This document shows, in pieces, positions 1-64,000 of a DNA stretch of 64,000 nucleotides. The position numbers and the translations under genes were made by a program. Numbering within the stretch: the stretch's first letter is position 1; every line of letters starts with the position of its first letter. The stretch is from Actinomycetota bacterium (lineage in GTDB: Bacteria; Actinomycetota; Actinomycetes; S36-B12; GCA-2699445): the NCBI GenBank assembly GCA_029978705.1, contig JAPOIY010000008.1, positions 1 through 64,000 of the forward strand, in the 5' to 3' direction. A model generated the notes under the pieces. The model made no database searches and was not told the origin of the DNA. It saw only the letters and a program-made list of their open reading frames with translations.

Positions 1-1
1 C

Positions 2-433
2 GACGCCACGGTGGCGGTCGTCGAGGAGGAGGGTGACGGTTACGAGGCGCATGTGCGCAAGGCGGACGGGACCCTGGTCCACATCACGCTGGACTCCTCG
101 TTCGCGATCACCGGTGAGCACACCGGACCCCCGATGGGTGGCCCGCGCGGTCCGCACGGCGAAAAGCCGCTGCAGGGAGCGAAGGCCAAGAAGGTGACGG
201 CCGCCGCGGAGCGGCGCGTCTCCGGCGGCACCGTCGTGCGGGTCGAGAAGAACCCGCAGGGCGGCTACGAGGCTCACGTCGTCAAGAAGGACGGGCGGCT
301 CGTGGTGGTCGAGGTCGGCAACCGGTTCCAGGTGACCGGTGTCGAGGAGATGGGCCGGCCGCCCTTCCGCGGCGGACCCCCGCCGCAGTTCGGCGACCAG
401 CCCGCGCCGAGCCCGTCGGGCGGCACCGCCTGA
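2..433 (+). CDS. PepSY-like repeat protein, C-terminal part
   Basis: The gene is cut by the window's left edge. The frame is open from base 2, and a GTG at 11 falls inside a domain, so it is not a credible start. Two copies of a roughly 38-residue beta-rich unit are visible (GDGYEAHVRKADGT and GGYEAHVVKKDGR), each ending in a [AV]TG motif, joined by a Gly/Pro-rich linker with a proline-rich tail. This matches PepSY-type domains, which are usually extracytoplasmic and thought to modulate peptidases; the signal peptide would lie outside the window. No enzymatic residues are seen. Function is inferred from the fold pattern only. Confidence 0.6.
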   Translation, partial: DATVAVVEEEGDGYEAHVRKADGTLVHITLDSSFAITGEHTGPPMGGPRGPHGEKPLQGAKAKKVTAAAERRVSGGTVVRVEKNPQGGYEAHVVKKDGRLVVVEVGNRFQVTGVEEMGRPPFRGGPPPQFGDQPAPSPSGGTA

Positions 434-447
434 CACCCGGCTTCGCG

Positions 448-482
448 AGAGAGGCGCTCCACCGGTGGTGGGGCGCCTCTCT
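448..482 (+). terminator. Stem-loop terminator after PepSY-like gene
   Basis: A perfect 10-bp inverted repeat (AGAGAGGCGC at 448-457 and GCGCCTCTCT at 473-482) with a 15-nt loop begins 15 nt after the stop codon. Only a short pyrimidine run follows, as is common for actinobacterial terminators. Confidence 0.7.
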
Positions 483-490
483 TCGTCGGT

Positions 491-496
491 CACAAT
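491..496 (+). promoter_or_regulatory. Possible -10 element of a leaderless transcript
   Basis: CACAAT ends 6 nt before the GTG at 503. The spacing is the same as for several other genes here (see 15106, 16670, 26853 and 29565). The hexamer itself is a weak match to TANNNT. Confidence 0.3.
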
Positions 497-502
497 CGGA
501 GG

Positions 503-2113
503 GTGATCCGGCGTCCCTCCTTCGCCGGCGTGGTGGTGGGCCTCGCCTTCGGCTGCGCCGCCGCCGGCCCCTCGCTGCTGCCGCGGTCAGCGGCGGTCGC
601 CGGCCTGCTCGTCGGTGCCTGTGCGGCCGCGGGTTACGGGATGGGAGCGGCCCTCGGCTGGCTGGCGCGCCGCATCCGGCGGGAGCCCGGCTGGCGCGTG
701 CGCCGGGGGCCCTTGGTCGCTACCGCCGCCGGCGCCGCGGTCGTGGTGGGGGTCGCCGCGGTGTGGGGCTGGCGCCAGCAGGTCACCCTGGCGGCCCTGG
801 TGGGCGTTGCCCCGCCGCCTCCGCTCTGGCCCTTCCTGGTGTTCGCGCTGGGCGCGGTCCTGGCGTTCCTCCTCGTGGCGGTCGGGCGTGGCCTGCGCCG
901 CCTCACGCGGAGCCTGGCGGCGGTCGGCGCCCGCGTGGTTCCTCCGGCGGCCGCCACCGTCTCGGCCGTCTGCCTGGTCGTCGTCGTGGGCGCGGCTGCC
1001 CTGCTCCGCCTCCCGCTGCTGGTGACGACCGCCCTGGATCCGGTGTTCCGCAGCATGAACGCGGCCACGTCGGACGGGGTGGTCCCGCCCACCGACCCGC
1101 TCGTGTCGGGGGCCGCCGGTTCCGCGGTGACCTGGCAGAGCCTCGGCCACGACGGCCGCGACTTCATCGGCGGCGCGCCGACCCGGGCCGACATCAGCGG
1201 GTTCTCGGGACGCCCCGCCCGGTGGCCCGTCCGTGTCTACGTGGGGCTGGACAGCAGCAGCGACCCGGACGAACGGGCCCGGCTGGCCGTTCGGGACCTC
1301 GACGCCTTCGCCGCCTGGGACCGTCAGGTGCTGGCCATCGGGACGAGCACCGGCACGGGGACGGTCGACGAGGGTGAGGTGCTCCCGTTGGAGTACCTGT
1401 ACGACGGCGACGTGGCCACGGTGTCGACCCAGTACTCGGTGCTGCCCAGCTTCCTCTCGTTCCTGGTGGACGGTGAGAACGCCCAGCGGGCGGCGCGCAG
1501 CCTCTTCACGGCGGTCTATGAGCGGTGGCGCGAAGAGCCGCCCGACCAGCGGCCCCGGCTGGTGGTGTTCGGGGAGAGCCTCGGGGCCTTCGGGGGGGAT
1601 GCCGCCTTCTCCGATCTGCCCCAGCTCGCCCGGCGCACCTCGGCCGCACTCTTCGTGGGACCGCCGAACGCGACGGCTCTGTGGCGCCGGCTCACCGATG
1701 ACCGCGAGCCGGGCAGCCCGGAGTGGCTCCCCCTCTACGGACGGGGGCGGGTGGTCCGCTGGGCCGACCGCCCGGAGGACTTGGAGGCGCCGCCCACCGT
1801 CTGGGGCCCGTCGCGGCCCGTGTACCTGCAGAACGCGACCGACCCCGTCGTCTGGTGGTCCGCGGACCTGCTGTGGGCGCGGCCGGACTGGCTGGGGGAG
1901 CCGCGGGGACCGGACGTGCTCCCGACATTGACGTGGCTGCCCCTCTTCACGTTCGCGGGTCTCACCGGAGACATGATCGACAGCCAGGGCGTGCCACCGG
2001 CCAACGGTCATGTGTACGGCACCCATCCGGCTCGGTCGTGGGCGCTGATGATCCCCCCGCGCGGGTGGACCGACCGCGACACCGACCGACTCGTGGCGCT
2101 CCTGCAGCCGTAG
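503..2113 (+). CDS. Membrane-anchored alpha/beta hydrolase (Abhydrolase_9 type)
   Basis: This 536-residue protein has several hydrophobic segments over roughly the first 190 residues, followed by a catalytic domain. The nucleophile elbow GESLGAFGG places the catalytic serine at residue 359, and a conserved NGHVYGTH stretch near residue 505 probably supplies the histidine. The arrangement matches the actinobacterial two-part family Abhydrolase_9_N plus Abhydrolase_9. The substrate is unknown; esters or lipids are likely. The GTG start at 503 has CACAAT six nt upstream and a purine run too close to act as a normal ribosome site, so it may be translated from a leaderless mRNA. It is separated from the next gene by 38 nt. 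Confidence 0.85.
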   Translation: MIRRPSFAGVVVGLAFGCAAAGPSLLPRSAAVAGLLVGACAAAGYGMGAALGWLARRIRREPGWRVRRGPLVATAAGAAVVVGVAAVWGWRQQVTLAALVGVAPPPPLWPFLVFALGAVLAFLLVAVGRGLRRLTRSLAAVGARVVPPAAATVSAVCLVVVVGAAALLRLPLLVTTALDPVFRSMNAATSDGVVPPTDPLVSGAAGSAVTWQSLGHDGRDFIGGAPTRADISGFSGRPARWPVRVYVGLDSSSDPDERARLAVRDLDAFAAWDRQVLAIGTSTGTGTVDEGEVLPLEYLYDGDVATVSTQYSVLPSFLSFLVDGENAQRAARSLFTAVYERWREEPPDQRPRLVVFGESLGAFGGDAAFSDLPQLARRTSAALFVGPPNATALWRRLTDDREPGSPEWLPLYGRGRVVRWADRPEDLEAPPTVWGPSRPVYLQNATDPVVWWSADLLWARPDWLGEPRGPDVLPTLTWLPLFTFAGLTGDMIDSQGVPPANGHVYGTHPARSWALMIPPRGWTDRDTDRLVALLQP

Positions 2114-2151
2114 CGGACGCGATCGGGCGGTGGACCGGGTAGAGATGTCCT

Positions 2152-2859
2152 GTGACCGGAACATGTTGGGACCTCGCCGTCGGGACCGCCCGCCATCGCG
2201 CGGCCGCAGACGGTGAGGTGTTCCAGGTGGCCACGGCGGCTGCTCTGGTGGCCGGCGCCTTCCGCGGCGAGGTCTCCTATGGGGACATCAGCCGCCACGG
2301 CGACTTCGGGGTGGGCACCTTCGACTGTCTGGACGGCGAGATGGTGGCCGTCGACGGCGAGTTCCATCAGTTGCACAGCGACGGGACCGCGACCCCCGTC
2401 CGGCCCGAGCAGCTGGCCCCGTTCGCGATGGTCACGTTCTTCCGGGGGGAACTGTCCGCCCCCGTGAACGGCCCGCTCGATCACCGGGGCCTGCTGGCCC
2501 GGATCGACGGGCTGGCGCCGGCGGAGGCGGACCTCTGCGCCGTCCGCGTCGACGGGCGTTTCGGGTGGATCCGGATGCGCACGGTGTCGCGGCAGGAGCC
2601 GCCGTTCCCAACGCTGGCCGAGGCGTGCGTCGACGAGGTGGAGGTGGAGCGCACAGACGTGACGGGGTCACTGGTCGGTTTCCGGGCCCCCGATCAGAGC
2701 GACGGCATCACCATCGGGGGGTACCACTTCCACTTCATCACCGACGACCGCACGGCCGGCGGTCATGTCCTGGACTGCCGGGTGGACAGCGGAGAGATCC
2801 GGGTCGACCACGAGGGCGACCTGCACGTGCAACTGCCCCCGGAGATCAGCGGCGGGTGA
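2152..2859 (+). CDS. budA: Acetolactate decarboxylase
   Basis: The enzyme converts (S)-2-acetolactate to (R)-acetoin and CO2 in the cytoplasm. At 235 residues it has normal length for the family. The zinc ligands are present: GYHFHF gives His192 and His194, and GGHVLDC gives His205. The family glutamates (for example in FRGEVSYGD and DGEFHQLH) are also present. The start is GTG at 2152. No acetolactate synthase or acetoin dehydrogenase lies nearby, so acetolactate presumably comes from branched-chain amino-acid synthesis. The aldehyde dehydrogenase at 3225-4748 is a functional neighbour at most. The 3' end overlaps the convergent DUF1232 gene by 14 nt. Confidence 0.93.
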   Translation: MTGTCWDLAVGTARHRAAADGEVFQVATAAALVAGAFRGEVSYGDISRHGDFGVGTFDCLDGEMVAVDGEFHQLHSDGTATPVRPEQLAPFAMVTFFRGELSAPVNGPLDHRGLLARIDGLAPAEADLCAVRVDGRFGWIRMRTVSRQEPPFPTLAEACVDEVEVERTDVTGSLVGFRAPDQSDGITIGGYHFHFITDDRTAGGHVLDCRVDSGEIRVDHEGDLHVQLPPEISGG

Positions 2860-3067
2860 CGGTCCCCGGGACGGTCACCGGGGCGGCCTCCTCCGGCTGA
2901 CGGCCCACCGCCCGCAGCACGATGGCCGCGATGACGGCGACGGCTGCCATGTCGTCCGTCAGTCCGAGCGGACCGGTGAGGATCTCGGGGATGAAGTCCA
3001 CCGGCGACAGGATGTAGAGAAGAGCCACGACCATCATCGCCAGGTCGGGTTTGCTGAATCGCGACAT
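2846..3067 (-). CDS. Small DUF1232 (YkvA-like) membrane protein
   Basis: This is a 73-residue protein. Its core, LLYILSPVDFIPEIL followed by GLTDD and a second hydrophobic helix, is the signature of DUF1232/YkvA-like small membrane proteins, whose function is unknown. The ATG at 3067 was chosen because a GGGAGTG ribosome site sits just upstream and the domain starts immediately after it; the frame stays open further upstream without any recognisable sequence. The C-terminal tail (APVTVPGTVTRR) overlaps the end of the acetolactate decarboxylase gene on the other strand. Confidence 0.8.
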   Translation of the reverse strand: MSRFSKPDLAMMVVALLYILSPVDFIPEILTGPLGLTDDMAAVAVIAAIVLRAVGRQPEEAAPVTVPGTVTRR

Positions 3068-3161
3068 CGTCACTCCCATTCGGGCCCGCGGCGCGGGCGC
3101 ATCCGGTGCAACACACGCACACAGTCCCCGATTCCCGAGACGGGTAAACCTCCCCCTATGA

Positions 3162-3215
3162 CGCAGAACTGCCCCACAACGGTCACAAACCTGTGCCGTG
3201 CGGGGCAGTTCTGCG
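3162..3215 (-). terminator. Long inverted repeat, likely terminator of the aldehyde dehydrogenase gene
   Basis: Two perfect 14-bp arms (CGCAGAACTGCCCC at 3162-3175 and GGGGCAGTTCTGCG at 3202-3215) enclose a 26-nt loop that carries a second short stem (CACA/TGTG flanked by ACGG/CCGT). It begins 10 nt past the dehydrogenase stop codon. There is no clear T-tract on the minus strand. It could also protect the mRNA end or bind a protein. Confidence 0.6.
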
Positions 3216-3224
3216 GTCGTCGGT

Positions 3225-4748
<1,524 letters not shown>

Positions 4749-4795
4749 GTCTGACCTCCTGTAACCGCCGGGTACGTCCCGGCGTGCCTCCGACG

Positions 4796-6082
4796 CTAGG
4801 AGCGGGGGGGTTGCAGCGAGGTTGCAGGTGGCCGGACGGGGGGACGGCGCGGTGCGGGTACGGCCAAGCGGGAGTGGGCCTGCTCCAGTCTCGCGGTGAC
4901 CCCGAGCCGTTTGGGGGAGCCGGCGGGCAGCAGGTGCAGAGCCGTCCGCAGCACCTCGACATCGTCGCGGCCATCCTCGGTGCGGGCAAAGGCGAGGAGT
5001 AGATCGGCGTCCGATCCGACCAGGGCGGCGCGACGCATCCGGGTCCGCAGTTCGCTGCGCAGTTCCCGGATGGCGGGGGAGTCCGATCCTGGGAGCACCG
5101 GGCCCTGGTACTGCTGGATCGCCCGGAGGACGTCGCCCCGGTCGATGGCGGAGATGACCTCCCCGAAGTCGGTGGTCACATCCACCGCCAACCGATAGGG
5201 ACGCGACAGCACGACATCGGAGCCCAGGAGCCGCCGCAAGCGGGCCAACTCGGCGCGCAGGGTCACGGGGGAGATCTCGTGTTCGCGCAACTGCGCCGCC
5301 AGTGCCTCGCCGGACAGCCCGGCCGGGGTGAGGGCCAGCAGCACGACCAACTCGGAGTGGCGGGAGGACAGCCGGACGGTCCGGCCGCGGTGCCGCAGCA
5401 GCGCGCGGTCGCGGCCGAGGGTCTCAAGGCGCGCACCCATCGAAGACCTGTCCCCTCCCTGCGCGGCCAGCATCTGCTCCACAGCTACGGCAGTCGCCCG
5501 CACCATGGCCAGTGCGAGCGGTGACGCCACCTGCTCCTGGCCCGTCACGTCGAGGACGCCGATCGTGTCCCCCGTCGCGGGATCGTGGATGGGGACCGCG
5601 GTGCAGGACCACTGCTGCACCACGCCCACGAAGTGTTCGTGGGTGCGGATCTGCACCGGGCGGTCGATGGCCAGGGCGGTTCCCGGTGCGTTCGTGCCGG
5701 CCGCCTCCTCGCTCCACAGGGCGCCTTCGGTGAATCCCATGCGATCCGCGAGGCGACGCGCAGACCGGTCCCCATCCACCCACAGCAGGCGGCCGCCGGC
5801 ATCAGCGAGCGCCACGACGTGTCCCGCGTCCACGGCAGGGTCCCCCAACAGTGTGCGGATGAGGGGCAGCGCCGTGGCCCACTCGGTGGTCGAGCGGGCT
5901 GCATCCAGTTCGTCGTCGGTGAGGACGACGGGCGCGGCCCCGGCTCCCGGGTCCACCCCGCGGTCGGCGCTGCGGCGCCACGACTCGGCCACCAGGGGGC
6001 GCACGGCGGCGGCCGACCCCTCGCTCAGGAAATCCTCGTGCGCCTGCGCCACGGGGCGGCGCGTCCTGCCTCGGGGGGGCAT
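4796..6082 (-). CDS. GAF-domain transcriptional regulator (AcoR-like N-terminus)
   Basis: This 428-residue protein starts like acetoin-catabolism regulators: an N-terminal sensor region ([21 protein letters not shown]), then a GAF domain around residues 60-190 ([49 protein letters not shown]-like strands). It lacks the sigma-54 AAA+ module. The C-terminal half instead holds a winged-helix region ([26 protein letters not shown]) and a helical tail. It probably senses a small molecule and controls the dehydrogenase gene directly downstream. Ligand and binding site are unknown. Confidence 0.75.
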
Positions 6083-6119
6083 GGCCGCAGAGTACGGCGT
6101 TGTGGAGGCGGTATCAGGT

Positions 6120-6137
6120 CGCCGGACCCGTCCGGCG
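6120..6137 (-). terminator. Short GC-rich hairpin after channel gene
   Basis: CGCCGGAC and GTCCGGCG form perfect 8-bp arms with a 2-nt centre, 13 nt past the stop of the channel gene and upstream of the GAF regulator. It may be a terminator or an operator of the regulator gene. Confidence 0.4.
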
Positions 6138-6149
6138 GCGATCGCCGGG

Positions 6150-7091
6150 TTAACCCCGGCCGTGGGGACACTCGTGCCCCCACGCGTGGGCCTGGCACGT
6201 CACCGTGCCGTCCTGGCCGACTGTCGCGACGTCGGCGCCCAGATCCGCCAGGAACGCGGGCGTGCGCCCGTCCGCCCAGTCGGTCACGGCGCTGACGGTC
6301 AGGCCGGTCACGTCCACGACCGACCCGATCCGGAACAGAGACTGGGTCTCGGCGATGGCGTCATGGTCACCCGCGCGCATCACCACCGGGGCCCCGGGCG
6401 CCAGCGCGCGGGCCGTGATGGCCACCGCGATGTTGTCCAGGTCCTCGCTGGCGACCGCAGCCAGTGCCACGCAGCGCCGCACCCCCAGTCGCTGCTGCAC
6501 CCGGCGCATCCCGCCGTCCCCCACCATGACGGGGATGTTGGCGGCCCGCGCGATCGGAAGGTTCCGCCCGTTCCCCTGCCGCTCCAGGGCGACCACGGCG
6601 ATGCCCTGGCTGCGCAGTTCCTGGCACAGGCGCAGGCCGACCTGGCCGAGGCCCACCACGATCACGTGGCCGGACCGGGGCAGCACGCGGCGTCCGAAGA
6701 TGCCGACATGACGCCCGCTCAGAAGGTGCTCCACCACCCCGGCCGTGAAGACGGCGACGAAGATTATCGCGGAAAGCATGGCCAGCACCGCGAACGCCGG
6801 ATACCACGGGTGACCGGCCGTGTGGGGTGCCGGACCGACCGTCGACAGCACTGCGACGGCCTCGACCAGCGCATCCAGAAAACCTTTGTGCAGCATGGCC
6901 AGACCGAGTGCCGTGTCCACCACCAGGATGGCGAACAGCCCGAGCAGGCCGATGAGAAGGATCGCCGAGTTGCCGTCGTGGGGGCGGAATTGGCCCCGGA
7001 GGCGCCCGACGAATCCGGCGCGACGCAGGGACGCCGGAACCGAGAAGGGCGTCACGGACAACCCCCCGGTGGGGTCACGGCGCAGTTGCAC
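6150..7091 (-). CDS. Two-helix ion channel-like protein with TrkA-N (RCK) domain
   Basis: The protein has 313 residues. Two transmembrane helices (roughly residues 42-65 and 98-122) flank a pore-loop region, and a cytoplasmic Rossmann domain starts with VVGLGQVGLRLCQEL. The order matches prokaryotic K+ channels with an RCK gating domain. The selectivity filter is unusual: where TVGYGD is expected the sequence reads STVGPAPHT, so potassium selectivity is doubtful. It may be a non-selective or non-conducting sensor relative. The gene is divergent from the membrane protein at 7177, leaving 85 nt for two promoters. Confidence 0.75.
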   Translation of the reverse strand: MQLRRDPTGGLSVTPFSVPASLRRAGFVGRLRGQFRPHDGNSAILLIGLLGLFAILVVDTALGLAMLHKGFLDALVEAVAVLSTVGPAPHTAGHPWYPAFAVLAMLSAIIFVAVFTAGVVEHLLSGRHVGIFGRRVLPRSGHVIVVGLGQVGLRLCQELRSQGIAVVALERQGNGRNLPIARAANIPVMVGDGGMRRVQQRLGVRRCVALAAVASEDLDNIAVAITARALAPGAPVVMRAGDHDAIAETQSLFRIGSVVDVTGLTVSAVTDWADGRTPAFLADLGADVATVGQDGTVTCQAHAWGHECPHGRG

Positions 7092-7164
7092 CCGCCGCTC
7101 GGCTCAGTGTGCCCGAGCGCGGGGGTGCCGTGGCAATCCGATCACCTCGCGATCACGGGGAGGC

Positions 7165-7170
7165 CACCAT
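7165..7170 (+). promoter_or_regulatory. Possible -10 element, leaderless spacing
   Basis: CACCAT ends 6 nt before the ATG at 7177. The only purine-rich ribosome-like stretch (GGGGAGG) lies about 13 nt upstream, too far for normal use. The hexamer is a weak -10 match. Confidence 0.25.
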
Positions 7171-7176
7171 GGGGCC

Positions 7177-7779
7177 ATGAAGTTCTACGCGGACACCCCC
7201 CTGCGCCGCCACCGCCAGATCCTGGCCGACCTCGGTCTGCTGGTGTGGGCGGCATTCTGGATCTGGCTGGCCACGAAGTTCCACGACGTGGTCCTGCTGC
7301 TCGGGGCGCCCGGTGAAGCCATCCAGGCCGCGGGGGACAGTCTCACCCAGAACATGCTGTCCGCCGGGGAGGCCATCGACGGTCTGCCCGTGGTGGGGGA
7401 GAGTGTGCGGGGGCCGTTCGACCGGATGAGCGAGGCCGGTCTGGCCATCGCCGACGCGGGCCGGGGGCAGCAGGAAGCGGTGGCGAAGGTGGCGCTGGTG
7501 TCCGCTGCGTGTCTGGCGCTGGCGCCGATCGCCACGCTCCTGGCGGTCTGGCTGCCGATCCGCGTGCGGTTCATCCGCCGGATCAACGCCTCACGACGGT
7601 TCCTGACCCGGACTCCGGATCTGGATCTCTTCGCCCTGCGGGCCCTGGCGCGCCAGCCGATCACCTCCTTGGCCGCGATCGCCCCGGACCCCCTGGCCCA
7701 GTGGCGCGCGGGCGACCCCGCCGTCACGCGTGCGCTGGCGGAACTGGAACTCCGGGACGAAGGGCTGCGGATTCCGTAG
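7177..7779 (+). CDS. Conserved-type hypothetical membrane protein, two helices
   Basis: This 200-residue protein has one hydrophobic helix at about residues 17-37 (LGLLVWAAFWIWLATKF) and a second at about 108-130 (VALVSAACLALAPIATLLAVWL). Between them is a polar, probably extracytoplasmic segment of about 70 residues. The C-terminal cytoplasmic part is basic and helical (FIRRINASRRFL, LRALARQPIT, ALAELELRDEGLRIP). I do not recognise the family. The ATG at 7177 is preferred because the hydrophobic domain follows at once. It is monocistronic and divergent from the channel gene. Confidence 0.7.
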   Translation: MKFYADTPLRRHRQILADLGLLVWAAFWIWLATKFHDVVLLLGAPGEAIQAAGDSLTQNMLSAGEAIDGLPVVGESVRGPFDRMSEAGLAIADAGRGQQEAVAKVALVSAACLALAPIATLLAVWLPIRVRFIRRINASRRFLTRTPDLDLFALRALARQPITSLAAIAPDPLAQWRAGDPAVTRALAELELRDEGLRIP

Positions 7780-7829
7780 GACGCGCAGTTGCCTGCCTGT
7801 CGGTTCCACGGAAAAGTCCAGTTGTTAGT

Positions 7830-7843
7830 GGTAAAGCCTTACC
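7830..7843. promoter_or_regulatory. Palindrome upstream of TetR gene, candidate operator
   Basis: GGTAA and TTACC arms flank a 4-nt centre (GGTAAAGCCTTACC), 64 nt before the TetR-family start codon, in the most AT-rich stretch of the neighbourhood. The size and position suit an autoregulatory TetR operator. Confidence 0.4.
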
Positions 7844-7872
7844 TTTTTCGGCGTCCCGTGATCATTCTGCGC

Positions 7873-7878
7873 TAGATT
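7873..7878 (+). promoter_or_regulatory. Putative -10 box of TetR gene
   Basis: TAGATT fits the actinobacterial TANNNT consensus and would start a transcript with a leader of about 22 nt that includes the GGGGAGG ribosome site. No clear -35 is seen. Confidence 0.4.
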
Positions 7879-7906
7879 TGGAACAGCCGACGGGGAGGTC
7901 GAGGCT

Positions 7907-8533
7907 ATGTCCACGACGCGTGATATCACGCAACGAAGGCGCAGGCCGGTGCAGCGCCGGTCCCGCGAGACCTTCGACAGAATCTGTGCCGCTGCTACCG
8001 AGATCCTCATCGAACAGGGTCTGGAGTCCCTGAACACGAATGCCGTGGCAGAGCGGGCGGGGGTGAGTATCACCGCCGTGTACGCGTACTTCCCGGACAA
8101 GTTCGCGATCCTGCATGAGCTCTTCCTCCGTTCCGAGGAGCGGTGGCGCGCGGCCGTCGCGCCGACCCGGGAACGGCTGTGGTTGGCCGACGACTACCCC
8201 AGTCACTTCCGGGAGATGACGCTGGTCGGGGCGAAGGCTCGGATCGACGATCCCGAGTACCGGGCGTTGCGGGCGGCGGTGTGGGCCGTTCCCGAGCTGG
8301 CGGTCCTGCAGGAGGAGGCGCTGACCGAGTACAGCGAGCGCCTCGCCGAGGCGCTGCGCCAGGGGAATCCCGGCCTCACCCGCAAGCAGGCGCAGAAGGC
8401 CGCCCGGGTGCTGGTCGTGAGTTCCAACGCCGTCGTCGACGACTGCACCCGCACGGGCCAGGTCGATCGGGCACTGCTGGACCAGGCCGTCCGCATGACC
8501 GAGCTCTACCTGGTCGACATCCTGGGTCTGTGA
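7907..8533 (+). CDS. TetR-family transcriptional regulator
   Basis: The protein has 208 residues. The N-terminal helix-turn-helix (RICAAATEILIEQGLESLNTNAVAERAGVSITAVYAYFPDKFAILHELF, about residues 24-72) is typical of TetR repressors; the C-terminal helical part is a ligand-binding and dimerisation domain of unknown specificity. The ATG at 7907 follows a GGGGAGG site. It lies 63 nt upstream of the PLP decarboxylase on the same strand, so it may regulate that gene as well as itself. Confidence 0.88.
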   Translation: MSTTRDITQRRRRPVQRRSRETFDRICAAATEILIEQGLESLNTNAVAERAGVSITAVYAYFPDKFAILHELFLRSEERWRAAVAPTRERLWLADDYPSHFREMTLVGAKARIDDPEYRALRAAVWAVPELAVLQEEALTEYSERLAEALRQGNPGLTRKQAQKAARVLVVSSNAVVDDCTRTGQVDRALLDQAVRMTELYLVDILGL

Positions 8534-8569
8534 CGCCGGCGCGGGCGAGCCTCGCGTCGGCTGCGCGGC

Positions 8570-8575
8570 TAGGCT
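8570..8575 (+). promoter_or_regulatory. Putative -10 box of decarboxylase gene
   Basis: TAGGCT lies in the 63-nt gap between the TetR gene and the decarboxylase, 21 nt before the GTG start, and would give the decarboxylase its own promoter. No good -35 is seen. Confidence 0.4.
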
Positions 8576-8596
8576 CTGGGGGATCTCTGGGAGCAC

Positions 8597-11326
8597 GTGA
8601 TGACGACCGTCGACCCCCCGGTGCAGGCGATGCCGGACGCGCACATCAATACCGCGCAGTTGCGGTTCGACCACTGGGCCCGGGTCCGGGAGGCGGCCCA
8701 CCACCTGCGCTCGGATCCCGACGCCGAGGAGCGGATTCTCGCGGAAATCGAGCATCACCTCGAGGTGCTTGCGCCCTACGAGTCCTTCTTCACCTTCCCG
8801 GGTCACGACGCGATCGAGACCGTGCGTCGGCTGCTGGCGGCCCGGGACCACGACCTCCTGGCCGAGCACCTGGACCGGCTGGAGGTGCTGCTCAGTCGGC
8901 TGGGAGATGCGGCGGCGACCCTGGACGACCCGTTCGATCTCGCCCTCGACATCGACGACCTGGTGGCGGAGGCGTCGCGGCTGCACTACTTCACGGTCCT
9001 CGTCGCCGACTCGTTGACTCCCCGGCAACTCCGGGAGATGCGCCGCGAGATGAAGGATGCCCGGACGCACGAGGACGAGTTCGTCTACGAACTGCTGCAG
9101 GTGCCGTCGGTCGAGGACGCGGTGGCGGCCACCACGGCCAACCCCCAGATCCAGGCGGCGTGGATCCACGGCGACCTCCCCCTGCGCTCGGACCACCCGC
9201 TCGCCGTGATCCGCGCCCGCGTCGACGCGGCCCTGAAGTTCGAGAAACTGCTGGGCGTGTACCAGCACGGCCCGATGCTGGCCCGCTTGATCGACGACCT
9301 GCGCCCGGAACTGGACCTCTACCTCACCCTGGACGCGGAGGGGCATCTGATCGACGCCGGGGAGCAGTCGCAGGTCAACCGCATCTTCTACCGGCGGGAA
9401 CATCCCAGCGAGATGCACATGACCACCCTCGACGGCGTACGCCGCCGGTACCGCACCCCCTTCTTCGACGCGCTGAAGAAGTACGCACAGCGGCCCATCG
9501 GCAACTTCCACGCCCTTCCCATCGCGCGCGGAAACTCCGTCTTCAACTCCGCCTGGATCCAGGACATGGCCGAGTTCTACGGGGAACAGATCTTCCTGGC
9601 CGAGACCTCGTCGACCGTCGGAGGTCTGGACTCGCTGCTGTCGCCGACGGGAACGTTGCGGGACGCGCAGGAGGCGGCAGCACGGGCCTTCGGCGCCAAG
9701 GAGACGTACTTCGCCACCAACGGGACGTCGACGTCGAACAAGATCGTGGTGCAGGCGCTCTGCCAGCCCGGAGACGTCGTTCTGATCGACCGCGACTGTC
9801 ACAAATCGCACCACTACGGGCTGGTGCTGTCCGACGCATATCCCGTCTACCTGGACGCCTATCCACTTCCTGACTTCGGCTTCTACGGCGCGGTGCCCCT
9901 GCGCAGCATCAAGGAACAGCTCCTGGCGTTCCGGCGGGAGGGCCGGCTGTCCGAGGTGCGCATGCTCCTGCTCACGAACTGCACCTTCGACGGCATCGTC
10001 TACAACCCGCTGCGCGTGATGCAGGAGGTCCTGGCGATCAAGCCCGACATGGTGTTCCTGTGGGACGAGGCGTGGTACGCGTTCGCCCAGTCGTATCCCA
10101 CCTACCGGCGCCGCAACGCGATGTGGGCCGCCGCCACGTTGCGCACGATGCTGGACTCACCCGACTACCGCGCCCAGTACGCCGACTGGCGGGAGTGGTT
10201 CGACACCCTGGACCCCGACGACGACGCGACCTGGCGGGACACTCCGTTGCTGCCCGACCCGGACACCGCGCAGGTGCGGACGTACGCCACCCAATCGACC
10301 CACAAGTCGTTGTCGGCGCTGCGCCAGGGGTCGATGATCCACCACTGGGACGAACACTTCGCCTCCGACGTCGCCGAGTCCTTTCACGAGGCCTACTTCA
10401 CCCACACGACCACGTCGCCGAACTACCAGATCCTCGCCTCCCTGGACCTGGCCCGCCGGCAGGTCGAGTTGGAGGGGTACGGACGGATGTCGAACGCCAT
10501 CCAGATGGCGCTCGTGGTCCGCGAGCAGGTGGCGAAGGACCCGCTGCTGAACCGGTACTTCAGCATCCTCGATCCAGCGGACATGATCCCCGAGGCCTAC
10601 CGGCCGCAGGAACTGTCGTACCGCGACAAGGCGGGGATGCGGGGGCCCGTCGAGGTGATGGAGGCCTTCCTGACCAACGAACTCGTCCTGGACCCGACCC
10701 GCCTCACCCTGTATGTGGCGAATACGGGGCGCAGTGGGGACGCGTTCAAGGTCGAGGAACTGATGAACCGGTTCGGGATCCAGGTCAACAAGACCGCCAC
10801 CAACACGGTCCTGCTCATGACCAATATCGGGACGACCTGGTCGGCCATCGACAACCTCCTGGCCGCCCTCCGCGACGTGGCGCGCACCCTGGACGAGAAG
10901 CGTCGCGAAAGCAGTCCGGCGGAGATCGAACTGTTCGACCGGGAGGTCGAGCGGCTGAGCCACGAACTGCCCCCGCTCCCGGACTTCAGTGAATTCCACG
11001 CCGCCTTCCGTCCTCACCCGGAGACGCCCGAGGGAGACATCCGCAAGGCCTTCTTCCTCGCCTACGACAGCGATAACCACGAGTACGTGCCGCTGGGGGA
11101 GGCGCTCGCGCAACTCGGCGCCGGGCGCACCCTCGTCTCCTCCAAGTTCGTGATCCCCTATCCTCCCGGGTTCCCGGTCCTGGTACCCGGACAGGTGATC
11201 AGTCCCGCCATCGTCGAGTTCATGCAGGGCTTGGCCATCGACGAGATCCACGGCTACCGGCCGGAACTCGGACTTGCCGTGTTCAGCGAAAAGGCGCTCG
11301 CGGAGGCGGCACACTCGGAGGTGTGA
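8597..11326 (+). CDS. Orn/Lys/Arg decarboxylase, PLP-dependent (fold type I)
   Basis: This 909-residue enzyme would produce a polyamine (putrescine, cadaverine or agmatine) and CO2 in the cytoplasm. The PLP lysine is Lys570 in STHKSLSALRQGSMIH, and the pyridine-binding aspartate is Asp490 in FLWDEAWYAFA. The C-terminal third carries the family's lid domain (FVIPYPPGFPVLVPGQ). A helical N-terminal extension of roughly 250 residues precedes the catalytic core and is longer than in E. coli LdcC or AdiA. The start is GTG at 8597 or the adjacent ATG at 8600, with a CTGGGAG site. The stop overlaps the next start (GTGA). Which amino acid it uses cannot be told from sequence. Confidence 0.88.
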   Translation: MMTTVDPPVQAMPDAHINTAQLRFDHWARVREAAHHLRSDPDAEERILAEIEHHLEVLAPYESFFTFPGHDAIETVRRLLAARDHDLLAEHLDRLEVLLSRLGDAAATLDDPFDLALDIDDLVAEASRLHYFTVLVADSLTPRQLREMRREMKDARTHEDEFVYELLQVPSVEDAVAATTANPQIQAAWIHGDLPLRSDHPLAVIRARVDAALKFEKLLGVYQHGPMLARLIDDLRPELDLYLTLDAEGHLIDAGEQSQVNRIFYRREHPSEMHMTTLDGVRRRYRTPFFDALKKYAQRPIGNFHALPIARGNSVFNSAWIQDMAEFYGEQIFLAETSSTVGGLDSLLSPTGTLRDAQEAAARAFGAKETYFATNGTSTSNKIVVQALCQPGDVVLIDRDCHKSHHYGLVLSDAYPVYLDAYPLPDFGFYGAVPLRSIKEQLLAFRREGRLSEVRMLLLTNCTFDGIVYNPLRVMQEVLAIKPDMVFLWDEAWYAFAQSYPTYRRRNAMWAAATLRTMLDSPDYRAQYADWREWFDTLDPDDDATWRDTPLLPDPDTAQVRTYATQSTHKSLSALRQGSMIHHWDEHFASDVAESFHEAYFTHTTTSPNYQILASLDLARRQVELEGYGRMSNAIQMALVVREQVAKDPLLNRYFSILDPADMIPEAYRPQELSYRDKAGMRGPVEVMEAFLTNELVLDPTRLTLYVANTGRSGDAFKVEELMNRFGIQVNKTATNTVLLMTNIGTTWSAIDNLLAALRDVARTLDEKRRESSPAEIELFDREVERLSHELPPLPDFSEFHAAFRPHPETPEGDIRKAFFLAYDSDNHEYVPLGEALAQLGAGRTLVSSKFVIPYPPGFPVLVPGQVISPAIVEFMQGLAIDEIHGYRPELGLAVFSEKALAEAAHSEV

Positions 11327-11850
11327 ACGCCGGATTCCTCGAGCAACTGCGGACGTGGGCCAACGTCTACCTGCTGGTGGGCGGCATGGCTGCCACCCTG
11401 ACCGGGCTGCTGTTCGTCGCGGTCTCCATCAACATCGCCCGCGTGATCGGAAGCGCGACCCTGCGGCGCACCGCGGTGCGTACCTTCAACCAGTTCCTGC
11501 TCCTCATCGAGTTGTCCGTGGTGATGGTGATGCCCCACCAGCAGAAGGAGACCCTGGGGGTGGCCGTGTTTCTGCTGGCGCTGGTCGCGGCGGGCATCAC
11601 CTACTTCAGCACGCGGGGAGAGGTGGTCGGGAAAAGGTCCCGGTCGTCGTTCCTCCTGTCCAATGTGATGTTCCTCGGGTTCGCCGTCAGCGGTGTCCTG
11701 ATCGTGTTCGCCGGGGACCAGGCGCTCTACTTCATGCTCATGTTCGTGATCGCCACCTTGATCAGTTCCGTCTTCGACGCGTGGGGACTGTTGGTGGAGT
11801 TGGGGGAGGAACTGGCCCCCGCGGATCCGAGGGGGCCAGCCTCCTCCTGA
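11323..11850 (+). CDS. Hypothetical four-helix membrane protein
   Basis: This 175-residue protein has about four transmembrane helices (for example VYLLVGGMAATLTGLLFVAVSINIA and FLLSNVMFLGFAVSGVLIVF) and a short acidic tail. The GTG start overlaps the decarboxylase stop by 4 nt, so the two are probably translationally coupled. I do not recognise the family. A role in exporting or sensing the decarboxylase product is possible but is only inferred from coupling. Confidence 0.7.
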   Translation: MNAGFLEQLRTWANVYLLVGGMAATLTGLLFVAVSINIARVIGSATLRRTAVRTFNQFLLLIELSVVMVMPHQQKETLGVAVFLLALVAAGITYFSTRGEVVGKRSRSSFLLSNVMFLGFAVSGVLIVFAGDQALYFMLMFVIATLISSVFDAWGLLVELGEELAPADPRGPASS

Positions 11851-11856
11851 GGCGGG

Positions 11857-12960
11857 TCAGGGGGTCGGGGGTGGCGGGGCGTCATACCGCGGCGGAGTGG
11901 CCGACAGGCGGATGGGGTGGGCGACGGCGCGGTGGGTCCCAGTCCCCTCCGCGACCTCGACGACCGGGTGCAGGTCCAGGGACTCGGCCAGGGCGAAGGC
12001 CTCCGGCAGGGTATTCACGGGCCCAGACGGAACCCCCGCCGCGGCCAGATCGGCCAGCCAAGCCTGCGCCGGCCGCTGCCGCAGGGCCGGCTCCAGTTCG
12101 CCGAGGAGGTCGGGCCGGTGGGCGACGCGGTCCGCATTGCTGCGGAAACGCGGGTCGTGCGCCAAATCCCGGTGTCCGACCGTCTCGCAGAGAGCGACGA
12201 ACTGCCGGTCGTTGCCGGCGCAGATCATGATGGGGCGGTCCGCGGTGGCGAAGGTCTCGAAGGGGGCGATCGAGGGGTGCTGGTTGCCGACGGACTGTGG
12301 CAGCACGCCCCCCTCCAGGAAGGCCTGCGCCTGATTGGTCAGGGCCGACAGCAGCGACTGCAGCAGGTTGACCTCGACGAGTTGCCCCACGCCGGTGCGG
12401 TCGCGGTGATGCAGGGCGGCCAGGATGCCCATTCCGGCATGCAGACCGGCGATGATGTCCACCAGCGCCACGCCGGTCTTGCTCGGCTGGCCGGGCGGTC
12501 CCGTGATGTCCATCAGGCCGCCCATCGCCTGCACGACGGGGTCGTACCCCGGCAGGGAGGCGCCCGGCCCGGTCCCGAAGCCGGTGATCGCGCAGTAGAT
12601 GAGGCCGGGATTGGTCTTGCGAAGCTCCTCGTAGCCGCACCCGAACCGTGCCATCGTCCCGGGGGTGAAGTTCTCCACGAGCACATCGGCGGCGAGCGCG
12701 AGCTCGCGCGCCCGCGCCCGCCCGGTCTCGCTGCCGAGGTCGAGGCTGATCGCGGTCTTGTTCCGGTTGACGGAGCGGAAGTAGGTGGCGCGGCCCGCCG
12801 GATCGAACGGAGGCCCCCAGGACCGGGTGTCGTCGCCCCCGGCTGGTCTCTCGACTTTGATCACCTCGGCGCCCAGGTCGGCCAGCAGCATCGTGCAGTA
12901 CGGCCCGGCCAGGATGCGGGTGAAGTCGGCGATGACGACGCCGTCGAGCGCACCCGCCAT
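11857..12960 (-). CDS. CaiB/BaiF family III CoA-transferase
   Basis: This 367-residue enzyme has family III landmarks: the N-terminal MLADLGAEVIKVERP, the NRNKTAISLDL strand, VLVENFTPGTMARFG, GYDPVVQAMGG and VDIIAGLHAGMGILAAL. It moves CoA between carboxylic acids. Its start overlaps the stop of the upstream glutaryl-CoA dehydrogenase gene by one base (TGATG). In this pairing the usual role is succinyl-CoA:glutarate CoA-transferase, which activates glutarate for the dehydrogenase. That substrate is inferred from context, not from residues. Confidence 0.88.
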   Translation of the reverse strand: MAGALDGVVIADFTRILAGPYCTMLLADLGAEVIKVERPAGGDDTRSWGPPFDPAGRATYFRSVNRNKTAISLDLGSETGRARARELALAADVLVENFTPGTMARFGCGYEELRKTNPGLIYCAITGFGTGPGASLPGYDPVVQAMGGLMDITGPPGQPSKTGVALVDIIAGLHAGMGILAALHHRDRTGVGQLVEVNLLQSLLSALTNQAQAFLEGGVLPQSVGNQHPSIAPFETFATADRPIMICAGNDRQFVALCETVGHRDLAHDPRFRSNADRVAHRPDLLGELEPALRQRPAQAWLADLAAAGVPSGPVNTLPEAFALAESLDLHPVVEVAEGTGTHRAVAHPIRLSATPPRYDAPPPPTP

Positions 12961-14129
12961 CAGCGGTACGCCGGGATCCCGGTCAACGCCTGTCCGACCA
13001 CCAGCGTGTGCATCTCGTTGGTGCCCTCATAGGTGAAGACGGACTCGAGGTTGTTCATATGACGGATGACCGGGTACTCGAGGGTGACCCCGTTGGCGCC
13101 CAGGATCGAGCGGCACTCCCGTGCGATGTCCAGCGCCGTGCGGGCATTGTTCATCTTGCCCACACTGACCTGCTCGGGGCGCACGATGCCGGCGTCCTTC
13201 AGCCGCCCGAGGTGCAGGGCCAGCAGCATCCCGTTGCCCAGCCCGACCGTCATCTCCGCCAACTTGCGCTGGGTCAGCTGGAACGCAGCGATGGGACGGC
13301 CGAACTGTTCCCGGGCGAGGGCGTAGTCGAGGGTCGTCTCCACACAGTCGCGCGCCGCCCCCAGGGTCCCGAAGACGATCCCGAACCGGGCCTCGTTGAG
13401 GCACGAGAGGGGGCCCTTCAGGCCACGCACCCCGGGCAGCATCGCGGTGGCGGGCAGTCGCACGGAGTCGAAGACCAGTTCGGAGGTCACGGACGCCCGT
13501 AGCGACATTTTGTGGTGGATCTCGTTGACGGTCACACCCGCCGTGTCCAGCGGCACCACGAACCCGCGGATCCCATCGTCGGTGCGGGCCCAGACCACGG
13601 CGACGTCGGCGACGTTGCCGTTGGTGATCCACATCTTGGAGCCGTCCAGGATCCAGTCGTCCCCGTCCTGCTTGGCCGACGTGCGCATGCCCGCGGGGTC
13701 GGAGCCGAAGTCCGCCTCGGTCAGCCCGAAGCACCCGAGCATCTCGCCGCGGGCCAGCGGCGGCAGCCACTCGTTCTTCTGCTCCTCCGAGCCGAACGCG
13801 TGGATGGCGAACATCGCCAGCGACCCCGTGACACTGACCAGCGAGCGGATGCCCGAGTCGCCGGCTTCCAACTCCAGACAGGCCAGCCCGTAGTCGACGG
13901 CACTCATCCCGGCGCAGCCGTACCCGTCCAGGTGCATGCCGAGCAGCCCCATCGCCCCCATCTCGCGCGCCAGCTCGCGGGCCGGCAGGGTGCCGGTCTC
14001 GAACCACTCGGCGATGTCCGGACGGATGCGGTCGGCGACGAAGCGCCGCACCGTGTCCCGCACGGCGATCTCCTCGGGGGAGAGCTGATGGTCGATGTCG
14101 AAAAGGGCGAACGGTTGCTGGGGGGCCAT
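12960..14129 (-). CDS. gcdH: Glutaryl-CoA dehydrogenase
   Basis: This 389-residue acyl-CoA dehydrogenase has the FAD-binding CFGLTEADFGSDPAGM and WITNGNVADVAVVWA segments. The catalytic base is Glu368 in TYEGTNEMHTLVVGQALTG, a C-terminal signature typical of the glutaryl-CoA branch. It oxidises and decarboxylates glutaryl-CoA to crotonyl-CoA and passes electrons to ETF. It is first in a two-gene operon with the CoA-transferase and has an AGGAGATGACAC ribosome site. A role in lysine, cadaverine or glutarate catabolism is supported by family knowledge. Confidence 0.9.
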   Translation of the reverse strand: MAPQQPFALFDIDHQLSPEEIAVRDTVRRFVADRIRPDIAEWFETGTLPARELAREMGAMGLLGMHLDGYGCAGMSAVDYGLACLELEAGDSGIRSLVSVTGSLAMFAIHAFGSEEQKNEWLPPLARGEMLGCFGLTEADFGSDPAGMRTSAKQDGDDWILDGSKMWITNGNVADVAVVWARTDDGIRGFVVPLDTAGVTVNEIHHKMSLRASVTSELVFDSVRLPATAMLPGVRGLKGPLSCLNEARFGIVFGTLGAARDCVETTLDYALAREQFGRPIAAFQLTQRKLAEMTVGLGNGMLLALHLGRLKDAGIVRPEQVSVGKMNNARTALDIARECRSILGANGVTLEYPVIRHMNNLESVFTYEGTNEMHTLVVGQALTGIPAYR

Positions 14130-14218
14130 GTGTCATCTCCTGCGGGTGCGCCCCGAGCCTACCGGACGGTCCACGGAATCAGTCGAGTAGAGCCGGAAAG
14201 CCTGCGGAATCGGCATCT

Positions 14219-15106
14219 CTATCCTGAGGTGCCGCGCAGGCCTCGGTAGGCCCAGTAGCCGCCGGCGACCAGGACGATCGTGACGACAGGACTGGCCATG
14301 ACGCCACCCGCGCCTCCGCTGAGCCAACTGCCCGAGGTGGGGACCAGCGAGACCAGCGCCGCCGGCTCGGCGGCGCCGGACGTCGCGATCCCCAGGACCC
14401 CGGACTCGAACCAACTCCAGCCCGCCTGTAGGCCAAGTGCCAGCCACAGGGTGCCGCGGGTGAGGGCGACGAGCGCCAGCGTCACGCCGCCGACCGCCAG
14501 GTTCAGGAGGGACATGGCGTCGGTGCTGCCGGCGCCCGCAGCACGGATCACGGCCCACAGGACCGCCTGCCCCCCGATCGCGGTCCAGGCAGCCAACTGC
14601 AGTCCGGTCGCCTGCAGGAGAAAGCCGCGGGTCAGCGCCTCCTGGGCCCACGCGGCGAACAGCCACACCGGGATGAGGAGGAGAGCCGGTAGCACGGCGG
14701 CGACCCGCACGGTGCCGGACTCCGCGGGCGTCACATGGACCGCCCCGACGATGACGAGGACGAGAGTCGCGAGCCCGAACAGGGCAGCCCCGAGCAGGAA
14801 GCCGCGAGCGGCCTGGCGGGCGCCCCCCCGCGGCAGACCGACCGTGCGAAAAGGCCGCTCCTCGTACCAGCGCAGCCAGGCGGCGAGCAGGAGCAGGATG
14901 GCACCGTTGAGCAGCACGATCGCTGCGGTACCCGGGTACGGGAAGCCTGTGGCCGGGACGGCCAGCAACAGGGGCGTGACCAGGAGAGCCGCTCCCACCA
15001 CGATGCCGAAGACCGTCAGGTACGCAGCCCACCACCGGGTGAGGCGTTGGGCGCAGGCCGCCGCCTGGACCAGCGGCGACCTGACGATGTCGAGGGACCC
15101 GGTCAC
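14219..15106 (-). CDS. CPBP (Abi-like) membrane protein with altered active site
   Basis: The protein has 295 residues and about eight hydrophobic helices. The layout follows CPBP intramembrane proteases: AWAQEALTRGFLL corresponds to the EExxxR motif with Gln in place of the first Glu, and LALGLQAGWSWFE corresponds to the usual GLHxGWN segment with Gln replacing the histidine. The middle motif (FxxxH) is not recognisable. It may therefore be catalytically dead or use other residues. The GTG start at 15106 is supported by TACCCT six nt upstream on the minus strand; there is no ribosome site. Confidence 0.72.
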   Translation of the reverse strand: MTGSLDIVRSPLVQAAACAQRLTRWWAAYLTVFGIVVGAALLVTPLLLAVPATGFPYPGTAAIVLLNGAILLLLAAWLRWYEERPFRTVGLPRGGARQAARGFLLGAALFGLATLVLVIVGAVHVTPAESGTVRVAAVLPALLLIPVWLFAAWAQEALTRGFLLQATGLQLAAWTAIGGQAVLWAVIRAAGAGSTDAMSLLNLAVGGVTLALVALTRGTLWLALGLQAGWSWFESGVLGIATSGAAEPAALVSLVPTSGSWLSGGAGGVMASPVVTIVLVAGGYWAYRGLRGTSG

Positions 15107-15112
15107 TCCGGC

Positions 15113-15118
15113 AGGGTA
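15113..15118 (-). promoter_or_regulatory. -10 box of leaderless CPBP transcript
   Basis: On the minus strand TACCCT ends exactly 6 nt before the GTG start at 15106, which places the transcription start on the start codon. Confidence 0.5.
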
Positions 15119-15140
15119 ATCCGGGCCCGCGGGGGTGAGG

Positions 15141-16595
15141 TCACGCAGTGCGGTAGACCTCGGCGAAGACCGCCTTGAGCAGCACCTCGACGAGCGGCGG
15201 CGGGGACGCCTCCATGAGGGCGAAGATCCCTGCCATCTCGTCCGGAAGGCCCCCCTCGCCGGAGAAGCCGGCCACCTGCACCAGGGACGCCACGGCGGCG
15301 TCGTCGAGATCCGCGACGTCGATCGCCTGGGTGGCTGCGGCGAGCTGCGGGTCGGGGTCCGCGCGACCTTGGCCCCAGGCGGCGGCCGTGGCCTGACGCA
15401 GCACATCCAGGACCTCCTCGACCCGCTCGGCGATCCCGGCGGATACCGACAGGTGCAGGTTCGTCGGTCCGCCCCCGCGGGCGGGCTGCACCTGAAACGA
15501 CCAGCCCAACTTCTTGGCCTCGTCGGCGACGATGCGCACGTCGGGACCATCGGGCTCGGCGGTGTCGGCGACGCACAGCAGGGTTGCGTCCGGCGGGACC
15601 GCCACCCGCAGTCCGGGGATCTCCTCGACCCCGGCCGCAAGCTCCAGGGTGCCCGCCCGCGCGCGCAGCGCCAGGTCGCGCAGTCCTTCCCGGCCGAGCA
15701 GATGCAGCACGGCCCACGCCGACGCTGCAGGCGCCACCGAGCGGCTGCTCAACAGGGTGTTGTTGACGAGCGGGTAGCCGGGCCAGGCCGCGTCCGCGAA
15801 CCATTGGTAGGACCGCAACTTCGCGTCGGAGTTCAGCAGGATCGACACGCCCTTAGGGGCGTAGCCGTACTTGTGCAGGTCCATCGAGGCGGAGGTGACG
15901 CCCGCGACGCTGAGGTCGACGGGTGGACGCCCTTCGGCGGCGAGGATGAACGGCAGCGCCCACCCGCCGATACACAGGTCGAGGTGGCACAGGATGTCGT
16001 GCTCCGCGGCCAGTGCGGCCACCTCGGCCACCGGGTCGATCACCCCGTGCGCGTAGCTCGGCGCAGACACGACGACAAGCGCGGTGCGGTCGGACAGCGC
16101 AGCTGCGACTGCCGCGGGGTCGGCGCGGAAGTCCGGCGTGACGGGGATGTCGACCACATCCAGGTCGAACAAGTGCGCCGCCTTCCGGAAGGCGGAGTGT
16201 GCGGTGATCGGCAGCACGAGTTCGGGGCGCCGATCGCGGCCGTACCGCTCGCGCCACCGTTCCCGGGCGCCCAGGACCGCCAGGAGGCACGACTCCGTAC
16301 CCCCGCTGGTGACCGTCCCGACGGTTCCGGGGGGGCCGCCGTGCAGGTCGATGGCCGCCGCCACAAGGTCGTTCTCGATGTCGGAGACGCTGGGGAAGGC
16401 CGTGGGATCCAGGCCGTTGCGCCCCCACGCAGTCGCTGCGGCCGCGACCGCCACTTCGTGCACGTCCCGCGAACCGGACTCGAAGTGGTAGCTGGTCGCC
16501 TTCGTGAAGTCCAGGTCGCGGGCGCGCAGCCGGAGCAACGCCGCCTGGATGTCCGCGGCGGTCATGCCCTGCTCGGGCAGCGGGGGCACGGCCAT
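15141..16595 (-). CDS. Group II PLP-dependent decarboxylase, sphingosine-1-phosphate lyase-like
   Basis: This 484-residue enzyme has fold-type I features: GTVTSGGTESCLLAVL near residue 115, the aspartate region CHLDLCIGGW, and the PLP lysine Lys242 in SMDLHKYGYAPKG. HKYGYAPKG is the signature of the S1P lyase and glutamate-decarboxylase-related group. A C-terminal extension (about 60 residues) is Asp/Ala-rich and less conserved. The ATG at 16595 has an excellent GCAGGAGGA site; a TTG eight codons earlier is less likely. The substrate is unknown: sphingoid phosphates are one option, but amino-acid or aldolase-type reactions are equally possible in bacteria. Confidence 0.82.
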   Translation of the reverse strand: MAVPPLPEQGMTAADIQAALLRLRARDLDFTKATSYHFESGSRDVHEVAVAAAATAWGRNGLDPTAFPSVSDIENDLVAAAIDLHGGPPGTVGTVTSGGTESCLLAVLGARERWRERYGRDRRPELVLPITAHSAFRKAAHLFDLDVVDIPVTPDFRADPAAVAAALSDRTALVVVSAPSYAHGVIDPVAEVAALAAEHDILCHLDLCIGGWALPFILAAEGRPPVDLSVAGVTSASMDLHKYGYAPKGVSILLNSDAKLRSYQWFADAAWPGYPLVNNTLLSSRSVAPAASAWAVLHLLGREGLRDLALRARAGTLELAAGVEEIPGLRVAVPPDATLLCVADTAEPDGPDVRIVADEAKKLGWSFQVQPARGGGPTNLHLSVSAGIAERVEEVLDVLRQATAAAWGQGRADPDPQLAAATQAIDVADLDDAAVASLVQVAGFSGEGGLPDEMAGIFALMEASPPPLVEVLLKAVFAEVYRTA

Positions 16596-16657
16596 ACGTC
16601 CTCCTGCGTCGGGGTCCAAGGCAGTCCTATCGCACCGGGGGCGGGGAGTCCCCGCGG

Positions 16658-16663
16658 TAGCCT
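16658..16663 (+). promoter_or_regulatory. -10 box of leaderless methyltransferase transcript
   Basis: TAGCCT ends 6 nt before the GTG at 16670, in the 74-nt divergent gap. No ribosome site precedes the GTG. Confidence 0.5.
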
Positions 16664-16669
16664 CGCCGT

Positions 16670-17527
16670 GTGACCAGCGCGGACCGGGGACGGGATGCTG
16701 CCGTCAACCGGGCGCTGTGGCGGGTCGTCAATGAGCAGTACACCGACGGTCAGGCCGGCCAGCGGTGGTCGGCCCCCGACATCGTGTGGGGCATCTTCGA
16801 CATCCCCGAGGACGAGATCGGGGCGCTCGGCGACGTACGGGGGAAAGACGTCGCCGAACTGGGGTGCGGCACCGCCTACTTCTCCGCCTGGCTGGCCCGG
16901 CGTGGGGCGCGGCCCGTCGCCGTCGACGTCAGCGAGGCGCAGCTGGCCACAGCGCAGCGGTGTCAGGACCGTTTCGAGCTCCGCTTCCCACTCGTGCAGG
17001 CGGACGCGACGGCGCTGCCCCTGGCCCCCGACAGTTGTGACCTCGTCGTCAGCGAGTACGGCGCGAGCCTGTGGTGTGATCCGGACGGCTGGATCGGTGA
17101 GGCTGCGCGGATCCTGCGCCCGGGGGGCCGCTTGGTGTTCCTGACCAACAGCGTGCTGGTGAGCCTGTGCGTCCCGGCCGACGAGGGTCCCGCCGCCGCG
17201 AAGCTGGCCCGCGGGCAGCGCGACGTGGCCCGGATCCACTGGTCCGACGGCGGGGTCGAGTTCCACCCCGGTCACGGCGAGCTCATCGCGACCCTGCGCC
17301 GGCACGGACTCGAAGTGGAGTCGCTACGGGAACTGCACGCGCCGCCCGGTGCGCGCGCCCACTCCTACTACGAGATCGCGGAACCACAGTGGGCCGAGCA
17401 GTGGCCGGTCGAGGACCTGTGGTGCGCCCGCTTGGGCGGGGGCTCAGCGGACGGCGATGTCGAGCACATGCCAGTCGTACATGGAGACCGGGCCGCGCGC
17501 GGCGCAGGTGGCCCGGGCGTCGGGTAG
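16670..17527 (+). CDS. Class I SAM-dependent methyltransferase
   Basis: The protein has 285 residues with the SAM-binding motif VAELGCGTAYFSAWLARRGA near residues 63-82, the acidic strand end VAVDVSEAQL, and the post-I motifs DATALPLAPDSCDLV and ILRPGGRLVFL. These place it in the Methyltransf_11/25 group; the substrate is unknown. The GTG start is supported by a TAGCCT box 6 nt upstream. The last 28 codons overlap the convergent ferredoxin-like gene by 84 nt and look non-globular (Gly/Ala/Arg-rich), so the folded domain probably ends near the EDLWCARL segment. Confidence 0.85.
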   Translation: MTSADRGRDAAVNRALWRVVNEQYTDGQAGQRWSAPDIVWGIFDIPEDEIGALGDVRGKDVAELGCGTAYFSAWLARRGARPVAVDVSEAQLATAQRCQDRFELRFPLVQADATALPLAPDSCDLVVSEYGASLWCDPDGWIGEAARILRPGGRLVFLTNSVLVSLCVPADEGPAAAKLARGQRDVARIHWSDGGVEFHPGHGELIATLRRHGLEVESLRELHAPPGARAHSYYEIAEPQWAEQWPVEDLWCARLGGGSADGDVEHMPVVHGDRAARGAGGPGVG

Positions 17528-18307
17528 CCGACGGCGCTCGACGGACACCACCGCCGCGGCGTCGGGGTCGGCGAGATGGACCACCCAGCGGTCGGTTCCC
17601 ACTGCCTCGGTGCTCACCTCCCGCAGGGCGAAGACCCCCGGGCGCGCCAGCGCGCGTTGTGCCGCCACTCGCGCGGCCTGTACGACCGGGGCATCGGTGC
17701 TGCAGCCCCGCAGCAGCGGCAGGAAGAGGCGGCCAGTGTCACTGGCGGTCACGATTCCGGCGGTGTCGAGGGCGTCGACGTAGCCGTAGGTGGCGCCGGT
17801 GGGGAGCACGACCACGTTCGCGGCAAACCGGTCGCCGCCCAGGTGCGAGCACTCCCAGGTCCGCTCCGGGGCCAGCCGGTGCAGTTCGCCCGCCACCGGA
17901 CGCCCCGCGATGGCGCAGCAGCGGTCGTGCCGGCCGTGCGTGCAGACGAGGAAGAGCGGATCCGTCAGCGGGTCCTCCGCCGTCCAGGCCGCCGCGGCGA
18001 TCTCGGCCAGGTCCCGGTACGGCCGCCACGACACCATGCCACTGGCTGCGTCCACGAACGCGAACCGGCGGTCCGTGGGCTGTCTGCCGTGCCGGCGGAT
18101 GAACAGCGGCCGGGTGCCCTGGGAACGGGCGCGGGCCACGATGGCCTGCCCGGCCTCCGGGCCCAGGGGGCTGTCCTCGAAAGCGCGGCGGGGCCACGGC
18201 CCGGGGGCGGCCACCAACAGCCACGAGCGGGCGGGGGCGGCCGTGCCCACGAGGGAGTCCTGGCGCTGGCGGGCGAGCGCGCCGCAACGCCCAGGGTCAC
18301 CCGGCAA
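17444..18307 (-). CDS. Sucrase/ferredoxin-like (thioredoxin-like Fe-S) protein
   Basis: This 287-residue protein belongs to the Suc_Fer-like family. Visible features are an N-terminal CGALARQRQDSLVGTAAPA segment followed by WLLVAAPGPWP, then CTHGRHDRCCAIAGRP and ECSHLGGDRFAANVV, which are the cysteine/histidine motifs of its thioredoxin-like [2Fe-2S] fold. Function is unknown; an electron carrier role is likely. The start is taken as TTG at 18307, overlapping the end of the upstream oxygenase gene by 11 nt, because conserved family residues begin immediately. A GTG at 18250 would remove the first conserved cysteine. Confidence 0.82.
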   Translation of the reverse strand: MPGDPGRCGALARQRQDSLVGTAAPARSWLLVAAPGPWPRRAFEDSPLGPEAGQAIVARARSQGTRPLFIRRHGRQPTDRRFAFVDAASGMVSWRPYRDLAEIAAAAWTAEDPLTDPLFLVCTHGRHDRCCAIAGRPVAGELHRLAPERTWECSHLGGDRFAANVVVLPTGATYGYVDALDTAGIVTASDTGRLFLPLLRGCSTDAPVVQAARVAAQRALARPGVFALREVSTEAVGTDRWVVHLADPDAAAVVSVERRRLPDARATCAARGPVSMYDWHVLDIAVR

Positions 18308-19508
18308 CGGGGATCACGATCGTCTCGCGGAGAGCCCGACGCACGAGGTCACCGGCCTGGACCGGGGTGAGTCCGCGGAGGTCGGCGGGGGCGACCGGGT
18401 CACCCGACAGAAGGGTCTCCAGAGCCGGCCGCCACGACGCGGGTACCTCCAGGCGCCGGCCGCCCGCGACGGCCCCGAACCGGTCGCCGTGAGCGGCGAA
18501 GGAGGCAACCAGCCCGGGGCGCAACCGTACCTGGGTGTCCGCCGCCACCTCGGCGGCCGCCGCCAACTGAGCAAGCGGGGGGACGGGCGCGGCCGGTGCG
18601 TCCCTCTGGAAGCGCTCCGCCAAGTCGGCGGTCACGTCCTGCACGTCGATCTCGGCCAGGGCAGCGAGCGCCTCCTTGCGCAGCAGGTCGACGACCTGCG
18701 CGACGTCCGGCCGACCCATCGGGAGGCTGCGGCGCAGTTCCGGACTACCGCGGGTCAGGGCGCTCTCCAGCAGGCTGCGCAGCGCGTCGGCACCCGTCAC
18801 GGGGTGCACCCCCACCGTGAGGTGGATCGAGGTCTCCCCGCCCGAGACGGCGGAGTGGATCCAGCCGCGCGGGAGGTACAGCGAGTCGCCGGGCCGTAGT
18901 TCCGGGTCCAGCCAGGGATCCCTCCCCGCCTCCGCGGCCACCTCGTTCGCCCATTGCTCCCACGGCTGGCTGGGGAGCGGGTCGGTCACGACGGGGCGGT
19001 GGATCGTCCAGTGCTTCGTACCCGCGATCTGCAGCACGAAGACGTCGTGTGTGTCGAAGTGGCTGGCGAAGCCCTGCGTCCCGGCAGGGGTGATGTAGGC
19101 GTTCACCTGCACCGGGTGGCCCAACTCGTCCGTCAGGGCCCGGGCGAAGCGGCCCAGCGCCGGCCACATCCGGTGCAGTCCCTGCAGGACGAGAGTGGCG
19201 CCATCGGCCAGATGCGTCAGGATCGCGGCGGCATCGGCCTGGTCCGCCACCCGCGCGCCGACTCCGCCCGCACCCGTGAAAGTTGCCGCCGGGAGTACCC
19301 GCCCGTTGGTCGCGAGCCGGAGGAAGGGGGTGCGCAGGCCCCGCTCCGCCACCAGTTCGTCGACGGCCGCTGCGTCGAAGAGGTCGGTGAACCCCACCGT
19401 GTGCGACAGCAGGGGAGCCCGCCCCCAGTGGTCGCTGGCGAACTGCCCCGGAGTGAGGTCGATACATCGCTCCAGCGCGGTGCCAGGCTCAGGCGTCGGC
19501 TCCGCCAT
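18297..19508 (-). CDS. JmjC/cupin-like 2-oxoglutarate oxygenase (ribosomal oxygenase type)
   Basis: The JmjC domain begins with TPGQFASDHWGRAPLL. Iron ligands are His150 and Asp152 in SHFDTHDVFVLQ and distal His218 in PRGWIHSAVS, with TKHW and LRPGDSLYLPRG as expected of the YcfD/NO66-like cupin_4 family, which hydroxylates ribosomal proteins. A C-terminal helical and winged domain follows. The start is uncertain. The frame is open to 19682 through a 12-nt repeat that supplies an ATG in almost every unit; the ATG at 19508 is the last one before the domain and gives 403 residues. The strong ribosome site upstream belongs to a different frame (see 19489-19734), so coupling or frameshifting is possible. 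Confidence 0.82.
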   Translation of the reverse strand: MAEPTPEPGTALERCIDLTPGQFASDHWGRAPLLSHTVGFTDLFDAAAVDELVAERGLRTPFLRLATNGRVLPAATFTGAGGVGARVADQADAAAILTHLADGATLVLQGLHRMWPALGRFARALTDELGHPVQVNAYITPAGTQGFASHFDTHDVFVLQIAGTKHWTIHRPVVTDPLPSQPWEQWANEVAAEAGRDPWLDPELRPGDSLYLPRGWIHSAVSGGETSIHLTVGVHPVTGADALRSLLESALTRGSPELRRSLPMGRPDVAQVVDLLRKEALAALAEIDVQDVTADLAERFQRDAPAAPVPPLAQLAAAAEVAADTQVRLRPGLVASFAAHGDRFGAVAGGRRLEVPASWRPALETLLSGDPVAPADLRGLTPVQAGDLVRRALRETIVIPVAG

Positions 19509-19734
19509 CGGCTCCGCCATCGGCTCCGCCATCGGCTCCGCCATCGGCTCCGCCATCGGCGCCGCCGTCTGCGCCGCCGTCGGCTCCGCCATCGGCTCCG
19601 CCGTCTGCGCCGCCGTCTGCGCCGCCGTCTGCTCCGCCATCGGCTCCGCCGTCCGCGCCGCCGTCTGCTCCGCCATCGGCACCGCCGTCCGCGCCGCCGA
19701 CAGGACCGCCCGTGATGTCGTCTTCGTCCGCCAT
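19489..19734 (-). CDS. Gly-Ala-Asp repeat leader ORF overlapping the JmjC gene
   Basis: An 81-codon frame opens with ATG at 19734 behind a near-perfect ribosome site (GGAGGTGA, 4 nt spacing). It encodes MADEDDITGGPV followed by about 16 copies of GADG and stops at a TGA at 19489-19491. This is one frame away from the JmjC gene, whose candidate starts lie within the repeat. It is either a short acidic peptide translationally coupled to the oxygenase, the true N-terminus joined by frameshifting, or evidence of an indel in this repeat. I cannot tell which. Confidence 0.5.
   Translation of the reverse strand: MADEDDITGGPVGGADGGADGGADGGADGGADGGADGGADGGADGGADGGADGGADGGADGGADGGADGGADGGADGGADA
19491..19695 (-). 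repeat. 12-nt tandem repeat (GCCGATGGCGGA type)
   Basis: About 16 imperfect tandem copies of a 12-nt unit, variants of GGAGCCGATGGC, with third-position changes such as GGCGCAGACGGC. The unit is a multiple of three, so copy-number change alone would not shift frame. Six units at the 3' end are nearly identical, which suggests recent expansion. Confidence 0.85.
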
Positions 19735-19797
19735 CAGTCACCTCCGTGTTGGACGCAGCCTATTGAGCCCAGACCCCTTCGGCCACCGGGCGAGCGG

Positions 19798-21321
19798 TCA
19801 GTGTCCGCCCATCTCGTCCACCAGTTCTCCCTTTCCCGGCAGCATCCACCAGGTGGCGAACGCGCCGACCACCAGGACGGCGGCCCCCGCCAAGGTGGTG
19901 ACGGACAGTGCGTGGGTGAAGGCCTCCCGCACCGTGGCGGCCACCTGCTCGGCCAGAGCCGGAGGGAGCGCGGTGAGGCTCTCGAAGGCCTCCCCGGGAG
20001 ACTCCGCCGCGGACTCGGCCACGTCGTGCGGCACCTGACCCGGCAACGCCAGAGTCCCCTGATAGACCGCGGTCAGCACACTGCCGAGCAACGCGATCCC
20101 CAGGGCGGTGCCCAACTCGTAGCCGGTCTCCGACACCGCCGACGCCGCCCCCGCCCGGTCCCGAGGTGCGACCGCCAGCACGGTGTCGGAGGCGATCGTG
20201 AGAGCTACGCCGTCCCCCGCTCCGATGAGGACGAGGGGAAGGAAGAAGAGCGCGAAGCTGGGGGTGTCGAGCAGCAGAGCCACGGCAGCCATCCCCGCGC
20301 CGATCGCCAGCAGCCCGGTGGCGGTCACCGGTCCTCTGCCGAACCGGCGCATCACCTTGCCCGCTCCCAGGGCCGCCAGCAGGGCGGCCAGGGTCGCCGG
20401 CAACTCGAACAAGCCGGCGGCCAGGGGCTCCAATTGCAGGACGAACTGCAGGTACTGGGAGAAGAAGAACAGAGCGCCCGCCAGGCCGAAGACCGACAGC
20501 ATCATGCCGAGGACAGCACCGGAGAAGGACCAGCTCGCGAACAACCGCACGTCCACCAGGGGATGCTCGAGGTGCCGTTGCCGCTGCACGAACCACACGA
20601 GAGCGACGGTCCCCACGATCCCGGTGATCACGAAGGTGGGCTCGATCCCGTGGACCGCGGACTCCTTGACGAAGTAGACGACGCCGAGGATGCCAATCAT
20701 GGACAGGGCGACGGAGAGGATGTCCAACGGTCCCGGGTTGGGGTCCCACGACTCCCGCAGGGTGGGCAGACCGATGATCAGGACCAGTGCCATGATCGGC
20801 ACGTTGACCAGGAAGACGGAACCCCACCAGTAGTGCTGCAGGAGCAGGCCGCCGAACAACGGACCCGCCGCGGCGCCCGCGGCACCCATCGCGCTCCAGA
20901 CACCGATCGCGAAACTTCGCTCCTTCTCGTCCAGGAACGTCGAGCGCATGAGGGCGAGCGTCGACGGCATCAGTGTCGCGCCGGCCACCCCCAGCAGTGC
21001 CCGCATGAGGATGAGCATCTCGGCGCTCTGGGAGTAGGCGGCGCCGATGGAGAGCAGGGCGAACGCGGTTCCACCCACCAGGAGCATGAGTTTGCGTCCC
21101 CAGCGGTCGCCGAGATTCCCCATGGTGATGAGCAGGCCCGCCAGCACGAACGAATAGATATCGCCGATCCACAGGACCTGCGTCGCCGTGGGCTGCAGGT
21201 CGCGCACGATGCTGGGGGTGGCCAGGCTGAGGACCGTTCCGTCCACCGCCACCAGGAAGATCGCCAGGCTCATGGCGACCAAAGCCCACCAGCGCTTGGG
21301 GTCACGACGCGTGGTCGTCAC
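19798..21321 (-). CDS. MFS drug exporter, DHA2 family (14 TM, EmrB/QacA-like)
   Basis: This 507-residue protein has about 14 hydrophobic helices. TM1 carries FLVAVDGTVLSLATPSI, the loop motif A is GNLGDRWGRKLML, and motif C-like Gly/Pro-rich helix sequence GAAGAAAGPLFGGLLLQH follows, all features of the DHA2 drug:H+ antiporter family. The GTG start at 21321 has a GGGAGGCGCC site; an ATG 20 codons earlier lacks both a ribosome site and conserved sequence. The likely role is efflux of lipophilic or cationic compounds. No dedicated regulator lies next to it. Confidence 0.88.
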   Translation of the reverse strand: MTTTRRDPKRWWALVAMSLAIFLVAVDGTVLSLATPSIVRDLQPTATQVLWIGDIYSFVLAGLLITMGNLGDRWGRKLMLLVGGTAFALLSIGAAYSQSAEMLILMRALLGVAGATLMPSTLALMRSTFLDEKERSFAIGVWSAMGAAGAAAGPLFGGLLLQHYWWGSVFLVNVPIMALVLIIGLPTLRESWDPNPGPLDILSVALSMIGILGVVYFVKESAVHGIEPTFVITGIVGTVALVWFVQRQRHLEHPLVDVRLFASWSFSGAVLGMMLSVFGLAGALFFFSQYLQFVLQLEPLAAGLFELPATLAALLAALGAGKVMRRFGRGPVTATGLLAIGAGMAAVALLLDTPSFALFFLPLVLIGAGDGVALTIASDTVLAVAPRDRAGAASAVSETGYELGTALGIALLGSVLTAVYQGTLALPGQVPHDVAESAAESPGEAFESLTALPPALAEQVAATVREAFTHALSVTTLAGAAVLVVGAFATWWMLPGKGELVDEMGGH

Positions 21322-21388
21322 GGCGCCTCCCTCGACTGGTCCCGCGGGGGGATCGTTCCAGTCGGGGCCGACGGGAGGCAATCGGGCG

Positions 21389-21823
21389 TCAGGCGCGGGT
21401 CAGCAGGAGTACGGGGATGGTGCGGTCGGTCTTCTCCGCGTACTCGGCGTACTGGGGGAAGGCCTGTACGCAGCGCGCCCACCATTCCTCCCGCTCGGGG
21501 CCGGACAGTTCCACGACGTCGTAGTCGTACCGGTCGGGGCCGTCCTGCAACTCCACCATCGGGTGGGCGATCAGGTTGTGGTACCAGCCGGGATGGTCGG
21601 GCGCCCCTGCCTTGGAGGCCACCACCGCGTACTGGCCGTCGTGCTCGACGCGCATGACCGGCGCCTTGCGGATCTTCCCCGACTTGGCCCCGCGGGACGT
21701 GAGGATGACCACGGGGAGGTCCATGATCGTGCCCCCTTCTCGTCCGCCGGTCCGTTCGTAGTCCGCAACCTGCTGGCGCACGAAGTCGGTGGGGCTGGGT
21801 TCGTACTCACCGGTGAGAGGCAT
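21389..21823 (-). CDS. Deazaflavin (F420)-dependent nitroreductase, Ddn family
   Basis: This 144-residue protein has the family landmarks LPVVILTSRGAKSGKIRKAPVM, YAVVASKAGAPDHPGWYHNL and IPVLLLTRA, which line the F420 pocket of the split beta-barrel fold. Such enzymes reduce quinones, nitroimidazoles or other oxidants with F420H2. Its presence implies that the host makes coenzyme F420, which fits an actinobacterium. It starts at ATG 21823 and lies 67 nt upstream of the MFS gene on the same strand. Confidence 0.9.
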   Translation of the reverse strand: MPLTGEYEPSPTDFVRQQVADYERTGGREGGTIMDLPVVILTSRGAKSGKIRKAPVMRVEHDGQYAVVASKAGAPDHPGWYHNLIAHPMVELQDGPDRYDYDVVELSGPEREEWWARCVQAFPQYAEYAEKTDRTIPVLLLTRA

Positions 21824-21826
21824 GCC

Positions 21827-23575
21827 TCATCCCCTTCCGTTGATCAGGGACGTCGGCCAGCGGTGGACCGGGACGCCGGTCACCTGCTGCGCCGTGCCGC
21901 CGAGAGCGACCGCGTACGCCTCTTGGCCGAGATCGTTGGGGTGCAGGGCACCGGCCGGGTTGGCGGGGTTCTGCAGCACCTGCGCCTGCGCGAGTCCGTA
22001 CTCCCACGCCTGGTCTCCGGCGCACAGGCCGTGGCCGCGGGATCGCATGAACACCTGCCGTTGCGGGGTCCATCCGTACCGCTGCGCGTTGGCCGTGATC
22101 AGCGTCGCCAGCCCGTCGGCGTCAGGGTCGATCGTGGCCGGATCCGGAGCGGGCAGTGGCGGGGAGTAGGTGCTGGGCAGCGTGTAGGGCTGGCCCTTCA
22201 CCCCGATGTAGAGGCCCTCGTAGGCCCAGGAGTTGTCGATCTGGTTCATGGGTGATTCCGGGACCGGCGTGTTGCTGCAGGGGACGACGGCGCCACTGCC
22301 ATCCGTGCCGGACGTGACGTCGGGGTAGACGGCGTGGATCAGACCCCGGGGTTTCCGCAGGTTGACCGGTCGGGCGGGGGTGTACGACGTTGCGATCTCA
22401 CCCCCCACCACCTTGGTGGTGCGGCACGTGCCGGCCCCGGAACCGAAACAGGGAGCCATCTGCCGGTACCGGTGGGGGACCGCTGTGAGGTTGTCCTGGA
22501 CCACCTCGTACAGCGGCCGCGCATTGGGCACTGTGTCCCAGTAGAACGGGACCTCGTTGTAGCAGTTGGGGTCGGCCAGGTCCTCGAGCGCGCAGGCGAT
22601 ACCGATGTCGGTGAGGCCGGCGTCATTGCCGCCGATACTCAGCAGGACGCTGTCCACGGGGGCGCCCCGGGTGATGGCCCGCACCTGGTCGATCTGGGGC
22701 TGCTCGTAGCCCGGCAGTTGCTCGCCGTTGACGAGCAACCGACGTTTCGGATAGCGGATCCCGCCGGTAGGGATCTCCGCGGTGGTGGGCGGGGAGGTCG
22801 AGGTGATGGTGCGGATGTAGCCCTTGTCGACCTCGCCGCCCGCGCACGCCACGTCCACCAGGGTCACGTTGGAGCGGGGGTCGGCGGACTCCACGGCCTG
22901 GGCGGCCCGGACGAAACCGCTCCATCGGCTGCGGTTGCACGAGGGGTAGTCCCAGTCGATCTGCCTCCCGCCCGCGGCGCTGGGTTCGGTGAAGGGGGGG
23001 AACCCCTCGCCGGAGCCGTACGAGTCACCCAGGATGGCCATCAGCACGTTCTTGACGGTGATGTGGCTGGCGGCGGTCCGGCTGGCGCCGGTGCCGTCGG
23101 AGACGGTCAGCATGACGCGGTGGCGCCCCTCCGGCAGCCGCACCGTCAAGGTGCGTCGGCACGGGCCGGCGGCCCGGGTGGGCGCGCCACCGTCCGCGAT
23201 CGCCCAGCGGCAGTGCAGCGAGCCGCTGCCGGTGCTGGCCGAGGCGTCGAGCCGGACCGCGAACCGGCGGCTGCGCGGGAAGACGCCGTAGACGGCCGAG
23301 CCGGCGTTGCGGTACCGACGGAGTCCGCGCATGGGACGGTCGGGGATGCCGTCGGGGCCGGGCACGTACGAGCCGCCCTTCGCCCAGTCCGGATCGGAGC
23401 GGTCCTCGGTCGGGACGAAGGTGAGCCGGTCGACCATCAGCGTCGGCATGGACCAGTCCCAGCGCACCTGGATGGCCGCGGCAGGGGCCGCGGGCGCAGC
23501 CGAGGCGCTGCCAGCGCCCAGCGGGGCTGCTGCAAGGGCCGCGGCCAGGATCAGAACCGTTCGTTGGGTCGCCAT
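21827..23575 (-). CDS. Secreted SGNH/GDSL hydrolase
   Basis: The protein has 582 residues with a clear signal peptide (MATQRTVLILAAALAAAP..SASA). An Ig/PKD-like N-terminal region (about residues 40-175, with PEGRHRVMLTVSDG) precedes the SGNH domain. Catalytic landmarks are GDSYGSGEG with Ser185, SIGGNDAGLTDIG (Gly and Asn of the oxyanion hole) and a C-terminal LHPNDLGQEAYA with the probable catalytic Asp/His group. It probably cleaves esters of lipids or polysaccharides outside the cell. The ATG at 23575 has a GGAGGTTCAC site; the frame upstream is not coding. Confidence 0.88.
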   Translation of the reverse strand: MATQRTVLILAAALAAAPLGAGSASAAPAAPAAAIQVRWDWSMPTLMVDRLTFVPTEDRSDPDWAKGGSYVPGPDGIPDRPMRGLRRYRNAGSAVYGVFPRSRRFAVRLDASASTGSGSLHCRWAIADGGAPTRAAGPCRRTLTVRLPEGRHRVMLTVSDGTGASRTAASHITVKNVLMAILGDSYGSGEGFPPFTEPSAAGGRQIDWDYPSCNRSRWSGFVRAAQAVESADPRSNVTLVDVACAGGEVDKGYIRTITSTSPPTTAEIPTGGIRYPKRRLLVNGEQLPGYEQPQIDQVRAITRGAPVDSVLLSIGGNDAGLTDIGIACALEDLADPNCYNEVPFYWDTVPNARPLYEVVQDNLTAVPHRYRQMAPCFGSGAGTCRTTKVVGGEIATSYTPARPVNLRKPRGLIHAVYPDVTSGTDGSGAVVPCSNTPVPESPMNQIDNSWAYEGLYIGVKGQPYTLPSTYSPPLPAPDPATIDPDADGLATLITANAQRYGWTPQRQVFMRSRGHGLCAGDQAWEYGLAQAQVLQNPANPAGALHPNDLGQEAYAVALGGTAQQVTGVPVHRWPTSLINGRG

Positions 23576-23628
23576 GTGAACCTCCGGGTCCACGGTAGGA
23601 CCCGAATCCACCCGATGGGGGCCGAGTG

Positions 23629-26600
23629 TCATTCTCGCGGGGCGCCGCCGGGGAGGATGTCCGAGCCGCTGACCACCGTGGCGCTGTCCTCGGCAGCCGG
23701 CTGCTCACCCGCGGCCGCGGCGGCGTCCTCCGCCTCCCATTTGGCCTCCAGTTGCCGCCCTTCCAGGTCGAGGTTGGGCAGGATGCGGTCGAGCCAGTGC
23801 GGCAGTGCCCACGTCCAGCGGCCGAAGATGGTCAGGGCGGCTGGGGTCCAGGTCAGCACCAGCGTGGCCGCGAGGGCGACGGCGACGGTGAGTCCCACCC
23901 CGAACTGCTTGATCACCGAGTCGTCGTTGAGGACGAAACTGCCGAAGACGCTCATCATGATCAGGGCAGCGGTCACGACGACCCGGCCCGCGTTCATGAC
24001 ACCGTCCTTGACCGCCTGGCGGGGGTCGATGCCCGCGACGGCCTCGTTCTGGATCGTGCTGATCACGAAGACCTGGTAGTCCATCGACAGGCCGAACAGC
24101 GCGGCGAACATCATGAGGGGCACGTAGCTGACCACCGGCACGGAGCCCGACGACGTCTCCAGGCCGATCCAGTCAAGGCCCCAGCCCCACTGGAAGACGA
24201 CGGTGACCACGCCGAAGGAGGCTGCGGCCGCGACGGTGTTGGCGATGGCTGCCTGAAGCGGGACCAGCAGGGACCGGAAGGCGATCAACAGCAGCAGGGA
24301 ACTGAGCAGGACCACCGTCGCGATGACCAGTGCCAGCTTCTCGGTGATCAGGGTGGCCAGGTCGACGTTGGAGGCCGTACTGCCGCCGACGTAGACATCC
24401 TCCCCCGGCACTGTGGCGGGGGGGATGGTCTTGTCCCGCAGTTGCTGCACGAGGTCGGCGGTCTTGGGGTTCGCGGGCTGGGTCTTGGCGATCACGCTCA
24501 GGATGACGGCCGTGCCGGCCTTGTTGATGTCCGGCGGCACCACGGTGTCCACCTCGGAGGGTTTGGCCAGCGCATCCTGCATCTGCACGATGCGCGGGTC
24601 GGTGCCGCGGGCGTCGCCGCCGGCCTTGGTGAGTTCCTTCGTCAGTTCATTCTGCAGCTGCTTGGCCTGCTTCTCCTGCTTCTTGGCCTCGTTGGACTGC
24701 TGCTGCAGCTCGTTGCCCCACTCCTGCAGTGAGGCCGACTCCGCCTCCAACGCCGCCTGCTGCTGCTCCAACTCCGTGGCCTGGGCGGAAAGGGCCTCAC
24801 CTTCCTGCGCCAGAGCCTCACCCTGCTGCGCCAAGGCCTGAGCTTCCTTGGCGAGCGCCTGCGCCTGCTCGTCCAGTTTCTTCCCCTGCTCCTTCAAGGA
24901 CTGGAGCTTCTCGGTGTTGCGTTTCAGTTCCTTGCGGAGGGTGCGCCGCTCCTTCTTGCGCTTGTCCAGCCTCTTCTCCAACTCCGCCCGCACGAGGGGG
25001 TTACGGGCGTGGGAGATCCGCCGTTTGAGCACACGCTGGGCGATCCGGTTCCGGGCCAGGTCCCGGGCGATCCGGGCCTCGGTGAGCACGGCCTGCTCGA
25101 CCTCGGCGCCGAGTTTCTGCGCCTCCTCCTGGAGCCGGGCGCCCTCTGCCTTGAGCTGCGCCTCCTGCTGCTGCAGGTCCGCCGCCTCGGCCTCGAGACT
25201 GGCCTGTTCGGCCTGCAGGGAGTCGCCCTCGGCCTGTAACTCGTCGGCGGACGCCTCCAGGGCATCCTGCTGCTGCTCGAGTTCCGCCTGCTGCTGGGTG
25301 AGGCTCTGCTGTTCGGCGGTCAGCTGGTTCTGCAGGCTCGTGGCCTCGTTGTACTGGTTCTCGTACTTCTGGGACGGCTTGGCCTTCGGGTCGAGCGACA
25401 TGGCGACGACGAGCGGGCCGTTGTACCCCGGTCCGAACCCCTGGGAGACCAGGTCGAAGGCCTGCCGCTGCGACGTGCTCTTGGGGGATACGGCGTCGTC
25501 CTGCTGACCGAGCACCATCGACTGGACCGGGAGGACGAGGGGGATGAGCAACCCCATCGCCAGGACCGCCACGGTGTAGCGGTGGCCGGTGATGAGGGCA
25601 GCCCAGCGGCGCGCGATGGGGTGGGTCGTGGTGCGCCCCAGGAAGGGCACGCGCACCCGGGTCACCCACGAGCCGACGATCGCCAAGAGAGCCGGTAGGA
25701 AGGTGATGGCCGAGATGACGGCGAAGGCGACAGCGCCGGCGCACGCGTACCCGAGGCCGGCGATGAAGGGGATGCCGGCCACCTGCAGGGACAGCAGGGC
25801 GAGCACCACGGTGCTGCCGGCGAAGATGATCGCCCCGCCGGCAGTAGCCGTCGCGGCAACGGCGGCACGGTGCGGCTCGTACCCCTTCTCGGTGATGAAC
25901 CGGCGGTGGCGGTAGACCATGAAGAGCGCGTAGTCGATACCGACGCCGAGGCCGATCATGCGCGCCAGCGTGGTGCCGATGGTGGGGATCTCGAGGAAGA
26001 CGCCGAGGAACCAGATGCTGGCGATCCCCACGAGCAGACCGATGACCGCCGAGATCAACGGCAGGCCCATCGCGACCAGGCTGGCGAAGGAGATGGCCAG
26101 GATGAAGGCGGCCGCGAGCATGCCGAGCCGCTCACTGGGCCCGGTGTCCACCACGAAGAGGGTGTTGCCGATAGGCCCGCCGACGGCCGACTTGATGCCC
26201 TGCTTCTCCGGGTCGGTGACCGCCAGGTTGTAGTAGTCCTTGGCTTCTTTGACGGTCAGTTTGTTGTTGGGGGTCTTCAGCAGGATCGGCATCATCGCGT
26301 AGGTGCCGTCCTTGCTCACCAGGCCGGCCTGGGGCTGCTTGAACGGGTTGGTGACGCTCGACACCTCGGGCTGCGCCTTGATGGCTTTGTAGGCGTTGGT
26401 GATCGCCTGCTGATTGGGGCCCTTGTCGTTCAGTTTCCCGCTGGTCACGTGGTAGACGGCGGGACTGCTGCCGTTCTGCTGGGGTGGGAACTCCGCCGTG
26501 AGCAGGTCGGTGGCCTCCTGGCTGCCGGTACCGGGCAGCGCCACGTCGTTGGTGGTCGTCGGGTTGGCGTTCGTGGTGAAGGCCGTCAACCCGATAGCCA

Positions 26601-26676
26601 GAATCAACCAGACCACGACGACGGACCAGCGGAAACGGACACAGAAATGGCCGACGTGGCTCAGTGCCCGGCCCAT
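23629..26676 (-). CDS. MmpL-family RND transporter with long coiled-coil insertion
   Basis: This 1015-residue protein has two MMPL halves. The first is TM1 (VVVVWLILAIGLTAF), an extracytoplasmic loop, then TM2-6 with GLGVGIDYALFMVYRHRRF. The second is TM8-12 with FGLSMDYQVFVIS near residue 870. The GxxxDY motifs carry the proton-relay aspartates of RND pumps. Between TM7 and TM8, at about residues 440-685, lies a very long heptad-rich stretch (LQNQLTAEQQ, LEQQQDALEA, QALAKEAQAL) with a basic middle part, predicting a coiled-coil hairpin. MmpL4/5-type pumps have a comparable periplasmic hairpin. The cargo is probably a lipid or siderophore-like molecule. The start has a GGGAGCG site. Confidence 0.88.
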   Translation of the reverse strand: MGRALSHVGHFCVRFRWSVVVVWLILAIGLTAFTTNANPTTTNDVALPGTGSQEATDLLTAEFPPQQNGSSPAVYHVTSGKLNDKGPNQQAITNAYKAIKAQPEVSSVTNPFKQPQAGLVSKDGTYAMMPILLKTPNNKLTVKEAKDYYNLAVTDPEKQGIKSAVGGPIGNTLFVVDTGPSERLGMLAAAFILAISFASLVAMGLPLISAVIGLLVGIASIWFLGVFLEIPTIGTTLARMIGLGVGIDYALFMVYRHRRFITEKGYEPHRAAVAATATAGGAIIFAGSTVVLALLSLQVAGIPFIAGLGYACAGAVAFAVISAITFLPALLAIVGSWVTRVRVPFLGRTTTHPIARRWAALITGHRYTVAVLAMGLLIPLVLPVQSMVLGQQDDAVSPKSTSQRQAFDLVSQGFGPGYNGPLVVAMSLDPKAKPSQKYENQYNEATSLQNQLTAEQQSLTQQQAELEQQQDALEASADELQAEGDSLQAEQASLEAEAADLQQQEAQLKAEGARLQEEAQKLGAEVEQAVLTEARIARDLARNRIAQRVLKRRISHARNPLVRAELEKRLDKRKKERRTLRKELKRNTEKLQSLKEQGKKLDEQAQALAKEAQALAQQGEALAQEGEALSAQATELEQQQAALEAESASLQEWGNELQQQSNEAKKQEKQAKQLQNELTKELTKAGGDARGTDPRIVQMQDALAKPSEVDTVVPPDINKAGTAVILSVIAKTQPANPKTADLVQQLRDKTIPPATVPGEDVYVGGSTASNVDLATLITEKLALVIATVVLLSSLLLLIAFRSLLVPLQAAIANTVAAAASFGVVTVVFQWGWGLDWIGLETSSGSVPVVSYVPLMMFAALFGLSMDYQVFVISTIQNEAVAGIDPRQAVKDGVMNAGRVVVTAALIMMSVFGSFVLNDDSVIKQFGVGLTVAVALAATLVLTWTPAALTIFGRWTWALPHWLDRILPNLDLEGRQLEAKWEAEDAAAAAGEQPAAEDSATVVSGSDILPGGAPRE

Positions 26677-26785
26677 GACGCTCCCGCTGTTCGTCCCCGC
26701 GGGAAGCCTAGGGCTTGAGCGCCGGTTCCGGGCCGGAATTGCCTACCGGCGCGTCACTCCCGCACCTGGACCGGATCCGTCCCCC

Positions 26786-26818
26786 GGTTCCGCCGCGCCG
26801 ACACGGGCGCGGGGAACC
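26786..26818. repeat. Imperfect hairpin in MmpL/RDD divergent region
   Basis: GGTTCC-GCCGCGCC pairs with GGGCGCGG-GGAACC around a 5-nt loop, with one bulge. It lies 35 nt before the RDD gene and about 110 nt before the MmpL gene on the other strand. It may be an operator or simply GC-rich structure. Confidence 0.35.
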
Positions 26819-26840
26819 CGTGAGGGGTGGCGGCGGACAG

Positions 26841-26846
26841 TAGTCT
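26841..26846 (+). promoter_or_regulatory. -10 box of leaderless RDD transcript
   Basis: TAGTCT ends 6 nt before the GTG at 26853; no ribosome site is present. Confidence 0.5.
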
Positions 26847-26852
26847 CCGGCT

Positions 26853-28169
26853 GTGGCGGTATCGCAAGGCGACCACCGGGGAGGCCCCCTCTCCTGGTTG
26901 ACCAACCGGACGTTGGATTCCGTGGATGTCGACGGCCTTCTCGCCGGGGTCGACCTCGACGCCCTGATCCAACGGGTCGACGTGGACGAGCTCGTCGACC
27001 GCGTCGACATCCAGGCCGTGGTGGACCGCATCGACCCGCAAGTCCTCGTGGACCGCATCGACGCCCAAGGGCTCGTGGACCGCATCGATGCCCAGGGACT
27101 GGTCGAGCGAGTGGATCCCGACCCGTTGCTCGACCGGGTCGATCCCAACCGGCTGTTGGACCGGGTGGAACCCGACCGGCTGTTGGACCGGGTGGACCCC
27201 AATCTGCTGTTGGACCGGGTGGACCCCGACCGGCTGTTGGACCGCGTCGATCCCAACCGGCTGTTGGACCGGGTGGACCCCAACCGGCTGTTGGACCGGG
27301 TGGACCCCGACCGGCTGTTGGACCGCGTCGATCCCAACCGGCTGTTGGACCGGGTGGACCCCGACCGGCTGTTGGACCGGGTGGACGCCGACCGCTTCAT
27401 GGACCAGGTGGATGTCGATCGGATCATGGCGCGGGTCGACGTGAACGCCCTGGTGGAACGGGCCGGCGTCGCCGACATCGTGGCCGACTCCACCGGTGCC
27501 GTCGCCGGCTCCGTTCTGGACACGGTGCGTCGCCAGGTCGTCGCCCTCGACACCATCGTCGAGCGCACCACGTACCGCCTCACGGGCCGCAACCCGGCGC
27601 GCCGCCCGACCGCACCGCCCCTGCTGGCGACCACCGCCGGCCAGGTCGCGGACGGCCGCAGTCAGGTCACCGGGACGTACGCCGGACCTCTGTCCCGGCT
27701 GCTGGCCTTCATCATCGACGTGCTCGTGGCCTTCTGGAGTTTCACCCTGGTCGCCGCCGGCACGACGTGGGTGCTGCAGAACGTGGGCCTCGCGGTTCCG
27801 GAGGACCAGCAGTGGACCATCCTCGGGTTCGCCCTGTTCCTCAGCTGGTGTTTCCTGTACTGGGTCGTCGCCCTCGTCCTCACCGGCCGCACCATCGGCA
27901 AGGGTGTGCTCGGGCTGAAGGTTCTCAGCGCCGACGGCAGCCCCTTGGTCGGCTGGCGCGCCGTCGTCCGCACGCTGGTCGAGCCCGTGTCCGTCGCCTC
28001 CGCGGTGGGTGTGCTGGCAGCCCTGTTCACCCAGCGGCGGACCACGCTGCACGACTGGGTGGGACGCACATGCGAGGTCTACGACTGGGGCGACCGCCCT
28101 GCGGAACTGCCCGCCCCCCTGACGGCCTGGATCAACAACCATGCCGCGCCCGGCGACGAGGTGGTCTGA
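26853..28169 (+). CDS. RDD-family membrane protein with nonapeptide repeat domain
   Basis: This 438-residue protein has two parts. Residues 26-205 contain about 20 tandem nonapeptides of the form [PA]-[DN]-x-L-[LV]-D-R-[VI]-D, ten of them almost identical. After a linker, residues 275-410 form an RDD domain: an N-terminal PLSRLLAFIIDVLVAFW with the Arg and Asp that name the family, TGRTIGKGVLGLKVL, and RRTTLHDWVGRT. RDD proteins are small membrane proteins of mostly unknown role; some act in transport. The repeats are probably cytoplasmic and may make a helical or solenoid scaffold. The GTG start is supported by TAGTCT 6 nt upstream. Confidence 0.85.
   Translation: MAVSQGDHRGGPLSWLTNRTLDSVDVDGLLAGVDLDALIQRVDVDELVDRVDIQAVVDRIDPQVLVDRIDAQGLVDRIDAQGLVERVDPDPLLDRVDPNRLLDRVEPDRLLDRVDPNLLLDRVDPDRLLDRVDPNRLLDRVDPNRLLDRVDPDRLLDRVDPNRLLDRVDPDRLLDRVDADRFMDQVDVDRIMARVDVNALVERAGVADIVADSTGAVAGSVLDTVRRQVVALDTIVERTTYRLTGRNPARRPTAPPLLATTAGQVADGRSQVTGTYAGPLSRLLAFIIDVLVAFWSFTLVAAGTTWVLQNVGLAVPEDQQWTILGFALFLSWCFLYWVVALVLTGRTIGKGVLGLKVLSADGSPLVGWRAVVRTLVEPVSVASAVGVLAALFTQRRTTLHDWVGRTCEVYDWGDRPAELPAPLTAWINNHAAPGDEVV
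27117..27386 (+). repeat. 27-nt coding tandem repeat array (10 near-identical units)
   Basis: Ten 27-nt units encode PDPLLDRVD-type nonapeptides. Sub-blocks of two to three units are nearly identical at DNA level, including synonymous positions (alternating GGGTGGAC and GCGTCGAT), which indicates recent duplication. Diverged units extend the protein repeat from about 26928 to 27467. Confidence 0.9.
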
Positions 28170-28181
28170 GCCGCCGGGCTG

Positions 28182-28210
28182 TTGTCCGGCTCCCGCAGCT
28201 GATCTAGCGT
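28182..28210 (+). promoter_or_regulatory. Putative sigma-70-type promoter
   Basis: TTGTCC (28182-28187) and TAGCGT (28205-28210) are separated by exactly 17 nt, upstream of the membrane protein at 28236. The expected leader is about 20 nt and includes a GGGGGAA ribosome site. Confidence 0.5.
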
Positions 28211-28235
28211 GGAAGAGGAGCCGTAGTTGGGGGAA

Positions 28236-28856
28236 ATGATGACGGACATCGCAGCACGGCCGGCCCACCCGGCAGCCGAGAACACCTGGCGCGCAGGCGC
28301 CCTGGAGGCGATCTTCGCCTTCTTCCTGGGGCTCATCCTGGCCTTCGTGGTCGGGGTGGGGGTCACGACCTTCGACCCGAACCCGGCCAATGCCACGCGG
28401 GAGGAACTGGCCGTCCTCTACTCCCAACAGGAAGCGTCAGGCAAACAGACGCCCGAGAACGACACCGTACGGGACCAACAGATCGCCACCCTGGAGCGGC
28501 AGGCGTACACGCAGGAGCAGGACTGGGCGGCTGGGGCCAGCATCATCGTGATCGCGGTGGCCACGCTGCTGCTCATCGGGGCCGTCGCCACCGCCCGCTT
28601 CCGGTCCGTGTGGGTGTTCAGTACCGGGTTGCTCCTGGGTGGCCTGTTCTCGATGCTCTACGGCGTCATCCTGTCGTTGATGGCCGGTGAGTCCACCGCC
28701 CGGTTCTTCGTCCTCCTGACGGCGCTCGCGGTCGCAGCGGGACTGGGGTACGTCCGGTTCGTGCGCGGGCGGGCGGCACGCGAGGAGCACACCCGGGAAT
28801 GGCGGTCATTGGATGCCCGGGTGACCGATCTGGAGCGGCGCCTGGGCACGTCCTAG
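28236..28856 (+). CDS. Hypothetical membrane protein, about four helices
   Basis: The protein has 206 residues. It has a first helix (AIFAFFLGLILAFVVGVGV), an extracytoplasmic Gln/Glu-rich segment of about 60 residues, three further helices (ASIIVIAVATLLLIGAVA, VFSTGLLLGGLFSMLYGVIL, FFVLLTALAVAAGLGYV) and a basic tail ending in a short coiled coil (SLDARVTDLERRL). No family is recognised. The ATG at 28236, or the next codon at 28239, follows a GGGGGAA site and a good candidate promoter. Confidence 0.7.
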   Translation: MMTDIAARPAHPAAENTWRAGALEAIFAFFLGLILAFVVGVGVTTFDPNPANATREELAVLYSQQEASGKQTPENDTVRDQQIATLERQAYTQEQDWAAGASIIVIAVATLLLIGAVATARFRSVWVFSTGLLLGGLFSMLYGVILSLMAGESTARFFVLLTALAVAAGLGYVRFVRGRAAREEHTREWRSLDARVTDLERRLGTS

Positions 28857-28923
28857 GTGAGGTTGCCCACACCCGGGACCTTTGGCGCTGGTGGATCGAG
28901 CCAAATGTGCCGATGGTTGAGTC

Positions 28924-29538
28924 ATGGCAGTTTTGGAGCAGACCGTCACCGTCGTCCCGCATGAGGGTCCCCCCCGTCCCCTGCGGGGATGGGCGTGGGC
29001 GCTCGCCGTCGCGTCCGCCATCGGCATCGTCTCGGGAACCATCACGATCATCGACAAGATCGCGCTGCTCAAGGAGCCGGCCGCCGGCTCCTTCTGCGAC
29101 GTCAGCGCCCAGGTGGGGTGCACCCCGGTCCTGCTGGCCCCGCAGAGCAGCGTGCTCGGACCGCCGAACGCCCTTCTCGGGATCGTCATGTTCGCCGTCC
29201 TCGGCACTTCCGGCCTGGTAGCCGCCACCGGCGGGCGCATGTCCCCGGGATACCGGCAGGCCATGGTCGGCCTGTCCGTGTTCTTCGCGCTGTTCCTGTC
29301 GTGGTACATGTACCAGGTCGCGTTCGTGATCGGGTCCCTGTGCCCCTTCTGCACGGTGTGCGCCGGGGCCGTGCTGGTCACGGTGCTGGCCACCACGCGA
29401 CTCGCGGCCGACCCCGCCGGCTCCCGGTTCCAGCGACTGTTGGCCTCTGCCGGGCGGGGGAGTACCGATGTCGTCGTGGTGGTCGGCTGGGGTGTGCTCA
29501 TCGCTGCCATGCTCTTCGCCGGCATCTGGATTCTGTGA
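28924..29538 (+). CDS. Vitamin K epoxide reductase (VKOR) family protein
   Basis: This 204-residue protein has four to five helices. The redox cysteines are Cys58 and Cys66 (FCDVSAQVGC) and the CxxC pair Cys140/Cys143 in SLCPFCTVC. Bacterial VKOR reoxidises a DsbA-like protein and passes electrons to menaquinone, supporting disulfide formation outside the cell; it replaces DsbB in actinobacteria. No DsbA partner lies adjacent; the thioredoxin at 31919 has a cytoplasmic look. The ATG has no clear ribosome site, and GATGGT sits 6 nt upstream. Confidence 0.88.
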   Translation: MAVLEQTVTVVPHEGPPRPLRGWAWALAVASAIGIVSGTITIIDKIALLKEPAAGSFCDVSAQVGCTPVLLAPQSSVLGPPNALLGIVMFAVLGTSGLVAATGGRMSPGYRQAMVGLSVFFALFLSWYMYQVAFVIGSLCPFCTVCAGAVLVTVLATTRLAADPAGSRFQRLLASAGRGSTDVVVVVGWGVLIAAMLFAGIWIL

Positions 29539-29552
29539 CGGGACACCCCGGC

Positions 29553-29558
29553 TAGGGT
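29553..29558 (+). promoter_or_regulatory. -10 box of leaderless HlyC/CorC transcript
   Basis: TAGGGT ends 6 nt before the ATG at 29565, in the 26-nt gap after the VKOR gene. It would give the pair of CorC-like genes their own leaderless mRNA. Confidence 0.5.
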
Positions 29559-29564
29559 CGGGGG

Positions 29565-30863
29565 ATGGGGCCGTGGTTCCTGCTCTTTCTCGTCGTCCTG
29601 CTGATCGCGGCACAAGCCGTGTTCGTGGCGGCGGAGTTCAGCCTGGTCACCGTCGACCGGGCGGCTGTCGAGAAGGACGCCGCCGCCGGTGACCGGAGGG
29701 CGGCGGGCGTCCTGGCGGGGCTCCGGTCCCTGTCCACCCAGTTGTCCGGCGCGCAGGTCGGTATCACGGTAACGAGCCTGATCGTGGGTTTCCTCGCGGA
29801 ACCCGCCATCGCCGAACTGCTCGCGGTTCCTCTCGAGGCGACCAGCCTCCCCGAAGGCACCGCCCTGGCGGTGGCCCTCGCCTCCTCCCTGGTGATCGCC
29901 ACCGCCGCCCAGATGATCCTCGGTGAATTGATCCCGAAGAACGCTGCCATCGCCGAGCCCCGCCGCGTCGCGGAACTGGTCACGCCGGCGCAGCGGGTCT
30001 TCACCACCGTCGTCTCCCCCCTCATCCGGCTGACCAACGGCAACGCCAACTGGATCCTGCGGCGGCTGGGAGTCGAACCGGTTGAGGAGTTGGCCAGCGC
30101 CCGCAGCCCGGAGGAACTGATCTCCCTCGTCCAGTACTCGGGGCGCAGCGGCACGCTTCCCGAGTCCACCGCGGACCTCATCGGCCGGTCGCTGCGGTTT
30201 GGGGACCGGCAGGCGGGCGATGTCATGACGCCGCGCACGCGGGTCGAGATGCTCGCCGGGAGCGCGACGGTCGCGGAGGTGCTGGAGCACAGCCGCCGCA
30301 CCGGTTTGTCCCGCTTCCCGGTGATGGGACGCGACGGTCCCGACGACGTGGTGGGAGTGGTGACGCTGCGCGACGCCCTGCAGGTTCCCGAACAGGACCG
30401 AACCCGCGTCCGCTGCCAGGACGTGATGGCGCCGGTGTCCCGCGTCCCCGAGGTGGTCCCGCTCGACGACGTCCTGCCCCAGGTCCGCGGCGGCCATCAT
30501 CTCGTCCTGGTCGTCGACGAGTACGGCGGCACCGCGGGGATCCTCACTCTGGAGGACTTGGTCGAGGAACTGGTCGGGGAGGTCGCCGACGAGCACGATG
30601 CGCCGTCCCTGCGCAGCCGCCGGCTGCGGGACGGCTCCTGGCAGTTGTCCGGGCTGCTGCGTCCGGAGGAGGTGCGCGACCTCGGTATCCCCGTTCCGGA
30701 CCACCCGGACTACGAGACGATCGCTGGGCTCGTCGTGCGGCGGCTCGGCCGCCTCGCCGACGTCGGCGACAGCGTGGACGTGGCCGGGTGGCGGCTGACG
30801 GTCGTCGGTGTCGACGGCCACCGCATCGACACGATCAGCGCGTCCCCCGGAGGTGCCGGGTGA
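29565..30863 (+). CDS. HlyC/CorC family protein (CNNM/DUF21-CBS-CorC)
   Basis: This 432-residue protein has an N-terminal DUF21 membrane domain ([26 protein letters not shown], then [20 protein letters not shown] and [12 protein letters not shown]), a CBS pair (about residues 205-335, with [10 protein letters not shown] and [22 protein letters not shown]) and a C-terminal CorC_HlyC domain. The family transports or regulates Mg2+/Co2+ or other divalent metals. It is followed by a shorter paralogue with a 4-nt GTGA overlap, so the two may form a heteromer. Confidence 0.9.
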
Positions 30864-31879
30864 CCACGGGCATTCTCATCGGCATCGTCCTGCTGCTCGG
30901 CAACGCGTTCTTCGTCGGCGCCGAGTTCGCCGTCATCTCCGCCCGCCGCAGCCAGATCGAACCCCACGCCGCGGCCGGGTCCCGGCGGGCCCGTATCGCG
31001 CTGCGCGGTATGGAACGGGTCTCCCTCATGCTGGCGGCCGCGCAACTGGGTATCACCGTGTGTTCCATCGGGCTGGGTGCGGTGGCCGAGCCCGCCCTGG
31101 CCCACCTGTTCGAGCCGTGGACCACGGCCCTTGGGCTGCCCGCGGGAGCCAGCCATGCCGTCGCCTTCGTGGTCGCTCTGCTCATTGTGGTCTACCTGCA
31201 CATCGTGATCGGGGAGATGGTGCCCAAGAATCTGTCCCTGGCCTCTCCGGAGCGGGCAGCGCTGTGGCTGGCGCCGCCACTGTGGGGGGTCGCGTGGGTG
31301 CTGCGGCCGGTCATCTGGATCCTCAACGGAGCGGCGAACCTGGGCTTGCGGGTGCTGCGGATCACCCCCCGGGACGAGGTGGCGGCGGCCTTCACCCCCG
31401 ATGAGGTGGCCACCCTGATCGCCGAGTCGCGCCGAGAGGGCCTGCTGGACGACCAGGAGACGGAACTGGCGGCGGGTGCACTCGACCTGAGCGTCGTGAC
31501 CGCAGACCGGTTGGTCATCCCGGGACTGGTGACCGTCGCCCGCACCGACACCCCCGGCGACGTTCTGGCGGCAGCCGCCCGCACCGGGTTCTCCCGCTTC
31601 CCGGTCGTCGCCGAGGACCGTGTGGTCGGCTACCTGCATGTCCGCGACGCCCTGGCCCGGGCCGGGGAGGCCGGGGTCACGCTCGCCGACATGGACTTGC
31701 GGACGTTGCCCCGCGTCCCCGCGGACGCCTCCGCCCAGACCGTGGCGGAGATCCTGCGGGTGCGCGGAGCCCACCTCGCCCAGGTGGTGGGAACCGACGG
31801 ATCGGTGGGCATCCTCGCCTTGGAGGATGTGCTGGAGGAACTGATCGGAGAGGTGCGGGACTCCGCTCACCGCACCTGA
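30860..31879 (+). CDS. HlyC/CorC family protein, short paralogue without CorC domain
   Basis: This 339-residue protein is a paralogue of the preceding one. It has the same DUF21 membrane domain (NAFFVGAEFAVISARR, LGITVCSIGLGAVAEPAL, VIGEMVPKNLSLASPE) and a CBS pair ending in GSVGILALEDVLEELIGEV, but it stops there and lacks the C-terminal CorC_HlyC domain. The GTG at 30860 overlaps the previous stop. Many actinobacteria carry such long-short pairs. Divalent cation transport is inferred from the family. Confidence 0.88.
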   Translation: MTTGILIGIVLLLGNAFFVGAEFAVISARRSQIEPHAAAGSRRARIALRGMERVSLMLAAAQLGITVCSIGLGAVAEPALAHLFEPWTTALGLPAGASHAVAFVVALLIVVYLHIVIGEMVPKNLSLASPERAALWLAPPLWGVAWVLRPVIWILNGAANLGLRVLRITPRDEVAAAFTPDEVATLIAESRREGLLDDQETELAAGALDLSVVTADRLVIPGLVTVARTDTPGDVLAAAARTGFSRFPVVAEDRVVGYLHVRDALARAGEAGVTLADMDLRTLPRVPADASAQTVAEILRVRGAHLAQVVGTDGSVGILALEDVLEELIGEVRDSAHRT

Positions 31880-31918
31880 CGGGCTGCTTGTCCGCCGACC
31901 CGGTGCCATGCTGACGGC

Positions 31919-32344
31919 ATGGCCGCTTCCATTCGCCCCTGCCCCTCCTGCGGCACGAAGAATCGGGTGCCCGCCGCCGCCGCCGGCCGGCCGCGCTGCG
32001 CCACCTGCAAAGCCGACCTGCCGTGGCTGGTGGAGGCCACGGACTCCGACCTGGCTGAGGCGCTGGACACCGCGCAGGTGGTTCTGGTCGATCTGTGGGC
32101 GCCCTGGTGCGGACCGTGCCGCATGGTCGCGCCCGTCCTCGAGTCACTGGCGGTGACGTACGCCGGTTCGCTCAAGGTGGTGAAGGTCAACGTCGACGAG
32201 GCGCCCGCTGCGGCCGCCCGGTTCCAGGCCCAGAGCATCCCCACCCTGGTGGTGCTCAAGGACGGCGAGGTCGTGGAACGGGTGGTCGGGGCCCAGCCGG
32301 AACCTGTGCTGAACCGGATCGTGACGGCGGCGCTGGCCCGCTGA
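31919..32344 (+). CDS. trxC: Thioredoxin with N-terminal zinc ribbon (TrxC/Trx2-like)
   Basis: The protein has 141 residues. An N-terminal zinc ribbon carries Cys8, Cys11, Cys27 and Cys30 (CPSC and CATC). The thioredoxin domain has the active site WAPWCGPCRM (Cys64, Cys67) and the cis-proline region SIPTLVVLKDG. This is the architecture of E. coli thioredoxin 2, a cytoplasmic disulfide reductase induced by oxidative stress. There is no clear ribosome site; CATGCT sits 6 nt before the ATG, suggesting a leaderless message. Confidence 0.9.
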   Translation: MAASIRPCPSCGTKNRVPAAAAGRPRCATCKADLPWLVEATDSDLAEALDTAQVVLVDLWAPWCGPCRMVAPVLESLAVTYAGSLKVVKVNVDEAPAAAARFQAQSIPTLVVLKDGEVVERVVGAQPEPVLNRIVTAALAR

Positions 32345-32406
32345 CACGGCCACGCGATCCCGCGGAATCCCCCACGACCGCCGCCGAATACGCCAAGGTG
32401 GTGCCC

Positions 32407-33897
32407 ATGGCCAGCCAGACCGAGACCCCGGCGCCCCCCGAGGGTGGCCGCACCGGGATCTGGCGTTGGCTGAGATGGGTCCTGCTGAGCATCCTCATTC
32501 TGATCGTGCTGCTCCTCGCGGCCGTCATCGGCGGCCTCTGGTACACCGGCATTCCCGCCAACAGCGCCGGTCTGGCGGCGCAGACGGTGTGTGCCGGCAC
32601 CTTCGTCTCCGGGCGAGACCCTCAGGAGGTCTTCACCGATGACGTCCTTCCCCAGAGCCCCGCGCTGAGCGTGATCTCCATCGACGTCGACCAGGCACGA
32701 CGGTCGGTCACCGCCAAGTTCCTCGGCCTGGTGGAGCGGAAAGCCGTCCTCCTGCCCAACCGGGGCTGTGTGCTCGACCTGCCCCCCGACCCGGAGGCGC
32801 AGCCGTACACCCCCGCCCCCCAGAGTCCCGAACCCTGGCCGCAGGGGGACGCCGCCGTCCAACGCTCCCAGTGGCCGCGCGGCGTCGACCGGACCGGTCT
32901 GGTGCGTGTCACCGACGACGTCTTCACCGGCGCCGGGGATCCGACCGCAGCCAACGCGCGCGCCTTCGCGGTGGTCTACGGCGGACGGCTCCTCGTCGAA
33001 CGCCAGGCGCCGGGATTCAAGCCCGGGACCCCGCTGTTGGGCTGGTCGATGACCAAGACGGTCAACGCCATGCTGGCCTTCAAGAAACTCGCGCAGGCCG
33101 ATGTGCCGCTGCGTACGAAAGTGGTCGACGCCTTCCCGAAGAAGCGGGAGCCGGACTGGGTGGCGCTGTGGCGGCAGGACGACCGTCGCGACATGACGAT
33201 CAGCGACCTGCTGACCATGACCTCAGGCCTCGACTTCGGGGACGACTACGGCCCGTTCGCGCGCGTGGTCAAGATGCTCTACAGCGAACCGAGCATGGCC
33301 GACTACGCCGCCGAACAGCCGCAGGCCGCCCCCCCGGGTACCGCGTTCGCCTACAGCACGGGGGTCGCGGACATCATCAGCCAGGTCGTCGAGGGCCAGT
33401 TCGCCAATGCGCATTCCTACTGGAGCTACCCGGCCCGGGCACTGTTCCTGCCCTCCGGGGTGTCGTCAGGGACCCTGGCCACGGATACGTCGGGCACGTG
33501 GGTCGGGGGGTCGTACCTCTATGCCGACACCGGCGACTGGGCTCGGCTCGGGCTGATGATGATGTCGGACGGCAAGGCGGACGGTCGCCGCGTCCTGCCA
33601 CCCGGCTGGTGGAGACTTGCCGGGACCCCCGCCATGAAGGACGGACCCGGAGCCGGCTACGGGCGGCAGACGTGGATCCCCGGGGCCCCGGTCGGCGGCG
33701 AATGCACCGGGCAGGGCGTCCCCCCCGACACGTTGTCGATGTCGGGCCACTACGGTCAGGTCGTCGCGATGATCCCCTCGCGCGACACCGTGATCGTCCG
33801 CCTCGGCTGGACGATCGACAAGACACAGTTCGACAGTTGTCGTCTCATCAAGGATGTCCTGCAGCAGTTGCCGCGGGACGGTAAGGAGAAGTCATGA
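32407..33897 (+). CDS. Membrane-anchored serine hydrolase, class C beta-lactamase fold
   Basis: This 496-residue protein has a signal anchor (about residues 20-45, WVLLSILILIVLLLAAVIGGLW), then a beta-lactamase/penicillin-binding fold. The nucleophile is Ser214 in GWSMTKTVNA (SxxK). The second motif is FAYSTG (YxN-like with Ser in the middle), and the third is SGHYGQ in place of KTG. It resembles the 6-aminohexanoate-oligomer hydrolase and esterase branch of the family. The substrate is unknown. The ATG at 32407 has an AAGGTGG site. It is coupled (ATGA) to the secreted protein that follows. Confidence 0.85.
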   Translation: MASQTETPAPPEGGRTGIWRWLRWVLLSILILIVLLLAAVIGGLWYTGIPANSAGLAAQTVCAGTFVSGRDPQEVFTDDVLPQSPALSVISIDVDQARRSVTAKFLGLVERKAVLLPNRGCVLDLPPDPEAQPYTPAPQSPEPWPQGDAAVQRSQWPRGVDRTGLVRVTDDVFTGAGDPTAANARAFAVVYGGRLLVERQAPGFKPGTPLLGWSMTKTVNAMLAFKKLAQADVPLRTKVVDAFPKKREPDWVALWRQDDRRDMTISDLLTMTSGLDFGDDYGPFARVVKMLYSEPSMADYAAEQPQAAPPGTAFAYSTGVADIISQVVEGQFANAHSYWSYPARALFLPSGVSSGTLATDTSGTWVGGSYLYADTGDWARLGLMMMSDGKADGRRVLPPGWWRLAGTPAMKDGPGAGYGRQTWIPGAPVGGECTGQGVPPDTLSMSGHYGQVVAMIPSRDTVIVRLGWTIDKTQFDSCRLIKDVLQQLPRDGKEKS

Positions 33898-34646
33898 AGA
33901 ATGCACTCGCGAAGATGACCGCCGTCCTTGCCGCGACTGGAGCCGTCGTCGCCGGCGTGGGACCCGCGCAGGCAGTCCACCTCGTCCCCAGTCCCGCGGA
34001 GCTGCAGAGTGCCTCGCTGCAACTGTCCGACGTACCGCCGTCGTTCAGTGACGACCCGAAGTGGGAAAGCTCCTACACCGGCCCCGGCGACACCCGCCGC
34101 TACGAGATGTGTGTCGACAAGGACGGGCACAAGGTCTTCGGCACGCCTCCCCAACAGCACGAGAACGCCACCGTGGCGCTGGACCAGACCGGCAGCGGCG
34201 AGAACATCACCGCCGCGAAGGTGGTGAGCAGCGACATCTACGCCTACCGGACCCGGCGAGTGGCCCACCGGGCCTGGCGCGACCTGCGCAAGGCGCGAGC
34301 GCGCTGCGCGCCGACCATCAGCAAGCCGATGGACTTCGACGGCGTGATGATCGACGTCGAGGTCACCCAGGCGATCCGCGGCCTGCCCCGCTATCACGGC
34401 TCCCGCGGGTTCTCCAACCATCAGAAGGTGTCCACCGTGATCAAGGGCGGATCCCAGGGGATGGAGATCTACGTCGATGGGTACTCGGCGTACCGCCGGG
34501 TCCGCAACTCCATCCTGCGGGTCCAGTTCGCGCACTACGACCAGGATTCGCTGGCTTCGGTGACCCTGCCGCCGAAGTACCTGCGGTTCACCCGACACGA
34601 GGCCCGCGTCATCGTGGACCGGTTGGCGGGAATGGGCCGCGGCTGA
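33894..34646 (+). CDS. Secreted protein of unknown function, coupled to serine hydrolase
   Basis: This 250-residue protein has a signal peptide (about residues 1-28, ending GPAQA). The mature part contains two cysteines (EMCVDKDG, ARCAPT) that could form a disulfide. Its pattern (LSDVPPSF, a cysteine strand, then a VSSDIYAYRTRRVAHRAWRDLRKARARC helix) is reminiscent of extracytoplasmic sensor-type domains and loosely resembles the C-terminal domain of the DUF2510 protein at 37757. The start overlaps the hydrolase stop by 4 nt (ATGA), so the two probably act together. No function is assigned. Confidence 0.72.
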   Translation: MKNALAKMTAVLAATGAVVAGVGPAQAVHLVPSPAELQSASLQLSDVPPSFSDDPKWESSYTGPGDTRRYEMCVDKDGHKVFGTPPQQHENATVALDQTGSGENITAAKVVSSDIYAYRTRRVAHRAWRDLRKARARCAPTISKPMDFDGVMIDVEVTQAIRGLPRYHGSRGFSNHQKVSTVIKGGSQGMEIYVDGYSAYRRVRNSILRVQFAHYDQDSLASVTLPPKYLRFTRHEARVIVDRLAGMGRG

Positions 34647-34655
34647 CGTCTGCGG

Positions 34656-34673
34656 GTCAGGCCAGGGCCTGAC
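34656..34673 (+). terminator. Hairpin between convergent genes
   Basis: GTCAGGCC and GGCCTGAC form perfect 8-bp arms with a 2-nt centre, 10 nt after the secreted-protein stop. It overlaps the last codons of the convergent VWA gene and may terminate both transcripts. Confidence 0.5.
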
Positions 34674-35625
34674 GCCACACGAGAGCCGCGGCAGCGGCCA
34701 GCGCGGCCAGCACGAAGGCTCCGCCAGCGAACCAGGCGCTGATGTCGCGGGTCTCGGTGTCGTAACCGACTGCGCTGCCGATGGCGTCGTACACCGACCC
34801 CAGTTCGGCGGCCGACTCGGCAGTGAAGGCTTGGCCCCCGGTCTGGTCGGCGATGCCGGCCAGGGACTCCGGGTCCACGGGGACCGGCACCGTCTCGCCC
34901 TCGATCACGACGGCCCCATCCTCGGTTCCGAACGCGATCGTGGTGATGGGCACCCCCATCCCGCTGGCCCGCTGCGCCTGGGCCCGCACGGCGGCCTGCG
35001 GGCTGAGGTCCGAGGTGCCGATGGTGGGGGTCCCGTCGCTCATCAGGACCACGGCCGCGGGAGGCTGCTTCCCCTCGGCGTCCGGAGGCGCGGCCTGGAT
35101 GGTGTCCAGGGACACCTCCAGTCCGGCACCCGTGTCCGTGCCGTCCCCCAGCTGCAGGGCGTCGATGGCTCGCATCAGGGCGGCGCGGTCGGTCGACGGC
35201 GCCCGCTGCAGGCGAGCCGACCCGTCGAAGGTGACCAGACCCACCTGCAGACCGGACGGCAGCCCGGAGACGAACGTGCGCGCCGCGTCCTGGGCGGCCC
35301 GCAGACGGCTGGGGCTGACGTCATCGGCGTTCATGGAACGCGACGTGTCCAGCGTGAGCATGACGGTCGCCCGTTCCTTGGGGACCTGCACCTCCGCGGC
35401 CGGCTCGGCGAACCCCAGTACGCCGATCGCCATGGCGCCGGTGAGCAGCAGCCAGGGGATCACCCGCTGCCAGCCGGACCGACGCGGCGCCACGGAGGCG
35501 AGCAGATCCGTGCTGCTGAAACGTACGGCCGTCGCCCGGTTGCGCCGGCTCGCCGCCCAGAAGGCGACCAGCAGCAGAACAGGGACGAGAAGCAGGAGCA
35601 GCCGCCAGCCGGCGAGGAAGGTCAT
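34657..35625 (-). CDS. VWA-domain membrane protein (BatA-like)
   Basis: This 322-residue protein has two N-terminal helices (LLLLLVPVLLLVAFW and IPWLLLTGAMAIGVLGF), a von Willebrand A domain (about residues 85-275) with the MIDAS motif DTSRSMNADD, a conserved threonine region (DGTDTGAG) and MSDGTPTIG, then a C-terminal helix. It is the third gene of a MoxR-DUF58-VWA operon, with start and stop overlapping as ATGA. Such modules are thought to act as metal-dependent chaperones or in envelope stress; the target is unknown. Confidence 0.87.
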   Translation of the reverse strand: MTFLAGWRLLLLLVPVLLLVAFWAASRRNRATAVRFSSTDLLASVAPRRSGWQRVIPWLLLTGAMAIGVLGFAEPAAEVQVPKERATVMLTLDTSRSMNADDVSPSRLRAAQDAARTFVSGLPSGLQVGLVTFDGSARLQRAPSTDRAALMRAIDALQLGDGTDTGAGLEVSLDTIQAAPPDAEGKQPPAAVVLMSDGTPTIGTSDLSPQAAVRAQAQRASGMGVPITTIAFGTEDGAVVIEGETVPVPVDPESLAGIADQTGGQAFTAESAAELGSVYDAIGSAVGYDTETRDISAWFAGGAFVLAALAAAAALVWRQALA

Positions 35626-36545
35626 GCCGATACCCCGCGGGTCTGCCGGCCGGTCACGAACCGTACGACGTCGGTGAGCCAGTCGCGGTCCGTCGAGGTG
35701 GCGAGGTACTCCACGTTCGCGCCCGTGATCGCCAGCCGGATGCGGTCCTGACGCTCCTGAGCGGCCGCCGCGTACCGTGCCCGCAGGCGGGCCGAACCGG
35801 TCTGTACGGTAACGAGCCGCCCGGACTCGGGATCGACCGTGCGCAGCATCCCGACGTCCGGCAGATCCAGTTCGCGCGGGTCGGTGACGTGTACGGCGAT
35901 CACCTGGTTGTGGAGGGCGAGCTCGCGCAGGGCCCGGGCCCAATCCCCGTGGTCCAGGAAGTCCGAGACCACGACGACCTGACCGCGGCGAGGCTGTGCC
36001 TGCCGCAGGGCGCGGAGGGCCGCCGTCAGGTCCGCACCGGCCGCGGGCGCCTCGGACTGCCTCGGGGTGTCGTGCAGGGTGACCAGGACCCCCAGCATGT
36101 GACGGCGACCACCGCGAGCCGGTCGAATGGTCAGGCGGGGAGTTCCGCAGACCACGGCGCCGAAGCGGTTACCGGCGCGGGCCGTGAGGATCCCGATCGC
36201 AGCTGCAGTGCCCAGGACGACATCGCGCTTCTCGCGCAGAGCGGTGCCGAAGTCGAGGCTGGCCGAACGGTCGGCGACCACCCACGTCTCCAGCTCTCGG
36301 TCGGCCTCCGTCTGGCGGACCTGGGTCTGCCGGGAGCGGGCGGTCAGGTTCCAGTCGATGCGGCGGGCATCGTCGCCCGGCTGGTAATCGCGAGCGCCCG
36401 CCCGCTCGCTGCCGGGCCCGATGGCGCGGGAGTGGTGTTCCCCGGTGACCTTGCCGTCGAGCCGCCGCCGCACCGCGAGTTCGAGCCGGCGCAGCACCTC
36501 GGCCCGGCCGACGTGCTGGGGAACGCTCTCCTGGCGGCGGGTCAC
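35622..36545 (-). CDS. DUF58 domain protein
   Basis: This 307-residue protein has the DUF58 signature RDYQPGDDARRIDWNLTARS at about residues 50-69 and a VWA-like fold (WVVADRSASLDFG, VVVVSDFLDHGDW). The GTG at 36545 overlaps the MoxR gene stop by 4 nt, and its own stop overlaps the VWA gene start. It has no transmembrane helix, unlike many DUF58 proteins. It probably links the MoxR ATPase to the membrane VWA protein. Confidence 0.86.
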   Translation of the reverse strand: MTRRQESVPQHVGRAEVLRRLELAVRRRLDGKVTGEHHSRAIGPGSERAGARDYQPGDDARRIDWNLTARSRQTQVRQTEADRELETWVVADRSASLDFGTALREKRDVVLGTAAAIGILTARAGNRFGAVVCGTPRLTIRPARGGRRHMLGVLVTLHDTPRQSEAPAAGADLTAALRALRQAQPRRGQVVVVSDFLDHGDWARALRELALHNQVIAVHVTDPRELDLPDVGMLRTVDPESGRLVTVQTGSARLRARYAAAAQERQDRIRLAITGANVEYLATSTDRDWLTDVVRFVTGRQTRGVSA

Positions 36546-37576
36546 CCGGCCTCCGTCAGCGCCGGGGACACGGCCCCGCCCCAGGCGACATCGCCACCGG
36601 GGACGACGGCCGGGGCCGCCACGTGACCCAGGACCCGGTTGACCACATCCGACACCTCGATGCCGTCGGCCATGGCCTCGTAGGACAACAGGATCCGATG
36701 GCGCAGCACCTCGGGGGCCACCTCCCACACATCCCGGGGAACCAGAAAGTGGCGCCCCCGCATCAGAGCGAGCGCGCGTCCCGCCGCGAGCAGCCCCAGG
36801 GTGCCGCGCGGGCTGGCGCCCAGCGCGACGACACCGGCCAGCTCAGGCAAGCCCCAGGCCGCGGGGTCCCGCGTGGTCATCACCAGGCGCACGGCGTAGT
36901 CCCGCACCGCCTCATGCACGTGGACCTGCTGGGCGAGCGACTGCAGGTTCTGCACACCCTCCGGTGTCAGCACCTGCTCCGGGTGTGGCGGCTGGGCGCC
37001 CATCCGCTCGGCGATGAGGGTCTCCTCTTCGTAGGTGGGGTGATCCACCACCACCTGCATGAGGAAACGGTCCCGCTGTGCCTCGGGTAGCGCGTACACC
37101 CCTTCGGACTCGATGGGGTTCTGGGTCGCCAGGACGAGAAAGGGCTCCGGGACGCGCCGGGTCTGGCCGGCGATCGAGACCTGCCGTTCCGCCATGACCT
37201 CCAGGAGCGCCGACTGGACCTTCGCCGGTGCGCGATTGATCTCATCGGCGAGGACCACGTTGGCGAAGACCGCACCCCACTCGATGTCGAACTCCTCGCG
37301 GGTGGGGCGCCAGATCCGGGTGCCGATCACGTCCGCGGGTACCAGGTCGGGAGTGAATTGCAGCCGCGAGAAGTCCCCCCCGACGACGGTGGCCAGCGTG
37401 GACACGGTCAGGGTCTTGGCCAGGCCCGGTACCCCCTCGATGAGGCAGTGTCCGTTGGCCAGCAGCGAGACGAAGACCCGTTCCACCAGTCGGTCCTGAC
37501 CGACCACGACACTGCGGACCTGGGCCACGGCCTCCCCGAGGAGGGCCACGTCCGGGGACTCGGTGGGGTGGGACAT
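36542..37576 (-). CDS. MoxR-family AAA+ ATPase
   Basis: This 344-residue AAA+ ATPase has Walker A GVPGLAKTLTVS, Walker B and the following helix VVLADEINRAPAKVQSALLEVM, sensor-1 region FLVLATQNPIE and a C-terminal lid (LGASPRGTLGLL). MoxR ATPases work with VWA-domain partners, here encoded in the same operon. The ATG at 37576 has a GAGGAGACC site. The promoter should lie in the 180-nt divergent region upstream, which contains a GAGATC palindrome. Confidence 0.9.
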   Translation of the reverse strand: MSHPTESPDVALLGEAVAQVRSVVVGQDRLVERVFVSLLANGHCLIEGVPGLAKTLTVSTLATVVGGDFSRLQFTPDLVPADVIGTRIWRPTREEFDIEWGAVFANVVLADEINRAPAKVQSALLEVMAERQVSIAGQTRRVPEPFLVLATQNPIESEGVYALPEAQRDRFLMQVVVDHPTYEEETLIAERMGAQPPHPEQVLTPEGVQNLQSLAQQVHVHEAVRDYAVRLVMTTRDPAAWGLPELAGVVALGASPRGTLGLLAAGRALALMRGRHFLVPRDVWEVAPEVLRHRILLSYEAMADGIEVSDVVNRVLGHVAAPAVVPGGDVAWGGAVSPALTEAG

Positions 37577-37642
37577 ACGGTCTCCTCGGGGGGGGGTCGG
37601 ATCTGGAACTGTGTCATGGCGGCGTCGCCGGGGTGCAAGACC

Positions 37643-37656
37643 GAGATCAGGATCTC
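37643..37656. promoter_or_regulatory. Palindrome in MoxR/DUF2510 divergent region
   Basis: GAGATC and GATCTC arms flank AG, forming a perfect 6-bp dyad 67 nt from the MoxR start and 101 nt from the DUF2510 gene start. It is placed to control either or both. Confidence 0.4.
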
Positions 37657-37756
37657 ATCAGAACGCCCGAGTGCCCGCCGCTGCCGCCGGATCCACGCGT
37701 GCCCGCGGCTCCCCGATGTGGTCCTATGGACTCCTGTCGCCCTCGCGGAGGTCCCG

Positions 37757-38872
37757 TTGCCCAGCTCCCCGGCTCCCGGCTGGTACGCCGACCCGTGGGC
37801 CCCGGCGCGGCAGCGGTACTGGGACGGCGACCGGTGGACCGCGGATGTCTTCTCCCCGGGGTGGGAGGACTCGCCGGTCGACCCGACGCAGGTGGCGGCC
37901 CTGGGAGCCCCCCCGACGGTGCGCGCCGAGCCGCCCCCGCCCGCCCCCTCCTGGCAGCTCGGATCCGAACCCGAGGTCCCCGCCGCGCCGCCGCCGCCAG
38001 CGTCCCACTCCGACCGGTCCCTGATCGTCGGTGGGGTGGTCGCGGTCCTGCTCGCGGCCGTGCTGGTGGTGCTGCTGATGGGGCAACTGGACCGCCGGCG
38101 GGGCGACGAACCCGCCGCGGCGCCGGCGACCCCCGTCCCGCAGCGCTCGGAGTCGCCCCCGCCGACCCAGTCCGCTCCTCCCCCGGGCGAGTCGCCGTCC
38201 CCCGCGCCGCAGTACCCGCAGCCCACGGTCAAGGAGACGCTGGCCGACCTCGTGGTGCGGCAGCAGGACGTGCCCGCCCGGTTCCGGGTCTCCCCGATCC
38301 CCGGAGGCCGCTCTGTGGCCGGCGGCCCCACGCTGGACCTGTGCGACGGCCGCTTCCCCAGCGAAGCGCTGCGGGTCGGCCGTCTGCAGACGGAGGCCGT
38401 GGACCCGGCAGGTGACCGCACCCTCAGCACCGAGGCGGTCCAGTACGAGGACCCGGTGGCCACGGCGCAGGCCTTCCAGGAGGTCGAGAAGGTCGCGGCG
38501 GAGTGCCAGGGTCAGGTCACCCTCGACCTCGGCACCGGGCAGATGATCAGCCGCTCGGTGAGTGCCGCCGACGACAGCGGGTGGGGCAGCACCGCCGGGG
38601 TCGACCGGCTGGCGTATCGGGCGACGGAACAGGCCGGCGCCGACCGGAGCACCACGCTCGTGGTCTACCTCAAGCGCGGCCCGCTGTTCCTGGGTCTCTA
38701 CTTCCCGCGGCCCACGGGCCCCCAGATGCCCGTCGAAGGGCGCCGGACCGTCCCCGCCATCGTCAAGTTGTTCGAGGAGAGGCTGCTCGGAGCGTCCGCG
38801 GGGACCACGGGTGGGTCCGGTGGCGCCGGGGGTTCCGGGGCGGGCTCCCCGGGCGATGGGGTGGGGGCGTAG
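37757..38872 (+). CDS. DUF2510 membrane protein with extracytoplasmic domain
   Basis: The protein has 371 residues. A short N-terminal DUF2510 motif (APGWYADPWAPARQRYWDGDRWTAD) is followed by a Pro-rich stretch, a single helix (about residues 93-112, VGGVVAVLLAAVLVVLLMG), a Pro/Ser-rich linker and a folded extracytoplasmic domain of about 190 residues with two cysteines (LDLCDGRFP, AAECQGQ). It ends in a Gly-rich tail. The start is TTG at 37757 because a GGAGG site lies 6 nt upstream; a GTG at 37718 lacks one. The function is unknown; the outer domain looks like a ligand-sensing or peptidoglycan-linked module. Confidence 0.8.
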   Translation: MPSSPAPGWYADPWAPARQRYWDGDRWTADVFSPGWEDSPVDPTQVAALGAPPTVRAEPPPPAPSWQLGSEPEVPAAPPPPASHSDRSLIVGGVVAVLLAAVLVVLLMGQLDRRRGDEPAAAPATPVPQRSESPPPTQSAPPPGESPSPAPQYPQPTVKETLADLVVRQQDVPARFRVSPIPGGRSVAGGPTLDLCDGRFPSEALRVGRLQTEAVDPAGDRTLSTEAVQYEDPVATAQAFQEVEKVAAECQGQVTLDLGTGQMISRSVSAADDSGWGSTAGVDRLAYRATEQAGADRSTTLVVYLKRGPLFLGLYFPRPTGPQMPVEGRRTVPAIVKLFEERLLGASAGTTGGSGGAGGSGAGSPGDGVGA

Positions 38873-38879
38873 GGGCCAC

Positions 38880-39602
38880 TCAGTGTCCGCCATCGGGAGG
38901 GGGCTGATGCCGCAAGGCGCGGAACCCCAAAGCCAGCGCCACGAGCGCGGGCCCGAGCCCGATGACGATGGCGTGCTGCGCCAGCAGGCCCGTTCCGACC
39001 GCGAACGAACCCAACAGGAATCCGGTGATGATGAGGACTCCGGCGCGGGCGGCCTGCGGCAGCCCGCGCCACCCGTCGCGGCGCCATTCGGTGACGCCGA
39101 TCACCGCTGCCAGCAGTTGTCCCGTGTTCGCAGTGAGCCACCGTCCCACCGCCGGAGTGCGCATCAAGGCGACGGCCAGCATGCCGAATGCCGCTGCGAC
39201 GACGGGGATGATGACGGGGGCGGGGACGTTCCCCAGATCGAGCCCTACCGTGACGATGAGCAGGAGAGTGGCGAGCGTCAGCGGGTGTACGGCCCGCCGC
39301 AGGTCTGTCGCCGGGTAGCGCAGGGCGATCAGATTGCCGACCGCCGCGCCGACAATGGCCCCCGCCAGCGACAGCAGGGGGAGGGTGACCCCACCCGGGT
39401 TGGGGAAGATCTCCGTCGCCGCGATCACGAGATTCCCCGCCTGGTTGGAGGTGAAGACTCCGTACCGCAAGTAGGTGGTGGAGTCGACGACACCCACAGT
39501 CCACGCGAGGAGGAAGGCAGCAACCGCGGGGAAGGGGGAAAGGGTGGGGCCGTCGGCGTCGGTCCGGTGGTCCCCGGTGCGGTCCTCCCGGCTGCGGGAC
39601 AT
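38880..39602 (-). CDS. YoaK family (DUF1275) membrane protein
   Basis: This 240-residue protein has about six helices. Its first transmembrane segment, AFLLAWTVGVVDSTTYLRYGVFTSNQAGNLV, is the DUF1275 signature. Function is unknown. The ATG at 39602 follows a GGAGGACCGCG site; open sequence upstream is unlikely to be translated. It is divergent from the hemerythrin-like gene and converges with the DUF2510 gene with only 7 nt between them. Confidence 0.85.
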   Translation of the reverse strand: MSRSREDRTGDHRTDADGPTLSPFPAVAAFLLAWTVGVVDSTTYLRYGVFTSNQAGNLVIAATEIFPNPGGVTLPLLSLAGAIVGAAVGNLIALRYPATDLRRAVHPLTLATLLLIVTVGLDLGNVPAPVIIPVVAAAFGMLAVALMRTPAVGRWLTANTGQLLAAVIGVTEWRRDGWRGLPQAARAGVLIITGFLLGSFAVGTGLLAQHAIVIGLGPALVALALGFRALRHQPPPDGGH

Positions 39603-39699
39603 CGCGGTCCTCCGTTTCCGTTTCGGCGAGCCTAGGGGGCGCTGTTCCCGGAGGCGCGGGACGAAGGTCCCGGGTTGGTCGGTTGCGGGCCCGTAGACC

Positions 39700-39727
39700 T
39701 TGCCCCGCACCGGATCAGGAGTAGCGT
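39700..39727 (+). promoter_or_regulatory. Putative sigma-70-type promoter
   Basis: TTGCCC (39700-39705) and TAGCGT (39722-39727), spaced by 16 nt, precede the hemerythrin-like gene. The -10 is identical to the one at 28205 and the -35 differs by one base. Confidence 0.45.
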
Positions 39728-39769
39728 CGAAGGCGGAGCGACCAGTGTCGCTGGTGAGGGGGTGCAGTC

Positions 39770-40225
39770 ATGACAGTCCACCCGGTGTTTCCCGCGGCTC
39801 CCAGCGATCGGCCGCGGCGTCCCAGCGAACTCTCCCGGGTCCTGACCGAACTGGAGGCGGCGGTGGGCCGCAGCCGGGACTCCGAGGTATGGCTGGTGGA
39901 GGTCGAGCGTGCGGTGTGCCGACTGCGGGACGTGCTGCAGCACCACGTCGCAGTCCAGGAGGGTCCCGACTCCTTCCACGCCGACGTCGTGCGCCAGCAG
40001 CCGGCTCTGGCTCCGCGGGTTGCCGCTCTCCAGCGGGATCACGCCCACCTCGCCCAACAGGTGGCCGAGCTGCTACGCGTGACGCGAACCCCGGCGGACG
40101 CCGGCACCGTGGCGCAGACACAGGCGCAGGCCCGCGACCTGCTGCATGCGTTCGCGCGCCACCGCCGCCACGGCACCGACCTCGTGTGGGACGCTCTCGC
40201 CTTCGAGTTGGGCGGCGAACAATAG
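39770..40225 (+). CDS. Hemerythrin-like helical protein
   Basis: This 151-residue, fully helical protein has a His/Glu/Asp pattern (LQHHVAVQEGPDSF, LQRDHAHLAQQ, LLHAFARHRRHGTDLVWDAL) that resembles the di-iron or HHE-type four-helix bundle of hemerythrin-like proteins. These bind O2 or NO or buffer iron. The match is by residue pattern only. It is preceded by a plausible promoter and a GGTGAGGGGG site. It lies upstream of alkB in the same direction, 153 nt away. Confidence 0.6.
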   Translation: MTVHPVFPAAPSDRPRRPSELSRVLTELEAAVGRSRDSEVWLVEVERAVCRLRDVLQHHVAVQEGPDSFHADVVRQQPALAPRVAALQRDHAHLAQQVAELLRVTRTPADAGTVAQTQAQARDLLHAFARHRRHGTDLVWDALAFELGGEQ

Positions 40226-40342
40226 GCTGACGGGCGCAGCGCTGCCGGTCCCGCCGGATCCGCTCCGGGTCCTCGCGATCGCTCCGCCGCCGGTGCGCGA
40301 TCCACCCGAACTGATCACTCAGCGCCGGACTGCGGATCGGGC

Positions 40343-40348
40343 TACCCT
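40343..40348 (+). promoter_or_regulatory. Putative -10 box of alkB
   Basis: TACCCT would start a transcript about 25 nt before the alkB ATG and ahead of its CCGGAGG ribosome site. No good -35 is seen. Confidence 0.35.
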
Positions 40349-40378
40349 GGCGTACATCGCTCCTCCCGGAGGTCGCGT

Positions 40379-41515
40379 ATGAGCGCCGAGGCGACAGTCC
40401 AGCCGTGGACCGATCACAAGCGGTACCTGTGGCTGTTCGGGCTCCTGGTGCCTCTCTTCCCGTTCCTCGGAGGAGGGTTGGCGTCCCTCACCGGCTGGCA
40501 GGTGTGCTGGTACTTCGGGCCGTTCATGCTGTTCGTGGTCATCCCCCTCACCGATCTGCTGGTGGGCCTGGACCGAGAGAATCCGCCGGACCAGGCGATC
40601 GCCGCTCTGGAGGCGGACCGCTACTACCGCTGGGTCACCTACCTGTTCCTGCCCCTGCAGTACCTGGGACTGCTGTGGGCCTGCTGGCTGTGGTCCGGCG
40701 ACAGCCTGTCCCTCTTCGCCGAGATCGGCCTGGCGCTGACGGTCGGCACCGTCGCCGGGGTCGGCATCAACACCGCTCACGAACTGGGACACAAGAGGGA
40801 GGCGACGGAACGGTGGCTGGCCCGGATAGCCCTCGCCCAGTCCTGCTACGGGCACTTCTACATCGAACACAACCGCGGACATCACGTGCGGGTGGCGACG
40901 CCTGACGACCCCGCCAGCAGTCGCCTGGGGGAGAGCGTCTACCGGTTCCTTCCGCGCACGGTCAGCGGGAGTCTACGCAGCGCATGGCGGCTGGAGCAGC
41001 CGCGCTTCCGGCGGCGCCACCAGTCGCACTGGTCCCTCCGCAACGACGTGCTCAACGCGTGGGCGCTGTCGCTGGCGCTGTGGGGGGCTCTCCTGTTGGT
41101 CTTCGGCTTGCGCATCCTCCCGTTCCTGGTCCTGCAGGCGCTCGTCGGGATCGCCCTGCTCGAAATCGTCAACTACCTCGAGCACTACGGGCTGTTGCGG
41201 CAGCGCGAGGCCTCCGGGCGCTGGGAGCGGGTGCGCCCCGGCCACAGTTGGAACAGCAACAACCTCGCCACCAATGTGTTGCTCTACCACCTGCAACGGC
41301 ACAGCGACCATCACGCCAACCCCACCCGCCGCTACCAGGCGCTACGGGACGAGGAGGCCGCCCCGGTCCTGCCCACCGGATATGCCGGCATGATCGTCCT
41401 GGCGCTGGTGCCCCCGCTGTGGCGCAGGGTGATGGACCCCCGCGTCCTGGCGCACTACGACGGCGACATCGCTCGGGCCAACGTTCTGACGCCGGTCGGC
41501 GTCGCAGCGGACTGA
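40379..41515 (+). CDS. alkB: Alkane 1-monooxygenase
   Basis: This 378-residue integral membrane di-iron enzyme hydroxylates the terminal carbon of n-alkanes with O2 and electrons from rubredoxin. All histidine boxes are present: HELGHK (134-139), EHNRGHH (163-169) and LQRHSDHHA (305-313), plus the AlkB-specific NYLEHYG. It has about six helices. A rubredoxin gene starts 4 nt after its stop, a standard actinobacterial arrangement. No rubredoxin reductase or AlkS/TetR regulator is directly adjacent; the TetR gene at 44967 is possible but distant. Confidence 0.95.
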   Translation: MSAEATVQPWTDHKRYLWLFGLLVPLFPFLGGGLASLTGWQVCWYFGPFMLFVVIPLTDLLVGLDRENPPDQAIAALEADRYYRWVTYLFLPLQYLGLLWACWLWSGDSLSLFAEIGLALTVGTVAGVGINTAHELGHKREATERWLARIALAQSCYGHFYIEHNRGHHVRVATPDDPASSRLGESVYRFLPRTVSGSLRSAWRLEQPRFRRRHQSHWSLRNDVLNAWALSLALWGALLLVFGLRILPFLVLQALVGIALLEIVNYLEHYGLLRQREASGRWERVRPGHSWNSNNLATNVLLYHLQRHSDHHANPTRRYQALRDEEAAPVLPTGYAGMIVLALVPPLWRRVMDPRVLAHYDGDIARANVLTPVGVAAD

Positions 41516-41519
41516 CCCC

Positions 41520-41681
41520 GTGGCCCGGTACCGGTGTGACAGTTGCGGCTACGTCTACGACGAGACCGCCGGTGACCCGCGGGAGGGCTTTCCCGCAGGG
41601 ACCGCGTGGTCCGACGTCCCCGATGACTGGCCGTGCCCGGACTGCGGCGTCCGGGAGAAGGTCGACTTCCTCGCCGGATGA
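41520..41681 (+). CDS. rubA: Rubredoxin
   Basis: A 53-residue protein with one Fe(Cys)4 site: Cys6 and Cys9 in YRCDSCGYVYDE, and Cys39 and Cys42 in WPCPDCGVREKVDF, with the expected AWSDVPDDW between. It carries electrons from a rubredoxin reductase to AlkB. The GTG start at 41520 is 4 nt after the alkB stop, so the two are co-transcribed and probably coupled. Its 3' part overlaps a possible small gene on the other strand. Confidence 0.93.
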   Translation: MARYRCDSCGYVYDETAGDPREGFPAGTAWSDVPDDWPCPDCGVREKVDFLAG

Positions 41682-41785
41682 GTGCGCAGCGCCTCCCGGC
41701 CGAGGAAGGCCACCGACCACACCACCGCCACGGCCATCACCGCCAGCGTGGCCATTCCGAGCACATTGAGCAGAGTCCAATACAT
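41555..41785 (-). CDS. Possible small single-helix membrane protein, antisense to rubredoxin
   Basis: From ATG 41785 (upstream AAAGGGATTTGAG) a 76-residue frame encodes one hydrophobic helix (about residues 2-30, LLNVLGMATLAVMAVAVVW) and a polar tail. The tail lies antisense to the rubredoxin gene, which argues against it; the hydrophobic N-terminus and the otherwise empty 178-nt gap argue for it. No family is recognised. Confidence 0.4.
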   Translation of the reverse strand: MYWTLLNVLGMATLAVMAVAVVWSVAFLGREALRTHPARKSTFSRTPQSGHGQSSGTSDHAVPAGKPSRGSPAVSS

Positions 41786-41795
41786 CTCAAATCCC

Positions 41796-41810
41796 TTTCC
41801 CACCGGGAAA
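41796..41810. promoter_or_regulatory. TTTCCC/GGGAAA palindrome
   Basis: A perfect 6-bp dyad (TTTCCC-ACC-GGGAAA) in the gap between the rubredoxin gene and the gene at 41860. It lies just upstream of the possible small membrane protein and could be an operator. Confidence 0.35.
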
Positions 41811-41859
41811 TCTTCCGCGCCGCGCCGCCGCGCGCAAGGATCATGACCCGTTCGGGGGA

Positions 41860-42363
41860 TCAGACGGCAGCGGACATTCCCATCCAGCCCAGGTAGGTCA
41901 GCATCACCGAGAACGCCCCGATCCCGATCAGCGCGGGCACGCTGCGGCCTTGGCCGCCCGAGAAGAACAACTGCATGATGGTGACCGCCAGCGTGTAGAA
42001 GCCGAAGACCAGGAAAGCGGCCGACTCAGCGGCCAGGCCCCAGTTCAGGGCCACCGCCAGTACCGCCAGCAGACCCCACGCGAGGTTGGCGAGGCCCACC
42101 TCGATCTGGAAGTTGTTGCGGCCCCCGAAGTCCCAGCCCATACGCGCCGCGTCCGAGCGGTGCAGGAGGCTGTGCCGGATGAACGACAGGATTCCGCCGG
42201 CCCCCACCGCCAGCAGACAAGCCCACGCCAGCGACGGGGGGTCGGAGTTGATGGTGGTGAAGCCGACGGCGAGGCCGATGACACCCACGACGTAGGTGAG
42301 GATCATGACGACGAACGACGGCCGCGGGTCCGCGGCGGCGGGGGTGGGGTCCGGCTGAGTCAT
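41860..42363 (-). CDS. Small integral membrane protein (DUF6790-like)
   Basis: This 167-residue protein has four to five helices (FVVMILTYVVGVIGLAVGF, LAWACLLAVGAGGILSFIRH, LANLAWGLLAVLAVALNWGL, FLVFGFYTLAVTIMQLFF). The segment GWDFGGRNNFQIEVGLANLAWG resembles the conserved FQ-E-G-NL core of DUF6790 proteins, whose function is unknown. The start at 42363 is followed by a Pro/Ala-rich cytoplasmic stretch. It is divergent from the polyphosphate phosphotransferase gene. Confidence 0.72.
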   Translation of the reverse strand: MTQPDPTPAAADPRPSFVVMILTYVVGVIGLAVGFTTINSDPPSLAWACLLAVGAGGILSFIRHSLLHRSDAARMGWDFGGRNNFQIEVGLANLAWGLLAVLAVALNWGLAAESAAFLVFGFYTLAVTIMQLFFSGGQGRSVPALIGIGAFSVMLTYLGWMGMSAAV

Positions 42364-42455
42364 GGAGCCTGCCTTTCGGTTGACTCACGGTATCGGCTTC
42401 ACCGGGCATCACGGCGGATCACTTGCCAGACTCGCGGAGGCAGAGGAGGCGGGCA

Positions 42456-43937
42456 ATGCTCGAGGTGGCCGAGGTCGGGAACAAGGTAGGCAAGGCGGAG
42501 TTCAAGGAGGCTGTCCCCCAACTGCGCGTCGATATGATCAACGCGCAGTACGACCTGCGGGACGCGGACTTCCCGGTGGTCATCTGGATTGCCGGGGACG
42601 ACCGCATCGCCGCGAACGAGATGGTGAACCGTCTCAACGAGTGGATGGATGCGCGCTACATCAACACGCGTGTCTTCCTCGACCCCACGCAGGAGGAGGA
42701 CGAGCGGCCGCAACTGTGGCGGCTGTGGCGGGCACTGCCCGCGAAGGGCCGTACGGCGATCTTCGTGGGCGGCCTCATGCGGGCCGCCGCGATGCGCGCC
42801 GACGGCGAGATCGGGGAGCCCCAGTTCAGCAAGTGGCTCAACCACATCGCGGCGATGCAGGCGCAGCTGGTGGCCGACGGGGCGCTGGTCTTGAAGTTCT
42901 TCCTCCACACCCCCGCCAAGAAGCAGCGCAAGAAGCTGCGGGAGGCGGAGAAGGATCCCGAGTCGGGCTGGCTCATCGACCAGCGCGACTGGGCGGCGCT
43001 GAAGAAGCAGGGGCAGATCCTGCCCATCGCCGAACGGATCCTCCGGGAGACCAGCGGCCCGGGCGCTCCGTGGACCATCGTGGAGTCGACCAACGAGCGG
43101 TACCGCGACCTGACCGTCGCCCGCACGATCCTGTCGGCGATCCAAGCCCGCATGGAGCAGAAGGCAGCGCCCGGGCCCTCTCTCGCCGAGTCGGTCTTCG
43201 GGGAGGTCGAGGGGCAGGCCACCGTGCTGAGCGGCGTCGATCTCACCCAGGCGCTGGACAAGGCGGACTACCGGCGGCAACTGGCCAAGCAGCAGGCCAC
43301 CCTGCACCGGCTTTCGATCGAGGCCCGCAAGAAGGGGGTCGGCACGGTGCTGGCCTTCGAGGGCTGGGACGCGGGCGGCAAAGGTGGCGTGATCCGCCGG
43401 ATCACGGGTGCCCTGGAGGCAGGCGACTACCGTGTGATTCCGGTGGCCGCGCCGACGGAGGAAGAGCGGAAGTACCACTACATGTGGCGGTTCTGGCGGG
43501 ACGTGCCGAGTGCCGGCAAGGTCGTGATCTTCGATCGCACCTGGTACGGCCGGGTCCTCGTCGAACGGATCGAAGGGTTCGCCGAACCGGCCGCGTGGCA
43601 GCGGGCCTACGACGAGATCAACGACTTCGAGGCGCAACTGGCGGAGCGCGGGTTCTACGTCGCGAAGTTCTGGCTGCACGTATCCCAGGAGGAGCAGCTG
43701 GCGCGGTTCGAGGCGCGGGAGAACACGCCCTACAAGCAACACAAGATCACCGACGAGGACTACCGCAACCGCGAGAAGTGGGATGACTACGTGACGGCCA
43801 TCGACCAGATGGTGCTGCGCACGACCTCGGACGATGCGCAGTGGCACGTGATCCCCGCCAACAACAAGTACTTCGCGCGGATCGCCACGCTGAAGGCCAT
43901 CAACAAGGGCCTCAAGCGGGTGCTGGGGGAGACCTGA
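42456..43937 (+). CDS. pap: Polyphosphate:AMP phosphotransferase (two-domain PPK2)
   Basis: This 493-residue protein has two PPK2 domains in tandem. The C-terminal one is complete: Walker A EGWDAGGKGG (302-311, Lys309), then RFWRDVPSAGKVVIFDRTWYGRVLVERI with the lid arginines. The N-terminal copy has a degenerate P-loop (IAGDDRIAANEMVNRL), so it is probably structural. This two-domain form phosphorylates AMP to ADP with polyphosphate. The ATG at 42456 has a GAGGAGG site. Its last 26 nt overlap the convergent YheT-like hydrolase gene. Confidence 0.92.
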   Translation: MLEVAEVGNKVGKAEFKEAVPQLRVDMINAQYDLRDADFPVVIWIAGDDRIAANEMVNRLNEWMDARYINTRVFLDPTQEEDERPQLWRLWRALPAKGRTAIFVGGLMRAAAMRADGEIGEPQFSKWLNHIAAMQAQLVADGALVLKFFLHTPAKKQRKKLREAEKDPESGWLIDQRDWAALKKQGQILPIAERILRETSGPGAPWTIVESTNERYRDLTVARTILSAIQARMEQKAAPGPSLAESVFGEVEGQATVLSGVDLTQALDKADYRRQLAKQQATLHRLSIEARKKGVGTVLAFEGWDAGGKGGVIRRITGALEAGDYRVIPVAAPTEEERKYHYMWRFWRDVPSAGKVVIFDRTWYGRVLVERIEGFAEPAAWQRAYDEINDFEAQLAERGFYVAKFWLHVSQEEQLARFEARENTPYKQHKITDEDYRNREKWDDYVTAIDQMVLRTTSDDAQWHVIPANNKYFARIATLKAINKGLKRVLGET

Positions 43938-44970
43938 CCGACGCGTGTTGGAGCAGGAAGGCGATGGTGCGGTCCACGTACCACGGCAGCCGTCTGCCTC
44001 TTTCGTGGAACCCCACGTGACCGCCCGTGTCGGTGATCTCCCGGCGCAGTCCGGTGGTGCGCTCGAGGTACTCCCAGTCCAATCCCGTCAGGGGTGAGGA
44101 CGGGATCATCGGGTCGTCCAGGGAGTGGATCAGCAAGGTGGGCACCGTGATGTGGGGAAGGTACTGGAGCGCGGAGTTCACCCGGTAGTACTCGGCGGCG
44201 TCCTGCCACCCGTTGCGGGGCGCGGTCACGGCGTCGTCGAAGTCGGGCAGCCGGCGCGCCGCCCGCACGAGGGGAGCCTCCGTGGGCGAGACCATAGGTG
44301 AGCCGTCGGGGCCGGGCCGCAACGCCTCCTTGCGCAGCCGGCGCACCAGGAATCGTTCGTAAAGGCCCCCCGCGGCCTGGCTGAGGAACTCCGCGCCGAC
44401 GGTCAGATCCAGCGGCGGGGAGATGGCGACGGCAGCGTCCAGGTCGGACCCGGGGTCGGGTTCTCCCAACAGTTTCAGGGTGGCAGCGCCTCCCAGGCTG
44501 AACCCGACGAGGGACTGTCCCGACCGAGATTCTGGCTGCCGCGACAGTTCCCGGAGCACACACCGCAGATCGGCGGTGCGGCCGGCGTGGTACATCAGCC
44601 GCGTCGTATGGGCGGACAGTCCCGCGCTGCGCAGGTCGACCCGGGCGACGGGGAACCCGGCCGCCAGCAGTCCGGCCGCGGTGGCGCGCACGTAGTCCGA
44701 GTCGGAACTGCCGCCCAGGCCGTGGACGAGGGCCACGAGTCCCCGGTGGGGACCCGACCGGCGCGGGCGGTGCACCTGCACGAGCAGCCGGTCGCCGGTC
44801 CCGTCCGCGAGGTCGATGGGCACGACGCGACGCACCGCGAGGCGGTCGAGCCGGTATCGGCGACGCACGACGCGACTGCGCACCGTCTGCAGGTGGCCGG
44901 AGCGCCATCCGCGGGGAGGTCGCAGCCGGGTCGTGATCAGGCTCCCGGCGTCCGGCGCCGGCGGGGTCAT
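43912..44970 (-). CDS. YheT-family alpha/beta hydrolase
   Basis: This 352-residue protein has the YheT signature SGHLQTV near residue 25, LVHGLGGSSDSDYVRA (oxyanion region), the nucleophile elbow VGFSLGGAATLK, HSLDDPMIP (acid) and a late TGGHVGFHE (histidine). The family probably cleaves medium-chain esters. The start overlaps the upstream TetR gene stop by 4 nt (ATGA), so the TetR protein probably regulates this gene. Confidence 0.87.
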   Translation of the reverse strand: MTPPAPDAGSLITTRLRPPRGWRSGHLQTVRSRVVRRRYRLDRLAVRRVVPIDLADGTGDRLLVQVHRPRRSGPHRGLVALVHGLGGSSDSDYVRATAAGLLAAGFPVARVDLRSAGLSAHTTRLMYHAGRTADLRCVLRELSRQPESRSGQSLVGFSLGGAATLKLLGEPDPGSDLDAAVAISPPLDLTVGAEFLSQAAGGLYERFLVRRLRKEALRPGPDGSPMVSPTEAPLVRAARRLPDFDDAVTAPRNGWQDAAEYYRVNSALQYLPHITVPTLLIHSLDDPMIPSSPLTGLDWEYLERTTGLRREITDTGGHVGFHERGRRLPWYVDRTIAFLLQHASVRSPPAPA

Positions 44971-45560
44971 GGGCCGGCGGGAGTGGTGAGTTCGGCGACG
45001 TGCTGGGCGAGGATGGCTTTGACGCGGGCGGAACTGAGGGAGCGCGGCGCGCTCACCACCTGCAGCGAGAGCCCGTCGACGAGCGCGTGGAGGCGCTGGG
45101 CCTCGATCTCGACGTCGCGGCCGGCCCCCAGCAGTCCCACTTCCTTCATCTGCTGCAGTCCCCACCGCAGATGGCCCCCCACTCTGTCGTTGAGGGTTGC
45201 CAGCACCTCCGGATGTGCGCCCGGTTCGGCCGCCAGGTGCAGCCACAGGGCAGCCTGACGGCGACGAGCCGGGGAGTCGGGAACGGCCACCGAGAGTGCC
45301 TTGACGAAGGCGGCCTCATCCGGTGCCGCGAGGGCGACGGTATCCAGGCGGCCTTCGCTCTGGTCCATCACCTGTTCGATGGCGGCGGCCACCAGCGCTG
45401 CCTGCGATGGGAAGTAGTGAGCCAGGCTGGACTTCGAAACGCCGGCCTCGGCCGCCACAGACCTCACCGAGACCGCGGACGCCCCCTGCTGGTCCACGAC
45501 CCGCCACAGAGCGGCCAGGAGTTCGGTACGGCGCTCGTCGTGATCGACGATCTTCGGCAT
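44967..45560 (-). CDS. TetR-family regulator (BetI-like)
   Basis: This 197-residue protein has a TetR helix-turn-helix in residues 10-55 (ELLAALWRVVDQQGASAVSVRSVAAEAGVSKSSLAHYFPSQAALV) and a helical C-terminal domain of the BetI/TetR_C_6 style. It is first in a two-gene operon with the YheT-like hydrolase. A GGGAGCCCT site precedes the ATG. The ligand is unknown. Confidence 0.87.
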   Translation of the reverse strand: MPKIVDHDERRTELLAALWRVVDQQGASAVSVRSVAAEAGVSKSSLAHYFPSQAALVAAAIEQVMDQSEGRLDTVALAAPDEAAFVKALSVAVPDSPARRRQAALWLHLAAEPGAHPEVLATLNDRVGGHLRWGLQQMKEVGLLGAGRDVEIEAQRLHALVDGLSLQVVSAPRSLSSARVKAILAQHVAELTTPAGP

Positions 45561-45622
45561 AGGGCTCCCGCGCGCTCAGGTGTCCCCGTCAGTGTGCCCT
45601 ACGCGTGTCGGCCGTGGCCCGG

Positions 45623-46543
45623 TTACGGCGTCCCAGCGGAGACGGCGTCAGTCCCCGTCACCTCGGCAGCCGGGTTCGCCAGGGAGTCCCAGGGCAGACG
45701 TGGCCACCCCAGCAGTCGCAGCAGCCGTCGGTCGGGCGTGGCGTAGAACGTTCGCAGTTCCTCGCGGGTGGCCGGGTCCAACGGCGGGCGTTCGCGGTCC
45801 CGTACGACGTAGTCGCGGCCGACGAGGCGCCGCAGGAACTGGGTCGGGCTCGTCGCGGCACCACCGTTCGCGCGTAGATCCCGTTCTTCGCTGCGGCTGA
45901 GGGACCGGTAGCGGTTCACCTCGGGCATCACCAGGTCGGGGGCCTGCGCCGGGTCCAGTCCGACGTGACGCATGACCCGCGCGACCTCTGCGTGCGGGTC
46001 GGACATGAGACTCTCCAGGGTCGTGACGAGCAGAGCGTCGCCGTAGGCCTTCAGGAGAGGCCGTACCTGGCTGAAGTACCGGCCCCGGTCCAGGTACGAG
46101 TACCGGCGGGCGGCGTAGCGGTTGCCGCCGCTCAACCGTTCGGGTTCCGCCGCGATCGCCTCCTCGAACGTGGGCAGGCTCTCCTGGTTGCGCCGGGAGT
46201 GCCAGTAGTGCGAGTAGGCCCGCGCCACCGGGTCGCGCAGGACTACGACGATCCGCGCGTCGGGCAGCGTACGGATGAGGCGCCGCCGCGCCGAGACGTC
46301 GTAGCTGTACACCGGCGTCGCCTCGCCCGTCATCTGGTCGCCGGCCAGCGGCGGGAACTGGGCGCGGTACCAGTCGGTGCCCTTACCCCAGTTCTGGTCG
46401 AAGAAGTGGATCTCCTTGCGCCGGGGCCGGACCACCCGGGGATGCAGATCCAAAGCCTGGAACAGGGAGGTCGTGCCGCACTTCTGCACGCCGGCGATGA
46501 CGAAGGTGGGCCACGGCGCAGAGGACGAGGTCTGGTGGCTCAT
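45623..46543 (-). CDS. PAPS-dependent sulfotransferase family protein
   Basis: This 306-residue protein has the 5'-phosphosulfate-binding loop VQKCGTTSLFQAL near residue 20 and the 3'-phosphate-binding motif IVVVLRDPVARAYSHYWHSRRN near residue 97, as in heparan and Stf-type sulfotransferases. It transfers sulfate from PAPS to a hydroxyl on a lipid or glycan. The ATG at 46543 has a GGAGGACCG site. PAPS-synthesis genes are not in this window. Confidence 0.87.
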   Translation of the reverse strand: MSHQTSSSAPWPTFVIAGVQKCGTTSLFQALDLHPRVVRPRRKEIHFFDQNWGKGTDWYRAQFPPLAGDQMTGEATPVYSYDVSARRRLIRTLPDARIVVVLRDPVARAYSHYWHSRRNQESLPTFEEAIAAEPERLSGGNRYAARRYSYLDRGRYFSQVRPLLKAYGDALLVTTLESLMSDPHAEVARVMRHVGLDPAQAPDLVMPEVNRYRSLSRSEERDLRANGGAATSPTQFLRRLVGRDYVVRDRERPPLDPATREELRTFYATPDRRLLRLLGWPRLPWDSLANPAAEVTGTDAVSAGTP

Positions 46544-46560
46544 CGGTCCTCCGATCTTGG

Positions 46561-46603
46561 TACACGTCCGCGGCACCGGATGGTACGGCGCCGCGGACGT
46601 GTA
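46561..46603 (-). terminator. Strong stem-loop between sbcC and sulfotransferase genes
   Basis: Perfect 14-bp arms (TACACGTCCGCGGC at 46561-46574 and GCCGCGGACGTGTA at 46590-46603) with a 15-nt loop. It lies about 80 nt past the sbcC stop and 18 nt before the sulfotransferase start. No T-tract follows on the minus strand. It may terminate sbcDC transcription or act in the sulfotransferase leader. Confidence 0.55.
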
Positions 46604-46683
46604 GGACAGTGTCTGCCCGAGCCGGTCCGCCCGTACGCCCGGACCCCCGAGGAATTCGGCGATCGTTACCGACTCGGGACCGA

Positions 46684-49662
46684 TCAGGCCACCACCCGCA
46701 GGCGCGCGGGACCGTCCGGGCGCTCCCGGCGGATCTCCAGGCGCTCCGGCACGCGGTCCTTGAGGTCCTGGACGTGGCTGATGATGCCCACCACGCGTCC
46801 GTTGCTGCGCAACCCGTCGATCACGGTCAGCACGTCCTCGAGGGTGTCCGGGTCCAGGGAACCGAACCCCTCGTCCACGAAGAGGGTGTCGAGGCCGACG
46901 CCACCGGCTTCTGCCTGCACGACGTCCGCCAGGCCCAGGGCCAGCGCCAGGGACGTGTAGAAGGTCTCCCCCCCGGACAGGGTCTGGGGGCCGCGGGTTC
47001 GGCCCGTGTGCCGGTCGAAGACGGTCACGCCCAGCCCCACGCGGTCGCGGCCCTCCGTGGCCTCGGTACGCCGCAGCTCGTACTTCCCGCCCGCGATCTG
47101 CGCGAGGCGAACGTTGGCCGCGGTGACGACGCGCTCGAACCACAGGCGCAGCACGAAGGTCGTCAAAGTCATGCGGGCCCGGTCACCCGTGATGCCCCGC
47201 GCCAGGAGGTCGAGGTCGAGGACCGCCGCGTTGTCGCCGATCAGTTCCGCCCTCCGGTCCAGGGCCGCGGTGGCCTCGTGGCAGCGGGCGGTGAAACGGT
47301 TGTGGCGGTCGACGGCCCGGGCGGCGTGTTCCGCTGCCGCGCGTTCATCGGCAAGAAGCCCGTCATGCGCCTCGCGCGCTTCGCCGAGAGCTGACCGGGC
47401 CGCCGGCAGGGATGCCGGGTCGAGGCCCTGCAACGCAGGATCCGCCAGTTGGCGGGTGAGGGTCGCGCCCACCGTATGCCATGTGTCGGCAGCCTCGGTC
47501 TCGGCCTGCAAGACCGCTGGGTCGAGGGCCGCGGCGGTGGCGGCGGAGGCATCGGGGAACCCGGCGGCGACCGCGGCCTGCTCGGCGTGCCCGACGGCGC
47601 TCCGGGCAGCAGTCGACGCGTGCTGCAGCGCCCGGGCGGACTCGGCTGCCTCGTTCAGGTGTCTCGCGCGGCGCTGCCACTGAGCGAGTCGTTCCGCCAC
47701 GGTGCCGGCCTCGCCGGCGGCCGTCGTCAGGGCAGCCCGGTCTGCGGCGAGCTGTTCGCGTTGTTGCGCCAGCCGACCAGCGAGTTCGGCGGAGGCGGCA
47801 CTGGCCGTGGTGAGGCCCTCCCGGATGTCCTGTTCCTCCGCCTCCAGGTCTGTCACCCGGGCCATGGCCGAGGTCAGGCCGGCCGCGGTCGCAGACGTCT
47901 CGGTGACGCGGCGGTTCAGGTCCGTCAGGGAGTCGGTCGCCGCCTCACCGGCCAGTGCCTGCGCGGCGGCGACCGCCTGGTCCAGGTCCTGGCGGGAGGA
48001 CTCGGTGTCGGCCCGGGCGGCCCGGGCGCGCTCGACGTCGGCGCGGGCTGTCGCGATGTCGGCGTCGGTGACGGGATCGGCGGCCATGGCGGCGGGCCTC
48101 GGGTGGTCCGGCGCCCCGCAGACTCCGCAGGGTTCGCCTGGGACGAGACGCCCCGCCAGTTCGGCGGTCATCCCCCGCAGGCGGGCGGCCTGCAGGTCCT
48201 GCAGCCGGTCGACGGCCTCCTGGTGGCGGTCCACGGCAGAGCGGTGGTCGCTATCCGCCCGGCTGAGGCGGGGGTTGAGGTCCGCCAAGTCCGACCGGGC
48301 GCGGTTGCGGCGTTCGGCCCGGTCCCGTTCGCCCAGCAGCGCCGGCAGGGCCGCCTCGGCCTGCCGCGCGGTGGTGACGGTCCGGCGGGCAGCGGCGAGT
48401 TCGGGGGGAAGTTCGGCCAGGCGACCGCGCCGGGCAGCGACGTCGGCATCCAGGTGTCGCTGCGTCTCCTCCGAGGCGGTGAGGGCGCTGTGCCGGGCCG
48501 GAAGACCGGCCTCCAGCGCGGCCAGGTCGGACAGGCGGACCGCGGCCGCCTCGGCTTCACGCGCGGAAGCCGCCAGGGCCTGCGGGTCGGTGCCGTCGGG
48601 CTCGTTCGCGCAGAGATCCATGACCACCTGCTGTAGCTGATCACGGTCGGCGGCCGCGGACTGCGCCGCCGTGACCAGCGGGACCACGCTGAGGGACCGG
48701 CGGGCCGCGTCGATGACCCGCTGTCGCTCGTCCTGCTCGGCCCGCTGGGCCGCGGGGTCCCGCTGTTGCTCGAGGGGGGAGACGAGCCGGTCCAGCCGGT
48801 CGACGGCCCGTTCGTGGTCGGCCAGGACGGCTGCGGCCGCGGTCACGGCCCGGGTGGCGCCGGCCAGGGCAGCAGCCGCCTCTCGCCGGGAGGTCGCCAT
48901 GCTTGCCGTGGTCAGGTCGAGCTCGTGACGCAGGGGGGAGGCGGCGGGGTTGGGCTCATCGGCCAGTTCGCGCCAGCGGGCAGCGGCGGTCGGGTCGAGC
49001 TGGGCTGCTTCGGCGGCCGCTGCGACGGCAGCCACCACGTCCTGCTGGGCCTCCTGCTGCAGACACCGCGCCCCCTGGGCCCGGTCCCGCAGCCAGCGTG
49101 TCATGGCCTCGTACGGTTGCGCGCCGAACAGCCGGGTCAGCACGGCGCGCCGGGCGTCGTCATCGGCCTGCAGGAAGCGGGCGAACTCCCCCTGGGGCAG
49201 CACCACGACCTGGGTGAACTGGTCCCGGGTGAGGCCCACCTCGGTTTGCACGATGGTGCCGATCTCCCGGTGGGAGGTGCTCACCAGTTGCCACTCGCCG
49301 TCGGACAGCCGGCTCAGGCTGCTGGCGGCGCGTTGCTCCACCCAGCCCTCACCGCGCCGCCGCCGGCGGCGGTGGGCGGGGGAACGGGAAATCCGGAACC
49401 GGACACCGCCCACCGAGAACTCCAGGCAGACCTCGGGGGTGGTGGCCGGGTCGGCGTAGTGGGAGTGCAGCCGGCTGCCCTCGCCGGGGGTGTCGCCCCC
49501 GCCGTAGAGGGCGAACGTGACAGCGTCCAGGACCGTACTCTTGCCCGCACCCGTGGGGCCCTCGAGGAGGAAGAGGCCGCCGACCGCGAGGGCATCGAAG
49601 TCCACCTCCTGCCGGTCGGCGTAGGGTCCGATGGCGGTGAGCGCGAGGCGGTGCAGTCGCAC
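46684..49662 (-). CDS. sbcC: SbcC nuclease ATPase subunit (Rad50-like)
   Basis: This 992-residue SMC-type ATPase has an N-terminal P-loop (LLEGPTGAGKSTVLDAVTFALYGGG), long coiled coils, the zinc hook GEPCGVCGAPDHP (Cys512, Cys515), the C-terminal signature QTLSGGETFYTSLALALGLADVV and Walker B DTLFVDEGFGSLD. With SbcD it forms a nuclease that opens hairpins and processes protein-blocked DNA ends. The GTG start lies one base after the sbcD stop. Confidence 0.94.
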   Translation of the reverse strand: MRLHRLALTAIGPYADRQEVDFDALAVGGLFLLEGPTGAGKSTVLDAVTFALYGGGDTPGEGSRLHSHYADPATTPEVCLEFSVGGVRFRISRSPAHRRRRRRGEGWVEQRAASSLSRLSDGEWQLVSTSHREIGTIVQTEVGLTRDQFTQVVVLPQGEFARFLQADDDARRAVLTRLFGAQPYEAMTRWLRDRAQGARCLQQEAQQDVVAAVAAAAEAAQLDPTAAARWRELADEPNPAASPLRHELDLTTASMATSRREAAAALAGATRAVTAAAAVLADHERAVDRLDRLVSPLEQQRDPAAQRAEQDERQRVIDAARRSLSVVPLVTAAQSAAADRDQLQQVVMDLCANEPDGTDPQALAASAREAEAAAVRLSDLAALEAGLPARHSALTASEETQRHLDADVAARRGRLAELPPELAAARRTVTTARQAEAALPALLGERDRAERRNRARSDLADLNPRLSRADSDHRSAVDRHQEAVDRLQDLQAARLRGMTAELAGRLVPGEPCGVCGAPDHPRPAAMAADPVTDADIATARADVERARAARADTESSRQDLDQAVAAAQALAGEAATDSLTDLNRRVTETSATAAGLTSAMARVTDLEAEEQDIREGLTTASAASAELAGRLAQQREQLAADRAALTTAAGEAGTVAERLAQWQRRARHLNEAAESARALQHASTAARSAVGHAEQAAVAAGFPDASAATAAALDPAVLQAETEAADTWHTVGATLTRQLADPALQGLDPASLPAARSALGEAREAHDGLLADERAAAEHAARAVDRHNRFTARCHEATAALDRRAELIGDNAAVLDLDLLARGITGDRARMTLTTFVLRLWFERVVTAANVRLAQIAGGKYELRRTEATEGRDRVGLGVTVFDRHTGRTRGPQTLSGGETFYTSLALALGLADVVQAEAGGVGLDTLFVDEGFGSLDPDTLEDVLTVIDGLRSNGRVVGIISHVQDLKDRVPERLEIRRERPDGPARLRVVA

Positions 49663-49663
49663 G

Positions 49664-50830
49664 TCAGTTCTCCGCGGCTGAGGACTGGAGGGCCTCGGCC
49701 GCCTGCCGCATGACAGCGATGCGGGCGCCGTCGGGCTCGTTCCCGGTCACATGGCGGAAGAAGTCGGACAGGACGTCAGTTGGATCCGCGCCGCGAGTGA
49801 CGTCGACCAGGTCGCCTGCCGGTACGTCGGGGTCGAGATCGGGCTGGAACTCGAGCAGCAGCGTGTGGGGCCACACCGCCCGCAGTTGCGCCATGGGCTC
49901 GGAGGGGCGGTCGGTGTCGGTCAGGGTCACTTTCACCCACGCGTCCGCAAGATCGGCCAGGTCTCCCGACGCCCGCTCCAGGAGGTCGGGCAGCCGGCCG
50001 GTGACCTGGCGCAGGGAACGCCGGGTCGGGGTGGCAACGCGTTGGGTGGTCACGCCGCCAGCGCCGTCGATGTCGACGATCGTCACGGATTTGACCTGGT
50101 CACGTTCCGAGAAGGAGAACGCCAGGGGGGAGCCGCTGTACTGGACGACGGTGGGTGAGCCGGTGGGCGTCACCGACTGCGCCCCGTGCAGATGTCCGAG
50201 GGCGACGTACGACGTGCCGCCGAACACGTCCGCCGGGACATCACTCACGCCCCCGACGCTGATCTCCCGCTCCGAGTCGCAGGCGGAGCTGCCGGTGACG
50301 AAGGCGTGCGCAGCGACCACGGTCCGCGTCAGGCCGCGTTCCGCTGCGTCGTCCACGATGCGTTTGCCGACCGCGGCCAGGACCGACGCGTGGGACCGGT
50401 CGGCTCCCAGCTCGTCCATCACGGCGTCCGGGAGCAGGAAGGGAACGCCGTAGAACCCCACCGGGCCGGTGTCGTCGGAGAGGATCACGGGAGACGTGAC
50501 GCCCGCGAGGTCTGTGCGCAGGTGGATGCCGCTGTCGGCCAGCACCTGCGCCCCGTACCGCAGCCGCACCGCACTGTCGTGGTTGCCCGACGTGAGCAGC
50601 AGCGGGATACCGGATCCGGCGAACGCGGCGATCGTCTCGTCGAGCAGCGTCACCGACTCGGCCGGGGGCACGGCGCGGTCGTAGATGTCGCCCGCGACCA
50701 CGACCGCCTGGACGCTGCGCGTCTGTGCCTCCTGCAGCAACCAGGTCAGGAAGGCCCGGTGGTCCTCATGCAGGTCGGCGGAGTGCAGACGCCGGCCCAG
50801 GTGCCAGTCGGAGGTGTGGATGAACCGCAA
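49664..50830 (-). CDS. sbcD: SbcD nuclease subunit (Mre11-like)
   Basis: This 388-residue metallophosphatase has the phosphoesterase motifs FIHTSDWHLGRRL, VVVAGDIYDRAVP, LLTSGNHDS and YVALGHLHGAQ, which hold the two Mn ions. It is the nuclease partner of SbcC, encoded next in the operon. The start is taken as TTG at 50830, with GGGAG upstream and the first motif directly after it. A GTG at 50872 would add 14 residues without similarity to the family. Confidence 0.92.
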   Translation of the reverse strand: MRFIHTSDWHLGRRLHSADLHEDHRAFLTWLLQEAQTRSVQAVVVAGDIYDRAVPPAESVTLLDETIAAFAGSGIPLLLTSGNHDSAVRLRYGAQVLADSGIHLRTDLAGVTSPVILSDDTGPVGFYGVPFLLPDAVMDELGADRSHASVLAAVGKRIVDDAAERGLTRTVVAAHAFVTGSSACDSEREISVGGVSDVPADVFGGTSYVALGHLHGAQSVTPTGSPTVVQYSGSPLAFSFSERDQVKSVTIVDIDGAGGVTTQRVATPTRRSLRQVTGRLPDLLERASGDLADLADAWVKVTLTDTDRPSEPMAQLRAVWPHTLLLEFQPDLDPDVPAGDLVDVTRGADPTDVLSDFFRHVTGNEPDGARIAVMRQAAEALQSSAAEN

Positions 50831-50945
50831 TGTCGCTCCCGTCGGTGACTCCCTGCGGGGGAGTTCCTCCACCTTGCATCGGGGGTCCGACAGATCGCCG
50901 CAGACCCGCCGGGCGGCGGGCGGGGGGCGTGGTGCGGGGGCCGGA

Positions 50946-51992
50946 TCAGGGGCTGTGCCGACCCGGCCACAGGTCGATGGCGGGGTTGTCCACGGCCAGC
51001 TCGTCGATCGCGGCGACCTCGGTGTCGCTGAACGCCAGGTTGTGCACCGCCGCCACCGAGTCCTCGAGCTGGTCGACGCTGCTGGCGCCGATCAGCGACG
51101 TGGTGACGCGCGGGTCGCGTAGGGTCCACGCGATCGCCATCTGGGCCAGGGACTGGCCTCGGTCCGCGGCGATCGCGGCCAGACCCCGGATGGCGGCGAG
51201 GGTCGTCTCGGATACCATCGCGCCGGCATCCAGGCTCTTGCCCTGCGTGGCCCGCGAACCTTCCGGCACGCCGCCGACGTACCGGTCGGTCAACATGCCC
51301 TGCGCCAGGGGGCTGAAGGTGATCGCCCCGGCGCCCACTTCCGCGAGCACGGTGAGCAACTCCTGCTCGATCCACCGGTTGAACAGGGAGTAACTCGGCT
51401 GGTGGATGAGCAGTGGGGTGCCGAGGTCCGCCAGGATCTGTGCCGCCTCCCTGGTCTGCTGGGGGCCGTAGGACGAGATCCCCGCGTACAGCGCCTTCCC
51501 CTGCTGCACTGCCGAGTGCAGGGCGCCCATGGTCTCGGCCATGGGGGTCTGCGGGTCGGGCCGGTGGCTGTAGAAGATGTCCACGTAGTCCAGCCCCAGC
51601 CGCGTCAAGCTCTGGTCCAGGCTCGCCGTGAGGTACTTGCGGGAGGCCCCGTCGCCGTAGGGGCCGGGCCACATGTCCCAGCCCGCCTTGCTCGAGATGA
51701 CCAACTCGTCCCGGAGACCGGCGAAGTCCTGTGCCAGGATGCGCCCCACGTTGGCTTCCGCTGCCCCGTAGGGCGGCCCGTAGTTGTTCGCCAGGTCGAA
51801 GTGGGTGACTCCCAGGTCGAAGGCCTTCCGCATGATGGCCCGCTGACTGTCGAGGGGCTTGTCGTCACCGAAGTTGTGCCAGAAGCCCAAGGAGATGGCC
51901 GGCAGCGCCAGCCCGCTGGCCCCGCACCGCCGGTAGGGCATGCGTCCGTCATAGCGGCCGGGGTCGGGCACGTAGGTGGCGAGGGTCGACAT
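50946..51992 (-). CDS. Aldo/keto reductase (YghZ-like)
   Basis: This 348-residue NADPH-dependent reductase has FDLANNYGPPYGAAE (catalytic Asp/Tyr), a lysine in VISSKAGWDMWPG and YSHRPDPQTPM, all typical of the AKR14/YghZ branch that reduces methylglyoxal and other small aldehydes. The C-terminal SLIGASSVDQLEDSVAA binds the cofactor phosphate. There is no ribosome site before the ATG at 51992; CAGACT ends 6 nt upstream, so the mRNA may be leaderless. Confidence 0.9.
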   Translation of the reverse strand: MSTLATYVPDPGRYDGRMPYRRCGASGLALPAISLGFWHNFGDDKPLDSQRAIMRKAFDLGVTHFDLANNYGPPYGAAEANVGRILAQDFAGLRDELVISSKAGWDMWPGPYGDGASRKYLTASLDQSLTRLGLDYVDIFYSHRPDPQTPMAETMGALHSAVQQGKALYAGISSYGPQQTREAAQILADLGTPLLIHQPSYSLFNRWIEQELLTVLAEVGAGAITFSPLAQGMLTDRYVGGVPEGSRATQGKSLDAGAMVSETTLAAIRGLAAIAADRGQSLAQMAIAWTLRDPRVTTSLIGASSVDQLEDSVAAVHNLAFSDTEVAAIDELAVDNPAIDLWPGRHSP

Positions 51993-52034
51993 GCGCTGAG
52001 TCTGCCCGTCGGACGCGGAGTAGGCGCGGCGACC

Positions 52035-52040
52035 TATCCT
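52035..52040 (+). promoter_or_regulatory. Putative -10 box of deacetylase locus
   Basis: TATCCT would start a transcript near 52047, ahead of the GGAGGAG site that serves the ATG at 52072. No -35 consensus is seen. Confidence 0.45.
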
Positions 52041-52071
52041 GGTGGGGCAGGGTGCGACCGGAGGAGTCATC

Positions 52072-52128
52072 ATGAGAACCGGAGCCGCAACGTGCTGTCC
52101 GCGCCGGAGATCCCGAGGTCTGTGCTGA
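52072..52128 (+). CDS. Possible 18-residue leader peptide upstream of deacetylase
   Basis: An ATG with the best ribosome site in the locus (GGAGGAG, 5 nt spacing) opens an 18-codon frame, MRTGAATCCPRRRSRGLC, ending at TGA 52126-52128. It is one frame off from the deacetylase gene and overlaps both of its GTG candidate starts (52092 and 52122). It could couple translation, act as an attenuator (adjacent Cys codons), or be the true N-terminus separated by an indel. Confidence 0.45.
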   Translation: MRTGAATCCPRRRSRGLC

Positions 52129-52859
52129 ACGCCCCCCGGAACACCGCGGCTGTCGCCGTGACCGTCCTCCTCGCGGCCGTCCCGGCAGCCGCCGGGACGC
52201 CCGACGTGGACTGGGATCACGGGAGCGGTCCGCCCAACATGGCCAAGGGGCTGCCGAACCCGCCGGGCTGGTACCGCGCTGCGGTCGGCCCCCGGTCTCC
52301 GGAGAAGGTCCTCTACCTCACCTTCGACGACGGCCCGTCCCCGCAGACCCGGCCCCTCCTGCGCAGCCTGCGCCGACACGGCGCCCACGCCACCTTCTTC
52401 GTCGTGGGTGCGGCAGCCGCCGCCGCCCCGGGAGTGCTCTCGGTCATGCGCCGCGACGGCCATGCCATCGGCAACCACACGTGGTCGCATCCGCGTCTGA
52501 CCGACGTGCCCACCGCGGTCGTGCGGCGCGAGATCCGGCGCACTCGCCGCGCCGTCGGCCCCGGGGGTGCCCCGTGTCTCCGGCCTCCGTTCGGGCTCGT
52601 CGACGAACGCGTGGCGCACGAGGCGCTGCGACAGGGGCTGATGCCGGTCATGTGGACCGCCCACGTCGAGGACTGGAACCCCCATCCGCTGTCGTGGACG
52701 GTCGCCCGGCTGCGGGCGGCAACGCGCCCCGGAGCGGTGATCCTCATGCACGACACCCACCGGCAGACCGTGCACGCCGTGCGCACGATGCTGCCGCGCT
52801 GGCGCGCCCGCGGCTACCGGCTGGATGTCGTACCTGCGTGCAAGACGCCGACCTCCTGA
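52092..52859 (+). CDS. Secreted polysaccharide deacetylase (NodB domain)
   Basis: This 255-residue protein has a hydrophobic signal segment (AVAVTVLLAAVPAAAG) and a NodB domain: motif 1 LTFDDGP, motif 2 NHTWSHPRL, motif 3 RPPFG and motif 5 ILMHDT, so the metal-binding Asp-His-His set is complete. It probably removes acetyl groups from peptidoglycan or another surface glycan. The GTG start at 52092 has GGAG upstream; GTG at 52122 is an alternative. The stronger start signal at 52072 is out of frame. It converges with the HAD-ATPase gene 9 nt away. Confidence 0.85.
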   Translation: MLSAPEIPRSVLNAPRNTAAVAVTVLLAAVPAAAGTPDVDWDHGSGPPNMAKGLPNPPGWYRAAVGPRSPEKVLYLTFDDGPSPQTRPLLRSLRRHGAHATFFVVGAAAAAAPGVLSVMRRDGHAIGNHTWSHPRLTDVPTAVVRREIRRTRRAVGPGGAPCLRPPFGLVDERVAHEALRQGLMPVMWTAHVEDWNPHPLSWTVARLRAATRPGAVILMHDTHRQTVHAVRTMLPRWRARGYRLDVVPACKTPTS

Positions 52860-52868
52860 CCGTGGCCG

Positions 52869-54602
52869 TCAGAGCCGGTACTCGTCGTGCAGCACGCCGA
52901 TCAGCGCGGCCCGGGCCGAGCGGGCGTCGATGTCCTCCGTGTCCAGGCCCGTCTCGACCGCCCGGATGCGCTCGGCGGTGACCCGGTCGTGCATCACCTC
53001 CGCGATCCAGCGGGACAACTCCGTGTTACGGGCGTGATGGCGCAGGGCACTGTCGGGGCAGGTGAGCAGGACGTCGCACAGCTGGGTCAGGTTGGAGACG
53101 ACCGCCACGACCTCGTCGTCGTCGGAGCGCAGGAAGAACCGGGTGTGCTGCGGCATGCTGCCCACGACGTACTTGCGCCAGTGCCGGTGGTGTTTGGTCA
53201 TGCGGCGCCCGATCCCGAAGAGCCCGGACGGCCCGGACTCCGCTCCCTGCGCCAGGAACGCGATGTGCCGGTCGGCGATATCGGCGACAGTGGGCAGGCG
53301 CAGGCCCGGCGGCCCCGCCGCCGCGAGCAGGTCCGCGTACCCCGGTGCGGGGGGCCACGTCTCCTGTAGCGCGATGACGGCATCGAACCGCGTCAGGCTC
53401 TCCCGGTCCAGCCAGTCGGGTCGGTAGGTGGCCAGACAGTACCCCCAGCCCGTGCTGCGGTCGGCGAGTCGGTGCGTGATGTCGAGGGGGCCGGCGCTGG
53501 AGTGGGCCTCGTCGTCGATGATCCAGTGCGGGAGGCCGAACCGGGCCCGGGCGCGGTTGACGGCCGTCGCGAGGTCGCGCAGGTAGGACTGGGTGGCCGT
53601 GGGCGACAGGGACGACAGGTCCAGTACGACGCTGGTGAAGCGCGTGGAGAAGTGCCCGGCGATCTGACCGGGAGGCGGGAGATGCGGACCGTCGTAGACG
53701 ACGGTTCCCCGCAGCTGCCCGAGTGCCCCGTGGTCCCCCTCGGGATCGATCACGAGGATGCAGTAGCCCCGCGAGATGAGCTGTTCGGCACACCGTCCCG
53801 CGAGATGGCTCTTGCCGCTGCCCGGGTCGCCGACGAGCAGGACGTTGAACTGGGAGCTCGGGATCGTCGCGGGAATCCCATGTGCCATCGCGCCCAGGCT
53901 GATGCGGCGGCGGCGGGAGTGCAGAGGGGGGCCCTGGGTGATGCGGGAGACCAGCTGAGCCACCCCCGCCCCGTCCGGCTCGGGCAGGAGCAGGTCCGCG
54001 AACGACGCCAGTGACGGGACTGCGTTCCCCACGGCCACCGCCACCTCGCACGCATCGAGCAGCGCGCGGTCGTTCTCGGCATCCCCGATGCCCACCGCGG
54101 AGTGGCGCGAGACCCCGCACTCGGCGAGGGCTTCAGACAGCCCGGATCCTTTGCTGACCCCGGCCGGCGCCACCATCATGTCGGCGCGGTTGAAGATCAG
54201 TTGGTAGTCCCAGCCGACCCGGCGGATGTCGTCCAGCACTGCCCCCCGGGCCGTGGCGGGGCCCGCGAGGATGACCTCCCCGGCGCGCAGCCGCCCGTCC
54301 GCGGCCAGCAGGGAGCGGTCGACCGGGTCGGCCAGCCGCGTCACGCCGTCGGGTTGCCACAGCATCGCTCCGTTCTCCGCGACGATGGCGTCGACGTGCT
54401 CGGTGGCCGCGGGGAAGACGGTGAACAACTCGGCGAGGATCCGGCCCGTGACCAGGATGACCAGGCCGCCGGACTCCCGGAACTCGCCCAGGGCCGTCAG
54501 CACTGCGGCACTCGGCTGATCGCTGCCGTGGGTGAGGGTCCCGTCGTAGTCGGTGGCGATCGCCCGTAGACAGCCCAGCGCGTTTGTTTCCAGTGCCCTC
54601 AC
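52869..54602 (-). CDS. Fusion of HAD-IIB sugar phosphatase and DUF87/HerA-like P-loop ATPase
   Basis: This 577-residue protein joins two domains. Residues 12-230 form a Cof-type HAD phosphatase: motif I ATDYDGTLTHG (Asp18, Asp20), motif II LVTGR, and motif IV VGIGDAENDRALLDAC. Residues 245-520 form a P-loop ATPase: Walker A GDPGSGKSH (Lys264), then ILVIDPEGDHG and the Walker B-like WIIDDEAH, as in DUF87/HerA-type ATPases. The HAD half suggests sugar-phosphate dephosphorylation, and the neighbouring glycosyltransferase and debranching genes fit that. Why it is joined to a DNA-translocase-like ATPase is unclear. The start is GTG at 54602 with a weak ribosome site. Confidence 0.8.
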   Translation of the reverse strand: MRALETNALGCLRAIATDYDGTLTHGSDQPSAAVLTALGEFRESGGLVILVTGRILAELFTVFPAATEHVDAIVAENGAMLWQPDGVTRLADPVDRSLLAADGRLRAGEVILAGPATARGAVLDDIRRVGWDYQLIFNRADMMVAPAGVSKGSGLSEALAECGVSRHSAVGIGDAENDRALLDACEVAVAVGNAVPSLASFADLLLPEPDGAGVAQLVSRITQGPPLHSRRRRISLGAMAHGIPATIPSSQFNVLLVGDPGSGKSHLAGRCAEQLISRGYCILVIDPEGDHGALGQLRGTVVYDGPHLPPPGQIAGHFSTRFTSVVLDLSSLSPTATQSYLRDLATAVNRARARFGLPHWIIDDEAHSSAGPLDITHRLADRSTGWGYCLATYRPDWLDRESLTRFDAVIALQETWPPAPGYADLLAAAGPPGLRLPTVADIADRHIAFLAQGAESGPSGLFGIGRRMTKHHRHWRKYVVGSMPQHTRFFLRSDDDEVVAVVSNLTQLCDVLLTCPDSALRHHARNTELSRWIAEVMHDRVTAERIRAVETGLDTEDIDARSARAALIGVLHDEYRL

Positions 54603-54649
54603 CTCGCCACCCAGTGTGCGGGCGTCACCGCGGCGGGTACCGGGTGGCG

Positions 54650-54704
54650 ACCCCCCAGGCGCGGGGGGAGCCCCACCGCCGCCGGCGGGGGTCGACTGGG
54701 GGGT
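54650..54704. promoter_or_regulatory. 9-bp inverted repeat in HAD-ATPase/GT4 divergent region
   Basis: ACCCCCCAG (54650-54658) and CTGGGGGGT (54696-54704) are perfect arms around a very G+C-rich 37-nt loop. It is placed to control both divergent genes. It may be a protein-binding site or a structured RNA leader of either transcript. Confidence 0.4.
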
Positions 54705-54816
54705 ACGCCGCCGCGCGTGGTGGGGGCACACCGTGGCCCGGATGGGGGCAGGCCCGGTCCCCTGGCCCCATGGCAGTGACATCTGGGAGCAGCGGCGCGA
54801 CGACGGGCGGTGAGCG

Positions 54817-55893
54817 ATGCGGATCGGCATGATCTCACCGCCCTGGTATCCGGTGCCCCCGCCGGGGTACGGCGGAACCGAGTCGATGATCGACGTCCTG
54901 GCCCGTGGCCTGGCGGAGCGGGGCCACCACGTCACGCTCTTCGCGACGGGTGACTCCACCTGCTCCGTGGGACGGCGGTACACGCTGGACACGGCCCTGG
55001 GCATCGAGGCCCAGAACGACCGGTCCTCCGAACTGCTGCATCTGGAGGCCGCCTACCGCGAACTCGCCGACTGCGACGTGGTGCACGACCACACTCTGCT
55101 CGGGCCGGCGGTCCAGTTGCGCGAGCTCCCGGTCGTGACCACGGTGCACGGCCCGATCGATCAGCGCACCCGGCGGCTGCTGGCCGCCTTCCCCCGCAAC
55201 GTCAGCGCCGTGGCGATCTCCCAGTCGCAACGTGACCTCGCCCCCCCGGCGGTCTTCACGGCGGTCATCCACCACGGCATCGAGTACGAGCAGTGGCCGC
55301 CCGGCAGCGGTGCCGGCGGGTACTTGTTGTTCCTCGGACGCATGTCGCCGGACAAGGGTGTCGACGCTGCCATCAGCGCCGCCCGCCAGGCGGGGATGCC
55401 GCTGCGGATCGCGGCGAAGATGAGCAGCGACGAGGAGAGGGACTACTTCGTCGAGGCGATCGAGCCGCGACTGGGGGGTGGGGTCGAGTTCGTCGGTGAG
55501 GTGGGCGGCGGGGAACGCCTCGACCTGATCCGCGGCGCCACGGCCCTGCTCAACCCGCTGCGCTGGATGGAGCCCTTCGGTCTGGTCATGATCGAGTCGC
55601 TGGCGGTGGGCACGCCGGTCATCTCCACCCGGTGGGGCTCGTCGCCGGAGATCGTCGAACCCGGCCGTACCGGCTTCCTGTGCGGAAGCCTGGCCGAGAC
55701 GGTGGCTGCCTGCCGGGCCGTATCTGACCTCGACCGGGCGGCCTGCCGGGACTCGGTGGTGCGCCGGTTCAGTGCGGCGCGGATGGTGGGGGACTATCAA
55801 CGACTCTACGAGGCAGTCGTCGGATGGCCTCAGTACGAGGAGCAGTCGGCTGTGGACCTCCGGTCCGCCTCGTTCGTGGGGCCGGAAGGATGA
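54817..55893 (+). CDS. Glycosyltransferase family 4 (GT-B)
   Basis: This 358-residue protein starts with MRIGMISPPWYPVPPPGYGGTE, a GT4 N-terminus with a glycine-rich donor-side loop. GYLLFLGRMSPDKGVD and LLNPLRWMEPFGLVMIESLAVGTPV carry the C-terminal nucleotide-sugar motif (E-P-F-G-L-V-x-x-E). It transfers sugar from an NDP- or ADP/GDP-sugar; the acceptor is unknown. It is coupled by an ATGA overlap to the debranching-type glucosidase. It has a weak ribosome site (GGTGAG). Confidence 0.9.
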   Translation: MRIGMISPPWYPVPPPGYGGTESMIDVLARGLAERGHHVTLFATGDSTCSVGRRYTLDTALGIEAQNDRSSELLHLEAAYRELADCDVVHDHTLLGPAVQLRELPVVTTVHGPIDQRTRRLLAAFPRNVSAVAISQSQRDLAPPAVFTAVIHHGIEYEQWPPGSGAGGYLLFLGRMSPDKGVDAAISAARQAGMPLRIAAKMSSDEERDYFVEAIEPRLGGGVEFVGEVGGGERLDLIRGATALLNPLRWMEPFGLVMIESLAVGTPVISTRWGSSPEIVEPGRTGFLCGSLAETVAACRAVSDLDRAACRDSVVRRFSAARMVGDYQRLYEAVVGWPQYEEQSAVDLRSASFVGPEG

Positions 55894-57971
55894 GCCCGGC
55901 CTGGCAGCCCGACGGGCAGCCGCCGGCGACCGCCGGGGGAGCGCTCACCGTGGTTGCGGGGTCGTCCTTCTGCGTCAGCGCAGCCGACGGCACCCTGGAC
56001 CCAGGCGCCGCCACGGGCTACTTCGTGCAGGACACCCGGATCCTCTCCCGATGGCGGGTGGACCTGGTGTCCGACCAGTTGGAGCCCGTCACGGCGCAGG
56101 TGGTGCGGCCCCACGAGATCCTGCTCTTGAGCCGACGGCAGCCCCATCCCACCGAACCGGCCACGAGTGTGCTCATCAGCGAGGAGCGGGTGCTCAGCGC
56201 CGGTCTGACCGCGACGTTCCGGATCCGCAACCTGGCCCCGACGCCCAGTCGCGTGGTTCTGCGACTGCGGGTGGGGGCGGACTTCTCCGATGTCTTCGAC
56301 GTCAAGGAGGGAGTCGCGACTGCCGGCGCCCACACGATCGATCTGGAGACGACGGCCAGCGGTATGCGGTTCACGTGTCGCGACCATGCCGCCGACAGCC
56401 ACCCGGCCACCAGCATCGTGGCGACCGGCGAACCCATCGTGCTGCCAGGCCAGTTCCTCTGGGACGTCGAGCTTCCACCGGCCGCCGAACGGAGGGTCAC
56501 CGTGACGGTGGAGCCCGACCCCCTACCGGACGTGAGCCACTCCGGTGAGCCCGAGCCGGACCACGCGTGGCGGGCCACCCGCCTCCTGGTGGACTCGGCG
56601 GAAGCCTCCCTCGTGGACAGCGTGGACCGGACGATGGCCGACATCGCCTCCCTGCGCCTGTTCGACCCGCGCCACCCGGACCGTCCCGTCATCGCGGCCG
56701 GGGCACCGTGGTTCATGGCCCTCTTCGGACGCGACGCCCTGCTCGCCTCCTGGATGGTGCTGCCCTACGACCAGGCGCTTGCCGTGGGTTCGCTCGCCGC
56801 TCTCGCCGAGGCGCAGGGAACGCGGAACGATCCCCAGACGGAGGAGCAGCCCGGCCGGATCCTGCACGAGCTCCGGTTCGGCCGCCGCGTCTCCTTGACC
56901 CTCGGCGGCAAACACCGGTACTTCGGCACCGCCGACGCCACGCCGTTGTTCGTGATGCTGCTGGCGGAGCTGGCGCGGTGGGGAGCGTCGCCGGATGCCG
57001 TCGCCGAATTCCTCCCCGCCGCGGACCGGGCGCTGGACTGGATCCTCGAGTACGGCGACGCCGACGGGGACGGTTTCGTGGAGTACGAGCAGGTCGCCCC
57101 ACACGGGCTGCGCAACCAGGGGTGGAAGGACTCCGGCGACGCCATCTGTTTCGCCGACGGCGAGCTGGCGGCGTCCCCCATCGCGCTGTGCGAGGTACAG
57201 GCGTACTGCTACGGCGCCTTCCGGGCCCGCGCCTACCTCGCCCGACAGTTCGGGGACGGCGCCGCCGACGACTGGGACAAGCGGGCCGACGCCCTGCAGC
57301 AGTCCTTCGAGGAGGCCTTCTGGCTGCCGGAACGCGGCTGGTACGCCATGGCGTTGGACCGGGACAAACGACCGGTGGACGCCCTGGCGTCCAACATGGG
57401 TCACGCCCTGTGGACGGGCATCGTCTCCGAGGAGCACGCCTCCCAGGTGGCGAAGCTGCTGAGCGGGCCCCGCATGGCGACGGGGTGGGGCCTGCGCACG
57501 CTGGGGGAGGGCTCCGCGCGGTTCAACCCCATGAGTTACCACAACGGGTCCGTGTGGCCCCACGACACGGCTATCGCTGCCGCGGGTCTCATGCGGTACG
57601 GGTTCGTCGACGAGGCGACGAGCCTCATGACGGGGCTGCTGGACGCGGCGGCGGACTTCGACGGCAGGCTGCCGGAGTTGTTCTGCGGCTTCGACCGGCA
57701 GGAGTTCGGGTTCCCGGTCCCGTATCCCACCGCGTGCTCCCCCCAGGCATGGGCTTCCGCAGTGCCCCTGCTGGTGCTGCGCACGATGCTGCGGCTGGAC
57801 CCGGACGTGCCCAACGGCCGGCTGACGGTGGACCCGGCCGTCCCGGCGCACATCCTGCCGGTCGCCGTCACCAACCTCATGCTCGGCGACCACCGGCTGA
57901 CGATCGAGGTGGAGCGCGGCGACTGTCGGGTCAGTGGCCTGCCGGAGGGCGTCGAGGTGGTGCGTCCCTGA
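55890..57971 (+). CDS. Glycogen debranching-type amylo-alpha-1,6-glucosidase
   Basis: This 693-residue protein has an N-terminal GDE_N_bis beta domain (residues 15-225, with GYFVQDTRILSRW) and a C-terminal (alpha/alpha)6 glucosidase domain. Its landmarks are AAGAPWFMALFGRDALLASWM, RNQGWKDSGDAI, YHNGSVWPHDTA and PELFCGFDR, which hold the catalytic acids of the GH63/GH133-like group. It probably hydrolyses alpha-linked glucans or a glycoside made by the coupled GT4 enzyme. The start overlaps the GT4 stop by 4 nt; the end overlaps the convergent kinase gene by 41 nt. Confidence 0.9.
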   Translation: MSPAWQPDGQPPATAGGALTVVAGSSFCVSAADGTLDPGAATGYFVQDTRILSRWRVDLVSDQLEPVTAQVVRPHEILLLSRRQPHPTEPATSVLISEERVLSAGLTATFRIRNLAPTPSRVVLRLRVGADFSDVFDVKEGVATAGAHTIDLETTASGMRFTCRDHAADSHPATSIVATGEPIVLPGQFLWDVELPPAAERRVTVTVEPDPLPDVSHSGEPEPDHAWRATRLLVDSAEASLVDSVDRTMADIASLRLFDPRHPDRPVIAAGAPWFMALFGRDALLASWMVLPYDQALAVGSLAALAEAQGTRNDPQTEEQPGRILHELRFGRRVSLTLGGKHRYFGTADATPLFVMLLAELARWGASPDAVAEFLPAADRALDWILEYGDADGDGFVEYEQVAPHGLRNQGWKDSGDAICFADGELAASPIALCEVQAYCYGAFRARAYLARQFGDGAADDWDKRADALQQSFEEAFWLPERGWYAMALDRDKRPVDALASNMGHALWTGIVSEEHASQVAKLLSGPRMATGWGLRTLGEGSARFNPMSYHNGSVWPHDTAIAAAGLMRYGFVDEATSLMTGLLDAAADFDGRLPELFCGFDRQEFGFPVPYPTACSPQAWASAVPLLVLRTMLRLDPDVPNGRLTVDPAVPAHILPVAVTNLMLGDHRLTIEVERGDCRVSGLPEGVEVVRP

Positions 57972-59427
57972 CCGCGCGGGGGGCCACGGAGTCGCCCAGT
58001 TCCGCGAGCAGGCCGGACTGCGCCCGGGTGGTGTCGATCCGGAGGGCCGCCGGCCACGGGTCCCAGCGCGCCGCCATGGCGGCAGCCACGTGCTCGTCAG
58101 CCTCCGAACTGTCGCCGCCGGCACCGATGCGGCGCCGGATCCGCTCGCGGGCCACGGCGCTCGGGACCACGCACTCGATGGCGACCAGGTCGGAAGCGGC
58201 GGTCTCGGCCACGGCGGCGGCTGCTCCCCGTTCCTCCTCCCGCGACCAGGAGGCGTCCAGGATCACCGACTGCCCCAGGGCCAGCAGGCCCTCCGCCCGG
58301 CGCAGCATCTCCCGGTACACGGCGGTGCGGTTCTCCGAGGTGTAGCGGCCGGCGCCCCAGGGCGCACCCGGCCCCGGACCCGGTCCGAAGAGGTCCGTCC
58401 GCACGTCGTCGCTGTGGAGGACCGGGAGGCCCCACCGGGCCGCCGCCGCACCCGCGAGCGTCGTCTTGCCGGTGCCCGGCAGGCCCCCGACCAGGACGAG
58501 TCGCACGGCGGCCGCCCTCAGGTGCGCCGTGGCCTGACCCAGATGGCGCTGACAGCGGGCCCGCCGTTCGGCAGCCCCGATCGGTTGTAGGAGATCGACC
58601 TTCGCCCGGATGTGGGCGCGGTAGGCGATCCAGTGGTGGGCCAGGGACTGGGGCCACGAGTCCTCCGACGCGGACCGGAACGCCGACAGGAAGGACTCCG
58701 CCAGGTCCGGTCGCCCCAGGTGCTCGAGGTCCATCGCCAGGAAGGCGGCGTCGGCCAGGGTGTCGCCCCGACGGAGCTCGTCGGAGAATTCCAGGCAGTC
58801 GATGATGCGGGGGTCGCCCGGCAGGCAGAACACGGCGTCGGCGCGCAGATCGCCGTGGCCGTCCCGGATCCGACCGGCCGCGACCCGCTGCGCGAAAAGA
58901 GGCGCCCGGCCCCGCACGTACCGCAGCGCCAGAGCGGCCGCCTCGGCGCCAGGACCGTCCCCGATCATCCCGGCCAGGGCGTCGATCTCCGTCCGCCAGC
59001 GACCGCCCACATCGGCGGCGGTGCCGATGCCACCCGCGCCCCGGAGGGGATCCTGGCTCCGGTGCAGAGCGGCCAGGGACTCCGCCGTGGCGCTCAGGCA
59101 GCGTTCGGCGCGATCCGTCGCGAGCAGGTGGTCGAGCCGGCGCGCCTCGGGTAGCCGGCGCATGACCACGGCGTGGTCCACGACCCGGCCGGAGCGGTCG
59201 GTCACGGCCGCCAGGCCCAGGTAGACGTCCGGCGCGAGTCGACGGTTGAGGCTCACCTCGCGCACGCAGGTGGCGAAGCGGGCGGCGGGCGTCGTGAGAT
59301 CGACGAAGGGGAGCCGGACCGGCTTCTTGACCTTGTACGCACGGTCCTCGGTGAGGGCGACCACAGCGGTGTGGGTCTCCTGGTACTGCGCCGACAGGCC
59401 GAGCCGGGTCAGCCAGTCGGCCAGCAT
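57931..59427 (-). CDS. Fusion of APH-like phosphotransferase and AAA/P-loop kinase
   Basis: The protein has 498 residues. The N-terminal APH-like domain (about residues 10-280) has YKVKKPVRLPFVD (ATP lysine), DGHGDLRADAVFCL (catalytic loop HGDLR) and IIDCLEFSDELR (metal aspartate region). The C-terminal P-loop kinase has LVGGLPGTGKTTLAG (Lys321) and LHSDDVRTDL. The same two-domain order is found in the M. tuberculosis dormancy-regulon protein Rv2004c. The substrate is unknown. The start is not certain: ATG 59427 has a weak ribosome site, and a -10-like TAGGGT at 59481-59486 on the minus strand allows an earlier start. Confidence 0.82.
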   Translation of the reverse strand: MLADWLTRLGLSAQYQETHTAVVALTEDRAYKVKKPVRLPFVDLTTPAARFATCVREVSLNRRLAPDVYLGLAAVTDRSGRVVDHAVVMRRLPEARRLDHLLATDRAERCLSATAESLAALHRSQDPLRGAGGIGTAADVGGRWRTEIDALAGMIGDGPGAEAAALALRYVRGRAPLFAQRVAAGRIRDGHGDLRADAVFCLPGDPRIIDCLEFSDELRRGDTLADAAFLAMDLEHLGRPDLAESFLSAFRSASEDSWPQSLAHHWIAYRAHIRAKVDLLQPIGAAERRARCQRHLGQATAHLRAAAVRLVLVGGLPGTGKTTLAGAAAARWGLPVLHSDDVRTDLFGPGPGPGAPWGAGRYTSENRTAVYREMLRRAEGLLALGQSVILDASWSREEERGAAAAVAETAASDLVAIECVVPSAVARERIRRRIGAGGDSSEADEHVAAAMAARWDPWPAALRIDTTRAQSGLLAELGDSVAPRAVRDAPPRRPPAGH

Positions 59428-59480
59428 CCGACCGGCGGCAGGCGGTTGCGAGCGTGCCAGCGGTGTCCCCTTTCGCCGCG

Positions 59481-59486
59481 ACCCTA
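59481..59486 (-). promoter_or_regulatory. Putative -10 box of APH-AAA kinase gene
   Basis: On the minus strand TAGGGT precedes the kinase gene and would place transcription start about 45 nt before the ATG at 59427. An AAAGGGGAC purine run follows it. Confidence 0.35.
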
Positions 59487-59508
59487 TCCGGGCCCCGTGC
59501 CGGGCCCG

Positions 59509-59616
59509 GTGGGGGATCAGGGGTGGACCTTGGTCAACTACGGGTGCATCCCCTGTGGGGCGGTGCTCTCGGTCGACACCGTGGAGATCCAATGCCCGGC
59601 AGGGGCGGAACAGTAG
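59509..59616 (+). CDS. Possible 35-residue cysteine-containing protein
   Basis: From GTG 59509 a 35-residue frame encodes an ordered-looking peptide with CIPC and a later QCPAG, a possible small zinc or iron-sulfur knuckle. Its TAG stop is merged with the WhiB ribosome site (TAGGAGG), which suggests coupling. There is no strong ribosome site for itself. This is a low-confidence call. Confidence 0.3.
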   Translation: MGDQGWTLVNYGCIPCGAVLSVDTVEIQCPAGAEQ

Positions 59617-59625
59617 GAGGTCGAC

Positions 59626-59877
59626 ATGGTTGCCGGACCGTCGTGGTGGGAGCGCGCAGCATGCGCGGGAGCCCCCTTGGAGGCGTTCTTCGAGGAGTAC
59701 CGGTCGCGGGGGAAGTCGCGGGCGGCGGAGTACTGCCGGTCGTGTCCCGTCACGCAGGAATGCCTGCAGGACGCGTTGCGGGCCGAGTCCCAGCAGTACG
59801 CCGGTCCGTGGGGTTACCGCGCGGGCAAGACCGCGGTCGAGCGGCGCGCGCTGGGCCGCTACCAACGGTCCGCATGA
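59626..59877 (+). CDS. WhiB-family iron-sulfur regulator
   Basis: This 83-residue protein has the four cluster cysteines Cys13, Cys37, Cys40 and Cys46 (CX23CX2CX5C). The usual G[VI]WGG turn is replaced by GPWGYRAGK, followed by a basic C-terminus (RRALGRYQR) that may contact DNA. WhiB proteins carry a [4Fe-4S] cluster, sense O2 or NO, and bind the principal sigma factor. The AGGAGG site is ideal (5 nt from the ATG). The gene lies between the APH-AAA kinase and the PAS-LuxR regulator. Confidence 0.93.
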   Translation: MVAGPSWWERAACAGAPLEAFFEEYRSRGKSRAAEYCRSCPVTQECLQDALRAESQQYAGPWGYRAGKTAVERRALGRYQRSA

Positions 59878-59992
59878 GGGGGGTAGCCCGCACGTCGGTG
59901 GGAAGCAGCCCACTGATCGAGAGGCGCGCCTACCCCCCATCCGTGACCGTGTGTGATGTTGAAGTCGGTGTTCAGCGCCGCGGGGAGGATTG

Positions 59993-61510
59993 ATGATGAC
60001 GTCGGTGGAGGTTGCCCTCGATGGGAAGGCGGCTCCGGCTCGGGCCGTCCCACAGGAGCGCACGGCGGGGGTGGGGGATGCCGCCCGCCAAGTGGACATC
60101 GACGATTTCGTCGACCCGTGTGTGCTGTTGCAGGCAGTGCGGGACGCCGACGGTGAGATAACGGACCTCGTCGTCGTGGCGGCGAACCGGATGGCCGCCG
60201 ACGATCTGGGGTACGTGGCTGCGGGGCTGATCGGGCGCCCGCTGTCGGCCCTGGGCACGCAGCCCGCCGGCCGCCAATTGGTCGATCTGCTGCGGCCCGT
60301 GCTGGCCGACCAGCGGTCCGTCCGGTTGGACGACTACGGGTTCATGTCCCGCCCGGATCTGCGCGCGATCGAACGGTGGTGTGACCTGCGGGCGGTCCCC
60401 GCCGGCGCGGACCGCGTCCTGTGGACCTGGCGTGACGTGACGAACCGGTATCAGGAGCAGCAGGGGTTGCGGGCCAGCCGGGACCGGCTCCGGCGCAGTC
60501 TGACGGCTTCACCGCTGGGAATCGCCGTCACCGATCTGCAGGGTCGGTTCTCCGAGGTGAACCGTTCGTTCAGCCGTTTCCTGGGGCGCGACTGGGAGTG
60601 GTTGCAGAACCACTCCATCGACGACGTTCTGGCGCCGGGCGACGACGCGGCCTTCCGACAGATCGTGCGGTCCCTCCTGGTGGGGGACGTGGCCAAGGTG
60701 GAACAGCGCCAGCGGTTCATCTCGACATCGGGTACGACGCGGGACGCGGTGCACACGGTCGCGCTGTTGTGGGACCAGGGCTCGCCGGCCGGGTACGTCA
60801 GCTGCATCAAGCCGCTGGACGACGACGAGTTGGGCCCCCCCGACGACCCGCCACTGACGACGTCCACGGTCCAAGTCGTCTGTGACGATCAGTCGCCGCT
60901 GTGGGGGGACGCCCTGGCCGCCCTTCTCGAGCGACAGCCCACGATGAGAGTGCCGCGCCCGGTCGTCCTGTCCGCCCTGCGGCCCACGCTGACCGACTCG
61001 CCACCCGACGTGGTGGTGGCGCTGGTCGGTGGCGCGGTGCGCGGGCAGCAGCAGATGTCGCAGTTGCTGCAGGCGATGCGGGAGTACCCCGACATCGGTC
61101 TGGTGGTCCTGTCGGCAGGCAACGGCCGGCAGGCGGAGGAACTGCTCCGGGAGCGGAGTTCCGCGGTCGCCTTCCTGCCCGCCCAGAGCACCAGTGACGT
61201 GGGCGTGATCGTCCGCGCCGTCGATGCGGTCGCGCGGGGAATGGCCGCGATCGATCGGGAGGCGATCGCTGAGCTGGTGGGTCCCCGGCGTCCCGGGGTG
61301 CGTCTGAACCGGCTGAGCGACCGGGAGATCCAGGTCCTGGACCTCATGGCGGAGGGATACGACAACCACGCCATCGCGGAGCGGATCTTCGTGAGCGTCA
61401 AGGCGGTCGAGAACTACGTCGGCACCATCTTCCGCAAACTGCGGCTGAACGACGAGAGCGGTACCAACCGCCGGGTCCGGGCCGCGTTGCTGTACCTCGG
61501 CGAGTTCTGA
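59993..61510 (+). CDS. PAS-PAS-pseudoreceiver-LuxR regulator
   Basis: This 505-residue protein has several parts. An N-terminal PAS-like domain (about residues 35-150, DPCVLLQAVRDADGEITDLVVVAANRMAAD-type start) is followed by a second PAS domain (about 165-275, SPLGIAVTDLQGRFSEVNRSFSRFLGR). A receiver-like fold follows (about 290-415), then a NarL-type helix-turn-helix (about 440-495, LSDREIQVLDLMAEGY and VSVKAVENYVGTIFRKL). In the receiver-like part the phosphoacceptor position of PDVVLLD is Leu344, so it cannot be phosphorylated in the usual way. Signals are probably sensed by the PAS domains. The ATG at 59993 follows GGGGAGG. Confidence 0.85.
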   Translation: MMTSVEVALDGKAAPARAVPQERTAGVGDAARQVDIDDFVDPCVLLQAVRDADGEITDLVVVAANRMAADDLGYVAAGLIGRPLSALGTQPAGRQLVDLLRPVLADQRSVRLDDYGFMSRPDLRAIERWCDLRAVPAGADRVLWTWRDVTNRYQEQQGLRASRDRLRRSLTASPLGIAVTDLQGRFSEVNRSFSRFLGRDWEWLQNHSIDDVLAPGDDAAFRQIVRSLLVGDVAKVEQRQRFISTSGTTRDAVHTVALLWDQGSPAGYVSCIKPLDDDELGPPDDPPLTTSTVQVVCDDQSPLWGDALAALLERQPTMRVPRPVVLSALRPTLTDSPPDVVVALVGGAVRGQQQMSQLLQAMREYPDIGLVVLSAGNGRQAEELLRERSSAVAFLPAQSTSDVGVIVRAVDAVARGMAAIDREAIAELVGPRRPGVRLNRLSDREIQVLDLMAEGYDNHAIAERIFVSVKAVENYVGTIFRKLRLNDESGTNRRVRAALLYLGEF

Positions 61511-61603
61511 CCCGGGGGGGTGGCCGCGGCGACGCGGGGGGACACCCACTGGGAGCCACCGCCCGATCCGCAGCAGGATTCCTGGGGTCGGGAGGAGACG
61601 CTG

Positions 61604-61726
61604 ATGTTGTGGGGATTGGTCGACCTGTTGGGTCTGCTGGCCGGGGTCACGCTGGTGGCCGGCACAGTATGGGCATCGTGGTATCTGGTGCGGGACCTAC
61701 GCCGGCACAACTCCCACCGGGCCTGA
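61604..61726 (+). CDS. Small single-helix membrane protein
   Basis: A 40-residue protein with one helix (about residues 3-30, GLVDLLGLLAGVTLVAGTVWASWYLV) and a basic tail (RDLRRHNSHRA). The ATG at 61604 was chosen for its strong GGAGGAG site, 7 nt upstream; a GTG at 61520 in the same frame lacks one. It lies 93 nt after the PAS-LuxR gene and its 3' end overlaps the convergent ATPase gene by 30 nt. No family is recognised. Confidence 0.6.
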   Translation: MLWGLVDLLGLLAGVTLVAGTVWASWYLVRDLRRHNSHRA

Positions 61727-64000
61727 TCGTCGCGCGGAACCGTGCTTGACGGCGGAGTCGAGCAGGACGAGGCCCACCGCCCCGGCCGCCATCACCGGTA
61801 GCACCGCCCACGGGGGCCACGCCTGGCCCAGGGCAGTCGCGACGACGGGGACCACCAGGGTGATGCAGCCGAACGTCAGACTGAACAGCACCGCCGCGAT
61901 CAGGAACCGGTTTCCTCCCGGGGTGTGGTGCCAGGCAGGCCGGGAGGTGCTGCGGCAGGCGAACGCGTTGGCCATCTGGCAGACGATCACGCTGAGGTAG
62001 GCGCCGCCGGAAGCTGTCGCCAGGGCTGTCGTTGCCGACGTCGGGAACCAGCCGCCCAGGGCCAGCGCCACCACGAACACACTCATCTCCGTCGCGGCCT
62101 CCCATGGCCCGAGCACCCCGAACGCCCGGACAGCCACGGTGCGGTCCAGGAGGGCACCGGACACCGGCGGATGCTCCAACGTGCGTGGCGACGGCGGAGT
62201 GGCTCCCAGGGCGATGGCGGTGACGGTGTCCGCGCCGATGTCGATGAAGAGGATCTGCAAGACCCCCAGGGCCAGCGGGAAGGTGCCGGCGGACACGGCC
62301 CACACCAGGAACGGCACCAGCTCGGCCACGTTCGCCGACAGGTGGTAGGTCAAGAACTTGCGCGCATTGCGAAAGGTCCCCCGGCCCTGTCGCACAGCGG
62401 AAACGATCGTCGCGAAGTGGTCGTCCAGCAGCACCAGGTCGGCCGCCTCGCGGGCCACGTCTGTGCCTGTCTGCCCCATCGCGACCCCGATGTCGGCCTC
62501 CGTGAGGGCGGGAGCGTCGTTCACGCCGTCGCCGGTCATGGCGACCACGTCCCCCCGCGCCCGCAGCGCCTGGGCGATGGCCAGTTTCTCCTCGGGGGTG
62601 ATGCGGGCGAACACCGCCCCGTCCACGGCGGCCAACCGGGCCAACTCGACCGGGTCGTCCGGTAGGGAGCCGCCCACGAGGACGGGGGAGCTGGGCAGCC
62701 CCAGGCCGATCTGGGTCGCGATCGCACGCGCCGTGCGGGGATGGTCGCCGGTCACCATCGCCAACCGGATCCCGGCCCGGCGGCAGTCGGCGATCGCTTC
62801 CCGGACGCCCTCGCGGGGCGGGTCCTGGAAGGCCAGGAGACCGAGGAGGGTCAGCGCATCCGGATCCGCGCCGGCGGCCACCGCGAGCACCCGCCGTCCC
62901 CCGGCCGTGTAGTCCGCCAACGCCTGGTGAGCGGGTGGGGGTACCGCCACGCAGCGGCGGAAGACGGCCTCCGGGGCGCCCTTGACCAGGACGCGGTCGG
63001 GGAGGAGGGCTTCGGTGGTCAGTCGCTCCGGGTCGAAGGGCAGGTACTGGTGTTGGGGGCGGGCATCGGGGAGGTGCAGCCGGTGGGCCAGCGTGTCCAC
63101 GGCTGCGTCCATGGGATCCCCTTCGGCCAGCCACTGGCCGTCGGCTCCCAGCCGCACCCGACCTTCGGAGCACAGCCGTGCGGCGCGGGCGACGTCGTGC
63201 AGCGGCGGGATCGCGTCGGGGGAGTCCGCCCGGACCACGGCCTGTGGCGCGTATCCGGGTCCCTCCACCGCGACCCGCCCGGCGGGGGTCCAGACCGCGA
63301 CGACGTTCATGCGGTTCTGCGTCAGGGTCCCGGTCTTGTCGGTGCAGATGACGGTGGTCGCGCCCAGTGTCTCCACGGACTCCAGGCGGCGCACGAGAGC
63401 CTGCTCGCGGGCCATCCGCTGGGCGCCGATCGCCAGCGACAAGGTGACGGTGGGCAGCAGACCTTCCGGAACGAGGGCCACGATCACGCCCACCCCGAAG
63501 ACGACGGCGCTGCTCAAGGGCGCTCCCAGCACAGACATGACCGCGGTGAAGACGATCCCCACGATGACGGCGATGCCGCCGAGCCGCAGGACCAGGTGCC
63601 GGATGTCGCGCTCCAGCGGAGTGGGCGGCCGATGCCGTGCGGCGCTCATCCGCGCGATGCGCGCGAACTCGGTCGCACCACCCGTGGCGCTGACCGTCGC
63701 GGTGGCGGTGCCGCGCACGACGTAGGTGCCGCCGAACAGGCTGTCCCCCGGGACCGGGTGTTCGGGCACGCTCTCCCCGGTGAGGCTGGACGTGTCGACC
63801 TGCAGCGCCGCCGCCGCCCGACAGGTCATGTCGGCGGGAATGCGGTCGCCCTCCTCCAACAGGACCACGTCACCGGGTACGACGGTGATGGCATCGACCA
63901 TGAGGGTGGTCCCGTCACGTCGTACCCGCGCCCGCAGCGGCAGGAGGTGGCGCAGTCGGTCGGCGGCCCGTTCCGCCCGGTACTCCTGGACGAACGAGAA
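61697..64000 (-). CDS. Cation-transporting P-type ATPase (P2-like), N-terminus cut by window edge
   Basis: The frame is open to the last base (768 codons here); the true start lies beyond 64000. Motifs are complete: the TGES loop (TSSLTGESVPEH), phosphorylation site CTDKTGTLTQN, hinge TGDGVNDAPALTEADIGVAMG, and late helices of the P2 (Ca2+ or Na+/K+-like) group, as in mycobacterial CtpF. The visible upstream sequence (EYRAERAADRLRHLLP) belongs to the cytosolic actuator region. The ion is uncertain; Ca2+ or Mn2+ is a guess from family. It converges with the small membrane protein gene and overlaps it by 30 nt. Confidence 0.92.
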   Translation of the reverse strand, partial: FSFVQEYRAERAADRLRHLLPLRARVRRDGTTLMVDAITVVPGDVVLLEEGDRIPADMTCRAAAALQVDTSSLTGESVPEHPVPGDSLFGGTYVVRGTATATVSATGGATEFARIARMSAARHRPPTPLERDIRHLVLRLGGIAVIVGIVFTAVMSVLGAPLSSAVVFGVGVIVALVPEGLLPTVTLSLAIGAQRMAREQALVRRLESVETLGATTVICTDKTGTLTQNRMNVVAVWTPAGRVAVEGPGYAPQAVVRADSPDAIPPLHDVARAARLCSEGRVRLGADGQWLAEGDPMDAAVDTLAHRLHLPDARPQHQYLPFDPERLTTEALLPDRVLVKGAPEAVFRRCVAVPPPAHQALADYTAGGRRVLAVAAGADPDALTLLGLLAFQDPPREGVREAIADCRRAGIRLAMVTGDHPRTARAIATQIGLGLPSSPVLVGGSLPDDPVELARLAAVDGAVFARITPEEKLAIAQALRARGDVVAMTGDGVNDAPALTEADIGVAMGQTGTDVAREAADLVLLDDHFATIVSAVRQGRGTFRNARKFLTYHLSANVAELVPFLVWAVSAGTFPLALGVLQILFIDIGADTVTAIALGATPPSPRTLEHPPVSGALLDRTVAVRAFGVLGPWEAATEMSVFVVALALGGWFPTSATTALATASGGAYLSVIVCQMANAFACRSTSRPAWHHTPGGNRFLIAAVLFSLTFGCITLVVPVVATALGQAWPPWAVLPVMAAGAVGLVLLDSAVKHGSARRSGPVGVVPA

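Follow-up and report, generated by a model that had tools for sequence, protein, structure and literature searches.

How is a JmjC oxygenase gene expressed when the strong ribosome-binding site ahead of it opens another reading frame, and what is the Gly-Ala-Asp repeat that this other frame encodes? The question arises from a stretch of 64,000 nucleotides of an Actinomycetota bacterium (contig JAPOIY010000008.1, the whole stretch hereafter being called the window), in which the initial annotation had singled out the region 18297-19734 for its JmjC oxygenase. The features concerned all lie on the minus strand:

19738..19745, minus strand: Shine-Dalgarno (SD) sequence GGAGGTGA of the peptide gene, read from the sequence upstream of ATG 19734
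19489..19734, minus strand: precursor-like peptide gene, 81 aa, MADEDDITGGPV(GGAD)17A, stop codon TGA at 19491..19489
19495..19698, minus strand: 17 tandem 12-bp units encoding GGAD, with all variation synonymous in the GAD frame
18297..19508, minus strand: JmjC_2 (PF08007) oxygenase, 403 aa, likeliest start ATG 19508 in the last repeats
17444..18307, minus strand: Suc_Fer-like (PF06999) thioredoxin-like ferredoxin homologue, start TTG 18307

The peptide, JmjC and Suc_Fer-like genes overlap one another head to tail: the first two share 20 nt (with ATG 19508 as the start), and the third, from its TTG start, shares 11 nt with the end of JmjC. Much of this layout had been recognized in the initial annotation, namely the strong ribosome site before ATG 19734 (GGAGGTGA at 19745..19738), the extension of the repeat ORF to TGA 19489, and the position of the JmjC gene in another frame with its candidate ATGs inside the repeat. 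Its count of about 16 GADG repeats has to be replaced by 17 GGAD units, and while the end of the JmjC gene at 18297 stands, the usable ORF is 19508..18297 (403 aa). The JmjC_2 frame, which differs from that of the peptide, is open from 19682 to 18297 through the whole repeat. All in-frame ATGs upstream of the domain are located inside the repeat; the last of them is 19508, from which the product begins MAEPTPEPGTALERC. The tandem array comprises 17.8 copies of 12 bp with 87% matches, a copy number that is uncertain and possibly misassembled, because short reads may not span an array of about 204 bp and the genome is a 2.9-Mb draft of 156 contigs.

Judged by the distribution of its variant bases, the repeat is under selection as a Gly-Ala-Asp peptide. 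Within the 17 GGAD units of the window's array, which are not independent of one another, every one of the 22 bases that deviate from the majority unit is synonymous in the GAD frame; in the remaining frames this holds for none and five of them. Among orthologues from seven Cellulomonas species, which are themselves related, 387 of 485 pairwise differences fall on third positions of the peptide frame, and 381 differences are synonymous in that frame versus 29 and 59 in the others; both comparisons agree in direction. On the synonymous variation in the array and the third-position bias in Cellulomonas, a chance repeat ORF was rejected. The window repeat is composed solely of G, A and D, and D, G and A are also the only residues common to all 58 peptide cores of the family, His, Thr, Ser, Asn and others being missing in many; no His or Arg is conserved in the family peptides. 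These peptides are 52–162 aa long with a varying number of repeats. The window peptide has a short acidic leader (DEDDI) preceding the Asp-rich tandem repeat and ends with the family's usual Ala followed by the stop codon. The leader motif is loose, its strict pattern being matched by 39 of the 58 family peptides. Pfam, NCBIfam and PADLOC contain no model for the peptide or for the specific enzyme subfamily.

Relatives of the locus were collected by searching genome contigs at the protein level (16 loci) and by a phylum-wide search of 397 genomes, 58 of which had a JmjC match at E ≤ 1e-20. In the window's clade, 42 of the 45 JmjC genes are immediately preceded by a DGGA-repeat ORF that ends in a stop codon of its own, as in the Cellulomonas peptide MSINDDDITSEPAPAGEGVADGGANPGGHDGGADGSA. 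The three loci of this clade without a DGGA ORF (L015, L018, L030) also lack Suc_Fer, and five of the 42 loci with the ORF do so too. Suc_Fer is thus present at 37 of 42 loci with the DGGA ORF versus none of three without (p 0.004), and none of eight distant JmjC paralogues (scores 143-182) has an Asp-rich ORF or Suc_Fer (Fisher p 5e-9); these p-values are indicative only, since the sampled loci are mutually related and independence is overstated. All 12 of the further, weaker JmjC matches (scores 251-290) are accompanied by both an Asp-rich ORF of a type other than DGGA and Suc_Fer. In the sister JmjC clade, another Asp-rich repeat ORF (DADGTDGDA...) occupies the same position at 16 of 16 loci, DGGA is absent, and Suc_Fer follows JmjC at 14 of the 16; the hosts belong to Actinomycetota classes other than that of the window, with one exception (L047). 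These peptides, exemplified by MDEESTTRVVDEDIETVWTGGTGTVATVADPQDADGTDADDAQDADGTDGDAADGTDGDA, often have an acidic leader similar to that of the window's clade. This second peptide type, with its Asp-rich DADG/TDGD repeats and in many cases an acidic, EDIxT-like leader, was recorded in place of DGGA upstream of JmjC in more distant Actinomycetota, at loci L032-L048 and L126-L138. In a tree of 61 JmjC proteins, the two peptide types split at a branch with an SH-aLRT of 100. The linkage also holds when the repeat is taken as the starting point: 16 of 16 genomes chosen solely by clustered or numerous DGGADG(G) DNA matches encode this JmjC, against a base rate of 58 in 397 genomes, and in 15 of them the repeat adjoins JmjC, the remaining one being cut by a contig end. 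From these comparisons, the repeat ORF is a small, conserved gene of its own in front of the oxygenase, widespread in actinobacteria, which the initial annotation overlooked and which likely encodes the substrate of the oxygenase.

The cassette is patchily distributed: apart from the genome of the window itself, one of the 98 relatives sampled has it. One contig binned as Rhodospirillales (Alphaproteobacteria; L017, CAJCIN010000009.1) bears the same three genes, by horizontal transfer or through mis-binning. No protease or exporter is common to the loci, and the 29 neighbourhoods sampled share no further gene beyond local synteny. The MFS transporter (19798..21381) was rejected as a cassette member, as its adjacency is not kept in the neighbourhoods of relatives, and so was the methyltransferase at 16670..17527 (plus strand), which lies on the other strand and is unshared. 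A role in anti-phage defence was discarded for want of a PADLOC model match, and an occurrence of the JmjC gene on plasmids was likewise rejected, the top matches listed being paralogues of 28-36% identity. Elsewhere in the window, an RDD-family membrane protein (26853-28169, plus strand) begins with a series of 9-aa repeats (VDPNRLLDR), which correspond to a 27-bp tandem repeat in the DNA, and an MMPL-family transporter (23629-26676, minus strand) has a long, coiled-coil-like insert rich in Gln, Ala and Glu at about residues 440-700.

How the JmjC gene is started can be approached from the junctions of the 58 loci. At 48 of the 50 loci that have a start codon there, the JmjC start nearest to the peptide stop lies at -20 to +32, typically in TAGTG, TGATG or GTGA overlaps, and in most relatives JmjC begins at or after the peptide stop codon. 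The SD sequence of the JmjC start has three bases or fewer at 40 of 50 loci, whereas that of the peptide start has at least four at 57 of 58, a figure biased upward as peptide starts were picked partly by their SD. Because the ORFs abut or overlap, the JmjC SD sequences are weak and those of the peptide strong, we infer that JmjC is expressed by stop-start termination-reinitiation coupled to the peptide ORF, a pattern that also speaks against a programmed frameshift; translational coupling, one of the explanations offered initially, is therefore retained. About ten loci (L044, L098, L100, L101, L104-L107, L140, L143) lack any ATG, GTG or TTG in the interval from the stop of the peptide to the conserved N-terminus of JmjC. 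CTG, often as CTGA, is the sole start candidate there, and CTG initiation, readthrough or recoding are possible.

The other explanations put forward in the initial annotation fare less well. Programmed or repeat-induced frameshifting, which would fuse the GAD repeat and JmjC into one polypeptide, gains something from the JmjC frame being open across the entire repeat in the window and from the roughly ten relatives that lack a standard start codon at the junction. It is nevertheless very improbable, given that the frame offset from peptide to JmjC is 0 at 19 loci, +1 at 13 and +2 at 26, that it is not even constant within one genus (two species, L141 and L142), and that the loci with offset 0 are split by a stop codon. 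A canonical start is found at the junction in most loci, the reading of the repeat in the JmjC frame is unconserved, and the proposed comparison of orthologues for a single fused GAD-JmjC frame yielded none, the repeat ORF being separate in 42 of 45. A sequencing or assembly indel that broke an originally single frame might be suspected in a draft of 156 contigs with an array possibly longer than short reads, but its probability is close to nil: two separate ORFs occur in all repeat-bearing relatives, including the single-contig genomes G303, G324 and G313, and the window peptide terminates in the usual family Ala and stop. With all three offsets represented, and disagreement even among sister species, neither fusion, indel nor programmed frameshift is the explanation. 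A conserved expression switch built from start codons in the repeat is likewise unsupported, the off-frame ATGs being a by-product of GAT-GGC codons and most relatives starting JmjC at or after the peptide stop.

The enzyme is predicted to be a JmjC/ROX-type Fe(II)/2-oxoglutarate oxygenase with a C-terminal winged-helix (RRE-like) domain. It matches JmjC_2 (PF08007) with 92.9 bits against a Pfam cut-off of 22 (E 1.5e-26), and the Fe(II) triad HxD...H (H143, D145, H211 in P0001 numbering) together with K158 is invariant in 61 sequences. Its predicted structure (pLDDT 94.5) resembles NO66 best (E 9e-28), followed by MINA and YcfD, and ends in a winged helix made of strands at 320-349 and helices at 350-387. 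Fusions of PF08007 to RRE-like domains and bacterial homologues in RiPP-like contexts have been described (PMC12710340). The Suc_Fer-like partner has the motif C-X8-C...H-X3-D, in which C122-X8-C131 and H155 are invariant. Over about 100 residues, its model aligns with thioredoxin-like [2Fe-2S] ferredoxins (probability 1.0; TM 0.69, on the target), with an E value of only 0.03. It shares the Suc_Fer domain, the C-X8-C...H-X3 motif and this fold with Apd1/Aim32 (PF06999; PMC8482512), but the fourth position is Asp in 51 of 53 sequences rather than the second His of these bis-His proteins, so that it departs from the pattern C-X8-C-Xn-H-X3-H. A link of Apd1/Aim32-type Suc_Fer proteins to RiPPs is absent from the papers searched.

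Gene structure, coding selection, conserved linkage, clade-matched peptide types, an intact catalytic motif and the predicted fold are directly supported, and on this basis we consider it likely that the three genes form a compact RiPP-like cassette whose oxygenase hydroxylates the repeat peptide made with it, the output of both being coupled. It would consist of a peptide with an acidic leader and Asp-rich repeats, a JmjC/ROX oxygenase and a thioredoxin-like [2Fe-2S] ferredoxin homologue. The peptide would be translated from its own strong ribosome-binding site, after which the ribosome would stop at TGA 19489 and reinitiate at ATG 19508 to produce the oxygenase, so tying enzyme output to substrate output. 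The oxygenase, whose substrate the adjacent peptide probably is, would then hydroxylate the repeats at many positions, most probably at Asp beta-carbons, and the product would be a disordered, metal-binding poly-hydroxy-Asp peptide. The ferredoxin-like partner may maintain the reduced state of the iron site over many turnovers. Asp is the likeliest target because only G, A and D occur in all cores and Asp is the chemically sensible one among them. FIH hydroxylates Asp in ankyrin repeats. Because the 29 neighbourhoods yielded no conserved protease or exporter, the product may remain in the cell or use general machinery, and maturation and export as in classical RiPPs are doubtful. A short precursor peptide gene adjoins a tailoring enzyme in conserved linkage, and the cassette may thus work like a RiPP with a JmjC tailoring enzyme; it is not filed as a proven RiPP, dedicated maturation genes not having been found in it.

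Precedents exist for parts of this scheme. The JmjC enzyme BipG acts on a RiPP (PMC12707348), and BipG/PbsQ of biphenomycin biosynthesis (PMC12707348, PMC12257519) are JmjC/cupin oxygenases in RiPP clusters acting on the precursor. They hydroxylate ornithine after an MNIO and an arginase within a large cluster, whereas the present cassette is devoid of MNIO, rSAM and arginase and has a long, repetitive, acidic precursor. Beta-hydroxylation of Asp in ribosomal peptides is established chemistry (PesHI, PMC13060819), and the oxygenase SmaO of a graspetide cluster is cited for it in PMC13097080; these are other enzymes acting on few sites, while here a JmjC enzyme and many repeats are proposed. 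No paper on the pairing of a repeat peptide with JmjC was found in the open-licence literature, which is weak evidence; the cassette is apparently undescribed.

Two further readings accept separate genes and give the peptide a role other than that of substrate. A translated leader that regulates JmjC, as an attenuator or uORF, would agree with the tight stop-start overlap, the poor JmjC SD and the short upstream ORF. There is only a slight chance of this, however: composition and repeats are strongly conserved at the amino-acid level with a variable repeat number, the repeat type switches in step with the JmjC clade, and 52-162 aa is long for a leader. Alternatively, JmjC could act on a different target, for instance a ribosomal protein, and the peptide could serve to regulate or inhibit it. 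The nearest solved structures, the ribosomal oxygenases NO66, MINA and YcfD, point this way, and NO66, MINA53 and YcfD (PF08007) have the fold, the HxD...H iron site, the 2-oxoglutarate-binding Lys and the C-terminal winged helix in common with the enzyme. The residues hydroxylated by known members are His or Arg in ribosomal proteins, neither of which is conserved in the peptides here, and the pairing with an adjacent Asp-rich repeat peptide distinguishes the present cassette from them. A scenario in which the enzyme hydroxylates ribosomal proteins and the acidic peptide has an accessory role, as inhibitor, chaperone or metal buffer, is unlikely, though somewhat less so than a leader: the peptide type co-varies with the JmjC clade, and the distribution is patchy (one in 98 sampled relatives besides the window's genome), unlike that of a housekeeping ribosome modification.

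What looked like an annotation puzzle thus becomes a defined cassette, with precursor-like peptide genes of extreme simplicity beside a JmjC enzyme that has eukaryotic relatives active on the ribosome. More tentatively, Actinomycetota may possess a hitherto undescribed, phylum-wide group of ribosomal peptides whose Asp-rich repeats are multiply hydroxylated by JmjC with a ferredoxin-like partner and no dedicated protease or exporter, resulting in an intracellular poly-beta-hydroxyaspartate that would be metal-binding or oxygen/iron-responsive. Should the peptide prove to be the substrate, bacterial JmjC hydroxylases would gain a natural substrate to which they are genetically linked, Asp hydroxylation at multiple sites would be a likely new modification, and a role for Suc_Fer proteins would become testable.
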